64,000 bases of DNA, taken from assembly GCF_001983935.1 (NCBI RefSeq), contig NZ_CP017641.1:4898001-4962000 (forward strand), written 5' to 3'. The position numbers and the translations under genes were made by a program. Source of the stretch: Fuerstiella marisgermanici. Its GTDB lineage: Bacteria > Planctomycetota > Planctomycetia > Planctomycetales > Planctomycetaceae. The notes below the pieces were generated by a model. That model was not told the DNA's origin and did no database searches. It worked only from the letters and a program-made list of their open reading frames with translations. Of this stretch, positions 1 through 64,000 are shown one piece after another (within the stretch, counting starts at the first letter, position 1; each line of letters starts with the position of its first letter).

Positions 1-894
1 GGCGTCGTCGCCTTCCTTTGGCAAGTTCACTCGTGCCAATCGACCGGCCTTAACTTCCGTCAAAGCCCAGTTGTTGTCGACTACGACCAGCGACTTCGTT
101 TCAGGAATTTGGGCGAAGCCCATCGGATCGGTCAGGCCAGGCAAATTCCATTTCCTGACGACTTCCTTCTTCTTCACATTCCACTGAACAATCAGTCCGT
201 CATCTTTGCCGCCAGCTCCGGAATACAGTGCCAGAATGCTGTTTTTACCCCAAGGCATCGTGTCCATCGGTGAGTTGATTTCGATGCCTGCGTCATCGGC
301 TGAAGCCAGTCCGCTTAGTTTCTTGCTGGCGACGTCGACAGAAAGTACCCACGTCTTCGCATCCGATCCCTGACCGGCCACGTAGACAGTACTGCCGTCT
401 TCCGAAACGCTAAGCCCTGTCAAATTGCCTTCGCCGTTGTCTTTGTCGTCGTCAGAAGTCGGCCCAACACTGTTGGTCGCTTTGCCGCTGTCGACCGTGC
501 CGGCAGCATCGTAGAACACAACGGTCTCTTTGCCGTCGCCCAACCCCGCGTTTGTTACGGCGAGCGTCTTATCATTCACCCATACAGACGATAGTGGTCC
601 AAGCTTGAATCGCTTCGCGCCAGTTTCGGCGTCGACCTTCCAGTACTCTGTCTGGAAACCAGTAATATACTTTTCAGCCTTGCCGTCCTTCACCAGCAAG
701 ACCTGGCCGTTGCCGGAATCGCAGACGGTCAACACGCCAGACGGGCTAAAGCTGACGGACGACGGATTGGTGAGTCCACCAAGGACAAGGCGGCCCGAGA
801 ATTGTTTTTTCAGACCAAGGTCAATGTCCTCAGCAGTTGCGGTCGTCGCGACGCCAGCAACGAGTAACGTGGCAAGAAAAGAGCGGATACGCAT
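1..894 (-). CDS. Secreted protein of unknown function, 3' end outside the window
   Basis: The minus strand is open from an ATG at 894 to the window edge, giving 298 residues without a stop, so the C-terminus is missing. The N-terminus is a classical signal peptide (MRIRSFLATLLVAGVATTATA, cleavage likely after ATA), so the product should be exported. A Shine-Dalgarno AAGGAG lies about 10 bases before the ATG and fixes the start. The mature part has repeated short stretches such as PSSVSFSPSGVLTV, VSEDGSTVYVAG and IPETKSLVVVDN, which look like blades of a beta-propeller (SMP-30/NHL-like); that fold is an inference. No catalytic motif was recognised. It diverges from the ceramidase-like gene at 1300. 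Confidence 0.75.
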   Translation of the reverse strand, partial: MRIRSFLATLLVAGVATTATAEDIDLGLKKQFSGRLVLGGLTNPSSVSFSPSGVLTVCDSGNGQVLLVKDGKAEKYITGFQTEYWKVDAETGAKRFKLGPLSSVWVNDKTLAVTNAGLGDGKETVVFYDAAGTVDSGKATNSVGPTSDDDKDNGEGNLTGLSVSEDGSTVYVAGQGSDAKTWVLSVDVASKKLSGLASADDAGIEINSPMDTMPWGKNSILALYSGAGGKDDGLIVQWNVKKKEVVRKWNLPGLTDPMGFAQIPETKSLVVVDNNWALTEVKAGRLARVNLPKEGDDA

Positions 895-1299
895 AAGAAT
901 AATTCTCCTTGTTGAATTTGGGTTATTGAGTCAAATCGGTCTGCCGTAGATTGCAGCCACTTATGCCCAAGTTTGCAAGCGGGCGCAGCCCTGGGGCGGG
1001 AACGTTTACGTGCAATCGACAGATTGTGGTCTCAATTTCCAATACTGCGAACAACGCTCGTTTTCGTTCAAAACTGAACACTGTAAGCGTTTCCAACCTT
1101 CAGCTCGGCAGTGCCGGGCAGGAATTGAGTCCACAGCGATCCGCCTCAACGGGAAAAATAAAGATCCTGTGAAATCGAACTTCGCCGAGGCTGAAGAGGC
1201 ATCCGCTTGTTGAAAGTTGCGTTCGCGCATGACCTTCGTACAATCAGGTTCCCACCTTCTTTCCCCACACTTCCCGCCAGTCGTTGAAAGCCACACGCG
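895..1299. other. Divergent intergenic region
   Basis: 405 bp between two divergently transcribed secreted-protein genes. It must carry both promoters, but no convincing -35/-10 pair, operator or hairpin was found. The short open frames here have no coding character. Confidence 0.5.
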
Positions 1300-2679
1300 A
1301 TGAGACACTCCAATTCCTGCCTGCTGCGCGTTTTCCTCCTGTTCGCGTTTGTGACGACCGCTGCAACGTCCGCAGCGGCTAAATCCGAGTGGCAAGCGGG
1401 TGTGGCAAAGCGAGTGATCACGCCGCCACAACCGATGTGGATGTCCGGCTACGCAGGGCGAAAGGGCCCGGCAGAAGGAAAGCTGCACGATTTGTGGGCG
1501 AAGGCTTTGGTCCTGCAGAGTCCTGACGGCGAACGGCTGGTCCTTGTGAGTCTTGACCTTGTCGGGATCGGCCGCGACGTTTCTCAGGGGATTTGCAAAA
1601 AGCTGCAGGAAACGCACAGTCTTCGCCGTTCGCAGATTTCTATCTGCACCTCGCACACTCACACCGGCCCCGTTGTTGGCCGAAATCTGATCACGATGTA
1701 CAGCCTTACTGAGCAGCACAAGTCGCTGATCGATGAATACGCTGTCTTCCTTCAGGACGCAGTCGGCAAAGTCGTTGCCGAAGCCTTCAGCAATGTTCAA
1801 TCGGCCAGCGTCAGCTATGGTCTTGGCAAGGCGACCTTCGCCGTCAACCGGCGTAACAATCGTGAAGCGGACGTTCCGATGCTGCGTGAAAACGGCGAAC
1901 TAAAAGGCCCTGTCGACCATTCCGCTCCCGTGCTGGCTGTCAGAAATGAAAAAGGCGAACTGTCGGCTGTCGTGTTCGGCTACGCCTGCCATGCGACAGT
2001 GCTTGGCCTGATGGAATGGTCAGGCGACTGGCCAGGATTCGCTCAGATTGAAATCGAAAAGCGACATCCGAAAGCCATTGCCATGTTCGTCGCAGGTTGC
2101 GGCGCCGACCAAAACCCGCTGCCACGACGTACTGTTGAACTGGCGCAAGAATACGGTCAACAAATGGCGACGGCTGTTGACAAAGTGCTGGCCGCCGACA
2201 TGAAGAAGGTGAGCGGAGGGCTGACGTCTACCTACAAGGAAATCGACCTGAAACTCGCCACACTTCCGGACAAGGACACGATCGAAGAAGACACAATGTC
2301 TTCGAACACCTATATCGCCGGTCGAGCTAAGCACTTGTTGCAGATGATCGAAGAGAAGGGCTCGCTTGATCAGACCTATCCGTATCCGGTCCAGGTCTGG
2401 GGAATCGGCAATGATGCTCGCATGGTGGTGCTGGGCGGGGAAGTGGTCGTCGACTACGCGAACCGGCTTCGCGATGAGTTCCCGGAAAAGGACCTCTGGG
2501 TCGCAGGATACAGCAATGACGTGATGGCCTACATCCCGTCCAAGCGAGTCCTGTTGGAAGGCGGCTACGAAGGCGCAACCAGCATGATCTATTATGGCCT
2601 ACCAACCGCCTGGTCGGAAAACGTAGAAGAACACATCGTCAAGACAGTCCACGAATTGGCGGATGCGCTCGACAAGTAA
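1300..2679 (+). CDS. Neutral/alkaline ceramidase-like hydrolase, secreted
   Basis: 459 residues with an N-terminal signal peptide (cleavage near residue 28, after the Ala-rich TSAAA). The mature protein opens with WQAGVAKRVITPP, typical of the neutral/alkaline non-lysosomal ceramidase N-terminal domain. It contains the zinc-site motif SHTHTGP (about residues 120-126) and later GYACHATVLG and FVAGCGADQNP, which match conserved blocks of that family. Characterised members hydrolyse the amide bond of ceramides in the periplasm or outside the cell. Planctomycete paralogues are numerous and their substrates are mostly untested, so the exact substrate is unknown. It is shorter than classical ceramidases (about 650-700 residues) because it lacks their C-terminal domain. 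A second family member lies at 60834-62297. Confidence 0.85.
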   Translation: MRHSNSCLLRVFLLFAFVTTAATSAAAKSEWQAGVAKRVITPPQPMWMSGYAGRKGPAEGKLHDLWAKALVLQSPDGERLVLVSLDLVGIGRDVSQGICKKLQETHSLRRSQISICTSHTHTGPVVGRNLITMYSLTEQHKSLIDEYAVFLQDAVGKVVAEAFSNVQSASVSYGLGKATFAVNRRNNREADVPMLRENGELKGPVDHSAPVLAVRNEKGELSAVVFGYACHATVLGLMEWSGDWPGFAQIEIEKRHPKAIAMFVAGCGADQNPLPRRTVELAQEYGQQMATAVDKVLAADMKKVSGGLTSTYKEIDLKLATLPDKDTIEEDTMSSNTYIAGRAKHLLQMIEEKGSLDQTYPYPVQVWGIGNDARMVVLGGEVVVDYANRLRDEFPEKDLWVAGYSNDVMAYIPSKRVLLEGGYEGATSMIYYGLPTAWSENVEEHIVKTVHELADALDK

Positions 2680-2770
2680 ATAGAATGCGTTGGTAGCACT
2701 TCCGCCAAATAATGCGGACGACAAGAAGCCAGCCCCGTTTCCTGGCTCTGACTTCAATACTCAGCAGTGC

Positions 2771-2880
2771 GTAGGCCGGACCAAGCGCAGCGCCGTTCCG
2801 GCAACGCTGCAGAATGGGCTCACGGTTTCTCCCGCACCCGCCGCCGGAGCGGTGTCGCTTCGCTCCTTGATCCGGCCTAC
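2771..2880. repeat. REP-like inverted repeat
   Basis: GTAGGCCGGA at 2771-2780 is matched exactly by TCCGGCCTAC at 2871-2880. Similarity continues outwards (AGCAGT on the left, ACTGCT on the right). The interior is GC-rich. This resembles bacterial repetitive extragenic palindromes, but no second copy was seen in this window. Confidence 0.6.
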
Positions 2881-3066
2881 TGCTCTGTTGAGAAACTGTC
2901 CTGCGATTGTTTAGCAAATGAAGTCGCCACGATTCTTCCACCGGAGGACGCAGAACCGCTTTGGCCAACTGTGTTCGGGTACTCCCAATCCGAAGCCGGA
3001 GCAACAATGGCGAGCAGCAACAAGGTGGCTGTGTACTTCATTAGAGACCTTCGTGTGTCGTTGCTG

Positions 3067-3150
3067 GCTAACGCTTAACATCACCGGACGCGGACCAGTT
3101 GATGTGATTTGCAAATTGCGGCACCGGCCGCGTTCCGGTGCATATTTTTG
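3067..3150 (+). repeat. attC-like or terminator-like imperfect palindrome
   Basis: CACCGGACGCGG at 3082-3093 pairs with CCGCGTTCCGGTG at 3128-3140, with one extra base in the right arm. The spacer is 34 bases. GCTAACGCTTAACAT precedes the left arm and ATATTTTTGG follows the right arm. The single extrahelical base and the AAC-containing outer arm recall integron attC sites. A smaller inner hairpin (GCACCGG/CCGGTGC, 3121-3141) followed by a T-run could instead be a plus-strand terminator. The outer group II intron starts 17 bases further on. Confidence 0.4.
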
Positions 3151-3639
3151 GTACGCCTGGCATGGCGTGTGTTTTATGGGGTGCAAGTCCCCTGTACGAG
3201 AATGGAGGTCTTGTGGATTAATGGTACATCCATTGAGCTGCTTGAATCAAGTACGAGACGAGGGCAACTGCGGGGAGGTAACGAACCGTGGGGAGGAAGC
3301 CTGCGAATGCGCCGTTAAGCTGACACTCAACAGTCGTCGTCAGTCGCATCTTCGTCAAAGCTGCGAGGTTACGAACAGAAATCGGATACAAGGCCGGTGC
3401 GGACAGGTGAGTGAGCCAATCATCACGAAACCGTCTCCGTTCATCCGCATTGGTAAATCCGGAGCTTGTGCAGCGAAAGTCACACGCCTTATCCAGGGAG
3501 ATCCGTCGTTCGTATCTGTTAGAAGAGCTTGCTCAAAGGCAGAGCGATTCGTGGTCAACACGTTTCGTGATCGACGGAAGTCAGCAGAGGTCGTAGTACT
3601 GTTTCGTCACACACCACTGACGACAGGAAGGACCGAACG

Positions 3640-5067
3640 ATGAATTCCAGGGAGGAGTCTTCGACCAACTCGACACGAGGTGGGTGGTCTGCTCGGCAGA
3701 CAAATCCAGTTCCCCGAACGGGGATGACCGCGTCGGCGTCGGACAAGCAGCCAGCCCTGAACGACCGTGGTTCCACGGTCGAACGTTTGTTTCCAGAGAT
3801 GATGATGGAAGCCGTCGTTGATGAATCCAACATGGAACGCGCCTGGCAGAAAGTCCGGTCGAACCGCGGAGCCCCTGGCCCCGACGGCATCACGCTGGAT
3901 GAATTTCTGACATGGTTCCGACCACGCTGGGAACTCATCCGACGACAGCTTCTCGACGGCACGTATCGACCTTCACCGGTGCGACGCGTGACCATCGACA
4001 AGCCGGATGGCGGCACACGGCAGCTCGGTATTCCGAACGTGCTGGACCGCGTGATTCAACAGGCCATCCTGCAGATTCTGACGCCCGTGTTCGATCCGCA
4101 CTTCAGCGATTCGAGCCACGGGTTTCGCCCCAACCGATCCGCTCACGGAGCCATGCAACAGGTTCAGCGGACGATCAAGGCAGGCGGCAAGTTCGTGGTG
4201 GATATGGACCTTTCAAAATTCTTTGATCGAGTCAACCACGACGTGCTGATGAACCGAATCGCTCTTCGCGTTTCGGATTCACTGCTGCTGAAACTGATCG
4301 GCCGTTACCTGCGAGCGGGCGTGATCGTGGACGGCGAACTGCAACCGAGTACCGAAGGAACGCCACAAGGTGGCCCGCTGTCTCCGCTACTTGCCAACAT
4401 CCTGCTGGATGATCTGGACAAGGAACTGGAACAACGCGGTCTGCCGTTCGTGCGTTACGCTGACGACTTCGTGATCTTCACGAAGTCTGAACGTGCCGCG
4501 CGTCGAGTGTTCCGATCGGTGCAGCGTTTTCTGACCGAACGTCTTCGTCTTGTTGTTAACGAAACGAAGAGCAAAGTGGTGCCGTGGCAGGAACTTGAGT
4601 TTCTTGGGTTCTGTGTTCGCGGTCGCTACTTTCGGATCAGGCTGAGTGACAAATCGCTTCAGCGTTTCAAGCGTCGCATTCGAGAACTCACCGGTCGCAG
4701 CTGGGGAGTTTCGATGGAACGTCGCTTGAGTGAACTGCGAAGTTATCTTCGCGGCTGGGCGGGTTACTTCTGCCTGGCGATGGAGTTGAAACTGTTCGAT
4801 AGGCTCGACCAGTGGATCCGTCGTCGGATACGCATGTGCTTCTGGAAGCGGTGGCGACACGCTCGCACACGCAGCCGAGAACTCGTGCGTTTAGGGGTTC
4901 CCCGTCGACAGGCGATTCGTCATGCGAAAAGTCGCAAGAGCTACTGGCACATGGCCAAGACCATCGCCAGCGGTGTGGGCTTTACGAACGCGCTGCTCGT
5001 GGAATTGGGTCTATTAAGCCTGAAACACCTCTGGAACGAACTGGCTCCACTTCGTCGAACCGCCTGA
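3640..5067 (+). CDS. ltrA: Group II intron reverse transcriptase/maturase (outer intron)
   Basis: 475 residues. AGGAAGG about 10 bases before the ATG supports the start. The RT palm shows the early block NRGAPGPDGITLDEF, a GIPNVLDRVIQQAI block, SHGFRPNRSAHGA, the priming motif TPQGGPLSPLLANILLD and the catalytic FVRYADDFVIF (about residues 275-285). A maturase (X) domain with the typical basic helices and SYLRGWAGYF follows. No HNH endonuclease motif is evident at the C-terminus. In such introns the protein binds its own RNA, assists splicing and copies it into DNA at the target. The frame is intact, but the cognate intron RNA is broken in domain V just after the stop codon, so this copy should no longer splice in cis; the protein could still act in trans. 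Confidence 0.92.
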   Translation: MNSREESSTNSTRGGWSARQTNPVPRTGMTASASDKQPALNDRGSTVERLFPEMMMEAVVDESNMERAWQKVRSNRGAPGPDGITLDEFLTWFRPRWELIRRQLLDGTYRPSPVRRVTIDKPDGGTRQLGIPNVLDRVIQQAILQILTPVFDPHFSDSSHGFRPNRSAHGAMQQVQRTIKAGGKFVVDMDLSKFFDRVNHDVLMNRIALRVSDSLLLKLIGRYLRAGVIVDGELQPSTEGTPQGGPLSPLLANILLDDLDKELEQRGLPFVRYADDFVIFTKSERAARRVFRSVQRFLTERLRLVVNETKSKVVPWQELEFLGFCVRGRYFRIRLSDKSLQRFKRRIRELTGRSWGVSMERRLSELRSYLRGWAGYFCLAMELKLFDRLDQWIRRRIRMCFWKRWRHARTRSRELVRLGVPRRQAIRHAKSRKSYWHMAKTIASGVGFTNALLVELGLLSLKHLWNELAPLRRTA

Positions 5068-5190
5068 TGGGCGAGTAGGATGGCGTCTTTCGGGTTTAGG
5101 ATGCGGTTTGTGTTCCCTGTTGGCCACCCGTTTCCTCTGGTGGTGTCACAATATTTTATCCGTGTCCGATTGTACGCTCAACCCCTCTCA

Positions 5191-5223
5191 GAACCGGACG
5201 TGCGCCGTTAACGCATCCGGCTC
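5191..5223 (-). ncRNA. Domain V of the inner group II intron
   Basis: 33-base hairpin on the minus strand: 5' arm GAGCCGGATGCG, short loop and 3' arm GCGCACGTCCGGTTC. The GAGC/GTTC ends and the two-part stem with a bulge match the catalytic domain V consensus of bacterial group II introns. It starts 26 bases after the maturase stop codon (5249). Confidence 0.85.
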
Positions 5224-5248
5224 CCGACCATCACTTGTCACCCGGTCA

Positions 5249-6745
5249 TCACTTTGGCTGTATCGCAATCAGGTCAGTCAGCTTCGAAGGAGATGCCAGG
5301 GGAAAGCGAGCTATGTACGCATCGAACTGAGGCCAGGTCTTTGACTTCCTCTGCGAACGACGATTGAGCCAGCGGAAGGCCAGCTGCTTTGCTGCCTGGC
5401 GGAATTTCATCAGTTGGGACCAATTGTCATTGATTCCATAGTACTGATAATGGCCACGCAGCTTCGCATTCAACTTCGCCCAGACTTCGGACAAAGGTGT
5501 CGTCAGATTCCGTCGGAACCAATGCTTCAGATCGCCTACCTTAGCTCGGTATTTCTTACTGGCTGTCTTCCGTTTCGGCTTGAACTTTCCCGCACGACTC
5601 AGGCCGCAGTAATGAGTGAAGCCGAGGAAGTCGAACGTCGCGGGAGCCCCTTCGCCAAGACGCTGGCAATCGCGTCTCGCAAAGCGGCCGAACCGCAGCA
5701 GTTTAGTCTTCTCTTCGGCCAGCTCCAGCGAGTATCGGGCCAGTCGCTTCGGTAGCACATCCTGAAAGCGTCTCGCGTCAGACTCCAGTTCGAACGCACA
5801 AATGAAGTCGTCCGCGAAGCGGACAATGTACGATTCACCTCGCATACGCGGCTGCACATCCCGGTCGAACCATTGGTCCAGGACGTAATGCAAATACACG
5901 TTCGCTAATAACGGTGAAAGAACCGAGCCTTGCGGAACACCTTCGTCAGTGTTACGGCGACGACCTTCGATCATCACACCGGACTTCAGAAAGCGCTGGA
6001 TCAGGGCCAATAGCTTCGGATCGGAAATCCGCTTTTGTAGCAGTTCGAGCAAACGTTCATGACAAACGTTATCGAAGAAGCCACGGATATCCGCGTCCGA
6101 AATCCAGCTCACTTTCCGGGTCGCGATGGTTTGACCGTGCACACTTAAAGCCTGGTGGCATGACCGTCCCGGACGGAAACCATAGGAAGTCTCACAGAAG
6201 TCGACTTCGTAGATCCGTTCCAGAATCATCACGACCGCACGTTGTACGATCTTGTCTTCCACACTGGCGATACCCAGCGGTCTGGTCTTGCCATTCCCTT
6301 TCGGAATGTCACGACGAAGACTGGGCTGAGGCCGATACGCACCACGGTGTAATCTGGTTAACAGGTCGTGCAGGTTGTCCCGCAGATTCGACTCGTATTG
6401 ATCCACCGTGACACCGTCGACTCCGGGTGCCTTGCCTCGCTTGAGCTTGCGAAACGCATACCACAGCAACTCGTAATTGAGCAGCGAAAAGAGGTTGTTA
6501 AACGCCTCTTCAGAGTACGTTTCCGCGCGTTGGGTGATGCGATCCAGTCGATCAAGCACCGGTGATCCGCCACTGAGTGCGGTCGGTGTATCGCTGGAGT
6601 CGCGTGATGGCCTGGCGGCCTTCCCTGCACCCGCATTACCGGGCTTCAATTCACGCGATTGGTCTTCGCGCTTCAACGGTACTATGCCGCCATCCGACTT
6701 CCCAGAGTCGTCTGCACTCCTTGCCTTTTCAGCTTGTACGTGCAT
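5249..6745 (-). CDS. ltrA: Group II intron reverse transcriptase/maturase (inner intron)
   Basis: 498 residues from the ATG at 6745. The frame is open further upstream (to 6934), but an N-terminus beginning MHVQAEKARSADD leaves more room for the intron RNA; ATGs at 6811 and 6820 remain possible and no strong ribosome site decides. RT motifs: KRGKAPGVDGVTVDQYE, RPLGIASVEDKIVQRAV, SYGFRPGRSCHQAL, VPQGSVLSPLLANVYLH and the catalytic block YIVRFADDFICAF, where F replaces the usual Y of YADD, a known variant. A maturase domain with LRGHYQYYGI and RWLNRRSQRKS follows. The frame is complete, so this intron may be mobile. It is co-directional with the protease gene upstream. Confidence 0.92.
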   Translation of the reverse strand: MHVQAEKARSADDSGKSDGGIVPLKREDQSRELKPGNAGAGKAARPSRDSSDTPTALSGGSPVLDRLDRITQRAETYSEEAFNNLFSLLNYELLWYAFRKLKRGKAPGVDGVTVDQYESNLRDNLHDLLTRLHRGAYRPQPSLRRDIPKGNGKTRPLGIASVEDKIVQRAVVMILERIYEVDFCETSYGFRPGRSCHQALSVHGQTIATRKVSWISDADIRGFFDNVCHERLLELLQKRISDPKLLALIQRFLKSGVMIEGRRRNTDEGVPQGSVLSPLLANVYLHYVLDQWFDRDVQPRMRGESYIVRFADDFICAFELESDARRFQDVLPKRLARYSLELAEEKTKLLRFGRFARRDCQRLGEGAPATFDFLGFTHYCGLSRAGKFKPKRKTASKKYRAKVGDLKHWFRRNLTTPLSEVWAKLNAKLRGHYQYYGINDNWSQLMKFRQAAKQLAFRWLNRRSQRKSKTWPQFDAYIARFPLASPSKLTDLIAIQPK

Positions 6746-7196
6746 ACTCGTTTCGTCGTGATTGGACGTCACGTCGAACAAGAACAGCTGGGATCTCACT
6801 GGTTGCTTCATTGGCATCATGTGTAGCGCGATCGTGGCCTTCGACCCCGGGTCTCCGAGCTTCGCTCGCCAAAACGCGAAACTCAGTGTTGCCTTTAGCA
6901 GGTCCGAATGCCTGGGCAGATACCGAGAAAACATGCATTTCGGGGCTCAATACCATTCACGGTTTGGGCGGCCAGCCCAGTCCATTCGTCCTCACTACCT
7001 TTCTGTGTACGCTTCAACGCAACTGTTACCAGTGACGCTGCAACACTCGATACCGGGCCTCAGGCTAAGAGTTACCCGGACGGGATTCGCACCCGCTTGT
7101 CAATAAACCATTTCCAGTTCGCTCCGGACCCGCATGTCAGGTGGTGTGGGGAGGGTCACCGGAAACGGTGGCTCTTACCCGATTTAGCTGGCCGCT

Positions 7197-8246
7197 TCAA
7201 CGTTGACGCCAGAGATTCATTGCTGGCCGCAACTCAGGGTACGCCTCATGAATGAGAGTGCTGACCGCGACCCACCGCGACGCCTTGATTGCATTGCGAG
7301 AAGGATACACGGACGTTTCCACGCCGACAATTCTTGATTTCTCGACTGCCCAATCTTCAATCGACGTTTGAAGGTCACCGATTCGCCAGACGCTGCAACC
7401 ACTGATGCCGCCGAGATCACGGGGGAATTGTGCCGCATCGCCGTTGAGTTTCGTGTAGTTCACCGGTTGGCCATCAGGATCAGTAATGTCGTGCGACGAT
7501 CCGCTAAGCAATATGTGAAGTTCGTCCTGGTAGTTGCCAAGACCGTCAGTCACACCGTCAAATCGGTATGTGGTGAATTGAAGTGGCTTGAGTTGAACGC
7601 TTGTGTTGGTGTCCGTGGAAGTTGACGCCCAGATTGCCGGGTAACCAAACAGTGTGTACACAGCGGTGTCTGGCTGATCGTCAAATTCGATGTCATCAAC
7701 GCGCAAGAACGTTTTTCCGTCGAGTCGTTCGACCGAATCCTGAGGCAGGTGATAGATTGCAACATCGAGCGGATCATCAATGCTGCCGTATTGCCCCGCA
7801 GAGGTAACGGTCCAGTCATTCACGACTGGGATAAACTTCGACCGGCCAGACGATATCCCAAGCGAGCAGCTATGCTTTACGGCATCCTTGATCACATGGG
7901 CGGCCGTTACGACGAAAAAATGGTCAGCTATCGCGAACAACGTGCCAGTGCCAAATTGGAACACGGATTGATCGCGACCAGCAACGATGGCAACTGTGCA
8001 GTCCCAGGCGTGTTCGGGAATCTGCGGTAAAACGCGGGAGTTGATTGAACGCTGTAGCTCGGATTTGTCCATCGCGTTTATCTTGCCAGCTAACGCCTGC
8101 CGTAACCGGGCACGAACGGAAGGCTTTGATTTCAGTTGCCGCGTGAATGAGTGCTCCGGTTCACGGCTTTGTTCAAGTGAGCCGCTGCGCGGCGGGGTAT
8201 TTTCTAATGGAGTCTGATTTGCGAATGTAGTGAAATCTTGTGCCAT
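7197..8246 (-). CDS. Trypsin-like serine protease (HtrA/S1 fold)
   Basis: 349 residues. The catalytic triad is visible: His in FVVTAAHVI, Asp in DDPLDVAIYHL and Ser in GGISGCSVWRIG (G-x-S-G, followed by C rather than P). The first 60 residues are polar and proline-rich, without a signal peptide or membrane segment, so a cytoplasmic location is likely. No PDZ domain is present, which separates it from classical HtrA/DegP. It resembles stand-alone trypsin-like peptidases found in variable genomic regions; the target is unknown. The stop lies 13 bases from the outer intron. Its start is 41 bp from the recombinase start of the IS91-type unit, so the element may have displaced its native promoter. 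The ribosome site before 8246 is weak. Confidence 0.75.
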   Translation of the reverse strand: MAQDFTTFANQTPLENTPPRSGSLEQSREPEHSFTRQLKSKPSVRARLRQALAGKINAMDKSELQRSINSRVLPQIPEHAWDCTVAIVAGRDQSVFQFGTGTLFAIADHFFVVTAAHVIKDAVKHSCSLGISSGRSKFIPVVNDWTVTSAGQYGSIDDPLDVAIYHLPQDSVERLDGKTFLRVDDIEFDDQPDTAVYTLFGYPAIWASTSTDTNTSVQLKPLQFTTYRFDGVTDGLGNYQDELHILLSGSSHDITDPDGQPVNYTKLNGDAAQFPRDLGGISGCSVWRIGDLQTSIEDWAVEKSRIVGVETSVYPSRNAIKASRWVAVSTLIHEAYPELRPAMNLWRQR

Positions 8247-8287
8247 GTCTTTCTGATTGTTTCTTTCACTTTCAGGGAGACCATTTC

Positions 8288-9310
8288 ATGTCACACGATC
8301 ATTCTTCACAGAACGGGAACAACAGCAACTCGGACGAACAACGCAGTAACAACCAACCCACGAAGTCGCTCCGCGAACGGATGTCGCAGGATCTGCAGTT
8401 GCGGGGTATGGCGCAACGGACTCATGATGGCTACCTTCGCGAAGTTCGCAAGCTGGCCGGTCATTACCACACGCCGCCGGATCAGCTTTCCGAACAACAG
8501 GTCGCCGACTATCTGTTGTACCTGATCAACGACTGCGAGTTCGCTCCGGGTTCGCTGCGAGTCGCTTACAGTGGGCTCAAATTCTTCTACAAGTACACCG
8601 AACCGCGTGACTGGAAAGTGCTCACGAAGCTGCGTATTCCGAAACAGAAAACGCTGCCGGATGTGCTGTCCATCGACGAAGTTCACCGACTGATCGCCGC
8701 CGTGCGGCAGCCGCGCAATCGAGCCTACTTCTGGGCCACCTATACGCTCGGCCTGCGGATGAGCGAAGCGCTGAGTCTGCAGATCGGCGACATCGATGCC
8801 GAACGCATGCTGGTGCATGTGCATCGTGGCAAGGGCGCGAAGGATCGCTTCGTGACGTTGCCGCATTCGACGCTGCATGTGCTGCGCAGTTACTGGAAGA
8901 CGCATCGCAATCCAACGCTGCTGTTTCCGCAGATCGGACGCACGAAGAAAGAGGGCCCGACGACGTCGCGGCCGATGGATCCGTCGACCGTGCAAGGCTG
9001 CATCAAGGATGTGGTCAGCGAGCTCGGCTTCACCAAGCAGGTTTCGATCCACACGCTGCGGCACAGCATCGCCACGCATCTGTTTGAGGCCGGCGTGTCG
9101 CTGCGCTGGATTCAGAAGTTCCTTGGCCATAAGAACCTGCAGACGACGCTGGTCTACCTGCATCTGACGGATCCGAAGGAAGAAGACGGTCGCAAGACTC
9201 ACGACGATATCGCCGACGCGGGAACATTGTTCGACAACATGTTTCCGCCGCCCGGCGAACCACCTATCGGTCCTGACAACGATCCGCACCGAAATCGCAA
9301 GCCGCGATAG
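8288..9310 (+). CDS. Tyrosine recombinase (phage-integrase family) of the IS91-type unit
   Basis: 340 residues from the ATG at 8288, chosen because AGGGAGA sits 7-8 bases upstream; the in-frame ATG at 8240 lacks a ribosome site. Residues 35-125 form a SAM-like core-binding domain (MAQRTHDGYLREVRKLAGHY). The catalytic domain shows Arg in TLGLRMSEALSL, Lys in GKGAKDRFVTLP, the HTLRHSIATHL (H-x-x-R) box, LGHKNLQTTLVYLHL with the nucleophilic Tyr, and a short acidic/polar tail. All catalytic residues are present. The stop codon abuts the transposase ATG (TAGATG), implying translational coupling. Tyrosine recombinases next to IS91-family transposases occur elsewhere and are thought to act in the same transposon; their precise role is not settled. 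Confidence 0.9.
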   Translation: MSHDHSSQNGNNSNSDEQRSNNQPTKSLRERMSQDLQLRGMAQRTHDGYLREVRKLAGHYHTPPDQLSEQQVADYLLYLINDCEFAPGSLRVAYSGLKFFYKYTEPRDWKVLTKLRIPKQKTLPDVLSIDEVHRLIAAVRQPRNRAYFWATYTLGLRMSEALSLQIGDIDAERMLVHVHRGKGAKDRFVTLPHSTLHVLRSYWKTHRNPTLLFPQIGRTKKEGPTTSRPMDPSTVQGCIKDVVSELGFTKQVSIHTLRHSIATHLFEAGVSLRWIQKFLGHKNLQTTLVYLHLTDPKEEDGRKTHDDIADAGTLFDNMFPPPGEPPIGPDNDPHRNRKPR

Positions 9311-10528
9311 ATGCCGACCGTTGCCGACGTATTGCGGCAGCACGGGGACGACTATCTGAAACAGTTCGGCGAACGCATGCCGTTGCAGCACAAGCGCGTG
9401 CTGAGTTTCATATCAAAGTGTCGCACCGGAGAACTGGGCCATCTGCGATACGACTGCGGCGACTGCCAGCGAACTCACTGGGTGGGACGCAGTTGCAACA
9501 ACCGACACTGCCCGAACTGCCAGTCTGACAAGACGCAGAAGTGGCTCGCCGATCGTCTGTCCGAATTGCTGCCGGTGCCCTACTTTATGGTCACCTTCAC
9601 AGTGCCCGAAGCGCTGCGGAAGGTCGTGCGCGCTCACCAGGACGTGTGCTATCGAGCGTTGTTCGACTGTGGCAGTCAGACGATTCACGAACTGGCGTCT
9701 GGAAAGCGGTTCGTTGGCACGAAGCGGATGGGCTTCTTCGGAGTTCTGCACACGTGGGGGCGAGACTTCACGGTCTACAATCCGCACGTGCATTTCGTGG
9801 TGCCCGGCGGTGGTGTTTCGGAAGATGGTTCGCAGGAGCCAACGGCCACGCCTCGGCGCATGAAACGCACCAGGTCAAGCGGCTCGCCACGCCATGGTCC
9901 GCCGGGACCGCCCGGCTGGCAGCAGTGTCCGCCGAATTTTCTGCTGCCGGAGAAGGCCGCGTCCACAGTCTTCCCCGCGAAGTTTCGCGATGCGGTTCGA
10001 GCGGCGGGGATTGAGGACGAATTTCTGGCCGCTGATCCGCGTGCGTGGACTCGGCCGTGGGTGATGGATGTCGAAGCGGTGGGCGACGGACGCGGCGTGC
10101 TGAAGTATCTGGCTCCGTACGTTTACCGTGTGGCGATCAGTAACAACCGCATCGAGTCGATGAATGAGACTCACGTGACCTATCGCTACACGCCGTCGGG
10201 GAAGAAGTTTTCGAAGCGTCGCAAAGTTTCGGGGCAGGAGTTTGTGAGAGGCTTTTTGCAGCACGTGTTGCCGCCGAACTTTCACAGAATCCGCTACTAC
10301 GGTTTTTTGCACTCACACAGTTCGCTGAGTATCGACTATGTGCGGATGCTGGCGTGTTTCTACCTGGGCATGTGTTACATCCTGGCGAAGCGAGCCGTTG
10401 CGGAAGAACCACCGAAGCGGCCGATGGTGTGTCGTGAATGCGGCGGTGACCTGCATCTGGTGATGATCACCGATCACGTCGGCCGAGTCCTGTACGAACA
10501 CCCGCTGCCGTATCTCGATTCCGGATGA
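9311..10528 (+). CDS. IS91-family transposase
   Basis: 405 residues, starting directly at the recombinase stop. The N-terminal zinc-binding domain has CGDC and CNNRHCPNCQ (about residues 50-75). The HUH-type nickase core includes YNPHVHFVVPGGG (His-x-His) and the YLAPYVYRVAISNNRI region that normally carries the catalytic tyrosine. A C-terminal CRECGGDL pair suggests a second zinc site. Between VSEDGSQ and WQQCPPNF lies an in-frame insertion of about 27 residues rich in Pro, Arg and Gly that breaks a normally compact segment; it may be natural in this subfamily or reflect damage. Otherwise the protein is full length for the family. Confidence 0.9.
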   Translation: MPTVADVLRQHGDDYLKQFGERMPLQHKRVLSFISKCRTGELGHLRYDCGDCQRTHWVGRSCNNRHCPNCQSDKTQKWLADRLSELLPVPYFMVTFTVPEALRKVVRAHQDVCYRALFDCGSQTIHELASGKRFVGTKRMGFFGVLHTWGRDFTVYNPHVHFVVPGGGVSEDGSQEPTATPRRMKRTRSSGSPRHGPPGPPGWQQCPPNFLLPEKAASTVFPAKFRDAVRAAGIEDEFLAADPRAWTRPWVMDVEAVGDGRGVLKYLAPYVYRVAISNNRIESMNETHVTYRYTPSGKKFSKRRKVSGQEFVRGFLQHVLPPNFHRIRYYGFLHSHSSLSIDYVRMLACFYLGMCYILAKRAVAEEPPKRPMVCRECGGDLHLVMITDHVGRVLYEHPLPYLDSG

Positions 10529-10817
10529 TGACGTTGTCACACCGAACGAAGCCGAGTCTTCGAAGCCTGTCGAAACGACAGGACGCCTGAGCCAATCGAT
10601 CACGTAACCGTGGAGCAACCGAGTCTCTTAACGCTGCGCGGTGAGTAAATTCTGCACGAAACGAAGCAGAAAAACTCAGCCTTTCGCACCCAGCCGGGCT
10701 CCTTGAACAAAGCGTTTGAGCTTCGGCTCGACCAACCTGCATCGCCACCAACTCAAACAACAACATCAACCCCGCGACCAACCCGCCAACTACCATCGCC
10801 GCGAAGTCAAACGCTCA
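10529..10817. other. 3' flank of the IS91-type unit
   Basis: 289 bp without a gene. It contains the perfect 7-bp hairpin CCTGTCG-AAA-CGACAGG (10566-10582) and, further on, CCTTGAAC (10702-10709), which includes the CTTG and GAAC tetranucleotides seen at IS91 target sites. The element could therefore end near either position. Confidence 0.4.
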
Positions 10818-11426
10818 TTAGTTATCCGACTCACTCGGTCTCTGTGACGTTAGGATCAAGTCGCCCGTACCTGTACGAAACAATTCTGCACTGTGTTCGC
10901 GGATGACGTGCTGCAATTGCTCAGACGTGCCAGTAAAGACCAATTGATTGTCACTGTCAACGAATGGCAGGCCGTCAGCCTCAAGGACCTGTCTGAATCG
11001 TGAACTGTCGCAAGCTGTCAGGCGAATCTGTTGATCGACGAATGTGCAGAGCGTGAAAAAGTGTGGGCGCAGTGTTGTTCCTGCGATCGCTGCATCGCGA
11101 ATTCTTGGGTGCTGCAGATCGACGTAGAGGGAATCGCCAATCTTGATCAGTGTGCAGGTGAACGATATTGCCGCATCCTCTCGTCGGACGGTCATCGTGA
11201 AGCGTGAACCGCTCTCACTTGAGATTGTTGCAACGACGCCGTCGAGTGAACCGAAGGAGATTGTTGGCCGACGTGTTGTCTTTGGTTTAGCGGAATTAAG
11301 ATGCCACTCGCCGACGACACGATCGGTCAGTACGGTCTCACCGTCTCCAGTGAGCGGAACCAGTGAAGATGGCTGGCTCGCACATCCCGCAACAATCAGC
11401 GGCAACAAATAGACGACCTGTCGCAT
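10818..11426 (-). CDS. Lipoprotein of unknown function
   Basis: 202 residues beginning MRQVVYLLPLIVAGCASQ, a signal peptide with lipobox IVAGC, so the protein should be lipid-anchored outside the inner membrane. The mature part starts with a polar linker and then has alternating hydrophobic strands (VVGEWHLNS, SRFTMTVRREDAAISF, DSLYVDLQHP), suggesting a small beta-sheet domain. The WHL and DLQ patterns recall lipocalin-like or surface-bound DUF families, but no family is assigned. It stands alone between the IS91-type unit and a decayed gene. Confidence 0.7.
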   Translation of the reverse strand: MRQVVYLLPLIVAGCASQPSSLVPLTGDGETVLTDRVVGEWHLNSAKPKTTRRPTISFGSLDGVVATISSESGSRFTMTVRREDAAISFTCTLIKIGDSLYVDLQHPRIRDAAIAGTTLRPHFFTLCTFVDQQIRLTACDSSRFRQVLEADGLPFVDSDNQLVFTGTSEQLQHVIREHSAELFRTGTGDLILTSQRPSESDN

Positions 11427-11651
11427 CGAGCACCTCCGTGAGACTTCGGATTGTCGGATAACGATAAATAATTCACCCGGCGTTTTCTGGCGATGATGCG
11501 CAATCGCCGGGCTATTTCCAGACTGAGTTGAGTTTCTCGTGTTTTATGCCCACGTGCAAGCGGCGCGGCGGAGTTGCTGATAAAATCTATCCGCCAAACT
11601 TTGCCCGAAGGCACGGACGACTGTCTATGGCACCGGCCCACAAGATCCTTT
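11427..11651. other. Intergenic spacer
   Basis: 225 bp between the lipoprotein start and the end of the decayed gene. It should hold the lipoprotein promoter. No clear box or hairpin was recognised. Confidence 0.4.
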
Positions 11652-12291
11652 TCAAGGTTCCTCGACCGGCGGTGTTGCCTCTGGACCTCGACCCAGATCG
11701 CGGATGATGCGGGCTTCTTTCGAGGCGTTGCCGAGGGCGTCGCCTTCCGATGTGACTCGGAAGCGGGGGATGCTACGGTCCATTTTGGTGAGGTGCTGTG
11801 AGACCTCCCGGAAGAGTGGTCTCAGCACCGCCGTTTGAGATTTCCGGTTGGCAATCGCACTCTGCGGAGCGGCAATCACTTCGGCGTAGTCGTTGATCAC
11901 TTTTTCCAGTTCGTCCGCGTCCGCCGTCGACAGGCCGTAGGTTTCCAGAGTCGCTTCATCGGCGGAAAGAGCGGAACGCTAGCGGGACAGGACGGTTCTT
12001 GAACGGGACAGCAATGAGGCGTCTCGCAGGCCGCGCCAGCCGGATCGACTCGGATCGACTCGGGGCGACTTTAGTGGCGGCGTCTTCCTGTTCGGCGTCG
12101 TAGAAGCAGTCGGCCAGCGACTGGCCCATTTCATAGACGACGGTTTCCAGCTCGTCTTCCTCACGAGCCCTCCGGTCGGCTCGCCCCGTGATGTCGGTTT
12201 CCTGCTGCTGAGCCAGTTCTCGCAAAGCCGTCAACGAATAATTCGGACGACCGACGGCGGCATCGATGGCGTCAAGCAGGTATTGTCACGG
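11652..12291 (-). pseudogene. Decayed gene for a small helical protein, split by a GC-rich insertion
   Basis: Two minus-strand pieces in different frames look like parts of one protein. The upstream piece (about 12291-12070) reads LLDAIDAAVGRPNYSLTALR, then RAREEDELETVVYEMGQSLADCFYDAEQEDAATKV. The downstream piece (about 11990-11652) reads LSADEATLETYGLSTADADELEKV, then NRKSQTAVLRPLFREVSQHL and ends at a stop. They are separated by about 95 bp (11975-12068) that contain tandem GGATCGACTC repeats and REP-like GCGGGACAGGACGG motifs and shift the frame. No start codon is evident at the 5' end, so the N-terminus is also lost. The intact protein family was not recognised. Confidence 0.5.
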
Positions 12292-12753
12292 TGTCGCCTC
12301 GCTTCGGTTGAAGTGCATGAGACGTGCGAGATATAAGTCGATGGTGTGGCGAATTTGGCGAGGGCAGGCAGATTCGGGGCCGCAATCGGCACTCCCCTGA
12401 TCGGTCGGCTGAACGCCGATGAACTACGACCCTGCCGTGGCACGGGAGGGCAAAAACGCAAGTTGTTCGCAAGAACTGAAGAAGCGAAACCCGGATACCG
12501 CTCCATGAATACATCACTTGAGACGGATCGTTCGATATTGCAGTACTGCAGCATCCGGCAAGTCGTTTTTCGTGTGCAGTTCTGTACCGAACCGAAGGCT
12601 GTGAATCTATTTTGCCGCACGCCAGCTATCGCAGCCAACAGCAGCTTAGTTTCCACAATCGTTGGCGTGTGTTAAGTTCCAACGCCTTCCGTTTGCAACA
12701 CTCGTAAAGCGGCGTCGATCGACGAATCTGCTGGTGAACCGGACCGACTACCT
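12292..12753. other. Intergenic region upstream of the glycosyltransferase
   Basis: About 460 bp without a supported gene. A 141-residue minus-strand frame crosses it but lacks coding character and overlaps the decayed gene. The glycosyltransferase promoter should lie here; none was identified. Confidence 0.4.
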
Positions 12754-13920
12754 ATGAGAACCGCCCATATCATTACTCGATTGATTATCGGTGGTGCTCA
12801 GGAAAATACGCTGTTCAACGTTGACGATCAGCACCACATTCATGGCGATGAAGTGTGCCTGATCACGGGACCGGGACTCGGACCGGAAGGCACTCTCGAA
12901 AAGCGTGCGATCGATCGAGGGCTGGACCTGCGTTTGCTGCCGGAGATGCATCGCAGTCTGCACCCATGGCGTGACTACAAGTGTTATCGAGCACTCAAAA
13001 CGCTGCTACGTGAATTCAAGCCGGACATCGTTCACACGCACAGTTCCAAAGGCGGCATCCTCGGTCGGCGAGCGGCATTCTCACTGGGATTGCCGAGCGT
13101 TCACAGCATTCACGGAGCGTCGTTCCATTTCGGCCAGCCAAAGATTCTGTTCAACGCCTACCGGATGGCCGAACGAATGGCGGACAAGTGGTGCCAACAC
13201 TTCATCACTGTCTGCGACAATATGGCGACCCAATACCTGGACGCCGGCATTGGCACGCCTGACAAATTCACCACCGCCTACAGCGGCATGGATGTCGACA
13301 AGTTTCTGAATCCGCTGCGTTCACGTGAACAGGTGCGAGCTGAGTTTGGCCTAACAGACCAGCACGTCGTGGTCGGTAAGATTGCGAGGCTGTTTAACCT
13401 GAAGGGCCACGAATACCTGATTGAGGCGGCTCCCAAAATCGTGGAAGCCGTGCCCACCGTGCGATTCCTGTTGGTTGGCGACGGCATCCTGAAGGAACAG
13501 TCTCAGCAGCGCATTGCCGAACTTGGCCTGACGGAGCACTTCATCTTTGTCGGGCTGGTGCCGCCCGATGAGGTTTCCAGCTACATCCATGCGATGGATA
13601 TGGTGGTCCACACGAGTGTCTGGGAAGGACTTGCCCGAGTTCTGCCTCAGGCCCTGATCTGCGGCAAGCCCATCGTGAGTTACGACATCGACGGTGCGCC
13701 GGAAGTCTGCATCGACAACGAAACCGGATTTTTGGTCCCAGCTCGCAGCATCGAAGAACTTGCCCAAGCCATCGCGCGATTAGCGTCCGATGGCGACCTG
13801 CGGAAGCAGTTTGGCGAAACCGGACGGGCCCGATTCACTCAGCCTTTTCGCCATGAAGTCATGACCGAGCAGATTCGGGACGTGTACCGAAAGGTGCTGG
13901 ACGATTATCACAGCGCATAG
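12754..13920 (+). CDS. Glycosyltransferase family 4 (GT-B)
   Basis: 388 residues. The N-terminal Rossmann-like domain starts MRTAHIITRLIIGGAQENT, with the GGAQ loop typical of acceptor-side GT4 enzymes, and contains IVHTHSSKGGILGR. The C-terminal nucleotide-sugar domain has IARLFNLKGHEYLIEA (GT4 core block), VGDGILKEQ and SVWEGLARVLPQALICGKPI followed by VSYDIDGAPEVC, the conserved E-x7-E-like donor site (first Glu in WEGL). The enzyme should transfer a sugar from a nucleotide donor at the cytoplasmic face of the membrane, for example in exopolysaccharide or lipid-glycan synthesis. Donor and acceptor cannot be read from the sequence. No other polysaccharide genes are adjacent. Confidence 0.88.
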   Translation: MRTAHIITRLIIGGAQENTLFNVDDQHHIHGDEVCLITGPGLGPEGTLEKRAIDRGLDLRLLPEMHRSLHPWRDYKCYRALKTLLREFKPDIVHTHSSKGGILGRRAAFSLGLPSVHSIHGASFHFGQPKILFNAYRMAERMADKWCQHFITVCDNMATQYLDAGIGTPDKFTTAYSGMDVDKFLNPLRSREQVRAEFGLTDQHVVVGKIARLFNLKGHEYLIEAAPKIVEAVPTVRFLLVGDGILKEQSQQRIAELGLTEHFIFVGLVPPDEVSSYIHAMDMVVHTSVWEGLARVLPQALICGKPIVSYDIDGAPEVCIDNETGFLVPARSIEELAQAIARLASDGDLRKQFGETGRARFTQPFRHEVMTEQIRDVYRKVLDDYHSA

Positions 13921-13948
13921 AAAAACCGCAGCTCTTCGCAAACTGCGG
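13921..13948 (-). terminator. Rho-independent terminator of rpsT
   Basis: On the minus strand CCGCAG (13948-13943), an 11-base loop and CTGCGG (13931-13926) are followed by TTTTT (13925-13921). It sits about 80 bp after the rpsT stop. The same stem may also reduce plus-strand read-through from the glycosyltransferase gene. Confidence 0.75.
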
Positions 13949-14029
13949 CTTCAATGTTTATTTCTGGTCAGCTGCGGTGATTCGCTGCTTTCAGCGCACG
14001 AACCTGCCGATTTCAGCCTGCAGGAACTG

Positions 14030-14299
14030 CTATGCGCAGGTCTTTTTCTTCAGCTTCGCCAGTCGTGACTTCGTGCGAGATGCTGTGTTTGAGTGAATCA
14101 GATTCTTCGCGGCTGCCTGGTCCAGTGCTTTCGCGACCTGAGACAATCGCTTGTCAGCCTCTTCGCGAGACGGACTTTCATCCATCAGATTCAGGAAGCC
14201 TCGAACGGTCGTCCGCAGCTCAGAACGTTGAGCACGATTCCGGATTCGACGTGCGGAACTTTGACGAAGATACTTTTTGGCAGCGCTTGTATTTGGCAT
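14030..14299 (-). CDS. rpsT: 30S ribosomal protein S20
   Basis: 89 residues from the ATG at 14299 (MPNTSAAKKYLRQSS). Upstream in-frame codons to 14356 would add a non-conserved tail and are rejected. The protein is basic and helical throughout: RRIRNRAQRSELRTTVRGFL, a central acidic helix, then AAAKNLIHSNTASRTKSRLA and the Lys-rich end KLKKKTCA. These match S20, which binds 16S rRNA helices early in small-subunit assembly. Length is normal for the family. It is transcribed alone, with a downstream terminator at 13921-13948. Confidence 0.93.
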   Translation of the reverse strand: MPNTSAAKKYLRQSSARRIRNRAQRSELRTTVRGFLNLMDESPSREEADKRLSQVAKALDQAAAKNLIHSNTASRTKSRLAKLKKKTCA

Positions 14300-14313
14300 T
14301 GACGATTGTCGTA

Positions 14314-14346
14314 AGTATAGACCATGTTTAGGTTTAGGCTTGTCAA
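14314..14346 (-). promoter_or_regulatory. Possible rpsT promoter
   Basis: On the minus strand TTGACA (14346-14341) is followed after 21 bases by TATACT (14319-14314), 14 bases before the rpsT ATG. Both boxes match the sigma-70 consensus well, but the spacing is longer than the usual 16-18 bases, so this is tentative. Confidence 0.3.
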
Positions 14347-14466
14347 CCACCAACACGCGGGCGGGGCAATCCTTCAGAAGCGTCGCAGGCTACTTCAGAA
14401 AGCCGCGAGTTTCCACCCTGATCGGCCAAATGCCCCGGAAACTGGACGGAATTCGCAAGGGAAAGA

Positions 14467-15216
14467 CTATCCGGAAACCGACTGAGGATTCGGATTGCCG
14501 CCGGAACGGAGAATTAGGTCCGCTTTCCGCACAACGGAGTCCGGAACTCCCGAACTTCGCATATGAGAAACCGTCCGATCAATGTCGTATTCGACTCGAC
14601 GAATTTCGACTTCCCCGTCTTCAATGACCGCATAGGAAGCTCGCGGATCGCCGTCTCGCGGCTGGCCAACGCTGCCCGGATTGATCACGCGACAGCCGTC
14701 CAGTTGCAGATCCACGGGAATATGAGTGTGGCCGACACAGACGAAATCCACGTCCACATGAGCCAGCCTGGCCTGCCATTGAGTTTTCGCGTCCGCCTGG
14801 TCTGAGCTGCGTTCGCCCTCGCGGCCGTTTGCAATGTATTCGTCCATGGGGTCTCTCGGTGTCGCATGCACCAGCAGAAAAGAATGATCACCGATCGTGA
14901 TGTGTTGCGTCACGGGTAACTGAGCCAGCCAGGTCAGGTGTTTGTCGTTGAGCTGCTCGAAATGAAGCGGACGCATGGAGGAAGCCATCTGGCGAAACGT
15001 TCCGCCAAGAGTCACTGAGACTCGCTGAGCGACGGAATGATCGTGGTTACCACGCACACAGTACGACGCATTCTGCTGAACCCAGTCGATGCACGCCGCC
15101 GGTTCCGTCGCGTAATCGACGGCATCGCCCAAAAAGATGCACTGATCAAAGGACTCATCGATCGCCGACAACGCGGGCCAGTTAGAATGAATGTCAGCGA
15201 TCAGCAAAATCTTCAT
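14467..15216 (-). CDS. Calcineurin-like metallophosphoesterase (YfcE/MJ0936 type)
   Basis: 249 residues. The five metal-binding blocks are in order: DIHSNWPAL (D-x-H), LGDAVDYAT (GD-x2-D), RGNHDHS (GNHD), LLVHATP (H) and GHTHIPVDL (GHTH). NPGSVGQPRDGDP is the usual signature of small phosphodiesterases of this group. It should be a cytoplasmic dimetal enzyme that cleaves phosphodiester bonds; the substrate (cyclic nucleotide, other diester or protein phosphate) is unknown. A TxSS-type polar tail ends the protein. It is co-directional with the sulfatase gene 38 bp upstream, so the two may share a transcript. Confidence 0.87.
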   Translation of the reverse strand: MKILLIADIHSNWPALSAIDESFDQCIFLGDAVDYATEPAACIDWVQQNASYCVRGNHDHSVAQRVSVTLGGTFRQMASSMRPLHFEQLNDKHLTWLAQLPVTQHITIGDHSFLLVHATPRDPMDEYIANGREGERSSDQADAKTQWQARLAHVDVDFVCVGHTHIPVDLQLDGCRVINPGSVGQPRDGDPRASYAVIEDGEVEIRRVEYDIDRTVSHMRSSGVPDSVVRKADLILRSGGNPNPQSVSG

Positions 15217-15254
15217 GGTGCTTATCTTAGGCTGCGAATAAGACGATGGCCGGG

Positions 15255-16709
15255 CTACCGCTGCGGCACGCGGCGCTTATTGTCGTACGTATTCTGAGTC
15301 AGCCCCTTCGGCGGAATCCGGTGCTGCGCAATCCGCTCTCGAAGTTGTCCGGACAACTCCGCGATTGTCTTCTGGTGAGCTTCCGACGACGCGAGGTTCT
15401 TCATTTCGGCGGCATCGTTCGAATGATCATACAACTCGACACCCACCTTTCCGTCGTCACCCCATTCGGTATAGCGGTAGCGGTCCGTCCTCAGACTGTA
15501 GCCGTTTTCGTACTGAGTGAACGCCGATTTGCGGGCCGTGGCGGCTGGATCTTTTAACGCCGGTAGCAGGCTAACCCCTGCAAGGAATCCAGGAGCCTTC
15601 AACCCCGATAGTTCCGCCAACGTGGGGTAGAAGTCGACCATTTCGGCAAACGACTTCGTTACGGTGCCCGTTGCGGTGATTCCGGGGCCGGCCATGATCA
15701 AGGGCACTCGAGCCGCGTTTTCGAACAGAGTTGTCTTCTGATAATGGCCGTGCTCACCCATGTGATAGCCGTGATCGCTGGTGAACACGATAATGGTATT
15801 GTCCGTCAGGCCAGCCGCATCCAATGAATCCAGCACTCGGCCAAGTTGAGCGTCCGCAAACGTAATCGATGCGTAGTACGCCTGAATGGCTTTTCTGGCG
15901 AGCTCCGGCTTCAGGTTGTTTTGCTTCTTGCGCGTAAGCGACTTCCGGGCTGGGGCGGGAATGGTCTTCAGGTAGCCTTCGGGAACTGCAGGCACCTGAA
16001 TTTTGTCTCGCGGGTACATGTCGAAGTACTTCTTCGGCGCGACATAGGGCGTGTGAGGTCGGTACAGACCAACAGCCAGGAAGAACGGCGTGCCGTTTTT
16101 CGCGAATCGCTTCAGCACCTTGTCTGCTTCCAGCGCGGCGATGCCATCGGTTTGTTCGTCGTCGGTTCCGTCAGCAGCCAGCCAGCTAAGAGTGCCGCCG
16201 AATGAACCTGGAATCAGGCTGAAGATTTTGTCTTCGTCATGAACGTCGCGGCCTTCCGGATTGATGGTGTTGTTCCACGAATAAGGATCATCGTGGCCCG
16301 ACGTACCAATGTGCTTTGGCACGTTGTAGTGATAGATCTTCCCAATGCGGGTCGCCATGTAACCGGCGTCGCGATACATCTGCGACATCGTGTTGACGTT
16401 CGGCAGGTGCTCGCGAATGTAGATCGAATTCCGCCGCACCAGAGTCTGGTCGGGATACAGACCACACATGAAGGATGCTCGACTTGGCCCACAAAGCGGA
16501 TACTGACAATACGCTCGTTCAAACCGCACACCGCGTGCCGCAAGTCGATCGATGTTGGGCGTCTTCACCAGCGGATGGTCGTAGCAACCGATGTCGCAGT
16601 TCAGGTCGTCGCAAATCAGGAACAGCACGTTCGGCTTTTCTGCGGCGGTCGTAAGTGTTGCCGGCAGGCACAAAAAGCAGATCGCAACGGCCAAGACGAT
16701 GTGTCGCAT
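15255..16709 (-). CDS. Secreted sulfatase (iduronate-2-sulfatase-like)
   Basis: 484 residues from the ATG at 16709 (MRHIVLAVAICFLCLPATL), which gives a clean signal peptide and has GGAAAG seven bases upstream; the longer frame to 16808 has no signal sequence. The alkaline-phosphatase-type fold starts KPNVLFLICDDLNCDIGCYD with metal-binding Asp pairs. The formylglycine motif is CGPSR in QYPLCGPSRASFMCGLYPD. FTSDHGYHMGEHGHYQKTTL carries the second metal and sulfate site. The layout follows iduronate-2-sulfatase-like members of sulfatase family S1, which cleave sulfate esters from sulfated polysaccharides. Activation needs a formylglycine-generating enzyme, which is not in this window. The real substrate is unknown. 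Confidence 0.9.
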   Translation of the reverse strand: MRHIVLAVAICFLCLPATLTTAAEKPNVLFLICDDLNCDIGCYDHPLVKTPNIDRLAARGVRFERAYCQYPLCGPSRASFMCGLYPDQTLVRRNSIYIREHLPNVNTMSQMYRDAGYMATRIGKIYHYNVPKHIGTSGHDDPYSWNNTINPEGRDVHDEDKIFSLIPGSFGGTLSWLAADGTDDEQTDGIAALEADKVLKRFAKNGTPFFLAVGLYRPHTPYVAPKKYFDMYPRDKIQVPAVPEGYLKTIPAPARKSLTRKKQNNLKPELARKAIQAYYASITFADAQLGRVLDSLDAAGLTDNTIIVFTSDHGYHMGEHGHYQKTTLFENAARVPLIMAGPGITATGTVTKSFAEMVDFYPTLAELSGLKAPGFLAGVSLLPALKDPAATARKSAFTQYENGYSLRTDRYRYTEWGDDGKVGVELYDHSNDAAEMKNLASSEAHQKTIAELSGQLRERIAQHRIPPKGLTQNTYDNKRRVPQR

Positions 16710-16876
16710 ATTTGACTTTCCGAAAAATTGAACCGCAGGACACAACTCAAGCAACCCTGTTTTGAAAATTCCGCGCAAACAGCGTACAACACTACAACCG
16801 CAGGGCAAGTCACGGATGCGATTTCAGCTGTGCGGGCCCCCTCGGTTTGATCAACAAGATGCCAGGAGAAGCTGCC

Positions 16877-17434
16877 ATGAGTCCCAGCGAAAAGAAGAAT
16901 ACTGAAACCGCAACCTTCGCAGGCGGGTGCTTTTGGTGTACCGAAGCGGTTTTTGATCGCTTGAAGGGCGTGAGCAAGGTCACGTCAGGATACACGGGCG
17001 GCCAGGTCCCCGACCCAACATACAAGCAGGTTTGTGAAGGCACGACAGGTCACGCTGAGGCCGTCCAAATCGTCTACGACCCGAAGGTCATCACATTCGA
17101 TCAACTGCTCGACGTCTTCTTTCACACGCACGACCCAACCACGCTCAACCGGCAGGGAGCCGACACGGGAACGCAATACCGGTCCTCCGTGTTCTATCAC
17201 AACGAAGAACAGAAAACGGCCGCGAAGAAGGTCATCGACGCATTGAACGCGGCAGAAGTATTAGACAACCCGATTGTCACAAAGCTGGAAAAGCTCGGAA
17301 AGTGGTATCCCGCCGAAGACTACCACCAACAGTATTTCGAACTGAATGGTCGCCAACCGTATTGCCAGGTCGTGATCAATCCAAAGATCGCAAAGTTCCG
17401 CAAGCGGTACAAAACGATGCTGAAGGACGAATAA
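16877..17434 (+). CDS. msrA: Peptide-methionine (S)-S-oxide reductase
   Basis: 185 residues. The start at 16877 is preferred because AGGAGA lies 8 bases upstream; ATG at 16859 and TTG at 16847 are also in frame. The catalytic motif is GGCFWCTEAVF. GYTGGQVPDPTYKQVCEGTTGHAEAVQ and GTQYRSSVFYHNEEQ are typical MsrA blocks, as is YHQQYF near the end. The enzyme reduces methionine-S-sulfoxide in proteins using thioredoxin, repairing oxidative damage in the cytoplasm. No recycling Cys pair is obvious at the C-terminus, apart from a single Cys in QPYCQVVI. It is a single gene, divergent from the sulfatase. Confidence 0.93.
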   Translation: MSPSEKKNTETATFAGGCFWCTEAVFDRLKGVSKVTSGYTGGQVPDPTYKQVCEGTTGHAEAVQIVYDPKVITFDQLLDVFFHTHDPTTLNRQGADTGTQYRSSVFYHNEEQKTAAKKVIDALNAAEVLDNPIVTKLEKLGKWYPAEDYHQQYFELNGRQPYCQVVINPKIAKFRKRYKTMLKDE

Positions 17435-17632
17435 CGAGCAGAACAGTGGCGAAGCTTGAGCGGTGATGGCAACTCACGAAAAGCCACTGCGACGTGCTGC
17501 CGACCGTCCAAACTGAAGACGGTCGGTCAGCGTCTGTGAGACCAACTGAAGCTCGTGTTTCGCAGGCTCCCGCTTAAACAGAGCGGAAACTGCCAGCGCA
17601 AACTGGGTGGCCAATCTGTTAAGCGTCGTTGC

Positions 17633-20600
17633 TCAAATCTCGAAATATTTTTCGCCGTCAAATTCGACGAACTCAGATTCTGGTGAATGATGGCCGTCAC
17701 TTGTCGCAGAATCGACGTGCGACGACTCATCGGCCGCGTCTGTCGAAACATGGGACGCCGGCATCATATCCAACCACGATTTTGGCGTGAGTTTCTGCAC
17801 GTCTTGGTCTGATGAAGCTTCGGCCGCTACCGGGTGTTCTGAATCCAATTCGCTGGACTCAGGCTGTTCGACATCCGAGACCAGTGCGGGTTCATCTATC
17901 GCGTTGGAGTTCGTGTCAACTTCAACTTCGCCGGCAGACTCCGGAGTAGCCGCAAGGTCCGCGGTGATCGGATTTTCAACAGCGTCCGTGTGATCAGTTT
18001 CTGTCTCGACGCGCTCTTGTGTCGCAGACGCATTCGCCGGAGTCTGGTCGGCCGCGTTGTTGTCGGTCACATTGGTTTCGGTTACGTTCATTTCTGCGTC
18101 GGGCGCGGTTGTGGCCTGTGAGTCTTCCGTGTCGGATGGCAACTTTGCGGCCGCATCACCGGCGTCTACTGGAGGCTCGACAATCAAGTCTTCGGTACTG
18201 CTCGCTGCCGGCGCGACAGCTGAACCGTGACTGAGGATGGCAGCCGATTCTTTCAGCTTCTCCTTGTTCTGCCAAATCTTGTAGGCCAGTTCGCCGCCTG
18301 AAGTGCAAGCCGCCAGGATCGACAACCAGGCAACAAAGCCAAACGGGATCAGCCCGGAGGACGCTGCAGCGAGGACGAACAGGCAGACCAGGCACAACGC
18401 AACACAAATTGTTACGCGAGTTGTGATGCCGCCTTTTTCCTGTCGCTTGGCATGATGAGCCAACGCACTTTCGGCAGATCTTGTCGACAACTGCCGAAAT
18501 GATGCCATTTCATTTCGCAGTGCGTGCAGATCCACTTTCGGACGAGGTTCAGTCGGCTTCTTCGGCGCCGGCTCGGGGGGCAGTTCGGCCACCGGTTCGG
18601 GCTGAGCCATGCTTTCTTTGTACTCGCCCGACATATACGCATCGATGAACGACTTGGTCTGTCGCGGCGCGGCTGGTGGCTTTTCATCCTTATTCGCAGA
18701 ATTTGATTTTGTTGTTGAAGGCTTCTCAGACTTCTTCGATAGCTCTGCGGGCAGCGTCTCGCCGGCACCGGTACGGCTGCGAGACAAGAGTTGCTCCATG
18801 TACTGAGCGACGAAGTCGTCCTCGCTCTCGTCTTCGCCTGCTGTGGCTGCGGCCTCCAGGTCATCATCGGTCGATGCTTCCAGCAACACGTTGTCCGCTT
18901 CAGAGAAGCTCATCGAAACAGCGGCTGCGGTTTCCTGGCTGTAATCGTCAACAGCAGCAAGTTCTTCACGGGCATCGGACTGCTCTGGTTCTGCAGCCGA
19001 CACCGATCCAATTCCAAACAATTCAGCCAGCTCCGAACGAACCTGCGGTGGATTGTGGTCGTCGTGTGGTTCCCCGTCGGATTCAAATGTCGACGGAAGA
19101 TTGTGCGCCGATTCGTACGACATGTCCGCTGGCGGTTCTTCTTCGTGAGCGGGCATCTCGATGGCAGGTGGTTCTGAAACAACATGAAGTTCAGCCCGCG
19201 CCATTTCCAGTTCCTGGCGAGCTTCCAGAAGTTCGCGGCGATGTGTCGCGAACTCTTCTTCCAACTGATCCAGCTTCCGCTGACGTTCGCGCAGTTCGGC
19301 TTCACGGTCGTCAAGCACATGCGTGCGTTCGTCCAGTTCGCGATGAAGTCGTTTCACTTCTTCACTGTCTTCCGCTGCCACAGCCTGCTGGTCATGAGCG
19401 GCCGCTTCGTCTGTCAGAGCCTTCAGCTGTTCATCCTGTTCCTGCAGTCGTTGTTTCAATTCGGCGATGAGTGCGATGTATTCCTGTTCAACGCCGTCGT
19501 CGGATTCCGACTGCTGTTCGATCAGGTTGCGAGCCTCTTCCAACTGCGCACTGAGATCACGGATTGAATTTTCGTATTGTTCGATCTGCTGCGTCTGCAA
19601 TTCGTCCGACGGTCCTCCGCCTTCGTTGCTGGACGACAATTCTCCTTTGAGTTGTTCAATCTGCTGTAACAGATCGCTTTCGTCTGTGTTCGCGGAACCG
19701 TTTTGTTCAGCCGACTGCTCAACCGCATGAAGCTGTTCCGCAAGTTGCTGGCGTTCAGCTTCGAATTCCGACGCTTGCTGAAGAATCCGCTCTTCCAGTT
19801 CCTGCACTGTTGCGACCTGAGCCATCAATACTTCGTTCGCTGCTGCCAGAGCTTCGTCACGTTCTGCAATGGCCGCTGCGGCTTGCTGCTGATCCGTGCC
19901 GTCACCTTCACCGGCTGACTGCGACGCACTTTCTTCGGCCGTCAACAGGTCGTCCCGCATCCGTTCGAACGCTGTTCGCAGTTCTTCCAGTGCGGCCGCA
20001 ATGTCGTCTCGTTCTGCAGTGACACGTTCCAGTTCGCAACGCGCTTCTTCCAGCTGCTCCGCCTGCTCATGGCTTTCCGCAACGAAGTGCGACGGCTGTT
20101 CTGCTTCCTGACTAACAGCAGTGGCGGCTTCTGCCTTGAGTCTCTTCAAGTTTTGCACGCGGTCGGCCATTTCTACATGCCGTGCTTCCAATTCGGCTTC
20201 CCATGCAGCCAGCTCTTCGTTGCGAGTGCTGGTTTTCTGTTCAGCCGCCGCCGTTTCAACTAGTCGATCCTGCTTCTCAGCTTCAAAGGCGTCCTTCGCC
20301 GCGTCAAGCTGTTCGATTCGCTCGTCCAGTTCAATGGTCGCCTGAGTCAGCGCATGAGCTTTCTCCTCAGATGCGGCGAGGTCCGCAGCGATGGTCGCTT
20401 CGCGTTCACTGAATTCTGAACGAACGTTACTGACGTGAAGTTCGTGATCCTGTTTTTGAGCTTCCAGTTCGGCCAATGCGACTTGCAGGTCGGTTTCCTG
20501 CTGCTGCAACTGCGTACGAAGTTCTTCGACTTCCTGCATCGCGGCGTCGCGTTCAGCACTGACAGCTGCTTCCGATTCAGCACCTGCGGTGGCGGCTTCT

Positions 20601-21457
20601 TCCAGCTGCGATTCAAGCTGCTGAAGTGCGGCATGCCGCGCCTCCACCGCCTGCTCACGCTCGGTAAGTTGTTCAGATCGGGTCGCCAAATCCCACTCCA
20701 GTTCGGCGGCTCGCTGTTCATGTTCGCGGGTTGCCGCTTCGGATCTCTGCTGTTGTTCAGCTTCGACTTCTGCGCAGCGCTGTTCGAAAGCAGCTGCACG
20801 CTGCTGCAGCTGAGCTTCCCGTTCAGAAGCCTGGCTGGCGCGTTGATCCAACTCTTCAGTCCGCTGATCGATTTGTTTCTGCCAATTCTGAAGCTGAACT
20901 TCGCGTTCCTTGAGCAGTCGTTGTTGACGTTCCGCCAGGTTCGGCTTTGCCGCTGGCCGTGCGAAAGAAGGGACAACAGGGACCGGCGGTGCGGGCGCAT
21001 CGGACGCGCGACGTCCGCCCGGACGATTCGGCGGCGCTGATGCTGGCGACATCGGTCCGGCGGGCCTTGAGGCAGAAGGCTGCGGGCTGGCGGAAAAGGC
21101 GGCTCGCATTGTGGGCTTGGGTCGTCGATGTTCGACACGAAAACTGGCCGGACCAATGGCCAGCTTGTCGCCAGCCGCCAACGCGGCTTCAGATGCAACG
21201 GGCACGTCGTTTAAGTGAACGGGACTACTGTCGATTGGCTGTACGGTCACATCTCCGTTGGCACAGACGATTCTGCAGTGCTGTGGCGAGACGCCGTTTA
21301 GCAGCAGCCGGACCTTGTTCGACCGATCGCTACCGAATGTGAACTCACCATCTTTGGCCAATACGCGCGTTTCTTCGCCTGCGTCCCAGAGCGGAACCAG
21401 TGCGGTGAGCAGACTATTCTCCGACATGAGGTGCGGAGGGGTAGGTTCAAACGACAT
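17633..21457 (-). CDS. Giant FHA-domain, coiled-coil membrane protein
   Basis: 1274 residues from the ATG at 21457 (MSFEPTPPHLMSENS), chosen because GGAG sits 8 bases upstream. Residues about 15-110 form an FHA domain (EFTFGSDRSNKVRLLLNGVS, PQHCRIV, PVHLNDVPV), which binds phosphothreonine peptides in characterised proteins. A Pro/Ala linker follows, then about 600 residues of heptad-rich coiled coil (Gln, Glu, Ala, Leu) and an acidic linker. Two adjacent membrane segments lie near residues 1020-1070 (ICVALCLVCLFVLAAASSGL; FGFVAWLSILAACTSGGELA). The tail of about 200 residues is acidic and Thr/Glu-rich. The topology suggests a cytoplasmic FHA sensor on a long rod anchored in the inner membrane, perhaps a scaffold. 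Coding bias is uniform and no frameshift was found. The partner is unknown. Confidence 0.85.
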   Translation of the reverse strand: MSFEPTPPHLMSENSLLTALVPLWDAGEETRVLAKDGEFTFGSDRSNKVRLLLNGVSPQHCRIVCANGDVTVQPIDSSPVHLNDVPVASEAALAAGDKLAIGPASFRVEHRRPKPTMRAAFSASPQPSASRPAGPMSPASAPPNRPGGRRASDAPAPPVPVVPSFARPAAKPNLAERQQRLLKEREVQLQNWQKQIDQRTEELDQRASQASEREAQLQQRAAAFEQRCAEVEAEQQQRSEAATREHEQRAAELEWDLATRSEQLTEREQAVEARHAALQQLESQLEEAATAGAESEAAVSAERDAAMQEVEELRTQLQQQETDLQVALAELEAQKQDHELHVSNVRSEFSEREATIAADLAASEEKAHALTQATIELDERIEQLDAAKDAFEAEKQDRLVETAAAEQKTSTRNEELAAWEAELEARHVEMADRVQNLKRLKAEAATAVSQEAEQPSHFVAESHEQAEQLEEARCELERVTAERDDIAAALEELRTAFERMRDDLLTAEESASQSAGEGDGTDQQQAAAAIAERDEALAAANEVLMAQVATVQELEERILQQASEFEAERQQLAEQLHAVEQSAEQNGSANTDESDLLQQIEQLKGELSSSNEGGGPSDELQTQQIEQYENSIRDLSAQLEEARNLIEQQSESDDGVEQEYIALIAELKQRLQEQDEQLKALTDEAAAHDQQAVAAEDSEEVKRLHRELDERTHVLDDREAELRERQRKLDQLEEEFATHRRELLEARQELEMARAELHVVSEPPAIEMPAHEEEPPADMSYESAHNLPSTFESDGEPHDDHNPPQVRSELAELFGIGSVSAAEPEQSDAREELAAVDDYSQETAAAVSMSFSEADNVLLEASTDDDLEAAATAGEDESEDDFVAQYMEQLLSRSRTGAGETLPAELSKKSEKPSTTKSNSANKDEKPPAAPRQTKSFIDAYMSGEYKESMAQPEPVAELPPEPAPKKPTEPRPKVDLHALRNEMASFRQLSTRSAESALAHHAKRQEKGGITTRVTICVALCLVCLFVLAAASSGLIPFGFVAWLSILAACTSGGELAYKIWQNKEKLKESAAILSHGSAVAPAASSTEDLIVEPPVDAGDAAAKLPSDTEDSQATTAPDAEMNVTETNVTDNNAADQTPANASATQERVETETDHTDAVENPITADLAATPESAGEVEVDTNSNAIDEPALVSDVEQPESSELDSEHPVAAEASSDQDVQKLTPKSWLDMMPASHVSTDAADESSHVDSATSDGHHSPESEFVEFDGEKYFEI

Positions 21458-22095
21458 TTGCTTCTCCATGAGCGTCAACAACAAACTACTTCAATGGGGG
21501 GCTCGCCGGGATTTGCGGCTGTGCGGAACTGTGCCGCCTGTATTGAATATTCAGGGCTGCACCACGCGTCGACATTACGCAACCCATGATCACATACACC
21601 GGGAACGGAGTTCAGGACGGGACGACGTTGTCCGAGGACATCACATTCGGCAAATCCGGGGAACTCACTGATAGGCCGTATCAACTGTGCAGGTTCGCCA
21701 GCCTCAAAAACTGGCAGCATTCGCGTGTGCAGAAGAAACGGATTTCAACATTTGTACGAATTGTTCTTTACCGGCACGTGTTCCACGAAAGAATTCCGCC
21801 GATTCAGGAATGACGCGTGTAAACACGGCGAGTGGCTGCATTGCGAATTCGACATTGACGCCTGTTGCGCCTGCGATGTCGGGTAAATGCTTACTCTTTG
21901 CGTGGAAGGCCGGGCGTCTTTGGGAGTCAAAACGGGTTTCCCAGGAAACAGTCACGAATTCCGTTGAGCATTCGAAAAACGCGACCTAACGTTGTGCAAC
22001 GTGTCGGCAATTGAGGTAATTTCAGCTCTGCAAAGGCCAGCTTGATCGCGGCGGAAACGCCGAACATCTGTTGACACGATCCCTGTTTTTTCACT
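21458..22095. other. Divergent intergenic region
   Basis: About 640 bp between the giant FHA gene and the VanZ-like gene. Only short frames without recognisable features cross it, and no hairpin, repeat or promoter pair was convincing. It is unusually long for this part of the window. Confidence 0.4.
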
Positions 22096-22605
22096 ATGAA
22101 AAGACGTCATACCCAGCGCTCGTTCAGCATCGGACAGGAACGGCCGTTCAGTCAGTTAGTTTGCCACTTCATGCTTCCCACCACTTCATCATCGTTTCTG
22201 CAGCGCGCGACCGGTCGAGCCGCTCACGTGGCTGCCTGCCTTTGTCTGCTGCTATTCGTTTCGTGGGGATTGCTGACTCCGGATCCACTGGCCGTGGTCA
22301 AGCGAAGTCCCTTCTCGATCCTGACGACGGTTAGTGACCTTTTGATGCACTTTTGTGTGTTTGGCGGATTTTCCATCGCCTGCTGTTCGCTCACAGCACG
22401 AGCCACCGATCCGCGAGTTCAGAAGGGCGTCCTGTTTTTGCTGATGGTGTATTCGACGGCCACCGAACTCATGCAGATCTACGTCCCTCGCCGGACCTGC
22501 GATCCGCTCGATGCAATCGCCAACATCGTCGGCATTGTGATCGGCGCAGCAATCGTCAACTGGTTCGTCAGCCGTCGGCCGCGATCCGCTACCGCGCTGG
22601 GCTAA
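22096..22605 (+). CDS. VanZ-like membrane protein
   Basis: 169 residues with about four hydrophobic helices: AAHVAACLCLLLFVSWGLL, LLMHFCVFGGFSIACCSLTA, GVLFLLMVYSTATELMQI and IANIVGIVIGAAIVNWFV. The block ATELMQIYVPRRTCDPLDAI is the conserved VanZ-family motif (E-x2-Q, R-x2-D-x-DA-x-N). VanZ itself gives low teicoplanin resistance; most chromosomal relatives have unknown roles. The start is uncertain: ATG at 22096 or 22171, neither with a good ribosome site. It is a single gene upstream of the oxidoreductase and separated from it by about 190 bp. Confidence 0.75.
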   Translation: MKRRHTQRSFSIGQERPFSQLVCHFMLPTTSSSFLQRATGRAAHVAACLCLLLFVSWGLLTPDPLAVVKRSPFSILTTVSDLLMHFCVFGGFSIACCSLTARATDPRVQKGVLFLLMVYSTATELMQIYVPRRTCDPLDAIANIVGIVIGAAIVNWFVSRRPRSATALG

Positions 22606-22796
22606 GCGAGCAAATTGCTGCGTCCGGAAATGTCGCTCGGTTATTGCCAGGCTGAAGCCTCAAGAGCCTGGTTCTGAGGACGCGCGGCTCGCAGTCCGCT
22701 GTTCGTGATGCTGGAACCGAATCCGTCAGCAGGTTATGTTGCTGTCTCCGGCAATTCGCCGCTGCGAGATCCCGCCTGCACTCAAAGGAACGCCCC

Positions 22797-24107
22797 ATGG
22801 CTCATTCTGCGCCGCGCCCCGTCGCCCCGCCTTCCCACACGTCGCGACGATCGTTTTTGAACGCGTCAGTAATGGCCACTGCCGCGAGCGCCGTTGCGCT
22901 GCCTGCGACACGAGCCGCCGTTTACGCGGCGGGTGACGACGTGATCAAAGTTGGACTCATCGGCTGCGGTGGGCGAGGGACCGGAGCCGCGAAGCAGGCT
23001 CTGCTGGCAGACCACAACGTCAAGCTGACGGCCATGGCTGACGTGTTTGAAGACCGGTTGCATTCGAGTTTCAAGTCGCTGTCGGCGATCGAAGACCTGA
23101 ACGGTAAACTGGACGTCTCGCCGGAACAGCAGTTTGTGGGTTTCGATGCGTATAAAGAATTGCTGGCGACAGACGTCGACGTCGTGCTGCTCACGACGCC
23201 TCCCCATTTTCGGCCGATGCATCTGAAAGCCGCAATCGCCGCCGACAAGCATGTCTTCGCGGAAAAGCCGGTTGCCGTGGACGCGCCGGGCGTTCGTTCA
23301 GTACTGCAGTCTTGCGAAGAAGCGAAACGGAAGAAACTTTCGGTCGTATCCGGTTTGTGCCTGCGCTACGACGCCGGTTTTCGCGAAACCGTTCAGCGAA
23401 TTCATGACGGCGCGGTCGGCGACATCCATACGTTGATCGCCAACGACTATCGTGGTTCCATCTGGACGAAACCGCGACAGGAGGATTGGACAGACATGCA
23501 TTGGCAGATGCGAAACTGGTACTACCTCACGTGGCTGTCTGGCGACTTCAACGTTGAACAGCATGTGCATTATCTGGACGTGTGTGCATGGTTGAAAGGC
23601 GGCTACCCGACCAAAGCAATGGGTATGGGAGGACGTCAGGTTCGCACGGACGAAAAGTTCGGCAACATTTTTGATCATCACAGCGTCACCTACGAATTCG
23701 ACGACGGCACTCGACTGTTCAGCAATTGTCGTCAGCAAAGTGGCTGTCGAAATGATATGTCGGCGTATGTCCTGGGCTCGAAAGGCCGGGCTTCTGTTTC
23801 TGAGCGGCGTCTGGAAATCACGGCCGATGAATCATGGAAGTTTAAAGACAAAGCGAAAAACATGTATCAGGTCGAACACGACGAGCTGTTCGCCGGGATA
23901 CGATCCGGACAGCCTCTGAACAACGGCGAATACATGGCCCAAAGCACATTGCTGGCGATCATGGGCCGCATGGCGACCTACACCGGGCAGGAAATCACAT
24001 GGGAAATGGCGATGGAATCGAAACAGGATCTCTCGCCGGAATCCTATGACTGGGGCCCCGCTCCGGAAGTCGTGATTGCTATGCCGGGACTCACCAAGTT
24101 CGTCTGA
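22797..24107 (+). CDS. Tat-exported Gfo/Idh/MocA-family oxidoreductase
   Basis: 436 residues. The N-terminus has the twin-arginine motif HTSRRSFLNASVMA followed by a hydrophobic Ala-rich stretch, so folded, cofactor-loaded protein should be exported. The Rossmann NAD(P) site is IKVGLIGCGGRGTGAA. HVFAEKPVAVDAPG holds the family EKP motif (catalytic Lys), and VEQHVHYLDVCAWLK is the typical His-containing block of the C-terminal domain. AAGGAA before the ATG supports the start. Relatives oxidise or epimerise sugars and inositols; the sugar is unknown. Planctomycetes hold many such paralogues. The LmbE-like gene 140 bp downstream is co-directional and may be functionally linked in carbohydrate breakdown. 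Confidence 0.9.
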   Translation: MAHSAPRPVAPPSHTSRRSFLNASVMATAASAVALPATRAAVYAAGDDVIKVGLIGCGGRGTGAAKQALLADHNVKLTAMADVFEDRLHSSFKSLSAIEDLNGKLDVSPEQQFVGFDAYKELLATDVDVVLLTTPPHFRPMHLKAAIAADKHVFAEKPVAVDAPGVRSVLQSCEEAKRKKLSVVSGLCLRYDAGFRETVQRIHDGAVGDIHTLIANDYRGSIWTKPRQEDWTDMHWQMRNWYYLTWLSGDFNVEQHVHYLDVCAWLKGGYPTKAMGMGGRQVRTDEKFGNIFDHHSVTYEFDDGTRLFSNCRQQSGCRNDMSAYVLGSKGRASVSERRLEITADESWKFKDKAKNMYQVEHDELFAGIRSGQPLNNGEYMAQSTLLAIMGRMATYTGQEITWEMAMESKQDLSPESYDWGPAPEVVIAMPGLTKFV

Positions 24108-24247
24108 CATCACAGCGAGGCTCGCTGACTTGTGGCCGCGGAACAAGAATTTCGGAAGATGAAGGCTGTTTCCCACGAGCCCGAACCGCCCACGATAAAA
24201 GGTAAACTGCTCGAAGCACCGGCCAGCAAAAACAGGCAAAACATTCC

Positions 24248-25087
24248 ATGCCCAACAGACCTCGACTCTTGATCCTCGGCGCGCATCCGGATGACGCGGA
24301 ATTTCACGGCGGCGGCTTGGCCGCAATCTATCGCGAGCTGGACCGGCCAGTGAAGCTGGTGTCAGTGACAGACGGTTCTGCCGGACACCACGAACGGACT
24401 CGCGATGAGCTCATCCCATTACGTCGCGCGGAAGCCGCCAACGCCGGCGCAGTGATCGGTGCGACATACGAAACATGGGACTTTACGGACGGAGAACTCG
24501 AACCAACTCTGGACGTACGTCGCCGCATCATTCGGGAGATCCGAGAATTCCAGCCGGATCTCGTGCTGACTCATCGCATCTGCGACTACCACCCGGATCA
24601 CCGAGCCGTCGGCCAGTGCGTGCAGGATGCGTCGTATATGGTCACCGTTCCTCTGGTCGTGCCCGAGGTGCCTGCATTAAAGAACGACCCCGTCGTCGCG
24701 TTTCTGCCGGACCTGTTTACTCGACCGACGCCGCTGCGGCCGGATGTTGTCATCGACATCGCACCGTACATGAAATCAATCTCGCAGATGCTGGCCTGTC
24801 ACCAGACTCAATTGTTCGAATGGCTGGCCTATGAAGCCGATGTGCTTCACACCGTTCCCAACGATCAGGCCGCCAAAGAGGCGTGGGTGCTGGAGTGGGC
24901 GAAGCGGTACATCGGGCCGCGGAGGGAGCGATTTCGAGAATTTCTGACCGCAAAAGCAGGGGCCGAACAGATGAGTTCGCTGCAATTTATCGAAGCATTC
25001 GAAATCAGCGAGTATGCTCGACAGCCGGACGAAGACGCTCTGAAAACATTGTTTCCGAACGCTTTTTTCCCTTCGAGCGTCGAATAA
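24248..25087 (+). CDS. LmbE/PIG-L-family deacetylase
   Basis: 279 residues. The zinc-binding signature GAHPDDAEFHGGG is near the N-terminus, and the second site HRICDYHPDHRAVGQ lies at about residues 112-126; both are complete. TDGSAGHH and the RRAEAANAGAVIG block agree with the family. Known members remove N-acetyl groups from GlcNAc-containing small molecules (bacillithiol or mycothiol precursors) or lipids. Here the substrate is unknown and no thiol-synthesis genes are nearby. There is no signal peptide, so it is probably cytoplasmic. It follows the Gfo/Idh/MocA gene in the same direction. Confidence 0.88.
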   Translation: MPNRPRLLILGAHPDDAEFHGGGLAAIYRELDRPVKLVSVTDGSAGHHERTRDELIPLRRAEAANAGAVIGATYETWDFTDGELEPTLDVRRRIIREIREFQPDLVLTHRICDYHPDHRAVGQCVQDASYMVTVPLVVPEVPALKNDPVVAFLPDLFTRPTPLRPDVVIDIAPYMKSISQMLACHQTQLFEWLAYEADVLHTVPNDQAAKEAWVLEWAKRYIGPRRERFREFLTAKAGAEQMSSLQFIEAFEISEYARQPDEDALKTLFPNAFFPSSVE

Positions 25088-25273
25088 GACCTTCGATTCA
25101 TTCGGGGCGCACGAAGCCCATTTGTGACTCGAAGAAAAAATTGCGGAATTCACGCAACTCTTTGGCCGACAATCAGAAAACGTAAGTGTAGGCGGCCGTG
25201 CGAGACGAGCCTGAATGTTTCGCCAAACCCAAGTTTGGCTTGTTTTTCGAGAGTTAACCAGGGAGACACAACA

Positions 25274-25759
25274 ATGCCCGCGTACATCAAAATTGGCGAC
25301 ATCAAGGGCGAAGCCACCGATTCCGGCCACAAGGACTGGATCATCATTCAGTCAATGAGCTCACCGATCTACCGCTCAATTCCAGAAGGTGCAAAAGACC
25401 ACCAGCGAACCAAAGGTGAGACCACTCTTGGCGACATCGCCGTAGTTCGCGAGCTGGACAAGTCGTCAACCAAGCTGCAGGAATCCTGTGCCAACGGTAC
25501 TTTCTACCCTGAAGTGGAAATCCACTTCTGCTCGACAGTCGGGAATAAGCAGGAACCTTACCTGAAGTACAAACTGAAGAACGTCGTTGTATCTTCGTAC
25601 AGTTTTCAGGGTATGTCGTCTGGCGATCCTCTGCCAAGCGAAGAAATCACTCTGGGCTATACCGAAGTGGAATGGACCTACGTGACACTCGATCCAAACA
25701 ACGGCAAGCCCGTTGGAAACGTGCCTGGTAAGTACAACCCTGGCAAGGGCCAGGCATAA
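25274..25759 (+). CDS. hcp: Hcp-family type VI secretion tube protein
   Basis: 161 residues from the ATG at 25274, with GGGAGA 7-8 bases upstream; a longer frame from 25124 has no conserved start. MPAYIKIGDIKGEATDSGHKD is the standard Hcp opening. ANGTFYPEVEIHFCST and KYKLKNVVVSSYSFQG correspond to conserved strands, and EEITLGYTEVEWTYVTLD is the usual end. Hcp hexamers stack into the inner tube of contractile injection systems and often chaperone effectors. It is followed 260 bp later by vgrG in the same direction. No sheath genes (TssB/TssC) are present in the window, so the protein must either use an apparatus encoded elsewhere or belong to an orphan cluster. Confidence 0.9.
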   Translation: MPAYIKIGDIKGEATDSGHKDWIIIQSMSSPIYRSIPEGAKDHQRTKGETTLGDIAVVRELDKSSTKLQESCANGTFYPEVEIHFCSTVGNKQEPYLKYKLKNVVVSSYSFQGMSSGDPLPSEEITLGYTEVEWTYVTLDPNNGKPVGNVPGKYNPGKGQA

Positions 25760-26019
25760 GCACTGCCCCCATCTCGAGAGATGGGACGCAATGGCAAGCG
25801 ATATAAAAACGCTGTGACTTCCATGCATCCAGGATTGGCAAAAATCCTGCGATTGCGCGGAGGTTCAGCGTTTTTTGATTTGGCGGCTGACTTTGGATCG
25901 AATCGATTACGGCACAGCCGAAATCGGCAGGCTCGATTGTCAATCGAGAACTCTATTGTGAAGTCTGGGCCTCAACACGCACGGGCCTGACTCTGGCTGC
26001 AACCTTGGGAGAGACTAAA
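25760..26019. other. hcp-vgrG spacer
   Basis: 260 bp. It contains the small inverted repeat CAGGATT/AATCCTG around 25828-25850 but no gene or clear promoter. GGGAGAGAC before the vgrG ATG serves as ribosome site. Confidence 0.4.
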
Positions 26020-28164
26020 ATGGCAGAAATGAATCAGGGCGATCGGCCCATCGGTGTGGAAACTCCTTTGGGCAAAGACGCCGTCGTCCTGACGTCGTTT
26101 GCCGGTGAAGAACGGATTTCCGGGCTGTTCGATTTCGAACTGCAATTAATGTCCAATCGAGGCGACATTGAACCGGCCGAGATTGTCGGGCATAAGGTCG
26201 ACTTCTACGTGCGATTCCCGGACGGCAAGCCGCGATACTTTAACGGCCACGTCAATCGCTTCGCGTATACAGGCGAAGGCGATCGAGCCCACGTATACAA
26301 CGCAACCGTCGTTCCATGGATGTGGTTTTTGACCAAGGGCTCTGACTGCAAAGTCCATGAAACGGGCACTCAACAGAATGCTCAGGACATCATCGACGGT
26401 CTGTTGAGTGGCCTGGGGTTCACAGACTATTCGTGGGACCTGAACCGCACGCCTGAAAAACGCGACTACTGCGTTCAGTATCGCGAAACCCATTACGAAT
26501 TCGTCACTCGCCTGCTGGCCGAAGAAGGAATCTACTTCTACTTCAAACACGAACAGGGCAAGCATGAACTAGTCATGACGGATCACGTCAACGGCGTCTT
26601 CGACTGTGAAGATGCAGACGTCCGTTTGCTGTCGAAGCTGTCTCAACCAGAGCTCACAGACAACCTTTCCAGTTGGCATCATGAATACGAATTCACGACC
26701 GGAAAGTTCGCACACAAAGACTACGATTTCGAAAAGCCATCAACGGATCTGCTGGTCTCCAAAGATACGCTGGTCAAGTTGCCAGACATTGACAGAAACG
26801 AGATCTACGACCATTTCGGCGGGTACATGGCAAAGGCCGTGGGCGATGAACTCGCGAAGCTGCGCATGGAGGAGCAGGAGTCAGGCTTTAATTCCGTGAC
26901 CGGCAGCAGCGAATGCCGCTCATTTTCGCCGGGCGGACGATTTGCCATGGCCGCCCACCACAACAGCGGTGAACGAGGCGGCAAGTGGGTGCTGACGGCC
27001 GTTCAACACACGGCCGACCAGGGCGGACACTACTTCAGCGGCGGTTCGCATTCCGATGAGATCTACACAAACAAATTCAGGTGCATTCCTGCGGATGTTG
27101 TGTTCCGTCCGCCATATCAAGCTAAGCCACGCGTGCATGGCATTCAGTCGGCCGTTGTTGTGGGACCTCCCGGTGATGAAATTTATACGGACGAATACGG
27201 TCGCATCAAAGTCCAGTTTCAGTGGGACAGGCTTGGAAAGAAAGACGACAAAAGCAGCTTTTGGGTGCGCGTAATGACGCCGTGGGCTGGTAACAACTGG
27301 GGAATGGTCCACATTCCTCGCATTGGCCATGAGGTCATTATCGATTTCCTGGACGGTGACCCGGACCGACCGGTCATGACGGGCATGGTCTACAACAAAG
27401 AGAACATGCCTCCCTATGGCCTGCCCGACAACATGACTCAGTCGGGCATCAAAACACGCAGCTCAAAAGGAGGCAGTGGCGCTAACTACAACGAGATCCG
27501 GTTTGAAGACAAGAAGGACAGCGAAGAAATCTGCATTCATGCCGAGAAGGATCTGAATCAGACAGTCGAAAACAACCGGACGGTGACCGTCGGCAACAAC
27601 GAAACGCACAAGGTGGGCTTTGACGTTCAAGACCCGGGAGACCAGTCTCTTGAGGTCTACAACGATCAGACGATCAAGATCGGCCACGGATCCGGAAAGG
27701 GCGGTCAGAAAGTTGAAATCTACGAAGACCGTGACGTAACGATCGAAAAGGGCGACGATCTGCTGGTCATCAAGAGTGGTGATCAAAAGGTCACGCTCGA
27801 CAAGGGTGATCAGATCATCACAGTTTCCGCAGGCGACCAAAAATTCACGGTCGAAGGTGATCAAATCACGAAAGTGAATGCGGATCAGATCATTACTGTC
27901 AAAGGCGACCAGAAGGTCACAGTCACGGCAGGTGACCTCATAACCAAAGTCAGCGCCGGAAAGAGTGAAACCACGGCGGCGACGTCGCTGGAGTTGAAAT
28001 GTGGTGCGAGCAGCATCAAGCTGACGCCAGCGGGAATCACAATCAAAGGTGTCAAAGTGGACGTCGAAGGCACCGCGAGTGTTGGCTTGTCAGCACCAAA
28101 AATCGACGTCAACGCCGACGGTATCCTGACACTCAAGGGGTCGATGGCGAAAATCAATTCTTGA
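26020..28164 (+). CDS. vgrG: VgrG spike protein, first copy
   Basis: 714 residues from ATG 26020 (MAEMNQGDRPIGVETPLGKD), with GGGAGAG upstream; a TTG start at 26005 would overlap that site. Residues about 1-370 form the gp27-like base (FRYADGEGDRAHVYNATVVP-like; YRETHYEFVTRLLAEEGIYF). About 380-480 form the OB-fold (YTDEYGRIKVQFQWDR, WVRVMTPWAGNNWGMVHIPR, GHEVIIDFLDGDPDRPVMTG). The last 200 residues are a beta-helix of short repeats such as GDQKVTLDKGDQ and TVKGDQKVTV, the needle. There is no extra effector domain at the C-terminus. VgrG trimers cap the Hcp tube and carry PAAR proteins and effectors. It is followed after 13 bp by an FHA gene whose ribosome site overlaps its end. Confidence 0.93.
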   Translation: MAEMNQGDRPIGVETPLGKDAVVLTSFAGEERISGLFDFELQLMSNRGDIEPAEIVGHKVDFYVRFPDGKPRYFNGHVNRFAYTGEGDRAHVYNATVVPWMWFLTKGSDCKVHETGTQQNAQDIIDGLLSGLGFTDYSWDLNRTPEKRDYCVQYRETHYEFVTRLLAEEGIYFYFKHEQGKHELVMTDHVNGVFDCEDADVRLLSKLSQPELTDNLSSWHHEYEFTTGKFAHKDYDFEKPSTDLLVSKDTLVKLPDIDRNEIYDHFGGYMAKAVGDELAKLRMEEQESGFNSVTGSSECRSFSPGGRFAMAAHHNSGERGGKWVLTAVQHTADQGGHYFSGGSHSDEIYTNKFRCIPADVVFRPPYQAKPRVHGIQSAVVVGPPGDEIYTDEYGRIKVQFQWDRLGKKDDKSSFWVRVMTPWAGNNWGMVHIPRIGHEVIIDFLDGDPDRPVMTGMVYNKENMPPYGLPDNMTQSGIKTRSSKGGSGANYNEIRFEDKKDSEEICIHAEKDLNQTVENNRTVTVGNNETHKVGFDVQDPGDQSLEVYNDQTIKIGHGSGKGGQKVEIYEDRDVTIEKGDDLLVIKSGDQKVTLDKGDQIITVSAGDQKFTVEGDQITKVNADQIITVKGDQKVTVTAGDLITKVSAGKSETTAATSLELKCGASSIKLTPAGITIKGVKVDVEGTASVGLSAPKIDVNADGILTLKGSMAKINS

Positions 28165-28177
28165 AGGAGCCGCCTGG

Positions 28178-29188
28178 ATGTCAGCCTTTCTTCAAATTTA
28201 CGAAGCGGGTTCAGCTCGAGATGTCGCCGTTCTACCGAACGGCAAGCCGCTAACAATTGGCCGAGGTGAAAAAAACGACGTCCCCGTGCCAACCGACGGG
28301 CAGATGTCGTCTCGGCATGCTTCCTTAACCTTGACCGGCGCAAGTTGTGTGCTGCGGGATTTGGACAGCACGAATGGAACCTGGCTAAACGACCAACCAG
28401 TGGCTGCGGTCGAACTGCAGGGGCCAGCCATATTTCGGTGCGGTACCACATATTTTCAACTCGACTGGCCATCGCATGCACCAGCTTCCAAGGCCGCAGC
28501 GGCATCGCCGGAACAACAAAACTCAGTAGGATCCACTGCAGGTGCCGCTCCTGGTCCAGGTTCGCCGCCGAAGGCAAATTCATTGGTGACAAAGTCATGG
28601 GCAGATGCTGAGATTTTTGATCTGCGGATGACGGGCGGTTTTTGTGGTGCGTCAGCTTTAGAAATTACGCAGCGGTTTTCGTTGGCCGATCAAATCGAGC
28701 TGGTCCCCGCAGAAGGTGAAGGTGCGGAGGAATTTGTAGCGCGTTTACTGGCTGCGGAGGACGACATTGCTGCTATCGAGTTTCTGGCGTTTGCACTGCC
28801 TCGGCGTTGCGCGATCTGGTGGTTAATCCAGTGTCTACGCAGCGATTTCGAATTCGAAGGCCACGAGCGCAACGTGTTGGACTTGAGTGAGGCCTGGGTC
28901 AGACGTCCCAATCGACAGACCCGGCGACAGCCTCTAAAGCTGGCAGAACGACACGAAGTCGAAGGCCTTGCACGTTGGGTTGCGGATGCTGTGTTCCATA
29001 GCCACGGCAGCCTGGCGGCCGCCAATACACCGGAAGTTCAGCCCAAGGTCACATTGGCCGGCAAGACGATTTTGGCGGCTGTTTCACTGGCCGTTGTAGA
29101 CTGCGAACCAGACCAGATTGCTGACCGTCGCCGCCGCTATATTGCGGATGCTCTGTGCTTCGCCACGCAGGACTCGCCCTGGTCTTAG
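28178..29188 (+). CDS. FHA-domain protein of the VgrG cluster
   Basis: 336 residues; AAGGAG at the vgrG stop drives the ATG at 28178. Residues about 5-90 form an FHA domain with all core motifs: LTIGRGEKNDV (GR), MSSRHASLTL (S-x2-H) and DLDSTNGTWLND (NG). A Pro/Ala linker follows, then a helical domain of about 200 residues (FVARLLAAEDDIAAIEFLAF, ALPRRCAIWWLIQCL) that recalls the DUF6931 type seen beside secretion genes in planctomycetes; that name is from memory. No membrane segment is obvious. FHA proteins regulate type VI secretion by threonine phosphorylation in other bacteria (the TagH/Fha type). A similar role is inferred from position. Confidence 0.82.
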   Translation: MSAFLQIYEAGSARDVAVLPNGKPLTIGRGEKNDVPVPTDGQMSSRHASLTLTGASCVLRDLDSTNGTWLNDQPVAAVELQGPAIFRCGTTYFQLDWPSHAPASKAAAASPEQQNSVGSTAGAAPGPGSPPKANSLVTKSWADAEIFDLRMTGGFCGASALEITQRFSLADQIELVPAEGEGAEEFVARLLAAEDDIAAIEFLAFALPRRCAIWWLIQCLRSDFEFEGHERNVLDLSEAWVRRPNRQTRRQPLKLAERHEVEGLARWVADAVFHSHGSLAAANTPEVQPKVTLAGKTILAAVSLAVVDCEPDQIADRRRRYIADALCFATQDSPWS

Positions 29189-29596
29189 AGCAGTATACCG
29201 TTTGTCGTGGACGGTTCGGGCTCGTGGCAAACAGCATTCATAGTACGAAACGCTTGGTCCGCGGCCACAAGTCACCGTAACACGCTGTAGAGACAGTGGC
29301 AATAACGGCGCAGAATCTGGTGTCGGCGGCCACTGTTAGAGCTGCCAGTTAAACGTCCAGCCTCGGCGAGCTCCGTAAGCTGACGACTCAAGAAAGAGTG
29401 ACCCCGAGCTGGGAATGAAGCATTCGCGTAGATGTCGGTGTCCGACAGTCGCCGAATGCCCTTCAAACTCTTACCCCGCCAAGTGGAAAGTGGACGATCG
29501 CAACGAACGCCCGCTTAACTCACTGGAACGGAAACTGGCAGACAGGTCCGGTCCTCAAGCCGCCAATTGCGAGCAAACGAGTAGATCTGCCGCTGA
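29189..29596. other. Convergent intergenic region
   Basis: 408 bp between the FHA gene (plus) and the PAAR-like gene (minus). No gene is supported. No strong terminator hairpin with T-run was found despite the convergent arrangement. Confidence 0.4.
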
Positions 29597-30448
29597 TCAG
29601 TCTGCGACATGAATAGGAGCTGCGTTGTCCGTGTTGTTTGATAATTCCGAAGTTGAAGAGCGGCTGTTGGAAACGGGCTGCCCCTTCGGTTCATCCGTGG
29701 TGCTGGTGATGACTGACCCCACTTCATTTCCAATCACCTTTCCCATGGCCTCCTGAATTACCTGGGGAACCACGCGTTCGAGCATATTTTCAGCTGCCGC
29801 TTCGGTAGCCTCTTTGGCAAACTTTTCGCCGAATGTTTCGGTCAGCTCTTGGGTCCACTTCCGTAGCATCGCGGAGGCGATACGACCACCAACGGCGCTC
29901 ATCACGTCTGCAGCAACAGCACCACCGATCTTGCTCGCCACAAAGCTAACGGCCGAGTCAGCGGCGATTCCCACCAGCCCGGCAGCATAGTCGCCAGGCG
30001 TAAAACCGACGACCACGGAATTCGGCGAAATGACTACGTCACTTGGATAGTTGCAAGGATCGTTGCAGGCTTGGTTCATGCTCACAAAATTACATGGAAA
30101 GCAGACGGCGGCCATCGGCACGCCTGCTCCATCGACATCGATTTTCACAGTCGAAGCCGAAAACATCGGCTTCGAACCGCCAAACGCAATGATCACCGGA
30201 ATCAGTACGTTCGGCGGTGGCAGCGCAATATGAGGCACCACCAACCCACTATCGTTGCCCTGACCAATGAACTGAAAGCCGAACGGCCCGATCACTGTCT
30301 TGGACCATTTCGCCCCGATCGTTAGTCCGAGCAGCGTGTCCATCGAGACGTGGGGCGTCATGACGGGAACCACCGACGGCGGATACAACGCCATGTGCGA
30401 ACCGAGTCCGACAAACGAATGGATCGTCAAGTGAGCGACATGCATCAT
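29597..30448 (-). CDS. PAAR-like candidate spike-tip or effector protein
   Basis: 283 residues from the ATG at 30448 (MMHVAHLTIHSFVGLGSHMA); the frame extends further but overlaps the neighbouring gene. The first 170 residues are rich in Pro, Gly and His with short strands (VVPVMTPHVSMDTLLG, LVVPHIALPPPNVLIPV, NQACNDPCNYPSDVVISP). This fits PAAR or DUF4150-like tips that sit on VgrG, but the match is weak. A hydrophobic, Ala/Gly-rich segment (AAGLVGIAADSAVSFVASKI, then GGAVAADVMSAVGGRIASA) and a helical tail follow. The C-terminal half could insert into membranes, or be a chaperone-binding or toxin region. It is the last gene of a minus-strand operon with two DUF2169 genes and a DUF3540-like gene, 11 bp behind its neighbour. 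Confidence 0.6.
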   Translation of the reverse strand: MMHVAHLTIHSFVGLGSHMALYPPSVVPVMTPHVSMDTLLGLTIGAKWSKTVIGPFGFQFIGQGNDSGLVVPHIALPPPNVLIPVIIAFGGSKPMFSASTVKIDVDGAGVPMAAVCFPCNFVSMNQACNDPCNYPSDVVISPNSVVVGFTPGDYAAGLVGIAADSAVSFVASKIGGAVAADVMSAVGGRIASAMLRKWTQELTETFGEKFAKEATEAAAENMLERVVPQVIQEAMGKVIGNEVGSVITSTTDEPKGQPVSNSRSSTSELSNNTDNAAPIHVAD

Positions 30449-30459
30449 GACTTCAGTCC

Positions 30460-31614
30460 TTAACTCCAGCGAATGGTCCAGGACATCTTGTCCAGTTCCA
30501 CCTGATGATACTGACGAGCGGCAACGCTGCGCGCACTCCATACTTCCACGACCTGACGATCGTCCGGTCGAATCACTACCGCGTTCAGTTGTGGTTTCGT
30601 TGTGAGTTTTTTCAATGGGCTGACCGCTATTTCCGCTTCGGGCGGTCGAGCTGCAATCTGAATGCGGATCTCCGGAGAGTCCGGATGCAGGTTGCGAATG
30701 GTCACTGATGTTTTGGCTTTGATGTCTTCGACCACCATGCCGGGAGAAGCTGCCTGCTGGAAGCCGGGATGCCACCCCTGATTGGTGACGCTACGAAGAG
30801 TCAGAAGGTCGGGCACCGCCCAGCCTCGAGCGACTTCACTGACTTCGGTGTCCGGCGTTAAGTGCTCTGGTGTCAGCCCGAGGTATCCGATTCGCGGAAA
30901 CCACGACGCATGCGACCAATCAAAGCAGGCGGGCAAGGGACCATTCAGCCAGCGAGCAGACTCACCGATTGCCAGCCGGTCTGGCGTCACGGGATCGTCG
31001 GGGAACTCCAGATTCGGCACGCGAACGTGTTGAGCAGATTCTTCATCCAGCACCCAAACGAAGCCCACTCCTGCCGGATTTCGCGGGTAGTGGAAGCCCA
31101 GAAATGGTTCGAGTTCAAAATCGGGCTCTGTCGCCATCACGCCGTCCGCGATCGGATCATCGTGCTCACCCAGCGCCCGCACATCGCACCCACCGTACGC
31201 GCGGTCATACCGAACGGGCATGCGTTCGAACGGTTTCGGCTGGCTGAACGTCGGCCCACTTCCATTCCACTGAAGTGTTCTGTCCCCGTGGACGCGCACA
31301 GTTCGCGACAGGCCGGGCATCTGAATTTCGGCATCGACCACCGTCGACGGAGAGCCGTAGCTGTATGCCGATCCCTGCAACACCACATCGGTGCGAGGCT
31401 TGAAGGCCAGCAGGTCGAAGTCCCAGCAAGGCGGAGACAACAATGGCAGCTCGGCCTCGTCGTAGTTTTCAGGTTTAAAAACCAGGGGAAGCTGTTCTTC
31501 AGAAGGTCGGCAAACACCATCAGCGCCGATGTCGTAGGTGCGTTTGGCGACCAACGCAATCTCGTCGTGTTGTTCTGGGTGGGCCGACACAAGTGCTTCG
31601 GTAGGATCAGACAT
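30460..31614 (-). CDS. DUF2169-family protein, second of two
   Basis: 384 residues from the ATG at 31614, which overlaps the end of the upstream DUF2169 gene by 8 bp (translational coupling). Motifs shared with DUF2169 proteins: IALVAKRTYDI, TDVVLQGSAYSYGSP, RTVRVHGDRTLQW, MPVRYDRAYGGCD and YPRNPAGVGFVW. DUF2169 proteins are found in type VI secretion loci and act as adaptors that load toxins or PAAR proteins onto VgrG in characterised cases. The C-terminal third (LTLRSVTNQGWHPGFQQAAS, MVVEDIKAKTSVTIRNLHPD) is an extra beta-rich part. It is cytoplasmic with no signal peptide. Confidence 0.83.
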   Translation of the reverse strand: MSDPTEALVSAHPEQHDEIALVAKRTYDIGADGVCRPSEEQLPLVFKPENYDEAELPLLSPPCWDFDLLAFKPRTDVVLQGSAYSYGSPSTVVDAEIQMPGLSRTVRVHGDRTLQWNGSGPTFSQPKPFERMPVRYDRAYGGCDVRALGEHDDPIADGVMATEPDFELEPFLGFHYPRNPAGVGFVWVLDEESAQHVRVPNLEFPDDPVTPDRLAIGESARWLNGPLPACFDWSHASWFPRIGYLGLTPEHLTPDTEVSEVARGWAVPDLLTLRSVTNQGWHPGFQQAASPGMVVEDIKAKTSVTIRNLHPDSPEIRIQIAARPPEAEIAVSPLKKLTTKPQLNAVVIRPDDRQVVEVWSARSVAARQYHQVELDKMSWTIRWS

Positions 31615-32647
31615 TGACCACCTCCGAGGCGTTGAATTCAGCCCAGTCGACAATGTATTCCGGCGGAACCGTGGCCGGAGCAGAGCCCTCCCGCACAATC
31701 GCGACGCGACGTTCCAATGGCCGAAACCGGTATTTGAAGCAACAACGATGCCCCAATATCACCCGCCGTTCATCAGACAGAATAGTGATTGTGTCTAACT
31801 GAGACGGAAACACATAGCTGCGATCCTGCAATTGCACATACGCATGAAACGACAGCTCTGGCAATCGAAAATTCAACTCGCGGCCATTGGCCTGCACGCC
31901 AGTTATACGAACCGTTGAGTCCGGTGGTGGCACTTTGGGAAGTATGAGTTTCGGGTTCGCGTTGTTGTGATAGCTCGGCTTGATTCGGCGGATTTGAGGC
32001 GGAGCAGTATCTGTGTCGAATTCTGCCGAGTTGAAAATCCGTAATGAACTCTCGCGCGAAAGCGGTGCAAAACACGTGGGTTCCGGCTGATCCTGCCATG
32101 TTGCGATTTGGTTCTCAGGATCTTCCAGATTCGGAAGAACGCCGCCTTCAGCAGATTCCTCGTCCACGTAAAATCCGCGGCCGTCTGGATTTGCATGGAA
32201 GGGAAAGTCGCCATTTTCGACAGGACACTTGCCCCCATAGGCGCGTTCCCATGTCAGCGGAATTGACTGGAATGGCTGAGGCCTCTCAGGGACCAATTTC
32301 CTGCCGGAACGCACCCAGCGCCGATTGCCGTAGACCAGAACAGACCACGACTGCGAACCGATCTGCAATTCCACTCGCGATCTGGTGCCCGGAGTTTTTT
32401 CGGGATAGGCGTGCCCCAGTAACATCACGTCAACGCCGGCTTTGCGAAACGGCGAATCTTCGTCGAAGGCTCCCAGTTCCAGCTCAACGGGTTCGCCTAT
32501 CGGCCACTCCTGCTCCTCCGATGCGACAAGTTCACCTTCTACGATGTCGAAAGAAGCTCGGACGATGGCAGAAGCCAGCATCATGTCCTCGTCGACAACA
32601 GTGTAAGGCAGTCCCACATTGAATCCGGTTCGATTGATAAGGTCCAT
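31607..32647 (-). CDS. DUF2169-family protein, first of two
   Basis: 346 residues, beginning MDLINRTGFNVGLPYTVVDE. It shares with the next gene the blocks DVMLLGHAYPEKTPGTRSRV, SWSVLVYGNRRWVRSG, IPLTWERAYGGKCPVE and NPDGRGFYVDEESAEG. It has the classical DUF2169 length and ends with RRVILGHRCCFKYRFRPLER, a usual end block. The two proteins are clearly paralogous but differ strongly, so they may serve different VgrG or cargo partners. It lies 9 bp after the DUF3540-like gene, which suggests one operon in the order DUF3540-like, DUF2169, DUF2169, PAAR-like. Confidence 0.85.
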   Translation of the reverse strand: MDLINRTGFNVGLPYTVVDEDMMLASAIVRASFDIVEGELVASEEQEWPIGEPVELELGAFDEDSPFRKAGVDVMLLGHAYPEKTPGTRSRVELQIGSQSWSVLVYGNRRWVRSGRKLVPERPQPFQSIPLTWERAYGGKCPVENGDFPFHANPDGRGFYVDEESAEGGVLPNLEDPENQIATWQDQPEPTCFAPLSRESSLRIFNSAEFDTDTAPPQIRRIKPSYHNNANPKLILPKVPPPDSTVRITGVQANGRELNFRLPELSFHAYVQLQDRSYVFPSQLDTITILSDERRVILGHRCCFKYRFRPLERRVAIVREGSAPATVPPEYIVDWAEFNASEVVNV

Positions 32648-32656
32648 GATTGTCCC

Positions 32657-33133
32657 TCAGCAGTTCAGCCGGATGCGTTCACCGCGCAGGCGAACATCGT
32701 CGTTGGCTTTGACGGAAACGTCGCCGAGTGTGGCGCGAATCTCCTGAACCTGAGCCTTGCTGCTCAAGGTCTGCCCAGCGTCAATGACCACATCCCCTCC
32801 GGATTCGAGCCGTAACTCCTCTTCCCCACGAATAGCGACACGGTTCGCGTCGACGGTCAGCAAACCTTCGCTGCGGAGGCACAGGCCGTCTTCAAATACC
32901 AATTCCGCGCCCAGCTCCGTGACCCGGATACTGACTACCGTTTGCCCTTTGCCCGACCGAATCCGCACCGTGCTGCCATTCTCATCCCCCTCGACGGTCA
33001 GGGTCTGGCCACTGGGCAATCGATGAGGTCCGGTGGAACGAGGAGCCTGCTCGGTTTCTGAAACAATCGTCTGCAGAGTCGATGCGACTGACGTTTGGCG
33101 CGCTTCGAGCAACTCGTCGGCGGTATTCGCCAT
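32657..33133 (-). CDS. DUF3540-like protein of the secretion cluster
   Basis: 158 residues. After a polar N-terminal helix (MANTADELLEARQTSVASTL) the protein is nearly all short beta-strands: GQTLTVEGDENGSTVRIRSG, GQTVVSIRVTELGAELVFED, LTVDANRVAIRGEEELRLES and VSVKANDDVRLRGERIRLNC. That repetitive pattern resembles VgrG needle repeats and DUF3540 proteins, which occur with DUF2169 and PAAR-like genes. A role as a needle-like or adaptor piece is inferred. It heads the minus-strand operon, and its start faces the second vgrG across a 470-bp divergent region. Confidence 0.68.
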   Translation of the reverse strand: MANTADELLEARQTSVASTLQTIVSETEQAPRSTGPHRLPSGQTLTVEGDENGSTVRIRSGKGQTVVSIRVTELGAELVFEDGLCLRSEGLLTVDANRVAIRGEEELRLESGGDVVIDAGQTLSSKAQVQEIRATLGDVSVKANDDVRLRGERIRLNC

Positions 33134-33604
33134 AATCGATTTTCCTTTTCACCACAGATTTCGTGAGGGACGTGACGCTGTAGAGAATCTGCACGTCAGA
33201 AGCTCGAAAAGAGCCGCCGCCTGCTATGATTCTCGATGCCCCAGGCGTAGGTGTTGCCCGAAAATCGGCCCGGATCCGAATTTAGCCAAATGAAATCGGT
33301 TATCACCACGAAAATGACGCAACAATAAAGGGGCGATACGGGATAACATTCAGGCGGCAACCCACCCCATTTGAAACCGAAGATTCGAATCTCCTGATCA
33401 CGGCTGGTAGCTTTGACATGACCGAAATGAGCCTTCTGGTCTTTTTGAAGGTGGTCCATTGCCACCGTTTTCAGCCTGCTCACTGCACGTGAATTGTGGC
33501 CAGTCGAGATATGATGGAATGCTGGGTTGTGGCGGCATCGTCGGTGAATTTCTGTTTGACCCTGTTGTATTGATTTCGGTCCGACAGCACTTTGGAGAAA
33601 TAAG
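33134..33604. other. Divergent regulatory region between the adaptor operon and vgrG2
   Basis: 471 bp without a supported gene. It should contain promoters for both directions. GGAGAAATAAG before ATG 33605 is the vgrG2 ribosome site. No clear sigma-70 or sigma-54 (GG-N10-GC) promoter was identified. Confidence 0.45.
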
Positions 33605-35725
33605 ATGGCAGAAATGATTCAGGGCGAACGGCCCATCGGCGTGGAAACTCCTCTTGGAACGGACGTCCTTGTGCTGACGTCCTTTGCTGGCGAAGAACGT
33701 ATTTCCGGTCTGTTTTCGTTCGAACTGCAACTGATGTCCGAACGGGGCGACATCAAGCCGGACGAGATTGTCGGTCAAAACATCGACTTCTACATTCGTT
33801 TTCCGGACGGCGAGCCTCGCTACTTTAATGGCCACGTCAATCGGTTCACGTACCGCGGCAAAGGCGACCGGGCTCACATTTACCAGGCTCATGTCGTGCC
33901 GTGGTTCTGGTTCCTGACCAAAGGGGCCGACTGCAAAGTGCATGAAACGGGAAGTCAACAAAGTGCGCAGGACATCATCGACGGACTGCTCGGCGAGCTG
34001 GGCTACACCGACTATAAATGGGACCTCAAACGCACGCCTGAGAAACGCGACTACTGCGTTCAGTACCGCGAAACTCACTACGATTTCATTACCCGACTTC
34101 TGGCCGAAGAAGGAATTTACTACTACTTCAAGCATGAGCAGGGCAAGCATGAACTGGTCATGACGGATCACGTGGGCGGTGTGTTTGATTGCGAAGATGC
34201 CGAGGTGCAGCTTCTTTCAAACCTGGCTCAGCCCGAACTGACAGACAACCTGTCGTCGTGGAATCACGACTACGAATTCACAACGGGCAAGTTCGCTCAC
34301 ACCGACTACGACTTCGAAAAGCCGTCGACAAAACTGCTGGTCACGAAGGACACCCTGATCTCACTGCCAGACATCAAAAAGCATGAGGTCTACGATTTTC
34401 CTGGCGACTACCTCGACAAAGGACTGGGCGACGGTCTTGCCAAACTGCGAATGGAAGCCGAAGAAGCCGGGTTCGATTCGGTCACGGGTAGCAGTGAATG
34501 CCGATCGTTTTCACCCGGCGGCCGCTTTGAGGTGGTCGACCATCACAACGATGGCGAGAAAGGTGGGAAGTGGGTTCTGACGGCCGTTCAGCACACGGCA
34601 GACCAGGGCGGCAACTATTTCGGCGGCGGCACGCATTCGGACGACATCTACAAGAATCAGTTTAAGTGCATTCCAGCCGAAGTCGTATTTCGTCCACCGT
34701 TTCGCCCAAAGCCGCGCGTGCATGGCATCCAGTCAGCCGTTGTGGTTGGGCCGTCCGGCGACGAGATCTACACCGACGAGTTTGGACGCATCAAAGTTCA
34801 GTTCCAATGGGACCGGCTGGGAGCGGCCGACGACAAGAGCAGCTTCTGGGTACGAGTCATGACGCCGTGGGCAGGTGCCAACTGGGGCATGGTTCACATC
34901 CCTCGCATTGGCCACGAAGTCATTATCGACTTTCTGGATGGTGACCCGGACCGTCCCGTGATGACGGGCATGGTCTACAACAAAGAGAACATGCCTCCCT
35001 ATGGCCTGCCCGACAACATGACTCAGTCGGGCATCAAGTCACGTAGCTCAAAAGGAGGCGGCGCGGCCAACTTCAACGAAATTCGTTTCGAAGACAAGAT
35101 GGGCAGCGAAGAGGTCTACATTCACGCTGAAAAAGACAAGAACGAAGTGGTTGAGAACGATCACACGGTCAGCGTGGGCCACGACGAAACGATGGACGTC
35201 GGTAACGACCGAACTCGAACGGTGGGCAACGACGAAAAAGTAGACGTTGTCAACAACCGAACCCGCACTGTCGGCAGCAACGAGAGCGTGACGGTCGGAA
35301 AAATGAGGACTCACACGGTCGGCATTAACGAAGCGATCACCGTCGGCGCGTCGCAGGAAGTCACAGTTGGCGCCGCACAGGCAATTACGGTGGGAGCCAA
35401 TCAAGCGACGACCATTGGCGTCAATCAATCGAATGAAGTCGGCAAGGACCAATCGGTCGAAGTCGGTGACAATCAGACGACACAGATCGGCAAGGACCAG
35501 TCGATCACCATTGGCGACAATCAGACGATTCAGATCGGCAAAAAGTTGTCCATCAACGTCGGCGACGAAATCTCAATCGTCACTGGCAAGGCGAAGCTGG
35601 TGATGAAAAAAGACGGCACGATTCTGATCAGCGGTAAAGACATCACTGTCGAAGGAAAAGGCAAGATCAACGTCAAGGCGTCGAAAGATATCGTCATGAA
35701 GGGCAAGAAAATCCTGCAGAACTAA
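33605..35725 (+). CDS. vgrG: VgrG spike protein, second copy
   Basis: 706 residues (MAEMIQGERPIGVETPLGTD). Over the first 500 residues it is highly similar to the first VgrG; it shares YRETHYDFITRLLAEEGIYY, YTDEFGRIKVQFQWDR, WVRVMTPWAGANWGMVHIPR and the GDPDRPVMTG region. The needle differs: about 15 copies of an eight-residue repeat of type T-V-G-x-N/D-x-x (for example TRTVGNDEKV, ITVGANQATT, TQIGKDQSIT) form a long beta-helix, ending in a Lys-rich tail (KDITVEGKGKINVKASKDIV). No effector domain is fused. Two spikes with the same base and different needles suggest two delivery cargos for one tube. Confidence 0.93.
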   Translation: MAEMIQGERPIGVETPLGTDVLVLTSFAGEERISGLFSFELQLMSERGDIKPDEIVGQNIDFYIRFPDGEPRYFNGHVNRFTYRGKGDRAHIYQAHVVPWFWFLTKGADCKVHETGSQQSAQDIIDGLLGELGYTDYKWDLKRTPEKRDYCVQYRETHYDFITRLLAEEGIYYYFKHEQGKHELVMTDHVGGVFDCEDAEVQLLSNLAQPELTDNLSSWNHDYEFTTGKFAHTDYDFEKPSTKLLVTKDTLISLPDIKKHEVYDFPGDYLDKGLGDGLAKLRMEAEEAGFDSVTGSSECRSFSPGGRFEVVDHHNDGEKGGKWVLTAVQHTADQGGNYFGGGTHSDDIYKNQFKCIPAEVVFRPPFRPKPRVHGIQSAVVVGPSGDEIYTDEFGRIKVQFQWDRLGAADDKSSFWVRVMTPWAGANWGMVHIPRIGHEVIIDFLDGDPDRPVMTGMVYNKENMPPYGLPDNMTQSGIKSRSSKGGGAANFNEIRFEDKMGSEEVYIHAEKDKNEVVENDHTVSVGHDETMDVGNDRTRTVGNDEKVDVVNNRTRTVGSNESVTVGKMRTHTVGINEAITVGASQEVTVGAAQAITVGANQATTIGVNQSNEVGKDQSVEVGDNQTTQIGKDQSITIGDNQTIQIGKKLSINVGDEISIVTGKAKLVMKKDGTILISGKDITVEGKGKINVKASKDIVMKGKKILQN

Positions 35726-36131
35726 CCTGACATCGACGTGGTCAAACTTACTGCGACTGCGCTGTGAAGCCCCTGGCCAGACCAGTGCACTTCGTGCAGG
35801 TGGGTTATCAGTTTTTTTCACCTGCTTCTGCCCAATTGCGGGCTTCTGCGCACTACGCGAAAGACTGTACACCGAACTCGGGTGGACGCCATTGAAACAG
35901 CTGAGAACACTGCGATGGAAGGCCTGGCGGATCAGCGGCGCGGTAATCGTCGTCAGCGCTCAGCAACTGAGTGCGGTCGGTGTCGCTCGGTGCGAATACA
36001 GAACCTGAGACCCGGTGAGGCGTCTCGTACGACTCATAAAACACTGTCGGCGGTATGGTCGAACGCGAGGGATTATAGCTGCAGTGGAAGAATTACAGCC
36101 GCTTCCCTTTGGTTGTGGACGGATCGGTGGG
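35726..36131. other. Intergenic region before the first IS256 copy
   Basis: 406 bp without a gene. It contains a perfect 7-bp inverted repeat GCAGGTG (35796-35802) / CACCTGC (35819-35825) whose loop includes a run of seven T; it could reduce read-through from vgrG2, but it is not a standard terminator. Confidence 0.45.
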
Positions 36132-37574
36132 GAGCAATTGTCAAATGTTGTGTTTTGGGTTTTTGATTTAGGCGGCGATATCATCCTGCATGATTCCGTC
36201 TTTGAAGGAACGTCCTTCGATGACGAGTGTGATCTTTTCGTGGCAGTTGAGTCGTCTCCATTTCTTCGATGCTGACTGAGCCAGCTTGAACATCATCGCT
36301 AAGCTCGCCCGTCTTGTTCCGCTGCCTTTGGTCTTGCGGTGACGAAGGCGGATCGTCGCGAAGGTGGATTCGATCGGGTTGGTTGTCCGCAAGTGGCTCC
36401 AGTGTTCGGCCGGGAAATCGTAGAACGTCAGCAGCTCGTCGCGGTCCTTCTTCAGGCAATCGCAAGCCGCTGCATACTTCGCACCGTACTTTTCAATGAA
36501 TTTATCGAACGCTTTGTTCGCATCGTCCTTCGTTTCTGCCTGCCAGATTTCGTGCAGGTCGCCTTTCGCTTTGGGTTGAACGCTCTTAGGCATCTTGTTG
36601 AGAACATTGGCCGTCTTGTGAACCCAACAGCGTTGTTCACGAGTCTCGGGGAATACTTTGCGGATCGCGGCCCAGAAGCCAAGCGCACCATCGCCAACGG
36701 CAACCTTCGGTGACAATTGCAGGCCACGTTGCTTCAAGTCGACCAGTAACTCGCACCAGCTCTGCTCGCTCTCGCGGTAACCGTCCAGCACCGCGATCAA
36801 TTCTTTCTGGCCTTCCGGCGTAGCCCCCATCAGCACCAGCAAACACTGCTTTTTATTGGCGTCATCCTCCAGTCGGACCTTCGCGTGAATGCCGTCGGCC
36901 CAGATGTAAACGTACTGCTTGTTCGATAGATCCCGCTTGCTCCAGTCATCGTATTCGCTGCACCACTGATCCTTGAGCCGGCAAACCACGTTGGGACTCA
37001 GCCCGGCGGCCCGCTCGCCGACGAGCGACTGCAACGCCTCGTTGAAGTCACCCGTGGAAATTCCTTTGAGGTAAAGCCAGGGGATGAGTTCTTCAATGGC
37101 CTTCGTTTTTCGCAGATAGCTCGGAAGCACGCTTGGCGAGAAAGCCACCCGTTTTTCGCGATCAGGATCGTTGTCGCGGACACGCCCCTGAGTGACCGGA
37201 ATCGCTCCGGCACCGGTGAGGATGTCCCGCTCCGGAAGGCTTCCGTTCTTGACGACCAGTCGCCGGCCGTGCTCGTCAGTCCGATCCGCATGCATGGCGA
37301 CGAACGCATCCACCTCGGCATCGACTGCGGTTTGTAGCATCCGCCTGGCTCCCTCACGGACAATCTCGTCGAGCGGACTTCGCTCGTCGAACTGAGCCCG
37401 AAAGGAAATCACTTCGGGATCGAGCGCTTGACCCACTGGCACTTTGGTTCGGTCTGTTTTAGTCTTGCTCATAGCGTATTCCTTTGCCCACTTCGGGCCG
37501 TTGGAGAGGAGAAGTTCCAACAGGATGCGCCACCTTTCTCATTCACTCAAGAACACAACTTTCGACAATAACTC
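36132..37574 (-). mobile_element. IS256-family insertion sequence, copy 1
   Basis: 1443 bp, bounded by imperfect inverted repeats GAGCAATTGTCAAATG (36132 onward) and, on the other strand, GAGTTATTGTCGAAAG (from 37574). It appears identical to copy 2 over its whole length. The flanks ATCGGTGGG (36123-36131) and GGTGGTGGG (37575-37583) agree at only 6 of 9 positions, so a clean target duplication is missing. That suggests an older insertion, a deletion or a recombination event. Confidence 0.88.
36168..37472 (-). CDS. IS256-family (Mutator-type) transposase, copy 1
   Basis: 434 residues from the ATG at 37472 (MSKTKTDRTKVPVGQALDPE), chosen because AAAGGAA lies 6-8 bases upstream; an upstream in-frame ATG (37520) lies near the IS end. 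The DDE nuclease shows YIWADGIHAKVRLE (first Asp), VAVGDGALGFWAAI (second Asp), the CWVHKTANVLNKMP (C-x2-H) block and TNPIESTFATIRLRHRKTKG (Glu). All catalytic residues are intact, so it should be active in cut-and-paste or copy-out transposition. Its sequence is identical to the copy at 38061. Confidence 0.94.
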   Translation of the reverse strand: MSKTKTDRTKVPVGQALDPEVISFRAQFDERSPLDEIVREGARRMLQTAVDAEVDAFVAMHADRTDEHGRRLVVKNGSLPERDILTGAGAIPVTQGRVRDNDPDREKRVAFSPSVLPSYLRKTKAIEELIPWLYLKGISTGDFNEALQSLVGERAAGLSPNVVCRLKDQWCSEYDDWSKRDLSNKQYVYIWADGIHAKVRLEDDANKKQCLLVLMGATPEGQKELIAVLDGYRESEQSWCELLVDLKQRGLQLSPKVAVGDGALGFWAAIRKVFPETREQRCWVHKTANVLNKMPKSVQPKAKGDLHEIWQAETKDDANKAFDKFIEKYGAKYAAACDCLKKDRDELLTFYDFPAEHWSHLRTTNPIESTFATIRLRHRKTKGSGTRRASLAMMFKLAQSASKKWRRLNCHEKITLVIEGRSFKDGIMQDDIAA

Positions 37575-37730
37575 GGTGGTGGGAATTGGCCCACATAGGA
37601 CAATTACCGATTTCCGCGGCGCCAAGCCAGGGAGATTCGCTGTCGTCGCTCTGATTGATCGCCGCCCGGCATTTCGCTGATAGCCGCGAGCCCAATTCAG
37701 CCATGGAACGCATTTGCAGGATGAAGCGAA

Positions 37731-37785
37731 TAAAAAAAGGCGGAAGGAGGCAAGGTACGGGGCACGAACCTAGACCTCCTCCGCC
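37731..37785 (-). terminator. Rho-independent terminator
   Basis: On the minus strand GGCGGAGGAGG (37785-37775) pairs with CCTCCTTCCGCC (37750-37739) with one bulged T and is followed by TTTTTTTA (37738-37731). The 24-base loop has an inner AGGT/ACCT pairing. The long T-run and GC-rich stem make this convincing, although the loop is larger than usual. Confidence 0.65.
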
Positions 37786-38010
37786 GCCTCCCCAAGGGGA
37801 GGTTTGCTCATCTGGCAGGTCGCGTTGACCACTCAGAGTTGTGCTTTGAGCCTGTCAGCGAGACAAGGTAGTAATCGAGCCAACCAAACAGTTCTTGCGA
37901 CAATTCCCTTCGGGTAAGGGAAACCACCTACTCATAAGCTGGACTGGTTTACGCAGCCCGAACAGTCTTCCATGGCCGCCACCCGGGTTCCGCGAGAGAA
38001 AAGTGCATCT
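37731..38010 (-). ncRNA. Candidate small RNA of unknown family
   Basis: About 280 bases on the minus strand that lack a credible reading frame, contain several self-complementary stretches (GGGTGGCGGCC, TTCCCTTACCCGAAGGGAA, CCTCCCCTTGGGGAGG) and end in the terminator at 37731. Key motifs of tmRNA, RNase P RNA and SRP RNA were looked for and not seen; 6S RNA cannot be excluded. Copy 2 of the IS lies only about 15 bp upstream, so the native promoter may be displaced. Existence is inferred from structure only. Confidence 0.3.
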
Positions 38011-38024
38011 TGTTATGCATGTTC

Positions 38025-39467
38025 GAGCAATTGTCAAATGTTGTGTTTTGGGTTTTTGATTTAGGCGGCGATATCATCCTGCATGATTCCGTCTTTGAAG
38101 GAACGTCCTTCGATGACGAGTGTGATCTTTTCGTGGCAGTTGAGTCGTCTCCATTTCTTCGATGCTGACTGAGCCAGCTTGAACATCATCGCTAAGCTCG
38201 CCCGTCTTGTTCCGCTGCCTTTGGTCTTGCGGTGACGAAGGCGGATCGTCGCGAAGGTGGATTCGATCGGGTTGGTTGTCCGCAAGTGGCTCCAGTGTTC
38301 GGCCGGGAAATCGTAGAACGTCAGCAGCTCGTCGCGGTCCTTCTTCAGGCAATCGCAAGCCGCTGCATACTTCGCACCGTACTTTTCAATGAATTTATCG
38401 AACGCTTTGTTCGCATCGTCCTTCGTTTCTGCCTGCCAGATTTCGTGCAGGTCGCCTTTCGCTTTGGGTTGAACGCTCTTAGGCATCTTGTTGAGAACAT
38501 TGGCCGTCTTGTGAACCCAACAGCGTTGTTCACGAGTCTCGGGGAATACTTTGCGGATCGCGGCCCAGAAGCCAAGCGCACCATCGCCAACGGCAACCTT
38601 CGGTGACAATTGCAGGCCACGTTGCTTCAAGTCGACCAGTAACTCGCACCAGCTCTGCTCGCTCTCGCGGTAACCGTCCAGCACCGCGATCAATTCTTTC
38701 TGGCCTTCCGGCGTAGCCCCCATCAGCACCAGCAAACACTGCTTTTTATTGGCGTCATCCTCCAGTCGGACCTTCGCGTGAATGCCGTCGGCCCAGATGT
38801 AAACGTACTGCTTGTTCGATAGATCCCGCTTGCTCCAGTCATCGTATTCGCTGCACCACTGATCCTTGAGCCGGCAAACCACGTTGGGACTCAGCCCGGC
38901 GGCCCGCTCGCCGACGAGCGACTGCAACGCCTCGTTGAAGTCACCCGTGGAAATTCCTTTGAGGTAAAGCCAGGGGATGAGTTCTTCAATGGCCTTCGTT
39001 TTTCGCAGATAGCTCGGAAGCACGCTTGGCGAGAAAGCCACCCGTTTTTCGCGATCAGGATCGTTGTCGCGGACACGCCCCTGAGTGACCGGAATCGCTC
39101 CGGCACCGGTGAGGATGTCCCGCTCCGGAAGGCTTCCGTTCTTGACGACCAGTCGCCGGCCGTGCTCGTCAGTCCGATCCGCATGCATGGCGACGAACGC
39201 ATCCACCTCGGCATCGACTGCGGTTTGTAGCATCCGCCTGGCTCCCTCACGGACAATCTCGTCGAGCGGACTTCGCTCGTCGAACTGAGCCCGAAAGGAA
39301 ATCACTTCGGGATCGAGCGCTTGACCCACTGGCACTTTGGTTCGGTCTGTTTTAGTCTTGCTCATAGCGTATTCCTTTGCCCACTTCGGGCCGTTGGAGA
39401 GGAGAAGTTCCAACAGGATGCGCCACCTTTCTCATTCACTCAAGAACACAACTTTCGACAATAACTC
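38025..39467 (-). mobile_element. IS256-family insertion sequence, copy 2
   Basis: 1443 bp with the same ends as copy 1 (GAGCAATTGTCAAATG from 38025; GAGTTATTGTCGAAAG on the other strand from 39467). It is flanked by a perfect 9-bp target duplication TGCATGTTC (38016-38024 and 39468-39476), which fixes the ends and shows a recent simple insertion. It is in the same orientation as copy 1. Confidence 0.95.
38061..39365 (-). CDS. IS256-family (Mutator-type) transposase, copy 2
   Basis: 434 residues, identical in sequence to the transposase at 36168-37472, with the same ATG (39365) and ribosome site. The catalytic Asp, Asp and Glu blocks are intact (YIWADGIH, VGDGALGF, NPIESTFA). Together with the perfect target duplication this suggests that copy 2 arose recently, probably by transposition of copy 1 or of another identical copy. 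Confidence 0.94.
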   Translation of the reverse strand: MSKTKTDRTKVPVGQALDPEVISFRAQFDERSPLDEIVREGARRMLQTAVDAEVDAFVAMHADRTDEHGRRLVVKNGSLPERDILTGAGAIPVTQGRVRDNDPDREKRVAFSPSVLPSYLRKTKAIEELIPWLYLKGISTGDFNEALQSLVGERAAGLSPNVVCRLKDQWCSEYDDWSKRDLSNKQYVYIWADGIHAKVRLEDDANKKQCLLVLMGATPEGQKELIAVLDGYRESEQSWCELLVDLKQRGLQLSPKVAVGDGALGFWAAIRKVFPETREQRCWVHKTANVLNKMPKSVQPKAKGDLHEIWQAETKDDANKAFDKFIEKYGAKYAAACDCLKKDRDELLTFYDFPAEHWSHLRTTNPIESTFATIRLRHRKTKGSGTRRASLAMMFKLAQSASKKWRRLNCHEKITLVIEGRSFKDGIMQDDIAA

Positions 39468-39651
39468 TGCATGTTCGTTGACTTCCCGCAACATTTCGGA
39501 GGCCGATGAAGCAGAAAAATGTCGCGTCGTGACGACATCTTCTCAGAACCCACGGTAGTTCCCCCCAAACATGTGGCCGCACCTGGCAAAATCCGCACGC
39601 TCAGAATCGTCGACCTAGTCTTCAGAAAATCGCGATCACCGGGCCACATCA

Positions 39652-40197
39652 ATGCTTCACCAACGAGACACAAGAATAGTTGCCGAGGTATCTCGTCTTG
39701 ATGCCGCACTGGACGCTCTTGTCTCACAGTGGCTGCAGCAGCTCGACCAGAATCCGACAGCTGTACCGACGGCCGGACAGTCAGGTTTCCCAATGCGCCA
39801 AGCTGACCTCTGGCGATGCCCAACGGCATCTCGCAACGTCGTGAACGCTCAACTTCGCATCGCACAACTGCGGCAAAACCTCGAACAACGCCTCACTGAT
39901 AGCCCACCGGAAAATCCAGCTCCGACACCTCGACCGCCCATGTCCAATGCAGAAAGCATGGCCTCGGATGCGGCGATCATTCAACGATTCGTCGATCGAA
40001 ACCTGGCCAACGGCTTGAGTCCCGACACCGCCTATCACACAGCGTGTGAAGAACTGCAGAAAATTTGTGAATTCCCCTGGGACGCATTCCACTTCGATAT
40101 GCAAAGCAAGAGAGTGCTGGTCAGAGCCGAAACTCCAACCAGCACAAGCACGGCTCATGAGCGCACTCCCTCGGAAGATGGCAAAACCACCCGGTGA
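39652..40197 (+). CDS. Hypothetical protein
   Basis: 181 residues, possible start MLHQRDTRIVAEVSRLDAAL; no good ribosome site. It has a predicted N-terminal helical pair (VSQWLQQLDQNP; VVNAQLRIAQLRQNLEQRL), a Pro-rich linker (PPENPAPTPRPP) and a C-terminal helix-rich part (IIQRFVDRNLANGLSPDTAY, HTACEELQKICEFPWDAFHF). A 145-residue frame on the other strand covers the same DNA but looks less protein-like. No family was recognised. It lies between IS256 copy 2 and the convergent respiratory cluster. Confidence 0.45.
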   Translation: MLHQRDTRIVAEVSRLDAALDALVSQWLQQLDQNPTAVPTAGQSGFPMRQADLWRCPTASRNVVNAQLRIAQLRQNLEQRLTDSPPENPAPTPRPPMSNAESMASDAAIIQRFVDRNLANGLSPDTAYHTACEELQKICEFPWDAFHFDMQSKRVLVRAETPTSTSTAHERTPSEDGKTTR

Positions 40198-40462
40198 GGT
40201 TGCCGCACACATTCCCATAGTGCAGACCCTGTGTCTGCAAAAAGATCACGAGGATTGGGCGAAGTGCGTAGTATTACCCAGAGCGTTTTAGGCGTTGTGC
40301 CGCAACTGCTTCGTCCGCGTATTCAACGGGGAGTTGCAACAAATCGACAGCGTCGGACAGGATTCTGCTGAGAGTGCTCCGCCGGTAGACCTTCCGATTG
40401 GAATGCCCCGGCTGGACGCACGGCAGACAGTGCCGACCTGAAGCAAACCAGGCCAGCCGCAA

Positions 40463-40903
40463 CTATTCAGTGGGCTGTTCGTCGACCGAATTTTCCGCGT
40501 GTGCAGCCGCGTCGTTGTGTTCTGCCGCGTCTTCTTCGTGCTCTGCATGAGCGGCGTGATATTCGTCCATTTCTTCGCCCCAGTGCACAACCTGCGGTGC
40601 GGTTGTCGTGTAATACGCGACGCCAATGTCGGGCATAAGAGCCAGGGGCAGACCAATGGCCAGAATCGTTGTCGGAGCGAGGAGCACGTACTTCCAGTTG
40701 CCTTCAAACTTCAGGTGCATGAAGAACATCATCACGCACAAAGCCTTTGCCATCGCTACCGCCAGCACGAGGACGATCACCACATTGTGAGATACGAACA
40801 TGCCCATACCGTCGAATACAACAGACAGGGCTGTGAAACCGCACAGAGCTGCAAACACGTAAAGGTAGTTGACGCTGTGGGCACTATGGTCGTCGTGTGC
40901 CAT
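40463..40903 (-). CDS. coxD: Cytochrome c oxidase subunit IV (prokaryotic type)
   Basis: 146 residues with three membrane helices: VNYLYVFAALCGFTALSVVF, VVIVLVLAVAMAKALCVMMF and VLLAPTTILAIGLPLALMP. FFMHLKFEGNWKYVLL is the classical subunit IV/CyoD motif. The cytoplasmic or periplasmic tail after residue 110 is highly acidic and His/Ala-rich (HAAHAEHEEDAAEHNDAAAH), an addition to the usual short tail. The subunit stabilises the oxidase core. It is the last gene of the minus-strand respiratory cluster, 118 bp behind coxC. Confidence 0.87.
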   Translation of the reverse strand: MAHDDHSAHSVNYLYVFAALCGFTALSVVFDGMGMFVSHNVVIVLVLAVAMAKALCVMMFFMHLKFEGNWKYVLLAPTTILAIGLPLALMPDIGVAYYTTTAPQVVHWGEEMDEYHAAHAEHEEDAAEHNDAAAHAENSVDEQPTE

Positions 40904-41021
40904 GATATTTTCCGTTCAAAATCAGCAGGGGCTATTTGCTGGTCTGATACTTGCGAAAGGTGCTACGTAAAAAGCGTAGACGCCACCCAGAGAATGAAAC
41001 ACTACTGAGACTGCAAAGAAG

Positions 41022-42059
41022 CTAAACGATATACAGCAGTGGGAACAGGAAGATCCAGACAAGGTCCACAAAGTGCCAGTACAGGCCGCTGTTCTCCACC
41101 CAGTCTGTGTAGGTAGCGTCCAGTTTATTCCATCTCAGCAGCGGAACCGCGAACAGAATCATGCCCACAATCACGTGAATGGCGTGGAACCCAGTCATCA
41201 GAAAATAGATAGAAGCAAACAGGTTGCCGTACAAAACCGGATGCGGATCAAGCACACCCGCTGCAACAGCCGGTCCATACCCTTCGTCGGCTTTCAGATC
41301 TTTCAGATAGTTCACCACTTCTGTGTAGGTCAGTTTTGGAAGAGACTCGCCCTCTTCCAGATCGGCGCGAGCCGCGAGATAAGCAGGGCCGGCTGCGGCT
41401 GGCACTTCTGTGAGCGACACGTTTGCGACGTTGTGCTGATGTAGGTTGCTCCACTTGCTGTAGAGTTCAACATCGACCGCCGCTGTGGCTTTGAGGTCTT
41501 CGTCGCCTTCCTCACCTTTCGCGAAGATGTCCAGCTGTGCACTGACATTGGCGAGGTCGGCGGCCTGAGGAACGTCGACAACTTCAGCGTCTGTGTAGAC
41601 GGCAAAGCGTTCTCGGACGACTTCCTCAAGTTGGCGGTCGACCTTATTAATGGCCTGCCCGGGAGTTTCCGCGACTTTGCCGGGCAGAATTTCGTGTGTG
41701 AACTTACCAGCGTATTCAACGCCCTTAATCCCCAGGAAGACGAAGGCCAGCAGCATCGTAAGACAAAGCCACTTGCGAGCGTCTGCAAACTTCTTCTTTG
41801 CCATGGCTTCGTGAGCCAGTACAACAAAGTAGCTCGACACGATCAACACAAACGTATTCACGCCACCCGCCAACAGCAGGATGTGTGTGTCCTCGTACGA
41901 CGTCGGCCAACCGGGCGAACCAATTCGCAGCACGATGTACGAACCGATAAACGCGGTGAAGAACATGATTTCCGTGCCGAGGAACAACCATAATCCGAGT
42001 TTTGAATTCGGAATCGGGATGCCCATCTTCAGAGCGGAAGGTTGTGGACTGTGTGACAT
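41022..42059 (-). CDS. coxC: Cytochrome c oxidase subunit III with a large internal insertion
   Basis: 345 residues, compared with about 200-260 in usual subunit III. The start has [20 protein letters not shown] (first helix) and [20 protein letters not shown]. After [20 protein letters not shown] comes a soluble stretch of about 140 residues (roughly 120-260: [60 protein letters not shown]). The membrane part then resumes with [20 protein letters not shown] (conserved helix with His) and [20 protein letters not shown], the standard C-terminus. Subunit III lies beside CoxA and helps proton supply and stability. The insertion sits where helices are normally linked by a short loop, probably on the periplasmic side. 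Confidence 0.9.
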
Positions 42060-42174
42060 GATTTTGAGATCAACAGGCGTTTTTTGTGAACTCGCAAATG
42101 CGAGGAATCATTTTTGAGTGGTACGGGCTGACAACAGGCGATGACTGGAATCACTGCCATACTGGTGAGACTCG

Positions 42175-43119
42175 TTAGCCCATCGCCGTGAGTCGCAGAA
42201 AATCCACAACCAAAGCGATCAATAATAACGGCAAACACAACAGAGAATTGTAAAGCAGCTTTCGCGCTTTCTGATCGTTGCGATCCAGCGCGAAGCGAAG
42301 TGTGTAAAACAGATAGGTGACTGACAGAATGGCTGCCACGAAAAAGTACAGGTCACCAGACATGCCAACCGAGGCCGGTAGCAAACTGACTGGCACAAAC
42401 GCGATTGCGTAAATGGCGGCGAACAGGCCTGTCAGCCGCCCTTCGTCTTTAAACGATGGAAGCATGCGAAGGCCGGCTGACTGATAGTCGTGTCGATGAA
42501 TCCAGCCAATCGCCAGAAAGTGGGGAAACTGCCAAACAAAGAAGATGCCGAACAGTGCCAACGCTTCCCAGCCGAAACTGCCCCCAGCTGCCAGCCAACC
42601 CAATACCGGCGGCATCGCACCGGGGATAGCACCTACTGTTGTGCAAAGGGACGTGCGAGTCTTCAGGACGGTATATCCGAGGACATACACCAGCAATGTT
42701 GCCAGCGTTGCGATGGCGGTCGCGGGATTCACCAGATTCCACAGCGATGTGAAGCCGACAATCGTCAGTAAAAAGGCGACTGTCACAGCTTCCGCAGGCA
42801 GAATTCGGCCCGTCGCGATCGGCCGCGATTGGGTCCGTGTCATGCGGGCATCGGTGTGTCGTTCCAGTAGCTGATTCAGAATGCTTGACGCAGCCACCAG
42901 CATAACAATGCTTAGCATGGCGATGATCAGAACGGTGCCGTGAAACACAATGGGGGACGCCAGAGTAAATCCGACCGCAACTGCCACCATCGTCATGACG
43001 GCAATTCGAGGTCGGCAGAGTTCTGCGTAGTCGGCAACACGTTGTCGAGCCATCTCCGCAGCCAGACTTGATGTCGGCGCTGAACTGGCTGACGACGATG
43101 TGGATGTTGCAATGCTCAT
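42175..43119 (-). CDS. ctaB: Protoheme IX farnesyltransferase (heme O synthase)
   Basis: 314 residues, about nine membrane helices. The Asp-rich prenyl-diphosphate motif is LNQLLERHTDARMTRTQSRP (N-x3-E-x2-D-x-x-M-x-R-T-x-x-R-P), and FFVWQFPHFLAIGWIHRHDY is the second conserved block. The Ser-rich N-terminus (STSSSASSAPTSS) is a cytoplasmic tail. It attaches a farnesyl group to heme B, giving heme O for CtaA. Start and stop overlap ctaA by 4 bp (ATGA), so the two are translationally coupled. Confidence 0.94.
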   Translation of the reverse strand: MSIATSTSSSASSAPTSSLAAEMARQRVADYAELCRPRIAVMTMVAVAVGFTLASPIVFHGTVLIIAMLSIVMLVAASSILNQLLERHTDARMTRTQSRPIATGRILPAEAVTVAFLLTIVGFTSLWNLVNPATAIATLATLLVYVLGYTVLKTRTSLCTTVGAIPGAMPPVLGWLAAGGSFGWEALALFGIFFVWQFPHFLAIGWIHRHDYQSAGLRMLPSFKDEGRLTGLFAAIYAIAFVPVSLLPASVGMSGDLYFFVAAILSVTYLFYTLRFALDRNDQKARKLLYNSLLCLPLLLIALVVDFLRLTAMG

Positions 43120-44111
43120 GCGAGTCCCCCTTTGGTCCGCTGGCTGTCGTCTGCGGCCAACGTCTTGACGGCTGAGCCAGCATGGAACGTCGCAGACAAT
43201 TCACTTAGCTGCCCCGTTCGAAACCGGAGGATCAACTCCATCGCTCCTGCTGACGCCGTCGCCAACAGAAACATTCCCCCAACGGTGTGCAGGCTGCAGA
43301 CGACGTTTTGAGCAGGCGAATTTGCTGTGGCGACCCAGCCAAGAGACGCGAAGCCTAGTTTTGTAAGCCAGGCCCCCATGCCCAGACCGAGCTGAATCAG
43401 TAGTGCGGCCGCCAGCCAGCGGCCGCGACGACGAATCGATGGCAAGTCGCTGCGACACAGAGTGACCAGTACAACAGTTGCCAACAATGTGACGATGATT
43501 GCTCCGGCTACGTGTTCATGCAGCATCCGTCCGAGGTGGCGAAACATGCCGCCAAGGAAGTACTGCCCCAGAACGGCCACAGGCAACAACAGCCCGGCCG
43601 CAAACGTGGCTGCCGAAATTCGGCGATCCTTCGCGGTGTTGCTTTCAGAACTCTGTCGTCGCACGAGAATTGCGAACAGGAAGCACAGCGTAAAAAACAA
43701 GCCCGCTGTAATGCTGTGAGTCATCGCCAGCACTTGTGCGTTCTTGATGACTCGCAAGCCCCCCAGCAAACCCTGACCAATCACGGCCAGAAGGATAACA
43801 ACGGCCCCGACGCGAACCCAGAGCGCCTTCTCTTTAATGAATGCCACCACAACCAACGCTATCGAGACCAGACCGATTAGCACACCGGCAAGGCGATGAC
43901 CGTGTTCCACAAATTTATCGGTGCGACGCAGATCGTTGAGCCACGGGTAGAGCAGCATGTTCTGACCGTCTGATGTGGGCCAGTCGGCGAACGCCATGCC
44001 AGCCTTCAATGTTGTCACCAATGCTCCGATCGAAATCGGTAGCAGCGCAACAATGCAAGTCACTACGGCAAGCCGTTGAACTGCAGGATGAATTGAAGGC
44101 TGTGAAGACAT
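43116..44111 (-). CDS. ctaA: Heme A synthase (COX15/CtaA)
   Basis: 331 residues with eight predicted membrane helices. Conserved heme-ligand blocks: FVEHGHRLAGVLIGLVSIAL (E-H-x-H-R), LAMTHSITAGLFF, GRMLHEHVAGAIIVTL and VCSLHTVGGMFLLATA. The first block also holds the catalytic Glu. The enzyme oxidises the C8 methyl of heme O to heme A. It starts 10 bp after coxA and overlaps ctaB, which places cofactor synthesis directly with the oxidase core. Confidence 0.93.
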   Translation of the reverse strand: MSSQPSIHPAVQRLAVVTCIVALLPISIGALVTTLKAGMAFADWPTSDGQNMLLYPWLNDLRRTDKFVEHGHRLAGVLIGLVSIALVVVAFIKEKALWVRVGAVVILLAVIGQGLLGGLRVIKNAQVLAMTHSITAGLFFTLCFLFAILVRRQSSESNTAKDRRISAATFAAGLLLPVAVLGQYFLGGMFRHLGRMLHEHVAGAIIVTLLATVVLVTLCRSDLPSIRRRGRWLAAALLIQLGLGMGAWLTKLGFASLGWVATANSPAQNVVCSLHTVGGMFLLATASAGAMELILRFRTGQLSELSATFHAGSAVKTLAADDSQRTKGGLA

Positions 44112-44121
44112 TTACTCGTCG

Positions 44122-45945
44122 CTACGCCTCAACGGCATCAGCACTTTTGGGAAGCTCCGGCGGTGGTGTCGTCTGCAGGATAAAGTCCTGCCCCAACGCC
44201 TCCGCTTCTGGCGATGAATATTCGTAAGGACCTCGGTAGCAAACGGGAGGCACGTCGAAGTTGCCGTGACCAGGAGGCGATGGAGCCGTCCATTCCAGCC
44301 CGTTGGCACCCCATGGATTGCGGCCCACTTTTTCGCCGAAGAACATGCTGTAAAGAAAGTTGCCCAACAGCAGGAACTGAGCCAAGCCCATCAGAACAGC
44401 AAAGCACGTCATTGCCTGGTTCATTGGCAGCAGGTGTTCAAGGTAAGGGTGCAGATATGGGTCGGCGTATCGTCGTGGCATACCTGCGATTCCCAACAGA
44501 TGCATCGGGAAGAACGTCCCGTTGAATCCGATAAAGGTTAACGCGAAGTGCCATTTGGCGACGGTGTCGTTCATCATGCGACCGAACATCTTCGGGAACC
44601 AGAAAGTGATTCCCGCAAACACGCCAAACAATGTTGAACCGAACAGTACATAGTGGAAGTGAGCCACAATGAAGTAGGTATCGTGAAAGTAGATATCAAC
44701 CGGCACAGCCGCCATAAAGATTCCGCTGAGACCGCCGACGATGAACATCGCCACGAAGCCTGAACAGTTCAACATCACAGAATTGAACTTCACATCCCCG
44801 CCCCAGATTGTGCCAATCCAGTTGAAGGTCTTAATGGCAGACGGCAGAGCGATCATCATCGTGGACGTCATAAACGTCATGCCCAAAGCCGGGTTCATAC
44901 CACTGGTAAACATGTGGTGGCCCCACACGATGAAACCGAGGCCGGCGATCGCTGCCATTGAGTACACCATCGGCTTATAACCAAAGACCGGCTTGCGACA
45001 CATGCAGGACAGCATGTCAGACACCATCCCCATCGCGGGTAACAGCATGATGTAAACCGCTGGATGCGAATAGAACCAGAACAGGTGCTGCCACAGCAGC
45101 GGCTGACCACCACCCACAGTTGGCTCGGCGTTGTTGACGATGACACCCGCCGGAATGAAGAAGCAGGTACCGAGAAGTCGGTCGGCTACCAGCATGAAGC
45201 CGGCAGCGGTCAACACAGGCAAAGCGAAAGCCTGCAGAATCGCAGTGATAAACATCGCCCAGATCGTTAGCGGCATGCGAAACAGGGTCATGCCTGGGGC
45301 TCGCATATTGATGATGGTCGTCATGTAGTTGACGGATCCCATCATCGACGACACACCAACAAGTGTCAGACCGAAGAGCCAATATGTCTGAGCCGGGCCT
45401 GACCCGGGCGCGGCTTCGGCCAGCGCGCTTAACAGAGGATACGATGTCCAGCCGCCGGCTGGCCCCGCAGTCACTCCGCCTGCAACAAAGCTGGCCCCGA
45501 AACAGAACATTGCTGGCCACATAAACCAGTAGCTCAACATATTCAGCACGGGAAACGCCATGTCATCCGCACCGATCTGCAGAGGGATCAGAAAGTTTCC
45601 GAACGCTCCGGCAAGAATCGGGATGATGACTAAAAAGATCATCACGGACGCATGCATGGTAAACAGCATCGTGTAGAACTCAGGCGAGATCATCCCACCG
45701 GCGTTCGCGAATATCTTGCCGAGAATCGGCATGTTCTCCCACGGAAACGCCAGCTGCCAGCGGACAGCCAGTGCCAGGGCACCGCCAACCATCAGCATCA
45801 ACAGCGTGGTGACCAGGAACTGAATCCCGATCATCTTGTGGTCCGTTGAAAACAGATACTTCTTGTAAAACGGTAGCTTGTGATGATCATGCGCGTGGGC
45901 ATGGTCGTCGCTATGTGATTCGATTGCCGGGCTGATCGTGGCCAT
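44122..45945 (-). CDS. coxA: Cytochrome c oxidase subunit I (aa3 type)
   Basis: 607 residues with twelve core helices. Heme and CuB ligands are visible: LFTMHASVMIFLVIIPILAG (heme a His), FWFYSHPAVYIMLLPAMGMV (CuB His and cross-linked Tyr), IVWGHHMFTSGM (CuB His-His) and VAHFHYVLFGSTLFGVFAG (heme a3 and a His). The cross-link Tyr and its context place it in the A-type heme-copper oxidases, which pump protons and reduce oxygen. The N-terminus is His/Asp-rich (HSDDHAHAHDHHK), and a 60-residue hydrophilic C-terminus follows the last helix. A 332-bp gap with a palindromic repeat separates it from coxB. Confidence 0.96.
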   Translation of the reverse strand: MATISPAIESHSDDHAHAHDHHKLPFYKKYLFSTDHKMIGIQFLVTTLLMLMVGGALALAVRWQLAFPWENMPILGKIFANAGGMISPEFYTMLFTMHASVMIFLVIIPILAGAFGNFLIPLQIGADDMAFPVLNMLSYWFMWPAMFCFGASFVAGGVTAGPAGGWTSYPLLSALAEAAPGSGPAQTYWLFGLTLVGVSSMMGSVNYMTTIINMRAPGMTLFRMPLTIWAMFITAILQAFALPVLTAAGFMLVADRLLGTCFFIPAGVIVNNAEPTVGGGQPLLWQHLFWFYSHPAVYIMLLPAMGMVSDMLSCMCRKPVFGYKPMVYSMAAIAGLGFIVWGHHMFTSGMNPALGMTFMTSTMMIALPSAIKTFNWIGTIWGGDVKFNSVMLNCSGFVAMFIVGGLSGIFMAAVPVDIYFHDTYFIVAHFHYVLFGSTLFGVFAGITFWFPKMFGRMMNDTVAKWHFALTFIGFNGTFFPMHLLGIAGMPRRYADPYLHPYLEHLLPMNQAMTCFAVLMGLAQFLLLGNFLYSMFFGEKVGRNPWGANGLEWTAPSPPGHGNFDVPPVCYRGPYEYSSPEAEALGQDFILQTTPPPELPKSADAVEA

Positions 45946-46277
45946 CGAAGAATCCTTCAGTATCTAAATTCGGTAATGACTGTCGTTTGTTTAACCCGTG
46001 ATCGAAGACCAAGCGCGGCACGCCGATGGTGTGTTCTGGTCTGCGGCCACGGGTTAAACGGATTTACGATGAGCCTGATATGAGTTCGACAAAGGCGGGA
46101 AGCTCCCGCATAAATGCACTCAGTCGCAGCTAACGCCACAACTGTCCCCTCGGAAAGGGGAAGGTTTTATCGGAAAGTCATATTCAGACCTTCCGATAGG
46201 CTAAGGCCCCTAAACTGGCCCCCCAGCGACCTTCTCTTCTTCGTAAAGAGAGAAGCACGTTGGATTTGCTATTAGTC
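45946..46277. other. coxB-coxA gap with palindromic repeats
   Basis: 332 bp without a gene inside an otherwise compact cluster. It holds the repeat at 45989-46059, a second hairpin TATCGGAA/TTCCGATA (about 46169-46199) and CTTCTCTT/AAGAGAGAAG (about 46231-46255). These could set the relative levels of coxB and coxA by RNA processing or attenuation; that is inference. Confidence 0.5.
45989..46059. repeat. Long palindromic intergenic repeat
   Basis: GTTTAACCCGTG at 45989-46000 is the exact complement of CACGGGTTAAAC at 46048-46059. Inside, AAGACCA and TGGTCTG also pair, giving a long two-part hairpin. This looks like a REP-type element. Only one copy lies in the window. Confidence 0.75.
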
Positions 46278-47102
46278 CTATTCTTCGTCCTCAACAACAC
46301 CGTCGAAGTTTTGTTCTTCCTGCAGTTGCTTAAGGTAGGCCTGAACCTTTTCTTCCGGTTCCGCCACGATGGTCGCTCGCATCTTGTAATGCCCCCAGCC
46401 ACACAGCTCCGCACACACCAGGTCGTAGTCTCCCGCTTTGGGAATCTCGAACCATACCGGGATAATCAACCCGGCAACGGCGTCCTGTTTCACTCGCAGT
46501 TGAGGCGCAAAGAATGCGTGCTGAACGTCATCGGTTCGCAGGTTGAATTTGACCGGTCGGCCCGTCGGAACGTGTATCTCGTTGACCGCATACAGGTCAC
46601 CCGGTTGAGCTTCATCCTGCAATGCTTCCCCCGGTGCGGGGTACCGAATACGCCATTCGAACTGTCGCGCCATGACCTCCATCTGAGGTCCATTTTTCAT
46701 TGTCTCTTCAGGATAGAAGGCCTGAACTCGGAATTGAGCCCACACGTCCATCTGAATAAGAGCAATAAACACCAGCACGATTGCTGGCACGATTGTCCAG
46801 ATCAGTTCCAGGCTGTGACTGCCGTGGCTGAATTCGGCTTTGGTTTCTTCTGACTTGGTCGCACCCTTCCACAGGACATAGCCCAGGCCAAACTGAGTTC
46901 CAATGAACGTGATCGTCACGATCCCCAGAATCAGGTAGAACAAGTCATCGATTCGTTGGCCGAGCGGACTCATGGCCTGACCGTCTGTGGCAGGTCCATT
47001 CGTTGGAAACCACCAGCGGTAGTCTTCACTAGGCGCAACCCAGCACATCCACAGGGCCACGATTGGCCAGAAGAAGAAAAACAGTGCCCAAAACTTTTTC
47101 AC
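46278..47102 (-). CDS. coxB: Cytochrome c oxidase subunit II with CuA centre
   Basis: 274 residues, GTG start at 47102 with GGAGAC upstream. The N-terminal segment KFWALFFFFWPIVALWMCWV is a signal-anchor, and two further helices (LFYLILGIVTITFIGTQFGL; SLELIWTIVPAIVLVFIALI) form the usual hairpin. The periplasmic cupredoxin domain has the full CuA set: DVQHAFFAPQLRVKQDAV (His) and VCAELCGWGHYKMRATI (C-x-E-x-C-x3-H-x2-M). It accepts electrons from a soluble or tethered cytochrome c or cupredoxin. It lies 42 bp after the diheme cytochrome gene. Confidence 0.94.
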   Translation of the reverse strand: MKKFWALFFFFWPIVALWMCWVAPSEDYRWWFPTNGPATDGQAMSPLGQRIDDLFYLILGIVTITFIGTQFGLGYVLWKGATKSEETKAEFSHGSHSLELIWTIVPAIVLVFIALIQMDVWAQFRVQAFYPEETMKNGPQMEVMARQFEWRIRYPAPGEALQDEAQPGDLYAVNEIHVPTGRPVKFNLRTDDVQHAFFAPQLRVKQDAVAGLIIPVWFEIPKAGDYDLVCAELCGWGHYKMRATIVAEPEEKVQAYLKQLQEEQNFDGVVEDEE

Positions 47103-47144
47103 GATGGTAGTCTCCGAGACATTCGCACGAGCGGTAAACGGCGT

Positions 47145-48584
47145 TTAAGGCGTAGCGGTGGGTGCTGCTTCAGACGCGGCAGATACTGGGATGTGCCCCG
47201 GTTCGGGCTCGAAGGGAATGCTGAGAACGTAGTTGACGATGTGCCAGATGTCTTCATGTTGCAAGTTCTTGTAGGATGGCATGCGCGTTCCCTTGATCCC
47301 TGCCTGAATACGGCAGAACAAATCATAAGGTCGGCGACCGCCTCGATAGATACCGCGAGTCAAATTGCGCGGCTGGTTAACGTTGTCCCAGATGTCGTGT
47401 AATCCGGGCTCTTCATAGAGTTCCTGCGTGACAGGATTCTTTTCATAAATCAGCGTCTGCGGTCCGTTGCCCTGGCCGCCGATGCCGTGGCAGTCAGCAC
47501 AGTTAATGGCCGCACTCAGAAACAGTTCCCGGCCACGACGTCGGGATTCCACAGAATCAGGAATCCGTGCGGCTGTGGGAGTTACCTGAACGTCTTCAGT
47601 GTTTGCTTCCGTCCAGGCCTGTTCCATATCGTCAGAGACAAACTCAAGACTGTCCGGCAGATCTTCGCTTAAAAAATCCTTCAGCTCGGTCACAATGTCG
47701 CTGTGACTTTCCCCTTGTTCCTTGCGGGACGCGAGAGCGTCTTTCGAGAAATCAGCTGACAGTTCAGTGACCATGCGACGTTCAAATTCACCTCGCATTG
47801 TCAGAAAACGAACGTATTCAACAACTTCATCCAGTTCGCCCGTTTCTTCGCTCAGCATCGGGACAAACGACGGCATGTACGTTCCGGGAACTCCATTACG
47901 CAGAACGCGTCGCAGGTCTTCCCGACTCACCTTGGCCTGAGCCGTTGTGGTAGTGAATTTGAACACGCCGTGTTGATAGTTGCGTGGACGAGGATTCAGG
48001 TACTCGGCTGTTGGCCCCTCACCATTACCGCTGGTGCCATGACAGTGCGAGCAATGTTGCATGTAAAGCACTCGACCATGCGCCAGCGGCTTACCGCCGT
48101 TTAGCACAACGACATCGCCCACTACAGGAGCGGCCTCAAGTGCATTGGTGAATCCGACGACACCGTCTTCGGCTGACCAGCTTGCCATAAACATCGTTAA
48201 TGGGGCAGCTTCACCTGTCAGAAACTGTAGCTCCGGCGGATTCTCCGGATCGAATTCCAGAGTCGCGTCGTCGTCGAGTTCTACCGTGATTTCTTTGACG
48301 GCAGCAGAATCCGGTACGGCCGTGATTCGGCCGGTGATACCGCCGAAATCAATCGGAAGCTTTTTCCAAGCGACCAGATTTTGTGGTGTCCCGAAGCGTG
48401 TCAGCACCAGGTCGCTCACGCCCGGTAAATCACCAACCCCATTTTGAGCTTCCTTCATTAGTGACTGAGTGTACGTGCTGGCTTCGAAATGAGATTCGAA
48501 AGCCGACTCACTGCACCCCAACAGCGTCAGCATGCTGACGGCAGCAACCAGGGTCATCAGTTTTTGGTATGTCTGCACCAACAT
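47145..48584 (-). CDS. Diheme cytochrome c lipoprotein
   Basis: 479 residues from the ATG at 48584 (a TTG at 48587 is adjacent). MTLVAAVSMLTLLGCSESAF is a lipoprotein signal with lipobox LLGC. Two CXXCH heme sites are seen: MQHCSHCHGTSGNGEG (about residue 190) and AINCADCHGIGGQGNG (about residue 365), each inside a cytochrome c domain with a downstream Met region (RTMPSF-like YMPSFVPMLSEE; TRMPSYKNLQHEDIW). Tethered to the membrane surface, it could shuttle electrons from the octaheme or bc complex to CuA of CoxB, whose gene follows directly. The N-terminal 150 residues are a non-heme domain of unknown fold. Confidence 0.88.
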   Translation of the reverse strand: MLVQTYQKLMTLVAAVSMLTLLGCSESAFESHFEASTYTQSLMKEAQNGVGDLPGVSDLVLTRFGTPQNLVAWKKLPIDFGGITGRITAVPDSAAVKEITVELDDDATLEFDPENPPELQFLTGEAAPLTMFMASWSAEDGVVGFTNALEAAPVVGDVVVLNGGKPLAHGRVLYMQHCSHCHGTSGNGEGPTAEYLNPRPRNYQHGVFKFTTTTAQAKVSREDLRRVLRNGVPGTYMPSFVPMLSEETGELDEVVEYVRFLTMRGEFERRMVTELSADFSKDALASRKEQGESHSDIVTELKDFLSEDLPDSLEFVSDDMEQAWTEANTEDVQVTPTAARIPDSVESRRRGRELFLSAAINCADCHGIGGQGNGPQTLIYEKNPVTQELYEEPGLHDIWDNVNQPRNLTRGIYRGGRRPYDLFCRIQAGIKGTRMPSYKNLQHEDIWHIVNYVLSIPFEPEPGHIPVSAASEAAPTATP

Positions 48585-48638
48585 CAATAAGCTCTCAAGT
48601 GGCTTGTCGTTTTGAACCAGTCCAAGCGTGCCGAATTT

Positions 48639-49547
48639 CTACAGCGACAACTTGCTTTCCGGGTAAGCAATCTTGACTTCCGTGGGTGACCCACCGCCAA
48701 CAGTTACCTTAAGTTTTCGTTCCAGATAATTACCGGCGGCAGCTTCGTGCCAGACAACAAATTCATGTTCGCCGGAGGGAACGTCTTTAATTTCGAAGTT
48801 GCCGTTTTCATCGGTTACCGCGCCGTAAGGATGGTCAATCGGCATGTGATATGCCTTCATCCATGCGTGAAAGTCACACGTCACACTGAAAGGATCTTCC
48901 GCTCGAGTGTACTTGAGCTCCAACGCCCCCTCGCGGTCATTAGGCGGCACCAAACTGGAGACGCCATTGTTCTTCGCGGGATTCGTGTGCGTGTTATGAG
49001 CGATAGGGTCAGCGCTAAGCACTTTGATGGTTTGGCCGACGGGCACCAGCATACAGTGCGGTTTAAATACACAGTTTTCCTGGTCGAAAATCACCGGTTC
49101 AGATGGCACGGCCATTTCCGGTGCTCCCTTCGGAGCCTTCTTCATGAAGACAAACACGTTGGCCACGCCGTTGTCGGCTCCCATGACGAAGCGTTCGTCC
49201 GGCACATCCACGGCCGCACAGACTTCCTTATCCTTGATGTCGGCCCCTTTCACGAACTGAGGCGGAAGGCCGGGCGCTGTGCCTTCGAAGACCACTTTTC
49301 CGACAATCGTCCCCACGCCCCCGGCTTCTGCAGCAGCCGGGGCATCGCCACCAGCACCTGCACCGGTATCAGCTGCGACAGCGTCACCACTAAGATCGGC
49401 TGGCAGAAAAGTAACGTCCGGAACGACGGTCGATCCGCCGCCAAACTCACTACAGCCAGTGGCAGCCAACATCGTGACTGCGACGGACAGTACCGTGACC
49501 CGTGAGGCTATGTTTGTTGACATCATTGTTGAGATGCTATTCGACAT
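48639..49547 (-). CDS. Cupredoxin-like lipoprotein, probable electron carrier
   Basis: 302 residues. ASRVTVLSVAVTMLAATGC is a lipoprotein signal (lipobox AATGC). After a Gly/Ala linker comes a beta-domain with IVGKVVFEGTAP, then PIAHNTHTNPAKNNG and FSVTCDFHAWMKAYHMPIDH, where His, Cys, His and Met are placed as in type I copper proteins. The last 70 residues are a carboxypeptidase-regulatory-like beta-sandwich (GAVTDENGNFEIKDVPSGEH). A plastocyanin-like role between the bc and oxidase parts is inferred from the ligands and from position. Its ribosome site GGAGGAA lies inside the last codons of the octaheme gene, 4 bp upstream, so the two are translationally coupled. Confidence 0.78.
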   Translation of the reverse strand: MSNSISTMMSTNIASRVTVLSVAVTMLAATGCSEFGGGSTVVPDVTFLPADLSGDAVAADTGAGAGGDAPAAAEAGGVGTIVGKVVFEGTAPGLPPQFVKGADIKDKEVCAAVDVPDERFVMGADNGVANVFVFMKKAPKGAPEMAVPSEPVIFDQENCVFKPHCMLVPVGQTIKVLSADPIAHNTHTNPAKNNGVSSLVPPNDREGALELKYTRAEDPFSVTCDFHAWMKAYHMPIDHPYGAVTDENGNFEIKDVPSGEHEFVVWHEAAAGNYLERKLKVTVGGGSPTEVKIAYPESKLSL

Positions 49548-49551
49548 AAAT

Positions 49552-52500
49552 TTATTCCTCCGCTCCAGTGGTGTCTGCAGAGGCAGTTAGCTTGGGCTTG
49601 TCTGACGCGTTGTTCAATGCCGCCGCCTTTTCTGACGATTCCTCGGCAGGCTTAGGAGCATCCGTCGGATCCGTTGCTTCATCCGCCGTGGCAGCACCTT
49701 CGACAGGAGCGGCTTCGGTCCCGGGAGGGCTATAGACCACAGGTCCGACATCTTCCATGAGTTTTGGATAGTTCATCAGGCCAGCCGCCACGCCTTCCAC
49801 TTGATGACCGGCTTCACCGCCGAACAAGTCCGGAAACTGTTGTTGATTTTTCGGGAAGTTAACGGGCATCGACGTGTATGGAGTAATCCATGTTGGTTTG
49901 TAGAGCCACACTCGCAGCCAGTCCGCTCGCAATCTTTGGTGGACGCGATTGAGGTTCGGGCCCTGAATGTCTTTCTTTGGATCTGACGCCTTGAACTTGC
50001 GTCCACCCAACGAGTGGCACTTAATACAAAGCGGGCCGTTGATGACCTTCCAGGACTGGTGCAAATACGATTCGTCTTTCGCTAACAGATCTTCTTCTCG
50101 AAGTTCCTCTGCGGTTTCCGTGAGATAGTTTGGATCCTTCGGTTTCAGTTCCTGATAAGGGAATTCTGCTCCGTCCACTGCCGCGAAGTAGTTGGCAAGT
50201 GTTTGAGCTTCTTTCGGGCTGAGGTTGAAACGCGGCATTCGCAACACGGTTGTGTAGCGAAGCTGTTCGGGTTCCAACAGGAACTGATACAGCCATGGCG
50301 TCTGAACTTTCAGACCTTCCTGATACAACGGAGGCGGTGATGCCTGCCAGGCAAGGTTTCGGTTTCCGTCAGTTCGGTTCTCAACAAGATCATCGACCAG
50401 CCATTCCGCAAAGTCACCCCCGCGAGCGGCTTGATAGTCAACCATCTTGGTATCGGGAACAGTAATTCGAGTAGCCGGAAACAATCGCGGTGCATCTTCG
50501 CCTTCACCGAACTGAAGTGTCTCCCAACTGTCGAACCCGCTCTCGCGGAATTCCGGATCTTCTTCTTCAGGATCCGGTTCCACCATGCGAATTCCATGGA
50601 ACGAAGCCAGTGGCAGTTCAACTTCTTCGCCGTCGATCTTGAACTTGCCACTTTCACCCGTCAGAGCCATCTTCGGCTTCCGAATATTAAGCAGCAGCTC
50701 CAGCGCATCTTCATGATCAGCCGGTCCGAGTTGCGACGGCAGAATGTCCTCATCCAGATCGACGCCAAAAGTGACTTTTGGCAGTTCAACAATGTGACAA
50801 CCGGTGCAGTTGTACTTCGCCAGCAGGAATTCCCCTTCAATGCGGTTCTGCTCCTGAACGTCCGGCGTATACACATATTTTTCGCTTGGCGGTTCTGCCA
50901 CTAAGCCCAGCACGAAGGTTGCGATCGCTTCGATTTCATCTTCCTTCAGAGGAAACTTCGGCATCCGCAGACGTTCGTCGTAACCCTTGGTTTCCGTCTT
51001 CAACCAGTCGTAGGTGCGAGGACCACGCAGCTTCTGCCAGATGAAGCCCGGTCGGCCATGATGCAGAAGACTGTCGTAGAAGTAGGCATGAGTCATTTCA
51101 GGCTCAAGCTTTTCTTCAGAAACCGAACCGTCTTCGGCCATCGCCATGCCTTCTTTGACTCGCTCAAGGGTCGAATCGCCTAGAGCTTCGTCGAAATTAC
51201 GGTAGCCCGTCTCACCGTGGTGGTGAAGGAATTCTTCAATATGTTCCAGTCCGAGCTTACTCGTGTCTTTGCGACCCCAATCCTGCAGCGCGACACCGAT
51301 TGGCCGAGCGTCTTCGTAGCCTGGAATATCATGACAGCCGTAGCAGCCGTAGCGAGAAATCGTACGACGCCCGATGTATTCAAGCTTCCGGTTTCGCCAG
51401 TCGTCTGCATTTTCGACCGCAGTAGCGTCTTCTGTGGCGAGAACTCGTTCGTCACCTGACGTGTCTTCCAGCGTGCGAGGAAACCGCTTCGTTTCCAAAA
51501 TTGTTTCGACTGCCGTTTCGCTGAATCGAGCTTTCTTCAAGAACAGAGTGACCAGTTCGTCCAACGCTTCGTCAGAAGCTTCTTCAACTGGGAACTCTTC
51601 GGCCTTGCCTTGGCTGAGCAGAAACGCCGTGATGTCCGCGGCCGGATCGATGGTGTCTTCACCTTGAGTGTACGGATCCAGATACAGGTTCGGCATCCTC
51701 GTACGTTCGTGATACCGAGTCGGCTCTTTCACCCAGGTGTATAGCCAGTCGCTGAAGTCGGCGTTATCTTCGTTGCGGTCGACCTTCTTGTGAATATCAC
51801 TGATGTTCGGCCCGAAGTCCGCCTCCGTACCCGGAACTGCTGAGTGCTGGTGACATGCAAGACAGCCTCGTTCTTTAAACAGCGTCTTGCCTCGTTCCGC
51901 ATCCGGCGTGTAGTCCGCAGCGGGCTTCAGCAGATCAATGTCCTGTGAACCATTGATCAACACTTTCGCAATTCCTTGCAGCTCGACAGCTTCAAAGGCC
52001 TGAGCCTTCTCGTCCTGTTGATTGCTGAGATTAAAGAACTGAGGCATCTTGGTGGACGGACGGAACCGACCAGGGATTTCTGTCCAGTATGCAATAAAGC
52101 TGGCTGACGTCTTGGCCGCGATATGTCGCAGGCTGGGCCCAACTTTTCGGTACTTGCCCGCAACCTGAGTTGGATCTTCTGCAACTCGCTGCTCCTGAGC
52201 AGCCGTCTGCGGTTCCAGACGAATGTCCGGACCGATGGCCGAACCGCCGTCGAAGCCGTGAATTTCATGACACCCAAAGCAACCATACTTGCCGATCAGC
52301 TCAAAGCCTTTCGACACTTTGGGTGCTGAATTTCCGAATTCCGGATGCACGCTCAGTTCTGTCACGTTGTGGTGACACTTGATGCAGGTCGATTCCTGGA
52401 ATCGTTCCGGCTGCATCGGGTATTCCCAGAAGTGATTCGGGTGATAGCCGAATTCGTGGTGCCAATCCTCAGCCTGGTGAGGATCATTGGGCGTGTGTTC

Positions 52501-53706
52501 CGCGTTTCCGAAGTCGGTGCCGGAACCCTGACCGTCGTGACAGGCCGTACAGCCGAACGTGGCGACCGGGTGAGGGCTGGATGCGGTCACGAATAGTTCG
52601 TGATTAGGATGTGTTGTATAGGGATGTGGGAACTTGTTCTCAGCGATCCAGTCCTGGACATCATCAGATTCAATGTCGCCGTGAGGAAACGCAGCCTTAT
52701 TGCCCGGGGCGGTGCGGTCCATGTTCATGTGACATGTGCGGCAACGATCGAAGCGCGCGATTTCCGTCATACCCAGTGTTTGATGCAATTCGGGAAGCCA
52801 GTCCTGAGTCGGTTTGTACTGACCGTTGAAGCCGTCGATGATCGGCAGTGCCATTACGGTTCGCTTGAGCTTTTTGAGGCCACTTTCCGGTTCAATGTCG
52901 TCGAGCGCGGCTTCGGCCAAAACAACGTCAGCCTGCAGCTTGTCAATCGACTTCTTCACTTCGACCGTCTGCAGCTTCAGATCGGCCAGAGTTCTTAGTT
53001 GCTCACGGCGTTTTTCGGCGGCCGCTTCCTTTTCGGCTTTAACGTCCGCTGAGTCGCCTTCTTCGTAGACAACCTGCACAGCGTCCGCGTCGCCGATTTC
53101 TTTGAGTCGTTGCTGAGCAGCTTCGAGTTCAAGCTGCACCTGATCACTCGCAACCTGAGCTTCCTCGTATTTTTCCGTCAACGCTACCAACGTCGCATCG
53201 TCCAGCTGGTCGCGTACACCAAGGTCAAAGTCGGCTCGCTTTTCGTCTCGAACCGCGTTCTTATTCTTCAGGTCGAGCGCGAGCTTATCGACAGCACGTT
53301 GAGCCGCGTCTCTTTCTTTTTCAAGCTGCTTCCGCAGCTCTGCAATCTCACGCAGATTCGCGGCTTCCTGCTCCAGTTCCTGACGTGCCTGCTCAGATTC
53401 AGCCTTTGCCGCATCACGTTCGGCTTCCGCGGCACGGCTTTCGAAATCCATTGCCGCCTCAAGCTCAGACAACTCGCTCGCCAGTTCTTCCCGCTGCGCA
53501 ACGAATTGCTCAGACTTAAGCTGAGCAATGTCGCGTTCTTTCGCAGCCGCCTGCAACTTAAAGTTGGTGGACTGGTACGCGCGCCATGGATCAGAGTAGT
53601 CCTGCACCATCACGATGATGACGCCTACCAGCAGGGCGACACAACTAATCGCAAAGACCAGATGCAGCTTCTTCTGATTCCAAAGAAAGGATTCGTTTGC
53701 CGGCAT
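49552..53706 (-). CDS. Octaheme membrane cytochrome c with coiled-coil domain
   Basis: 1384 residues. One membrane helix near the N-terminus (LHLVFAISCVALLVGVIIVM, about 14-33) is followed by about 230 residues of charged coiled coil (40-290). The rest is periplasmic with eight CXXCH sites: CRTCH (about 322), CTACH (about 386), CIKCH, CFGCH, CLACH, CYGCH, CTGCH and CIKCH (about 1235). They are separated by Met-containing blocks such as STKMPQFFNL, RTRMPNLYLD and LRMPRFNLSPKEAQTLA, each typical of a cytochrome c domain axial Met. It sits directly after cytochrome b and before the carriers, so a role as the large cytochrome c subunit of the bc complex, in place of cytochrome c1, is likely. No close textbook homologue is known to me. 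Confidence 0.85.
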   Translation of the reverse strand: MPANESFLWNQKKLHLVFAISCVALLVGVIIVMVQDYSDPWRAYQSTNFKLQAAAKERDIAQLKSEQFVAQREELASELSELEAAMDFESRAAEAERDAAKAESEQARQELEQEAANLREIAELRKQLEKERDAAQRAVDKLALDLKNKNAVRDEKRADFDLGVRDQLDDATLVALTEKYEEAQVASDQVQLELEAAQQRLKEIGDADAVQVVYEEGDSADVKAEKEAAAEKRREQLRTLADLKLQTVEVKKSIDKLQADVVLAEAALDDIEPESGLKKLKRTVMALPIIDGFNGQYKPTQDWLPELHQTLGMTEIARFDRCRTCHMNMDRTAPGNKAAFPHGDIESDDVQDWIAENKFPHPYTTHPNHELFVTASSPHPVATFGCTACHDGQGSGTDFGNAEHTPNDPHQAEDWHHEFGYHPNHFWEYPMQPERFQESTCIKCHHNVTELSVHPEFGNSAPKVSKGFELIGKYGCFGCHEIHGFDGGSAIGPDIRLEPQTAAQEQRVAEDPTQVAGKYRKVGPSLRHIAAKTSASFIAYWTEIPGRFRPSTKMPQFFNLSNQQDEKAQAFEAVELQGIAKVLINGSQDIDLLKPAADYTPDAERGKTLFKERGCLACHQHSAVPGTEADFGPNISDIHKKVDRNEDNADFSDWLYTWVKEPTRYHERTRMPNLYLDPYTQGEDTIDPAADITAFLLSQGKAEEFPVEEASDEALDELVTLFLKKARFSETAVETILETKRFPRTLEDTSGDERVLATEDATAVENADDWRNRKLEYIGRRTISRYGCYGCHDIPGYEDARPIGVALQDWGRKDTSKLGLEHIEEFLHHHGETGYRNFDEALGDSTLERVKEGMAMAEDGSVSEEKLEPEMTHAYFYDSLLHHGRPGFIWQKLRGPRTYDWLKTETKGYDERLRMPKFPLKEDEIEAIATFVLGLVAEPPSEKYVYTPDVQEQNRIEGEFLLAKYNCTGCHIVELPKVTFGVDLDEDILPSQLGPADHEDALELLLNIRKPKMALTGESGKFKIDGEEVELPLASFHGIRMVEPDPEEEDPEFRESGFDSWETLQFGEGEDAPRLFPATRITVPDTKMVDYQAARGGDFAEWLVDDLVENRTDGNRNLAWQASPPPLYQEGLKVQTPWLYQFLLEPEQLRYTTVLRMPRFNLSPKEAQTLANYFAAVDGAEFPYQELKPKDPNYLTETAEELREEDLLAKDESYLHQSWKVINGPLCIKCHSLGGRKFKASDPKKDIQGPNLNRVHQRLRADWLRVWLYKPTWITPYTSMPVNFPKNQQQFPDLFGGEAGHQVEGVAAGLMNYPKLMEDVGPVVYSPPGTEAAPVEGAATADEATDPTDAPKPAEESSEKAAALNNASDKPKLTASADTTGAEE

Positions 53707-53856
53707 TGCAGTTCAGGCTCCAGCCTTTTGTGTAAGCTTTCAGCGGTTAGCTGTTGGCGATTAACTATTAAGAACAGGTACGTCGGCCATGTCGCAATGA
53801 CTGTGCAGCCGAACGAAACACGCTTCAACCCGAAGGAAGAACGCGGAATAAACACA

Positions 53857-55233
53857 TCAGATATTAAAGAACCACTCCGGGATCCCGACGAGGTACTTCA
53901 ATGAGAAGGTCCAGCGAAGGATCATTTTGATTGGCAGCACGGCCATCCACAGAATCAGGTTAGAGAACACCAGAAACCGCAGCACGCCCATTCGCACAAA
54001 GAACTTTCGCAGGACGGTTAGGCCCAACAGCGGCGGCAGCAATGCGAAGTAGCCAATCACCAGCAAAATACCAGGAGCCTCACGCAGCAGGAACGTCGGC
54101 CATTGCCATCCAAACGTCGTGCCTTTCGGAATCCCACCATAGACAGCGTTGATGCCAGGAGCATTCCAGAAGAACTCCGACAGGTTCACGTTATTCGCGG
54201 CCTTCACTTTGTGAACATCCCACACTTCATAGATGCCGTAGAAGTTCCAGTTTGGGCCTCGCATAAACGTGCCCAAAACGATCAAGGCAATCCATAGTGG
54301 AAAGAACCCAAACAAAAAGGTCCCAACCGCGAACGCTCGGTCCTTGAAACAGTAGTAGCCGTTGCCTGTCTTGTTGAAGTCGATATACGGGATCGCCATC
54401 AGCCCGCCCAGAATAATTCCCGGCAGCACAACACCGGCCAACCACGGGTCGAAGTACACAAGCATTTCCTGGAGACCAAGAAAGTACCACGGCGCCTTCG
54501 ACGGGTTCGGGGTCTTGACGGATGACGCTGGCTCTTCCAACGGAGCCTTCAAGACGATGGCCCAAAAGATAAGCACGGCCGTCAAAACAACCATACAGAT
54601 CAACTCGGTATAGACCAGGTCCGGCCACACCAGAACTTTGTCACTACCCCCGTTGTCCACTTCATACAGCGGACGCCCTTCTTCCATGCGTTTGTCATTG
54701 TCGACGGCGCGGCGGAAGTAGATCCATGTCAGGAATGACACGATGAACAACATGGCCACAATTGGCACGTTGTCCGGCTTACCAACAATCTGACGGAAGT
54801 CGTAGTCGCTGAGGCTTAGGCCCATAAAGACCAGTGCCGCCTGAAACATCGACCAGGCAACGGTGTCCTTAATCCAGTACTCGCGGTACCGAATCATGGC
54901 CCAGAAAACCAGTATCGAACCCGCAAAGTAAACGACGGGCCGAGCAAAGATGTAGTCGACCGGATTCTTGAACCATTCGGGCAGCCGAATCAGAAACGCA
55001 TCAGGGCTGCTGGTCCCCGTAAAATGAGCGGCGGACAGCATCATCAGACCGGCCGTCAGCACGGCCCAAACCGTCGCCACCGGCATGCCGCCGACAACGG
55101 GCGTGTCTTTCGCGAATTCACCATCCACCTTAAAGCTGCGGATCGTCCACAGCAGGTTCATGACGAACAGAATCAGGTAATACCAGCCGAGGCCGTGCAG
55201 TACGCTGGATGTCAGATCGGGATGAGGATTCAT
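53857..55233 (-). CDS. Cytochrome b, C-terminal (subunit IV-like) with extra N-terminal membrane part
   Basis: 458 residues, about eleven hydrophobic segments. The middle block APWYFLGLQEMLVYFDPWLA, GVVLPGIILGGLMAIPYID, is the petD/cytochrome b C-terminal signature; the Pro-x-x-Tyr-type quinol motif is replaced by APWYFLG. The first 200 residues are an additional membrane region (GWYYLILFVMNLLWTIRSFK, VATVWAVLTAGLMMLSAAHF, VVYFAGSILVFWAMIRY) not found in ordinary subunit IV (about 160 residues). The C-terminal helices after 350 are also extra (GILLVIGYFALLPPLLGLTV). It forms the quinone sites together with the cytochrome b N part encoded upstream. Confidence 0.85.
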   Translation of the reverse strand: MNPHPDLTSSVLHGLGWYYLILFVMNLLWTIRSFKVDGEFAKDTPVVGGMPVATVWAVLTAGLMMLSAAHFTGTSSPDAFLIRLPEWFKNPVDYIFARPVVYFAGSILVFWAMIRYREYWIKDTVAWSMFQAALVFMGLSLSDYDFRQIVGKPDNVPIVAMLFIVSFLTWIYFRRAVDNDKRMEEGRPLYEVDNGGSDKVLVWPDLVYTELICMVVLTAVLIFWAIVLKAPLEEPASSVKTPNPSKAPWYFLGLQEMLVYFDPWLAGVVLPGIILGGLMAIPYIDFNKTGNGYYCFKDRAFAVGTFLFGFFPLWIALIVLGTFMRGPNWNFYGIYEVWDVHKVKAANNVNLSEFFWNAPGINAVYGGIPKGTTFGWQWPTFLLREAPGILLVIGYFALLPPLLGLTVLRKFFVRMGVLRFLVFSNLILWMAVLPIKMILRWTFSLKYLVGIPEWFFNI

Positions 55234-55323
55234 GAATGGGTTAGTTTTCGGTATTCAGTTTTCAGTATTCAGTCAATGCAGCGGGCCGCGAAATCATTTC
55301 CTGCAGCCTTTTACCCTTCGCCA

Positions 55324-56097
55324 TTACAGCGGCTGACTGATGCCCCCGTCCTTACGAACTCGCCAGAAGTGGACCGCAATCAAACCAGAGACGACAATCG
55401 GAATCGCCACGCAATGCAGAATATAGAACCGGTTCAGGGTCGCTTCACCTACGAAGCGACCACCCAGCAGCAGGAACTTGGCATCACTGGCATTTGTAAT
55501 CAGGTCATATCCGCCCATGTTCAGCAACTGAAAACCAGGCCCCTCACCACCCAGGAAAGGATGGGCGCGAGCCATGTTCGACCCGACAGTAATCGCCCAG
55601 ATCGCAAGCTGATCCCAAGGCAACAGATAGCCAGTGAAGGACAGCAATAGAGTTAACACCAACAGCAAAACGCCGATCACCCAGTTGAATTCACGCGGCG
55701 GCTTGTAACTTCCCGTCAAAAAGACGCGGTACATATGCAGCCAGACGGTGATCACCATCGCGTGAGCCCCCCAGCGGTGGATCTCACGCATGATCCCCAG
55801 CGTCTGCACATCGCGCAGCGCCTGAATATCGTAGAACGCCCACTCCAAAGTGGGCCGATAATAGAACATCAGCATCACGCCGGTGAGCGTTTCCACCAGA
55901 AACAGAAAGAACGTGATCCCGCCCATACACCATGTGTAGGACAGAGCGATCCCCTGCTGCTTGATCGAAACCGGGTGCAGATGCAAAAAGAAGTTGGTCA
56001 GCATCACGACCACTCGATTACGACGGTCCGTCGGAGCCGGGTGACGGAAGACACTCTTCCAGATCTGTGAGTTACGAATATAGTCGCCTACGGACAC
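55324..56097 (-). CDS. Cytochrome b, N-terminal (b6-like) heme-binding part
   Basis: 257 residues from the GTG at 56097, chosen because AGAAGGAAG lies 7 bases upstream; a GTG at 56160 is also in frame. Four helices carry the two heme b ligand pairs: His in [10 protein letters not shown] and in VWLHMYRVF (14 apart), and His in [10 protein letters not shown] and in [11 protein letters not shown] (15 apart). The 15-residue second spacing is the b6-type value. [20 protein letters not shown] is the conserved quinol-site block. It oxidises quinol together with the Rieske protein encoded directly upstream and bifurcates electrons across the membrane. The split cytochrome b arrangement is like that of b6f-type complexes. 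Confidence 0.92.
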
Positions 56098-56218
56098 TGC
56101 CGAGCTTCCTTCTGCAAAACGATTCGACAACAAAAACGTCGAGTACCGGGCACTAGCCACTTAACCTTGAGGCAGCGGAGCAACCCCGCAACCAAAGCGG
56201 CCCACAATCACCCATCAA

Positions 56219-57343
56219 CTACACTGGCACAAAGCTGGCAGCATTCTCCCACTGACCAAGTTCCTGCTGGAACTTAACACTCTTATCCACTTCCAGCATC
56301 CCATCTTCTGCCAACCGAATCCCATACCGCTCAAGCGGCCGAGGAGCTGGACCTTCGAAGTTGACGCCGGTTTTATAGAATCCCGAGCCATGGCACGGAC
56401 ACTTGAATTTCTGTTCGCCTTCCAGCCAGTTCGGCGTGCAGCCCAGATGAGTACACACGGTCGACAGGGCGTATACCATTTGCTGCCCGTCGATTTCGTC
56501 ATTCACAATCCAAACACCAAACTGAGCTTTCCACTTCGTGGCAACCGTACCCGCACCATAATCAGTTTGCGGACCGATTTTGAATTTTGTCGGCGGCTCC
56601 ACCAGCACATTAGGCATCATGAATCGAGCCATCGCGAGACCGGACGCCGCAGTGGCAGCTGTCAGCGATGACCATGCGATCACGACCGGACTAAGCAGCA
56701 CACCAGCAATCGAACCCAAAGCGCCTCGACGCGATACGTCCTGTGACTTGGCCTTCGGTGCAGCAAACGGAGTGTCCGCTTTCTTCTTCAGCGGCTTCTT
56801 CGGCAATGCGACCGCTTTTGCCGCACCAGTGGGCTCGCCTGTCACAGGATCAGCCGTAACCACTCCCTTGCGAGCGGCTTCGATCATTTCAGCGGCAGAC
56901 ATGCCTTTCGCTTTGGCCGCATCGACCGCCGCAGCCTTTGCGGCTGGCTTCTTGGCTGCCGCACCACCAGCCGCAGGCTTGGAAGCACCGCCACCTTTGA
57001 TGGACGCCAGGATACTGGCCGTGCCGGATGGAGCTGCGCCGCCTGCTGGCTTAGCTGCTGCTCCACCACCGCCACCTTTGATCGATGCCAGAATATCTGC
57101 AGTGCCCTTGGGGGCGGCGCCGGATGGCTTGGCAGCAGCTTTCGGTGCTCCCCCGCCTTTGATCGATGCCAATATGTCAGACGTCCCCGACGGCGGCGGG
57201 CCATCAGGCTTCTCTGCCGCAGCTTCGGATTCGTTTGTCGCCTCATCAACGGGGGCGGCATCGTCCGCAGATGGTTTCGGAGCGGGTGCTCCACCACGAA
57301 TGCGGGCAAGAATATCTTCGGAGGAAGGATTTTTGTCGCTCAT
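56219..57343 (-). CDS. Rieske iron-sulfur protein with repetitive N-terminal extension
   Basis: 374 residues from the ATG at 57343 (MSDKNPSSEDILARIRGGAP). The C-terminal Rieske domain has both cluster motifs, CTHLGC and CPCHGSGF, with the two Cys bridge. One membrane anchor follows a twin-arginine motif (SRRGALGSIAGVLLSPVVIA). The first about 190 residues are Ala/Gly/Pro/Lys-rich and contain four copies of a nine-residue motif (DILARIRGG, DILASIKGG twice, SILASIKGG); they should stay in the cytoplasm. Ordinary Rieske proteins have fewer than 50 residues there. It is the first gene of the respiratory cluster, 121 bp ahead of the chosen cytochrome b start. Confidence 0.92.
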   Translation of the reverse strand: MSDKNPSSEDILARIRGGAPAPKPSADDAAPVDEATNESEAAAEKPDGPPPSGTSDILASIKGGGAPKAAAKPSGAAPKGTADILASIKGGGGGAAAKPAGGAAPSGTASILASIKGGGASKPAAGGAAAKKPAAKAAAVDAAKAKGMSAAEMIEAARKGVVTADPVTGEPTGAAKAVALPKKPLKKKADTPFAAPKAKSQDVSRRGALGSIAGVLLSPVVIAWSSLTAATAASGLAMARFMMPNVLVEPPTKFKIGPQTDYGAGTVATKWKAQFGVWIVNDEIDGQQMVYALSTVCTHLGCTPNWLEGEQKFKCPCHGSGFYKTGVNFEGPAPRPLERYGIRLAEDGMLEVDKSVKFQQELGQWENAASFVPV

Positions 57344-57981
57344 TCGAGCTTCCACCAATCGGTGAGAAGTGTGACGTGAGATGTCTTCGAATCGCCGAAT
57401 GGCAATCACAAAGAAGTGAAGTGAGATCGATGAATGGCCGCGCCAAAAAATGACACTCGCGCGTTTGATCGCCTGCGTTAGGCCTTCAACAACATGGGAT
57501 TCTGCATGCCGGTATCAGCCCTGGCAAGCTGGATGGAAAACAGGCCATTTCTTTTCTCAGAAGACGGAAGTGCCATTTTGGGCACTTCCCGAGCCTGGGA
57601 AGTTAAAGACGCATTCCGCACGCCGATTAAAGGTAGTGCTCAGAATGAACGATGGGCTGCTCGTTGAACACTTGTGATTGCCGAAATTGCGAGTCACGTA
57701 TGCTGAGCAAACAACGTCGTTGCCTCTGTGGATTAAGCGAAAAATTCAGCAGCCCGCATCAACCGCGCACGCAGTTCCACGCGACCTATGCTTCCCGTCC
57801 ACCGCAGCATCCACTCGCCAACGCGGCTCAGCAAAGGAGTCATAACCGTCGCAGTGATGACAAGCACTGAAGGCGGCTGAGATACAACATGTGGTTCGAT
57901 TCGGATCATCGGCCAGGCGCCAAATCACAACGAGATCGGCAACGACCTTCGCGCTGAATGCCAACGGCCGCGCAGCATGAG
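57344..57981. other. Regulatory region upstream of the respiratory cluster
   Basis: 638 bp without a gene. It should hold the main promoter of the 17-kb minus-strand cluster. A perfect 9-bp inverted repeat GGAAGTGCC (57567-57575) / GGCACTTCC (57581-57589) with a 6-base loop stands out and could be an operator or a structured leader; no T-run follows. No sigma-70 boxes were assigned. Confidence 0.45.
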
Positions 57982-59406
57982 CTAATGCGTGAAGGTAAAC
58001 ACGATCCCTGCTTCCGTTCGATCAGTGTCGAACTCCTCGTTGTCGGAAGCAAATCGGTCGTACCCCACGATCGCCGACACGGAGAACAACTTCGTGCATT
58101 GCCAACGCAGTCGAGCGCCGACGCGCCAGGTGGTTTCATCGCGATCGACAGCTCCTGTGAAGTCCGGGTAATGCCGATACCCGACGCCAGCTTTAGGAAT
58201 GAGGCTAAGCTTTTCGTTGAGCTGAATCGTCACGTCCGTGTGAAGATTTGCCGCTGAATATCGGAAGTCAGCACCTCGCGTGGCGGCGTGTTCCAGGTCG
58301 GCCCCCAAACTCCAGGCCGGAATCCACTTCGACTCCGTGGTAAAAAAGCGACTGACTCCTGCTGTGTAAGCAGGGCCGTCCAGAGATTCGACAGACGGAG
58401 TCACTCCATCTTCGGTGAAGTCGGCGAAGCTTGTCGTGAAGTAGCTGTAGATGGCATCGCTGTCCGGCAGGATGGCTGTCAGCGACGCAGTGACGGAATG
58501 CCGGTCGCCAAAATGATCGCCACCGAGGAAGTCTGTACTGTACACGTAATCCACACGGCCGATTAGCGGATGATCGGCCCATTCAAAATCCCGCTCCACA
58601 AACAGTCCGGGCTGAAAGCTGGCAAGGTTGAGAGAATCAAAATTGCTTTCATTGAAAGTAAAGTACCCGCGTCCCAACGGCCCGACTCGCATTCGGCCAT
58701 TGTCAAAAGCAATCCACTCCAGACTCGGACTGATAAACAGTTGCGCACTGGCTCCATCGCCTGTGCGCAGGCTTCGACTGATGGGTGTCAGACTCAGATT
58801 CGTGTTGTACAGCGTGCCAACCTCAAACACCGCACGAAACCGATCCGTTGGCGTCGTGGTGTCTGATTCGATGACATCCAGAATCCGATCAAGATCGTCG
58901 GCGCCATCGAAGGTTTGAATCTCATAGCCGATCAGGTTGATGGAATTCAGTTCGTCTTCGTCGATGGTCGTACTGTCCGCCATAGAAGGAGCATTCGACG
59001 AACCTGTGTTGCCGAAGCCTCGTTTGCTGAGCTCTGCGGCGTAACTGCTTTCTGGCCCGAGCGACATCACAGCGGAATAGTGAGCGGCCGCCGCTTCTGA
59101 TTGCCCAAGATCCGAAAGCAAGTCGCCCAGGTCCGAGTGAGCGGCGATGTTGTCGGCCTGCTCCTGGAGAGCTCTTTCGAAAGCCTTCTTCGCCTGAGCT
59201 GTATCGCCTTGCTTTTGATAGATCCGGCCAATCAGCCGCCACGAATCCGAACGCGTGGGATCTTCCTGCACCATCTTCTGCAGCAGAGTCAGCATTTCTT
59301 GGTCAGGATTTCCGGCATCAGATTGCTGCCCGACGGCGGCATGCATCAGCGCAAAAAAGCAGACTAGCGCGCATGAACCATGGCGAATAAGTTGCTTGCA
59401 TTGCAA
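57982..59406 (-). CDS. TPR and beta-barrel outer-membrane protein
   Basis: 474 residues with a signal peptide (cleavage near AAVGQQ). Residues about 35-135 contain two or three TPR repeats (DSWRLIGRIYQKQGDTAQAK, AKKAFERALQEQADNIAAHS). After an acidic linker, residues 190-474 are alternating strands (VEVGTLYNTNLSLTPISRS-like, RMRVGPLGRGYFTFNESNFD, VDYVYSTDFLGGDHFGDRHS, TRTEAGIVFTFTH-type end), ending in Phe-Thr-His as in beta-barrel porins. It resembles surface lipoprotein-assembly or DUF560-type barrels with TPR heads. An assembly or export pore is inferred. It diverges from the Gln-rich protein gene at 59589. Confidence 0.78.
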   Translation of the reverse strand: MQCKQLIRHGSCALVCFFALMHAAVGQQSDAGNPDQEMLTLLQKMVQEDPTRSDSWRLIGRIYQKQGDTAQAKKAFERALQEQADNIAAHSDLGDLLSDLGQSEAAAAHYSAVMSLGPESSYAAELSKRGFGNTGSSNAPSMADSTTIDEDELNSINLIGYEIQTFDGADDLDRILDVIESDTTTPTDRFRAVFEVGTLYNTNLSLTPISRSLRTGDGASAQLFISPSLEWIAFDNGRMRVGPLGRGYFTFNESNFDSLNLASFQPGLFVERDFEWADHPLIGRVDYVYSTDFLGGDHFGDRHSVTASLTAILPDSDAIYSYFTTSFADFTEDGVTPSVESLDGPAYTAGVSRFFTTESKWIPAWSLGADLEHAATRGADFRYSAANLHTDVTIQLNEKLSLIPKAGVGYRHYPDFTGAVDRDETTWRVGARLRWQCTKLFSVSAIVGYDRFASDNEEFDTDRTEAGIVFTFTH

Positions 59407-59588
59407 GGGAATCTTCTCTTTCCACGGCCCGGCAGTTTGTTGTAACTTGCTTGTCGGTAGTTCCTGGAAGGGCCTTTTTATCAGGACACTGCGAATACGG
59501 ACAGGCCGATTTTCGGCGATGCCGTACCCCCATCTTCCTGTCTCGGCACGCCCGCGACGAAACCCTGAAATGCAAGGATACGCAAATC

Positions 59589-60659
59589 ATGGCCTCTCTT
59601 AGATTTACATGTTCTGCCGTTGGCATCGTGGCCCTTCTGACATCCACAGCGTCCGCTCAACTTAACGGCGTCGCCGGAGCTGCCGCCGCCGCGAGATCAA
59701 ACACGCAAATTCAGCAACAGGTGCAAAATCAGGTACAACAGCAGGTGCAGGCGCAGGCACAGGTTCAGCAACAGGTCCAGGCCAGAGCGCAAGCTCAGGT
59801 TCAATCGCGCATTCAGGCAGAAGCCGCTCGCGCTGCCAGTATTGCTCAACGAGTCACTTTGACGGCTCAAAACCAGGTGGCAGCCGCTGTCAGCAATCAG
59901 GCAGCAGCCGCACGCCAACGTGCGTCGAGCGGCTTGAACGTTCGACTGGCCGCCAACGCGAGAATCGGGACCAATGTGGGAGTTGGGACTTCGCAAGCCC
60001 GCATGGACACAAACACGGCCGCTCGACTGGGGCTTGATACACGACTTAGTTTGCCCGCCGACCTGACTCGAACAGACGTTCAGGTTTACGACAACATCTT
60101 CGGTCGCTTCAACCCGCTCCGCAAACCAGCGAACGAAACGCCGAATCCAACCGTTAGCGTCCCGCAGCCAAATGCCGACCCATCAGCATCCGACGAATCG
60201 CCAGAAGGTGGCGTGTCGTCGCGTAGCCGATCAGGTCTGCTCGCGAGCCTCGAAAGCGATGCGTCGTTAAGCACTCGCATCAACGTCGCAGCTCGTCAGC
60301 GCCGCGCTCAGATCTCAGAAGTGCGTGACCGAGCTCTCGCGACATCTGACACACAGCTGATGCTGAAAGCGCAGAAAATGGAAGACGCATTAAATGCGTT
60401 TGCCAGTGCCCAGACACAGCTGCAAGCGAAGGCCAACGGAAAAATCCGACAGGCCGCTCAATCGCAACCCAAAGGTCTTAGCACAAAACCTGTCAGCCAG
60501 GTGAACTTCTCTGCAAACGGCAGCGCCACAACTTCAGCGGCGGCCAACAACGGACAACCACCTTCAGCACCACCAGCAGCCGCAGCACCACCTGCAGCAC
60601 AACCAACCGCCCCGCAAAGCGATTCCGGTAGCGCGCCAGCCGGATCCGTTCAACAGTAG
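59589..60659 (+). CDS. Gln/Ala-rich secreted protein of unknown function
   Basis: 356 residues from the ATG at 59589, with AAGGA about 11 bases upstream; the longer frame from 59451 has no signal peptide at its start. MASLRFTCSAVGIVALLTST is a signal peptide ending ASAQ. Residues 35-85 are a repeat of Gln-Val-Gln-Ala units (QQVQNQVQQQVQAQAQVQQQ), continuing as an Ala-rich helix. A middle domain (VYDNIFGRFNPLRKP) follows, then helical stretches (AQISEVRDRALATSDTQLML) and a Pro/Ala/Ser-rich tail. It could be a surface or periplasmic filament or a coiled-coil adhesin; this is inference. It is followed by a strong terminator at 60691. Confidence 0.7.
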   Translation: MASLRFTCSAVGIVALLTSTASAQLNGVAGAAAAARSNTQIQQQVQNQVQQQVQAQAQVQQQVQARAQAQVQSRIQAEAARAASIAQRVTLTAQNQVAAAVSNQAAAARQRASSGLNVRLAANARIGTNVGVGTSQARMDTNTAARLGLDTRLSLPADLTRTDVQVYDNIFGRFNPLRKPANETPNPTVSVPQPNADPSASDESPEGGVSSRSRSGLLASLESDASLSTRINVAARQRRAQISEVRDRALATSDTQLMLKAQKMEDALNAFASAQTQLQAKANGKIRQAAQSQPKGLSTKPVSQVNFSANGSATTSAAANNGQPPSAPPAAAAPPAAQPTAPQSDSGSAPAGSVQQ

Positions 60660-60690
60660 TGACATCACGGCTTGACTACCTAAAAAACAA

Positions 60691-60724
60691 AGGAGGACCG
60701 GCACACCGCCGGTCCTCCTTTTTC
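60691..60724 (+). terminator. Strong Rho-independent terminator
   Basis: AGGAGGACCGGC (60691-60702), loop ACACC and GCCGGTCCTCCT (60708-60719) form a 12-bp perfect stem, followed by TTTTC on the plus strand and preceded by AAAAAACAAA, so it can work in both directions. It lies between the Gln-rich gene and the convergent ceramidase-like gene. Confidence 0.9.
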
Positions 60725-60833
60725 AGTTACACCTAACTTCAGTTGCGCCTATCCGACGCCATTGCAGCTCGCGGTCACCTTCAAACTCGGCGACTGAATT
60801 GCTGCCCGGTCACGGAGACTCCGCTTACGCATT

Positions 60834-62297
60834 TCATTTCGCCGCTTTGCCTGCGTGCAGTTCTTCCATCATCCCCTGCAGTTGCTGGACAAGGATGACG
60901 GATGAATCCTTTTCGACCTGGTTGGTGCCGAGCCATGTTTCGTAGCCGCCAAGCCGATGCTGCTCGGGAGTCGGCAGGTAACCAATTCGTCCGTTTGCCA
61001 AACCAATCACAATGGTCGTGGAGAACGGGCTGCGGTCTTTGAGTTCCAGTCCGATTTCGACGAACGTTTCGAACGGAATCGCACAAACGGCGAGATCCCC
61101 GATTCGTATCGCCTGAATAATCACGGTCAGAGTTTCCTCTTCGCGTTCAGCTGCTCGCACTGTCCGTCGCGCGTAGTTTTGGGCGAGTCGTGGGAGACGC
61201 TTGATGGCATCTTCGTCTGTGAGTGCCAGAATTTTTCTAGCAGCCGCCGTTTCTTCCTCGCTTGGCCGTCGATACTTCAGAACAACTTCACGCTGCAGCA
61301 TCGCCAACGGAGCTTCTGCCTGGTGTGTTTCAATTTTGCCGTGAGCAAACCAGGCCGTGTCGGCCGCTTTACGAGCCACGATCTGAATCTGCTCGAACGG
61401 TTCGCGAGGCGGCCGGATTGTTGTAAACGGAATGTTGTTAATGTCGCCCGACGTTCCGTTCGACATCATCGCCACAAAGTCTTCGCCAGCTCGTAAACGC
61501 GTCGGCATCAAACGCGCGAATTCACCGAAATAATCCGCCGAAAGCTGACCGCGTGGCGTGGCGCCGACGTAGTGAAGCGAGTAATTGGCGAAAAGAGCGA
61601 GCGGTTTCCGGCGAGCGTCCTGCACAGAAAGAATTGTGATGTCAGGATCTGTTGGACCGGCCGGGCGATCCATTACCCCGGGGCTGCGGGAGGGATTCAT
61701 TTTGACCGCGTCCATCTTTCCGAACGGATTGGCGGGCATTTTGCCAGGCTTTAGATACCACCGACGATTGAAGACTTCATCCGGAAAAGGATGACTGGCA
61801 GCCCCGACCGACGCTGGTTGCAGGGCCGCGTGAGCTCGAACGATGGATTCCGCGATCCCATTAATCAGCACTTTGCGATACGCGGCGGCCGGTCCGGATC
61901 CGTCTCTTGAACTTGACGACGGCCCGCTGTGAGTGTGAGTGGAACTGATCAGCATGCGATCCGTCGCCATTCCGGTTTTCTCTGCTGCAATCTTCTTCGC
62001 TTCGTCCAAAAGTTCGGGCGAAGCTCCCAAAGTGTCCACGACAACCATCGCCAACGTCGTCGTGCCGTCGCTTAGCACAAGTGCTCGCGAATGCAGTGGA
62101 TCATGAGCACTCTGTGCCATGTTCTCTGAAAATCCGCCGGGCATGTTGAGCGGAAATTCCGTCGGTGTGATGTCGACCGCCGCTGCTCCCGCCTTTACGG
62201 CCACCTTCGCTCCGGATTCTGCGGCTGGCTTGTCCTGAGCAATCGCGGCAGCAGCTATGCCGACCAGAACAACGATGGTCTGTAGAACTTTAAACAT
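60834..62297 (-). CDS. Neutral/alkaline ceramidase-like hydrolase, second copy
   Basis: 487 residues from the ATG at 62297 (MFKVLQTIVVLVGIAAAAIA), giving a signal peptide; the longer frame to 62366 is not signal-like. Family blocks: VKAGAAAVDITPTEFP, RALVLSDGTTTLAMVVVDT, MLISSTHTHSGPSSSS (zinc-site HTHSGP), LFANYSLHYVG and the GTSGDINNIPF block in the second half. It is clearly related to the gene at 1300 but only distantly. A C-terminal stretch (FSTTIVIGLANGRIGYLPTP, YETWLGTNQVEKD) ends the N-terminal-type domain; the Ig-like C-terminal domain of true ceramidases is missing. Substrate unknown; secreted. Confidence 0.85.
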   Translation of the reverse strand: MFKVLQTIVVLVGIAAAAIAQDKPAAESGAKVAVKAGAAAVDITPTEFPLNMPGGFSENMAQSAHDPLHSRALVLSDGTTTLAMVVVDTLGASPELLDEAKKIAAEKTGMATDRMLISSTHTHSGPSSSSRDGSGPAAAYRKVLINGIAESIVRAHAALQPASVGAASHPFPDEVFNRRWYLKPGKMPANPFGKMDAVKMNPSRSPGVMDRPAGPTDPDITILSVQDARRKPLALFANYSLHYVGATPRGQLSADYFGEFARLMPTRLRAGEDFVAMMSNGTSGDINNIPFTTIRPPREPFEQIQIVARKAADTAWFAHGKIETHQAEAPLAMLQREVVLKYRRPSEEETAAARKILALTDEDAIKRLPRLAQNYARRTVRAAEREEETLTVIIQAIRIGDLAVCAIPFETFVEIGLELKDRSPFSTTIVIGLANGRIGYLPTPEQHRLGGYETWLGTNQVEKDSSVILVQQLQGMMEELHAGKAAK

Positions 62298-62660
62298 GTA
62301 TCGATTCCGTTTATTCCATGAAAGGTTGGCAAACTGCAAACTGGCGCAGTCCATGCCGGTGGTCACTCGAAACTTCCAAACGCGGTGCGCACATTCGCGG
62401 CGCCATCATAGGCAATCGCATGGTGGTATTCAGTCACAGCAGGATCCCTCAGTCGATTTCCTTCGACTTCCACAGAAGCCGCAAGACGCAGTAATCGCCG
62501 AGAGTTTCGCGACCCCCAGGGCGGGATAAGATTTACCGGAAATTGCACGCCGATGAGGCGTTTACAGCATGCAAGTGAGCGGCGACCATGTCTGCGACCA
62601 AGCAACGTTTCTAAACAAACATGCCACAACGATTCGCGACGAGGACCGGAGGCTGACTTC

Positions 62661-63521
62661 ATGAAATCATCTCGCGTTGCAAGTTCGCTATGTGCAGCGG
62701 CTGTGTTAGTACTTGCCTTCACTGCGGTCGGTTGTTCGTCGGCACAGGAAACGACGCTGATTAGCCGACCGGGGATGGAAGTGGTCTACGACGTCGAAAG
62801 CACTGGCGCCGCTCAGATTTCTCAGAAGATTCGGATTGGTCCGTACCAGAGCAGCGCGTTTGGACCTTACTCGGCGGCTCGCCTTGCAGGAAAAAAGGCG
62901 CAGTCGGGTATCCAGCAGGTTTCATTTATGGAAGATCGGCTGATTAGCGAGTTCAGCCTTCAGACGCCGACAGGGCAGTCAGCCGATGTTCAGATTGGCG
63001 TGCAGGAAACCGGAGAAACTATTAAGACACTGGGAATCTGGACCTCGCCCAAACCCGGCCCGATCAGCGGCGTGGTTACCGAAGGCGGTCGGCCACTCGG
63101 CTATTTCCGACTACGCGACTCCACTGACGCATTCACGCCAAGTGCCGCGCCGACGGCAGGTGAAGGGACTCTGACCGCAGAGATCGTAACGTCTGCAGGA
63201 ACAATCAGGCATTTCAGACGTCTTGAGCCTCCCCCCGACCACAACGCGATTGAGAAGTTCTCTTATGGGGCTGAATCAAGCCATTCGGCTTACGACCTTG
63301 ATGGACGGACGGTTGCCCGGCGAGATTCAAACGGTGTGTATTTCCATCAGGACCTGCCCAGCGACGCGCGAACATGCATTGCTGCTGAAATGGTCTGGCG
63401 CATTTCGTCAGAGAATCAACAGCTTGCAGCACATGAGCCAACTCTTATCAGTGCCGGCAAATTGATTTACCACGCTACCGTCGCCACAGCGGACAAAGTC
63501 ACCGGGGCAGTGGCGAAATAA
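62661..63521 (+). CDS. Lipoprotein of unknown function
   Basis: 286 residues from the ATG at 62661, with GGAGG about 8 bases upstream. ASSLCAAAVLVLAFTAVGCS carries the lipobox TAVGC. The mature part is mostly beta-strands (GMEVVYDVESTGAAQISQKI, LISEFSLQTPTGQSADVQIG, GVVTEGGRPLGYFRLRDST) with no cysteine and no recognised enzymatic motif. The ending QLAAHEPTLISAGKLIYHAT is amphipathic. It stands alone, divergent from the ceramidase-like gene and convergent with the CBS-domain gene. Confidence 0.75.
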   Translation: MKSSRVASSLCAAAVLVLAFTAVGCSSAQETTLISRPGMEVVYDVESTGAAQISQKIRIGPYQSSAFGPYSAARLAGKKAQSGIQQVSFMEDRLISEFSLQTPTGQSADVQIGVQETGETIKTLGIWTSPKPGPISGVVTEGGRPLGYFRLRDSTDAFTPSAAPTAGEGTLTAEIVTSAGTIRHFRRLEPPPDHNAIEKFSYGAESSHSAYDLDGRTVARRDSNGVYFHQDLPSDARTCIAAEMVWRISSENQQLAAHEPTLISAGKLIYHATVATADKVTGAVAK

Positions 63522-63564
63522 ACCACCTTGAATCTCCATTGGACCAGTCCCCGTCGTAAAGCTT

Positions 63565-64000
63565 TTACGGCTTCGGCTCGTCGATCACGTCAGACGTCAA
63601 CTCCTCCACGTCCAGCCCCAGACTCTTGGCGCGTTCGAGCCACTTTTGCCTGGCCAGAGCCTGCATATCTTCGGCGCGATCGGCTTCATCCACGATCTCC
63701 AGACCGAACAACGTTTCCACAAGGTCCTCCAACGTGGCCAGGCCGGCAAAGCCTCCGTATTCGTCGACCACCAACGCCAGGTGAGCTCGCGTATCAATCA
63801 GTGTTTCGAACAACTGCGACAGTGACGCCCCCGGACGAATCGTGACGATATCACGCCGCATTTCACTCAGCGGCTTGTCATGTTCGTCGTGAGCCTGCGC
63901 CAGAAGGATGTCCGTCTTCAGCACAAAACCCACAATCTCGTCGCGAGTTTCTTCGAACAAAGGAACGCGGGAAAACTGCAACTTCGGATGTTTCTCCATC
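63565..64000 (-). CDS. CBS-domain protein of the hemolysin C/CNNM family, C-terminal part
   Basis: The last 145 residues of a gene that continues beyond the window. It contains a CBS pair: FSRVPLFEETRDEIVGFVLK (end of the first) and IVTIRPGASLSQLFETLIDT, RAHLALVVDEYGGFAGLATL and EDLVETLFGLEIVDEADRAE (second). VVDEYGGFAGL-x-TLED is the diagnostic block of CorC/CNNM-type (TlyC) proteins with an N-terminal membrane domain, thought to be Mg2+ or other cation exporters or regulators. The normal CorC-HlyC C-terminal domain is absent, because the protein ends about 30 residues after the CBS pair. Confidence 0.85.
   Translation of the reverse strand, partial: MEKHPKLQFSRVPLFEETRDEIVGFVLKTDILLAQAHDEHDKPLSEMRRDIVTIRPGASLSQLFETLIDTRAHLALVVDEYGGFAGLATLEDLVETLFGLEIVDEADRAEDMQALARQKWLERAKSLGLDVEELTSDVIDEPKP

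Follow-up and report, generated by a model that had tools for sequence, protein, structure and literature searches.

A group II intron with guide loops matching domain V of IIC-type introns at attC-like sites, inserted there repeatedly in antisense orientation

The 64,000-nucleotide stretch of Fuerstiella marisgermanici DNA analyzed here (the window) carries a minus-strand group II intron (5070–7124) that lies within domain V (DV) of an outer element, a plus-strand intron of IIC type (3151–5069 plus 7125–7183), and divides that domain in two. A search of the genome recovered six copies of the inner intron, all of them 100% identical, antisense, and at the same DV position. An earlier note, made from the window's sequence, had described an antisense intron nested in the DV of another, and DV flanks the insert in each of the six copies. 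The insertion is evidently the outcome of repeated, guide-matched targeting and not a single accident. Very probably, the inner element is mobile: its EBS1 and EBS2 are matched to the antisense strand of DV in an IIC-type family resident at attC-like sites, and it would home there. Its lineage most likely descends from introns that target attC sites.

Results

The outer intron and its interrupted domain V

At its 5' end the outer intron opens with GTACGCCTGGCATGGC, which recurs with few changes at nine outer 5' ends that diverge upstream. A second outer intron, at locus L214, starts with GTACGCCC immediately 3' of CCCGAT. Because the nine ends converge there and the second intron at L214 starts in this way, we place the outer start at 3151, correcting the position of 3167 proposed in the earlier note. 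The coordinates of all features are collected in Table 1.

Joining 5069 to 7125 gives GAACCGCCTGATGCGGACCCGCATGTCAGGTGGTGTGGGGAGGG. This sequence is found letter for letter in uninterrupted outer-type introns of two relatives, G805 (four DVs, at L200, at L201, and two in L202) and G571 (L214), and with few changes in the empty outer copies of the own genome. Removal of the insert does, as had been anticipated, yield an uninterrupted, consensus-like DV, identical to that of the relatives in G805 and G571. The joined DV and DVI adopt the expected fold (z of −4.8), which keeps the basal stem and the bulge of DV on either side of the insert; the insert itself sits in the apical stem. A covariance search, proposed in the earlier note for both elements, succeeded for the outer one in part: Rfam placed two plus-strand pieces of domains I–IV (D1D4-3 at 3356–3479 and D1D4-1 at 3543–3633) and reported no outer DV. 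The possibility that the inner DNA is an ordinary domain IV of the outer intron, set beforehand as a refutation of the nesting, was rejected on finding intact outer relatives that lack the insert.

The best PDB match of the outer protein is the GsI-IIC reverse transcriptase (1.1e-134), with LtrA far behind (2.4e-46); by this best match, the protein is assigned to the IIC type. The split of DV is likely to have left the outer ribozyme dead.

Table 1. Positions of the nested introns, their guide and target sequences, and the preceding attC-like stretch in the window
Feature	Position	Strand	Evidence
attC-like stretch before the outer intron, GGCTAAC...G, resuming as TTAGCT at 7184	3066..3150	+	R''/R'-like pair with a single mismatch; fold z of just −1.5
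Outer intron (IIC-type), 5' part: domains I–IV and DV 5' strand	3151..5069	+	Nine shared 5' ends; Rfam
Outer reverse transcriptase/maturase, 475 aa, YADD	3640..5067	+	Pfam RVT_1 5.4e-41, GIIM 1.6e-20
Inner group II intron, 2055 nt, GAGCG...CTACTCGCC	5070..7124	−	Six identical copies; ends by comparison with intact DVs
Inner domain V	5191..5223	−	Within Rfam RF00029 match 5070–5225
Inner reverse transcriptase/maturase ORF, FADD	5249..6934	−	Pfam RVT_1 5.9e-40, GIIM 6.9e-6
Inner domains I–IV, core match	6835..7089	−	Rfam RF02005, 138.1 bits, model 1–225 of 225
Inner EBS1, CGGACCU	6900..6906	−	7/7 pairs with IBS1 (one G-U)
Inner EBS2, GCAUGUU	6930..6936	−	7/7 pairs with IBS2 (one G-U)
Outer intron (IIC-type), remainder: rest of DV and DVI	7125..7183	+	Joined DV equals that of intact relatives; fold
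IBS1, GGGTCCG, antisense strand of outer DV	7125..7131	−	Pairing with EBS1
IBS2, GACATGC, antisense strand of outer DV	7132..7138	−	Pairing with EBS2

The inner intron

Comparison with intact DVs fixes the inner ends exactly where the earlier note had put them, as shifting the boundary by one base in either direction loses the match. The same covariance search placed the inner domains I–IV (138 bits) and DV/DVI on the minus strand, the latter as an RF00029 match of 42.6 bits against a gathering score of 40, in which a long insert precedes the 3' strand of DVI. We set aside a 3' extension of the Bacillus cereus kind; the Rfam DVI match, with its long insert, runs to the last base. The termini, GAGCG...CC, differ from the usual, not strict, consensus GUGYG...AY, and 41 of 45 attC-type relatives start with GTGCG, unlike the GAGCG of the inner intron. 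Counted from the first ATG, the inner ORF encodes 561 aa, its true start being uncertain because that ATG falls within the ribozyme. A Pfam search with the inner protein matched no endonuclease family; against the PDB, it matches LtrA and GsI-IIC about equally well, which favors neither class.

Guide pairing and occupancy of domain V

Together, EBS1 and EBS2 form 14 of 14 pairs (two of them G-U) with the DV antisense strand at five occupied sites, and 12 or 13 at the sixth. All five exact 14-nt target sites in the own genome are occupied, as is one weaker site; the occupied DV at 2173960 has a weaker IBS2. Eleven outer-family DVs were found, the six with a full IBS1 being occupied and the five with an IBS1 mismatch empty (Fisher p of 0.002, for copies that are not independent). 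One empty outer DV lies at 2353647 (locus L203). Beyond the outer DVs found, a site at 7630004 with a full IBS1 and one IBS2 mismatch has no inner copy, nor does another full-IBS1 site at 382025; guide pairing alone is evidently not sufficient for occupancy.

Such empty full-IBS1 sites outside DV might be expected if the intron landed in repeats without specificity, reaching DV by chance or leaving insertions in host genes that were then purged, and purging could indeed erase copies elsewhere. We find this scarcely credible, given that six of six copies share the same base and orientation, that the guides are complementary to the target over 14 nt, and that nine genomes show the same target.

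Six copies in differing hosts

The six outer introns that host the insert differ: three are identical and full-length, one is ORF-less (about 78–86% identical), and two are 5'-truncated (98% and 91%). These differences begin only a few bases from the junction, with GATG or GGTG on one side and TGTCAGG or CGATAGG on the other. A single insertion that later spread among outer copies through homologous recombination or gene conversion would accord with the likeness of those copies on both sides of the insert. However, the host-specific bases lie 2–5 nt from the junctions, and each converted tract would have to stop at that point on either side. Coincidence would also have to account for the guide match and for the same junction recurring in other species, whose introns are 80% identical. 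We reject this very improbable scenario because the host-specific bases sit so near the junctions.

The whole 4033-bp composite of outer and inner intron is present in three identical copies at sites with different flanks, and no full-length outer copy lacking the insert was found in the own genome. Both observations would fit a composite that moves as a unit, DV forming around the apical-stem insert so that the outer ribozyme works and carries the inner intron with it; retention of the basal stem and bulge on both sides of the insert in the joined fold favors the same view. We nevertheless regard it as unlikely. It leaves unexplained why three hosts unlike the outer intron of the window hold an identical insert, the apical DV helix loses two pairs, and efficient homing to all matching DVs would produce equal saturation.

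Relatives and the change of guide

Nine genomes, which belong to two families, show DV junctions: the own and eight others. The idea that related introns might offer further targets has accordingly been borne out, both by the six own-genome copies and by the junctions elsewhere. Just two of the nine yielded a whole or near-whole inner intron; outside the own genome, the junctions mostly belong to 5' fragments without the remaining intron. The same DV junction occurs in other species in introns of 80% identity.

Another 58 relatives have their 5' junctions elsewhere than in DV, and at 45 of these an integron attC-like motif is present. We compared EBS1 loops with targets among the relatives other than the distant L093–L113. 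Over 29 rows, the relatives' loops formed 6 of 6 pairs with their own, differing targets in 19, 5 of 6 in 6, 4 of 6 in 3, and 2 of 6 in 1, whereas the DV-type EBS1 formed 0–2 of 6 with those same targets. EBS2 paired in only 15 of 30 non-DV rows, in a permissive register.

In a protein tree of 29 of the 43 sequences offered (8 were dropped for covering under 250 residues, and 6 had no match), the own intron and L074 are sisters (0.957) nested among attC-type relatives. Because this DV pair is so nested, the lineage looks as if it had exchanged attC as its target for the DV of an intron resident at attC. A tree of 5' ends comprised 61 of 68 junctions, leaving out five under 120 nt, one duplicate, and one name collision. 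Here the five DV copies with most sequence group together, and the fragments L194, L195, and L198, which run into unrelated DNA beyond about 40–50 nt, fall outside. We do not claim a single clade of all DV copies.

Among five sites of the outer family, the R''/R' pairs have 0–1 mismatch at two and two mismatches at three, and the fold z is below −2 at one. Folding was mixed overall (z below −2 at 5 of 16 sites), and for this reason the sites are called attC-like, their assignment resting on motifs.

Discussion

Most likely, the inner RNP would reverse-splice into the antisense strand of DV DNA, and the inserted intron would then be copied by its own reverse transcriptase. Priming by the replication fork seems likely, as the inner protein has no recognized endonuclease domain. 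Every insertion would place the inner intron antisense within the outer one, so that the two strands of the outer DV end up 2 kb from each other, and the inner intron could be spliced from minus-strand transcripts only. The DV lineage was most likely derived from attC-targeting introns through changes in both EBS1 and EBS2.

It is conceivable, if on balance doubtful, that this is a hyperparasitic lineage, in which attC introns were re-guided into the DV of IIC introns at the same attC sites, each hit disabling a rival ribozyme, and that outer introns escape in turn through variants such as the GTCC loop at the few positions that DV catalysis spares.

The locus offers a natural record of a change of target by a group II intron, in which guide loops, old targets, and the new target can all be read. 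What is now targeted is the core for catalysis in an intron of another class, where change nearly always kills the ribozyme and the loss would be cheap for the host. Questions that are mostly left to argument are thereby opened to testing: how introns switch targets, whether mobile introns can act as predators of other introns, and whether DV can escape by loop changes.

Comparison with known systems

The nesting is that of an intron within an intron, and all six inner copies lie on the minus strand; the term twintron in its strict sense is inapplicable because an antisense inner intron cannot splice from the outer transcript. The group II twintron of Trichodesmium, a bacterial intron within an intron, reportedly undergoes sequential splicing, which would be impossible for the antisense insert described here.

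Homing into other introns is already known, as far as the cited accounts go, from Thermosynechococcus (PMC2882425) and Methanosarcina (PMC4424553). In T. elongatus, F3 introns lie inside F1 introns, and the parts of that account compared here describe, as in our case, a conserved site in one intron family used by another, identical inner and diverged outer introns, and a good EBS/IBS match (PMC2882425). The inner intron of that system has no ORF and is placed between a pair of start codons belonging to the outer ORF, and one IEP can splice and mobilize both introns (PMC2882425); the present inner intron differs in having its own IEP, in being antisense, and in splitting the catalytic DV of another class. 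In Methanosarcina acetivorans, as many as five introns are nested in one array, and the portion of the account compared here names neither a DV target nor antisense orientation (PMC4424553).

The outer family resembles group IIC-attC introns, as excerpted, in its IIC-type protein and its apparent insertion beside an attC-like hairpin, whereas their published site is TTGT/T and the outer junction here is G/TT (PMC7923331, PMC4424553). The group IIB integron introns UHB.I2 and H.ha.F1/F2 are, in the passages compared, likewise non-IIC introns at attC sites, one having unusual ends (UUGCG...GU) (PMC7923331). They lie at or after attC, whereas the present lineage would have left attC for the DV of an attC-resident intron (PMC7923331). 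Against those parts of the nested-intron literature that were compared, the DV target, the antisense orientation, the different intron class, and the traceable guide switch are new.

Junctions, copies, and hosts of the inner intron

The window is C1:4898001-4962000 of a single-contig genome of 8.92 Mb. A genome search, with 22 of 22 first-look candidates scored, revealed six copies of the 2055-bp inner intron (window 5070-7124, minus strand), all with 100% identity. All are preceded (5') by ...GCGGGTCCG and followed (3') by CAYCAGGCGGTTC, flanks that represent an outer-type domain V (DV) in antisense. Joining the two halves of the window's DV gave a sequence that occurs uninterrupted, letter for letter, in two relatives (four DVs in G805 and one in G571) and almost unchanged in G494; with domain VI (DVI) it folds as a normal DV/DVI pair (z-score −4.8; −5.0, −4.3, and −3.6 for intact copies in the same genome). 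The junctions proposed in the earlier note (5069/5070 and 7124/7125) are thus right to the base. The same note had the outer intron begin at 3167; we place this end at 3151, because nine outer 5' ends have GTACGCC(T)GGCATGGC in common, with few changes, and diverge upstream, and because at locus L214 a second outer-type intron beginning GTACGCCC directly follows CCCGAT. This tandem pair, near 1490 (−), has zero spacer (CCCGAT/GTACGCCC).

The hosts of the identical guest differ. Three are full-length outer introns identical to the window's, the whole 4033-bp composite being identical among them; the host at 2171905 is ORF-less, with 78-86% identity to the window's outer intron in matching pieces, and two are 5'-truncated, with 98% (2022563) and 91% (1186401) identity. 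Host-specific bases lie only 2-5 nt away from the insertion junctions (GGTG for GATG in two hosts, CGATAGG for TGTCAGG in one). Together with the identical guest, these bases indicate precise entry, into at least the diverged hosts, after their divergence, and speak against gene conversion as the route.

Outer-family DVs and outer-intron fragments
Feature	Sequence	Position	Strand	Content	IBS1 position reads
Outer DV	C1	841752	+	empty	GGGACCG
Outer DV	C1	1186401	+	inner copy, 100% identity	
Outer DV	C1	1862495	+	inner copy, 100% identity	
Outer DV	C1	2022563	+	inner copy, 100% identity	
Outer DV	C1	2025578	+	empty	GGGTCGG
Outer DV	C1	2044605	+	inner copy, 100% identity	
Outer DV	C1	2171905	+	inner copy, 100% identity	
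Outer DV	C1	2353647	−	empty	AAGTCCG
Outer DV	C1	4903070	+	inner copy, 100% identity	
Outer DV	C1	7141593	+	empty	GGGACCG
Outer DV	C1	7142889	+	empty	GGGACCG
Outer 5' fragment, about 143 nt	L026	5026-5171			
Outer 5' fragment, about 143 nt	L031	3779-3920			
Outer 5' fragment, about 143 nt	L031	4849-4990			

Ten of the 11 outer-family DVs lie on one strand of the 8.9-Mb chromosome, a bias that replication or attC (integron recombination site) orientation may explain. DV or 5'-truncated outer pieces were also seen near 13566 in L026 and upstream of 5219 in L028. The pieces in L026, L031, and L028 adjoin a repeat in which GGGTGGCCCG and GGCACCCAGCCG occur as motifs; they may represent derivatives that lack an ORF, or else a second mobile element. 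By eye, we take the window ORF at 8240-9310 (+) to be tyrosine recombinase-like and the adjoining one at 9311-10528 (+) to be IS91-type transposase-like.

Guide pairing and occupancy

The guide loop EBS1 (CGGACCU), placed by the Rfam D1-D4 alignment in the loop before GGCAACAC, pairs at 7/7 positions (one of them G-U) with the final seven 5'-exon bases, GGGTCCG (IBS1). EBS2 (GCAUGUU), about 30 nt upstream of EBS1, likewise pairs at 7/7 positions (one G-U) with GACATGC, the seven bases preceding IBS1 (IBS2). All five exact 14-base targets in the genome are filled by the inner intron; a sixth filled site, 2173960, keeps IBS1 and has a weaker IBS2. Among the 11 outer DVs found, the six filled ones all have the full IBS1 and the five empty ones all lack it (Fisher's exact p 0.002, the copies being related and not independent). 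Outside this set, 7630004 (one IBS2 mismatch) and 382025 are empty despite a full IBS1, so a factor beyond EBS1/EBS2 (3' exon, DNA structure, or selection, for example) must play a part.

Targets of related introns

A search for the 5' junction located DV junctions in two genomes among 170 from the order (G631 and the own genome G000), in 7 of 241 of a second family (G840, G970, G718, G948, G813, G949, and G836), and in 3 of 397 of a class sample (G000, G718, and G631); the sets overlap and 2-4 candidates were scored per genome, making these counts lower bounds. The total is at least nine genomes in two families. G840, a contig of MAG KLAP214 (L074/L191), carries a near-complete inner intron (80% identity across 2028 nt) that joins DV at both ends, and a second, decayed copy (IBS1, GGGTCCA); the remaining seven hold inner 5' ends only, which continue into unrelated sequence or stop where the contig ends. 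IBS1 at DV junctions reads GGGTCCG in 8/9 genomes and GGGGCCG in G949. Named relatives of the inner protein (18 loci) are planctomycetes throughout.

Among 68 distinct 5' junctions, 10 lie in DV and 58 outside. AACNA occurs within a 13-nt span upstream of IBS1 in 45/58 non-DV junctions (chance expectation about 2.6%) and is missing from 12/58; one further exon is only 6 nt long. In sequence, the AACNA-bearing sites resemble attC sites (AAC...hairpin...GTT); folding of the joined sites was mixed (z below −2 in 5/16). Non-IIC introns in integrons are described in PMC7923331.

EBS1 was readable in 33/68 junction rows. For 29 non-DV rows with enough exon, it matched its own target at 6/6 positions in 19, 5/6 in 6, 4/6 in 3, and 2/6 in 1. 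Across types, the DV-type EBS1 matches 0-2/6 positions of these 29 targets, and the 30 non-DV EBS1 loops match 1-3/6 positions of the DV target. EBS2 matched in 3/3 DV rows (one with 5 nt only) and, with a sliding register allowed, in 15/30 non-DV rows. EBS1 loops mostly fit their own targets and poorly fit those of the other type, so guide and target have altered together across relatives.

In a FastTree of 29 proteins, the own inner protein and L074 are sisters (0.957), with L087 and L075/L165 as neighbours (0.817). The sister pair is nested in a group of close relatives with attC-like sequence in the flanks that could be seen, which favours a target change from attC to DV. DV introns start with GAGCG in 9/10 junctions (GACCG in the decayed one), and attC-type introns with GTGCG in 41/45. 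A subfamily starting with GAGTA (L049, L067, L071, L144, L147, L153, L156, and L159, in G004, G005, and G791) has targets like ACAACATGGTNTTTACG; the EBS loops of L049 fit its own target. Planctomycetes bacterium CA13 holds six copies of one attC-type relative (L077-L080, L083, and L084) at differing attC-like sites, a good control for target range.

Proposed mechanism and comparison with known systems

The inner RNP, guided by EBS1/EBS2, most likely enters the outer DV DNA by reverse splicing into its antisense strand, and the inner reverse transcriptase copies the inserted intron. A protein family search matched no endonuclease family in the inner protein, so priming from the replication fork is likely, a route described for introns without endonuclease in a review (PMC4424553). 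The insertion splits the outer DV into halves separated by 2 kb, and sense outer transcripts carry the inner intron antisense, unable to lose it by splicing. We think it improbable that the interrupted outer intron still moved as a composite with the inner one inside, a reading for which the three identical composites leave room.

Guided insertion into DV has known counterparts in intron homing into other introns; for antisense targeting of DV, we found no report in the open-licence literature, covered in part and mostly as listings. The same review describes nested homing in Methanosarcina. Mohr et al. (PMC2882425) describe introns of one family that insert at a site conserved in another; the inner copies are identical, the outer ones have diverged, and the nested introns are sense-oriented and lie in the region of the ORF.
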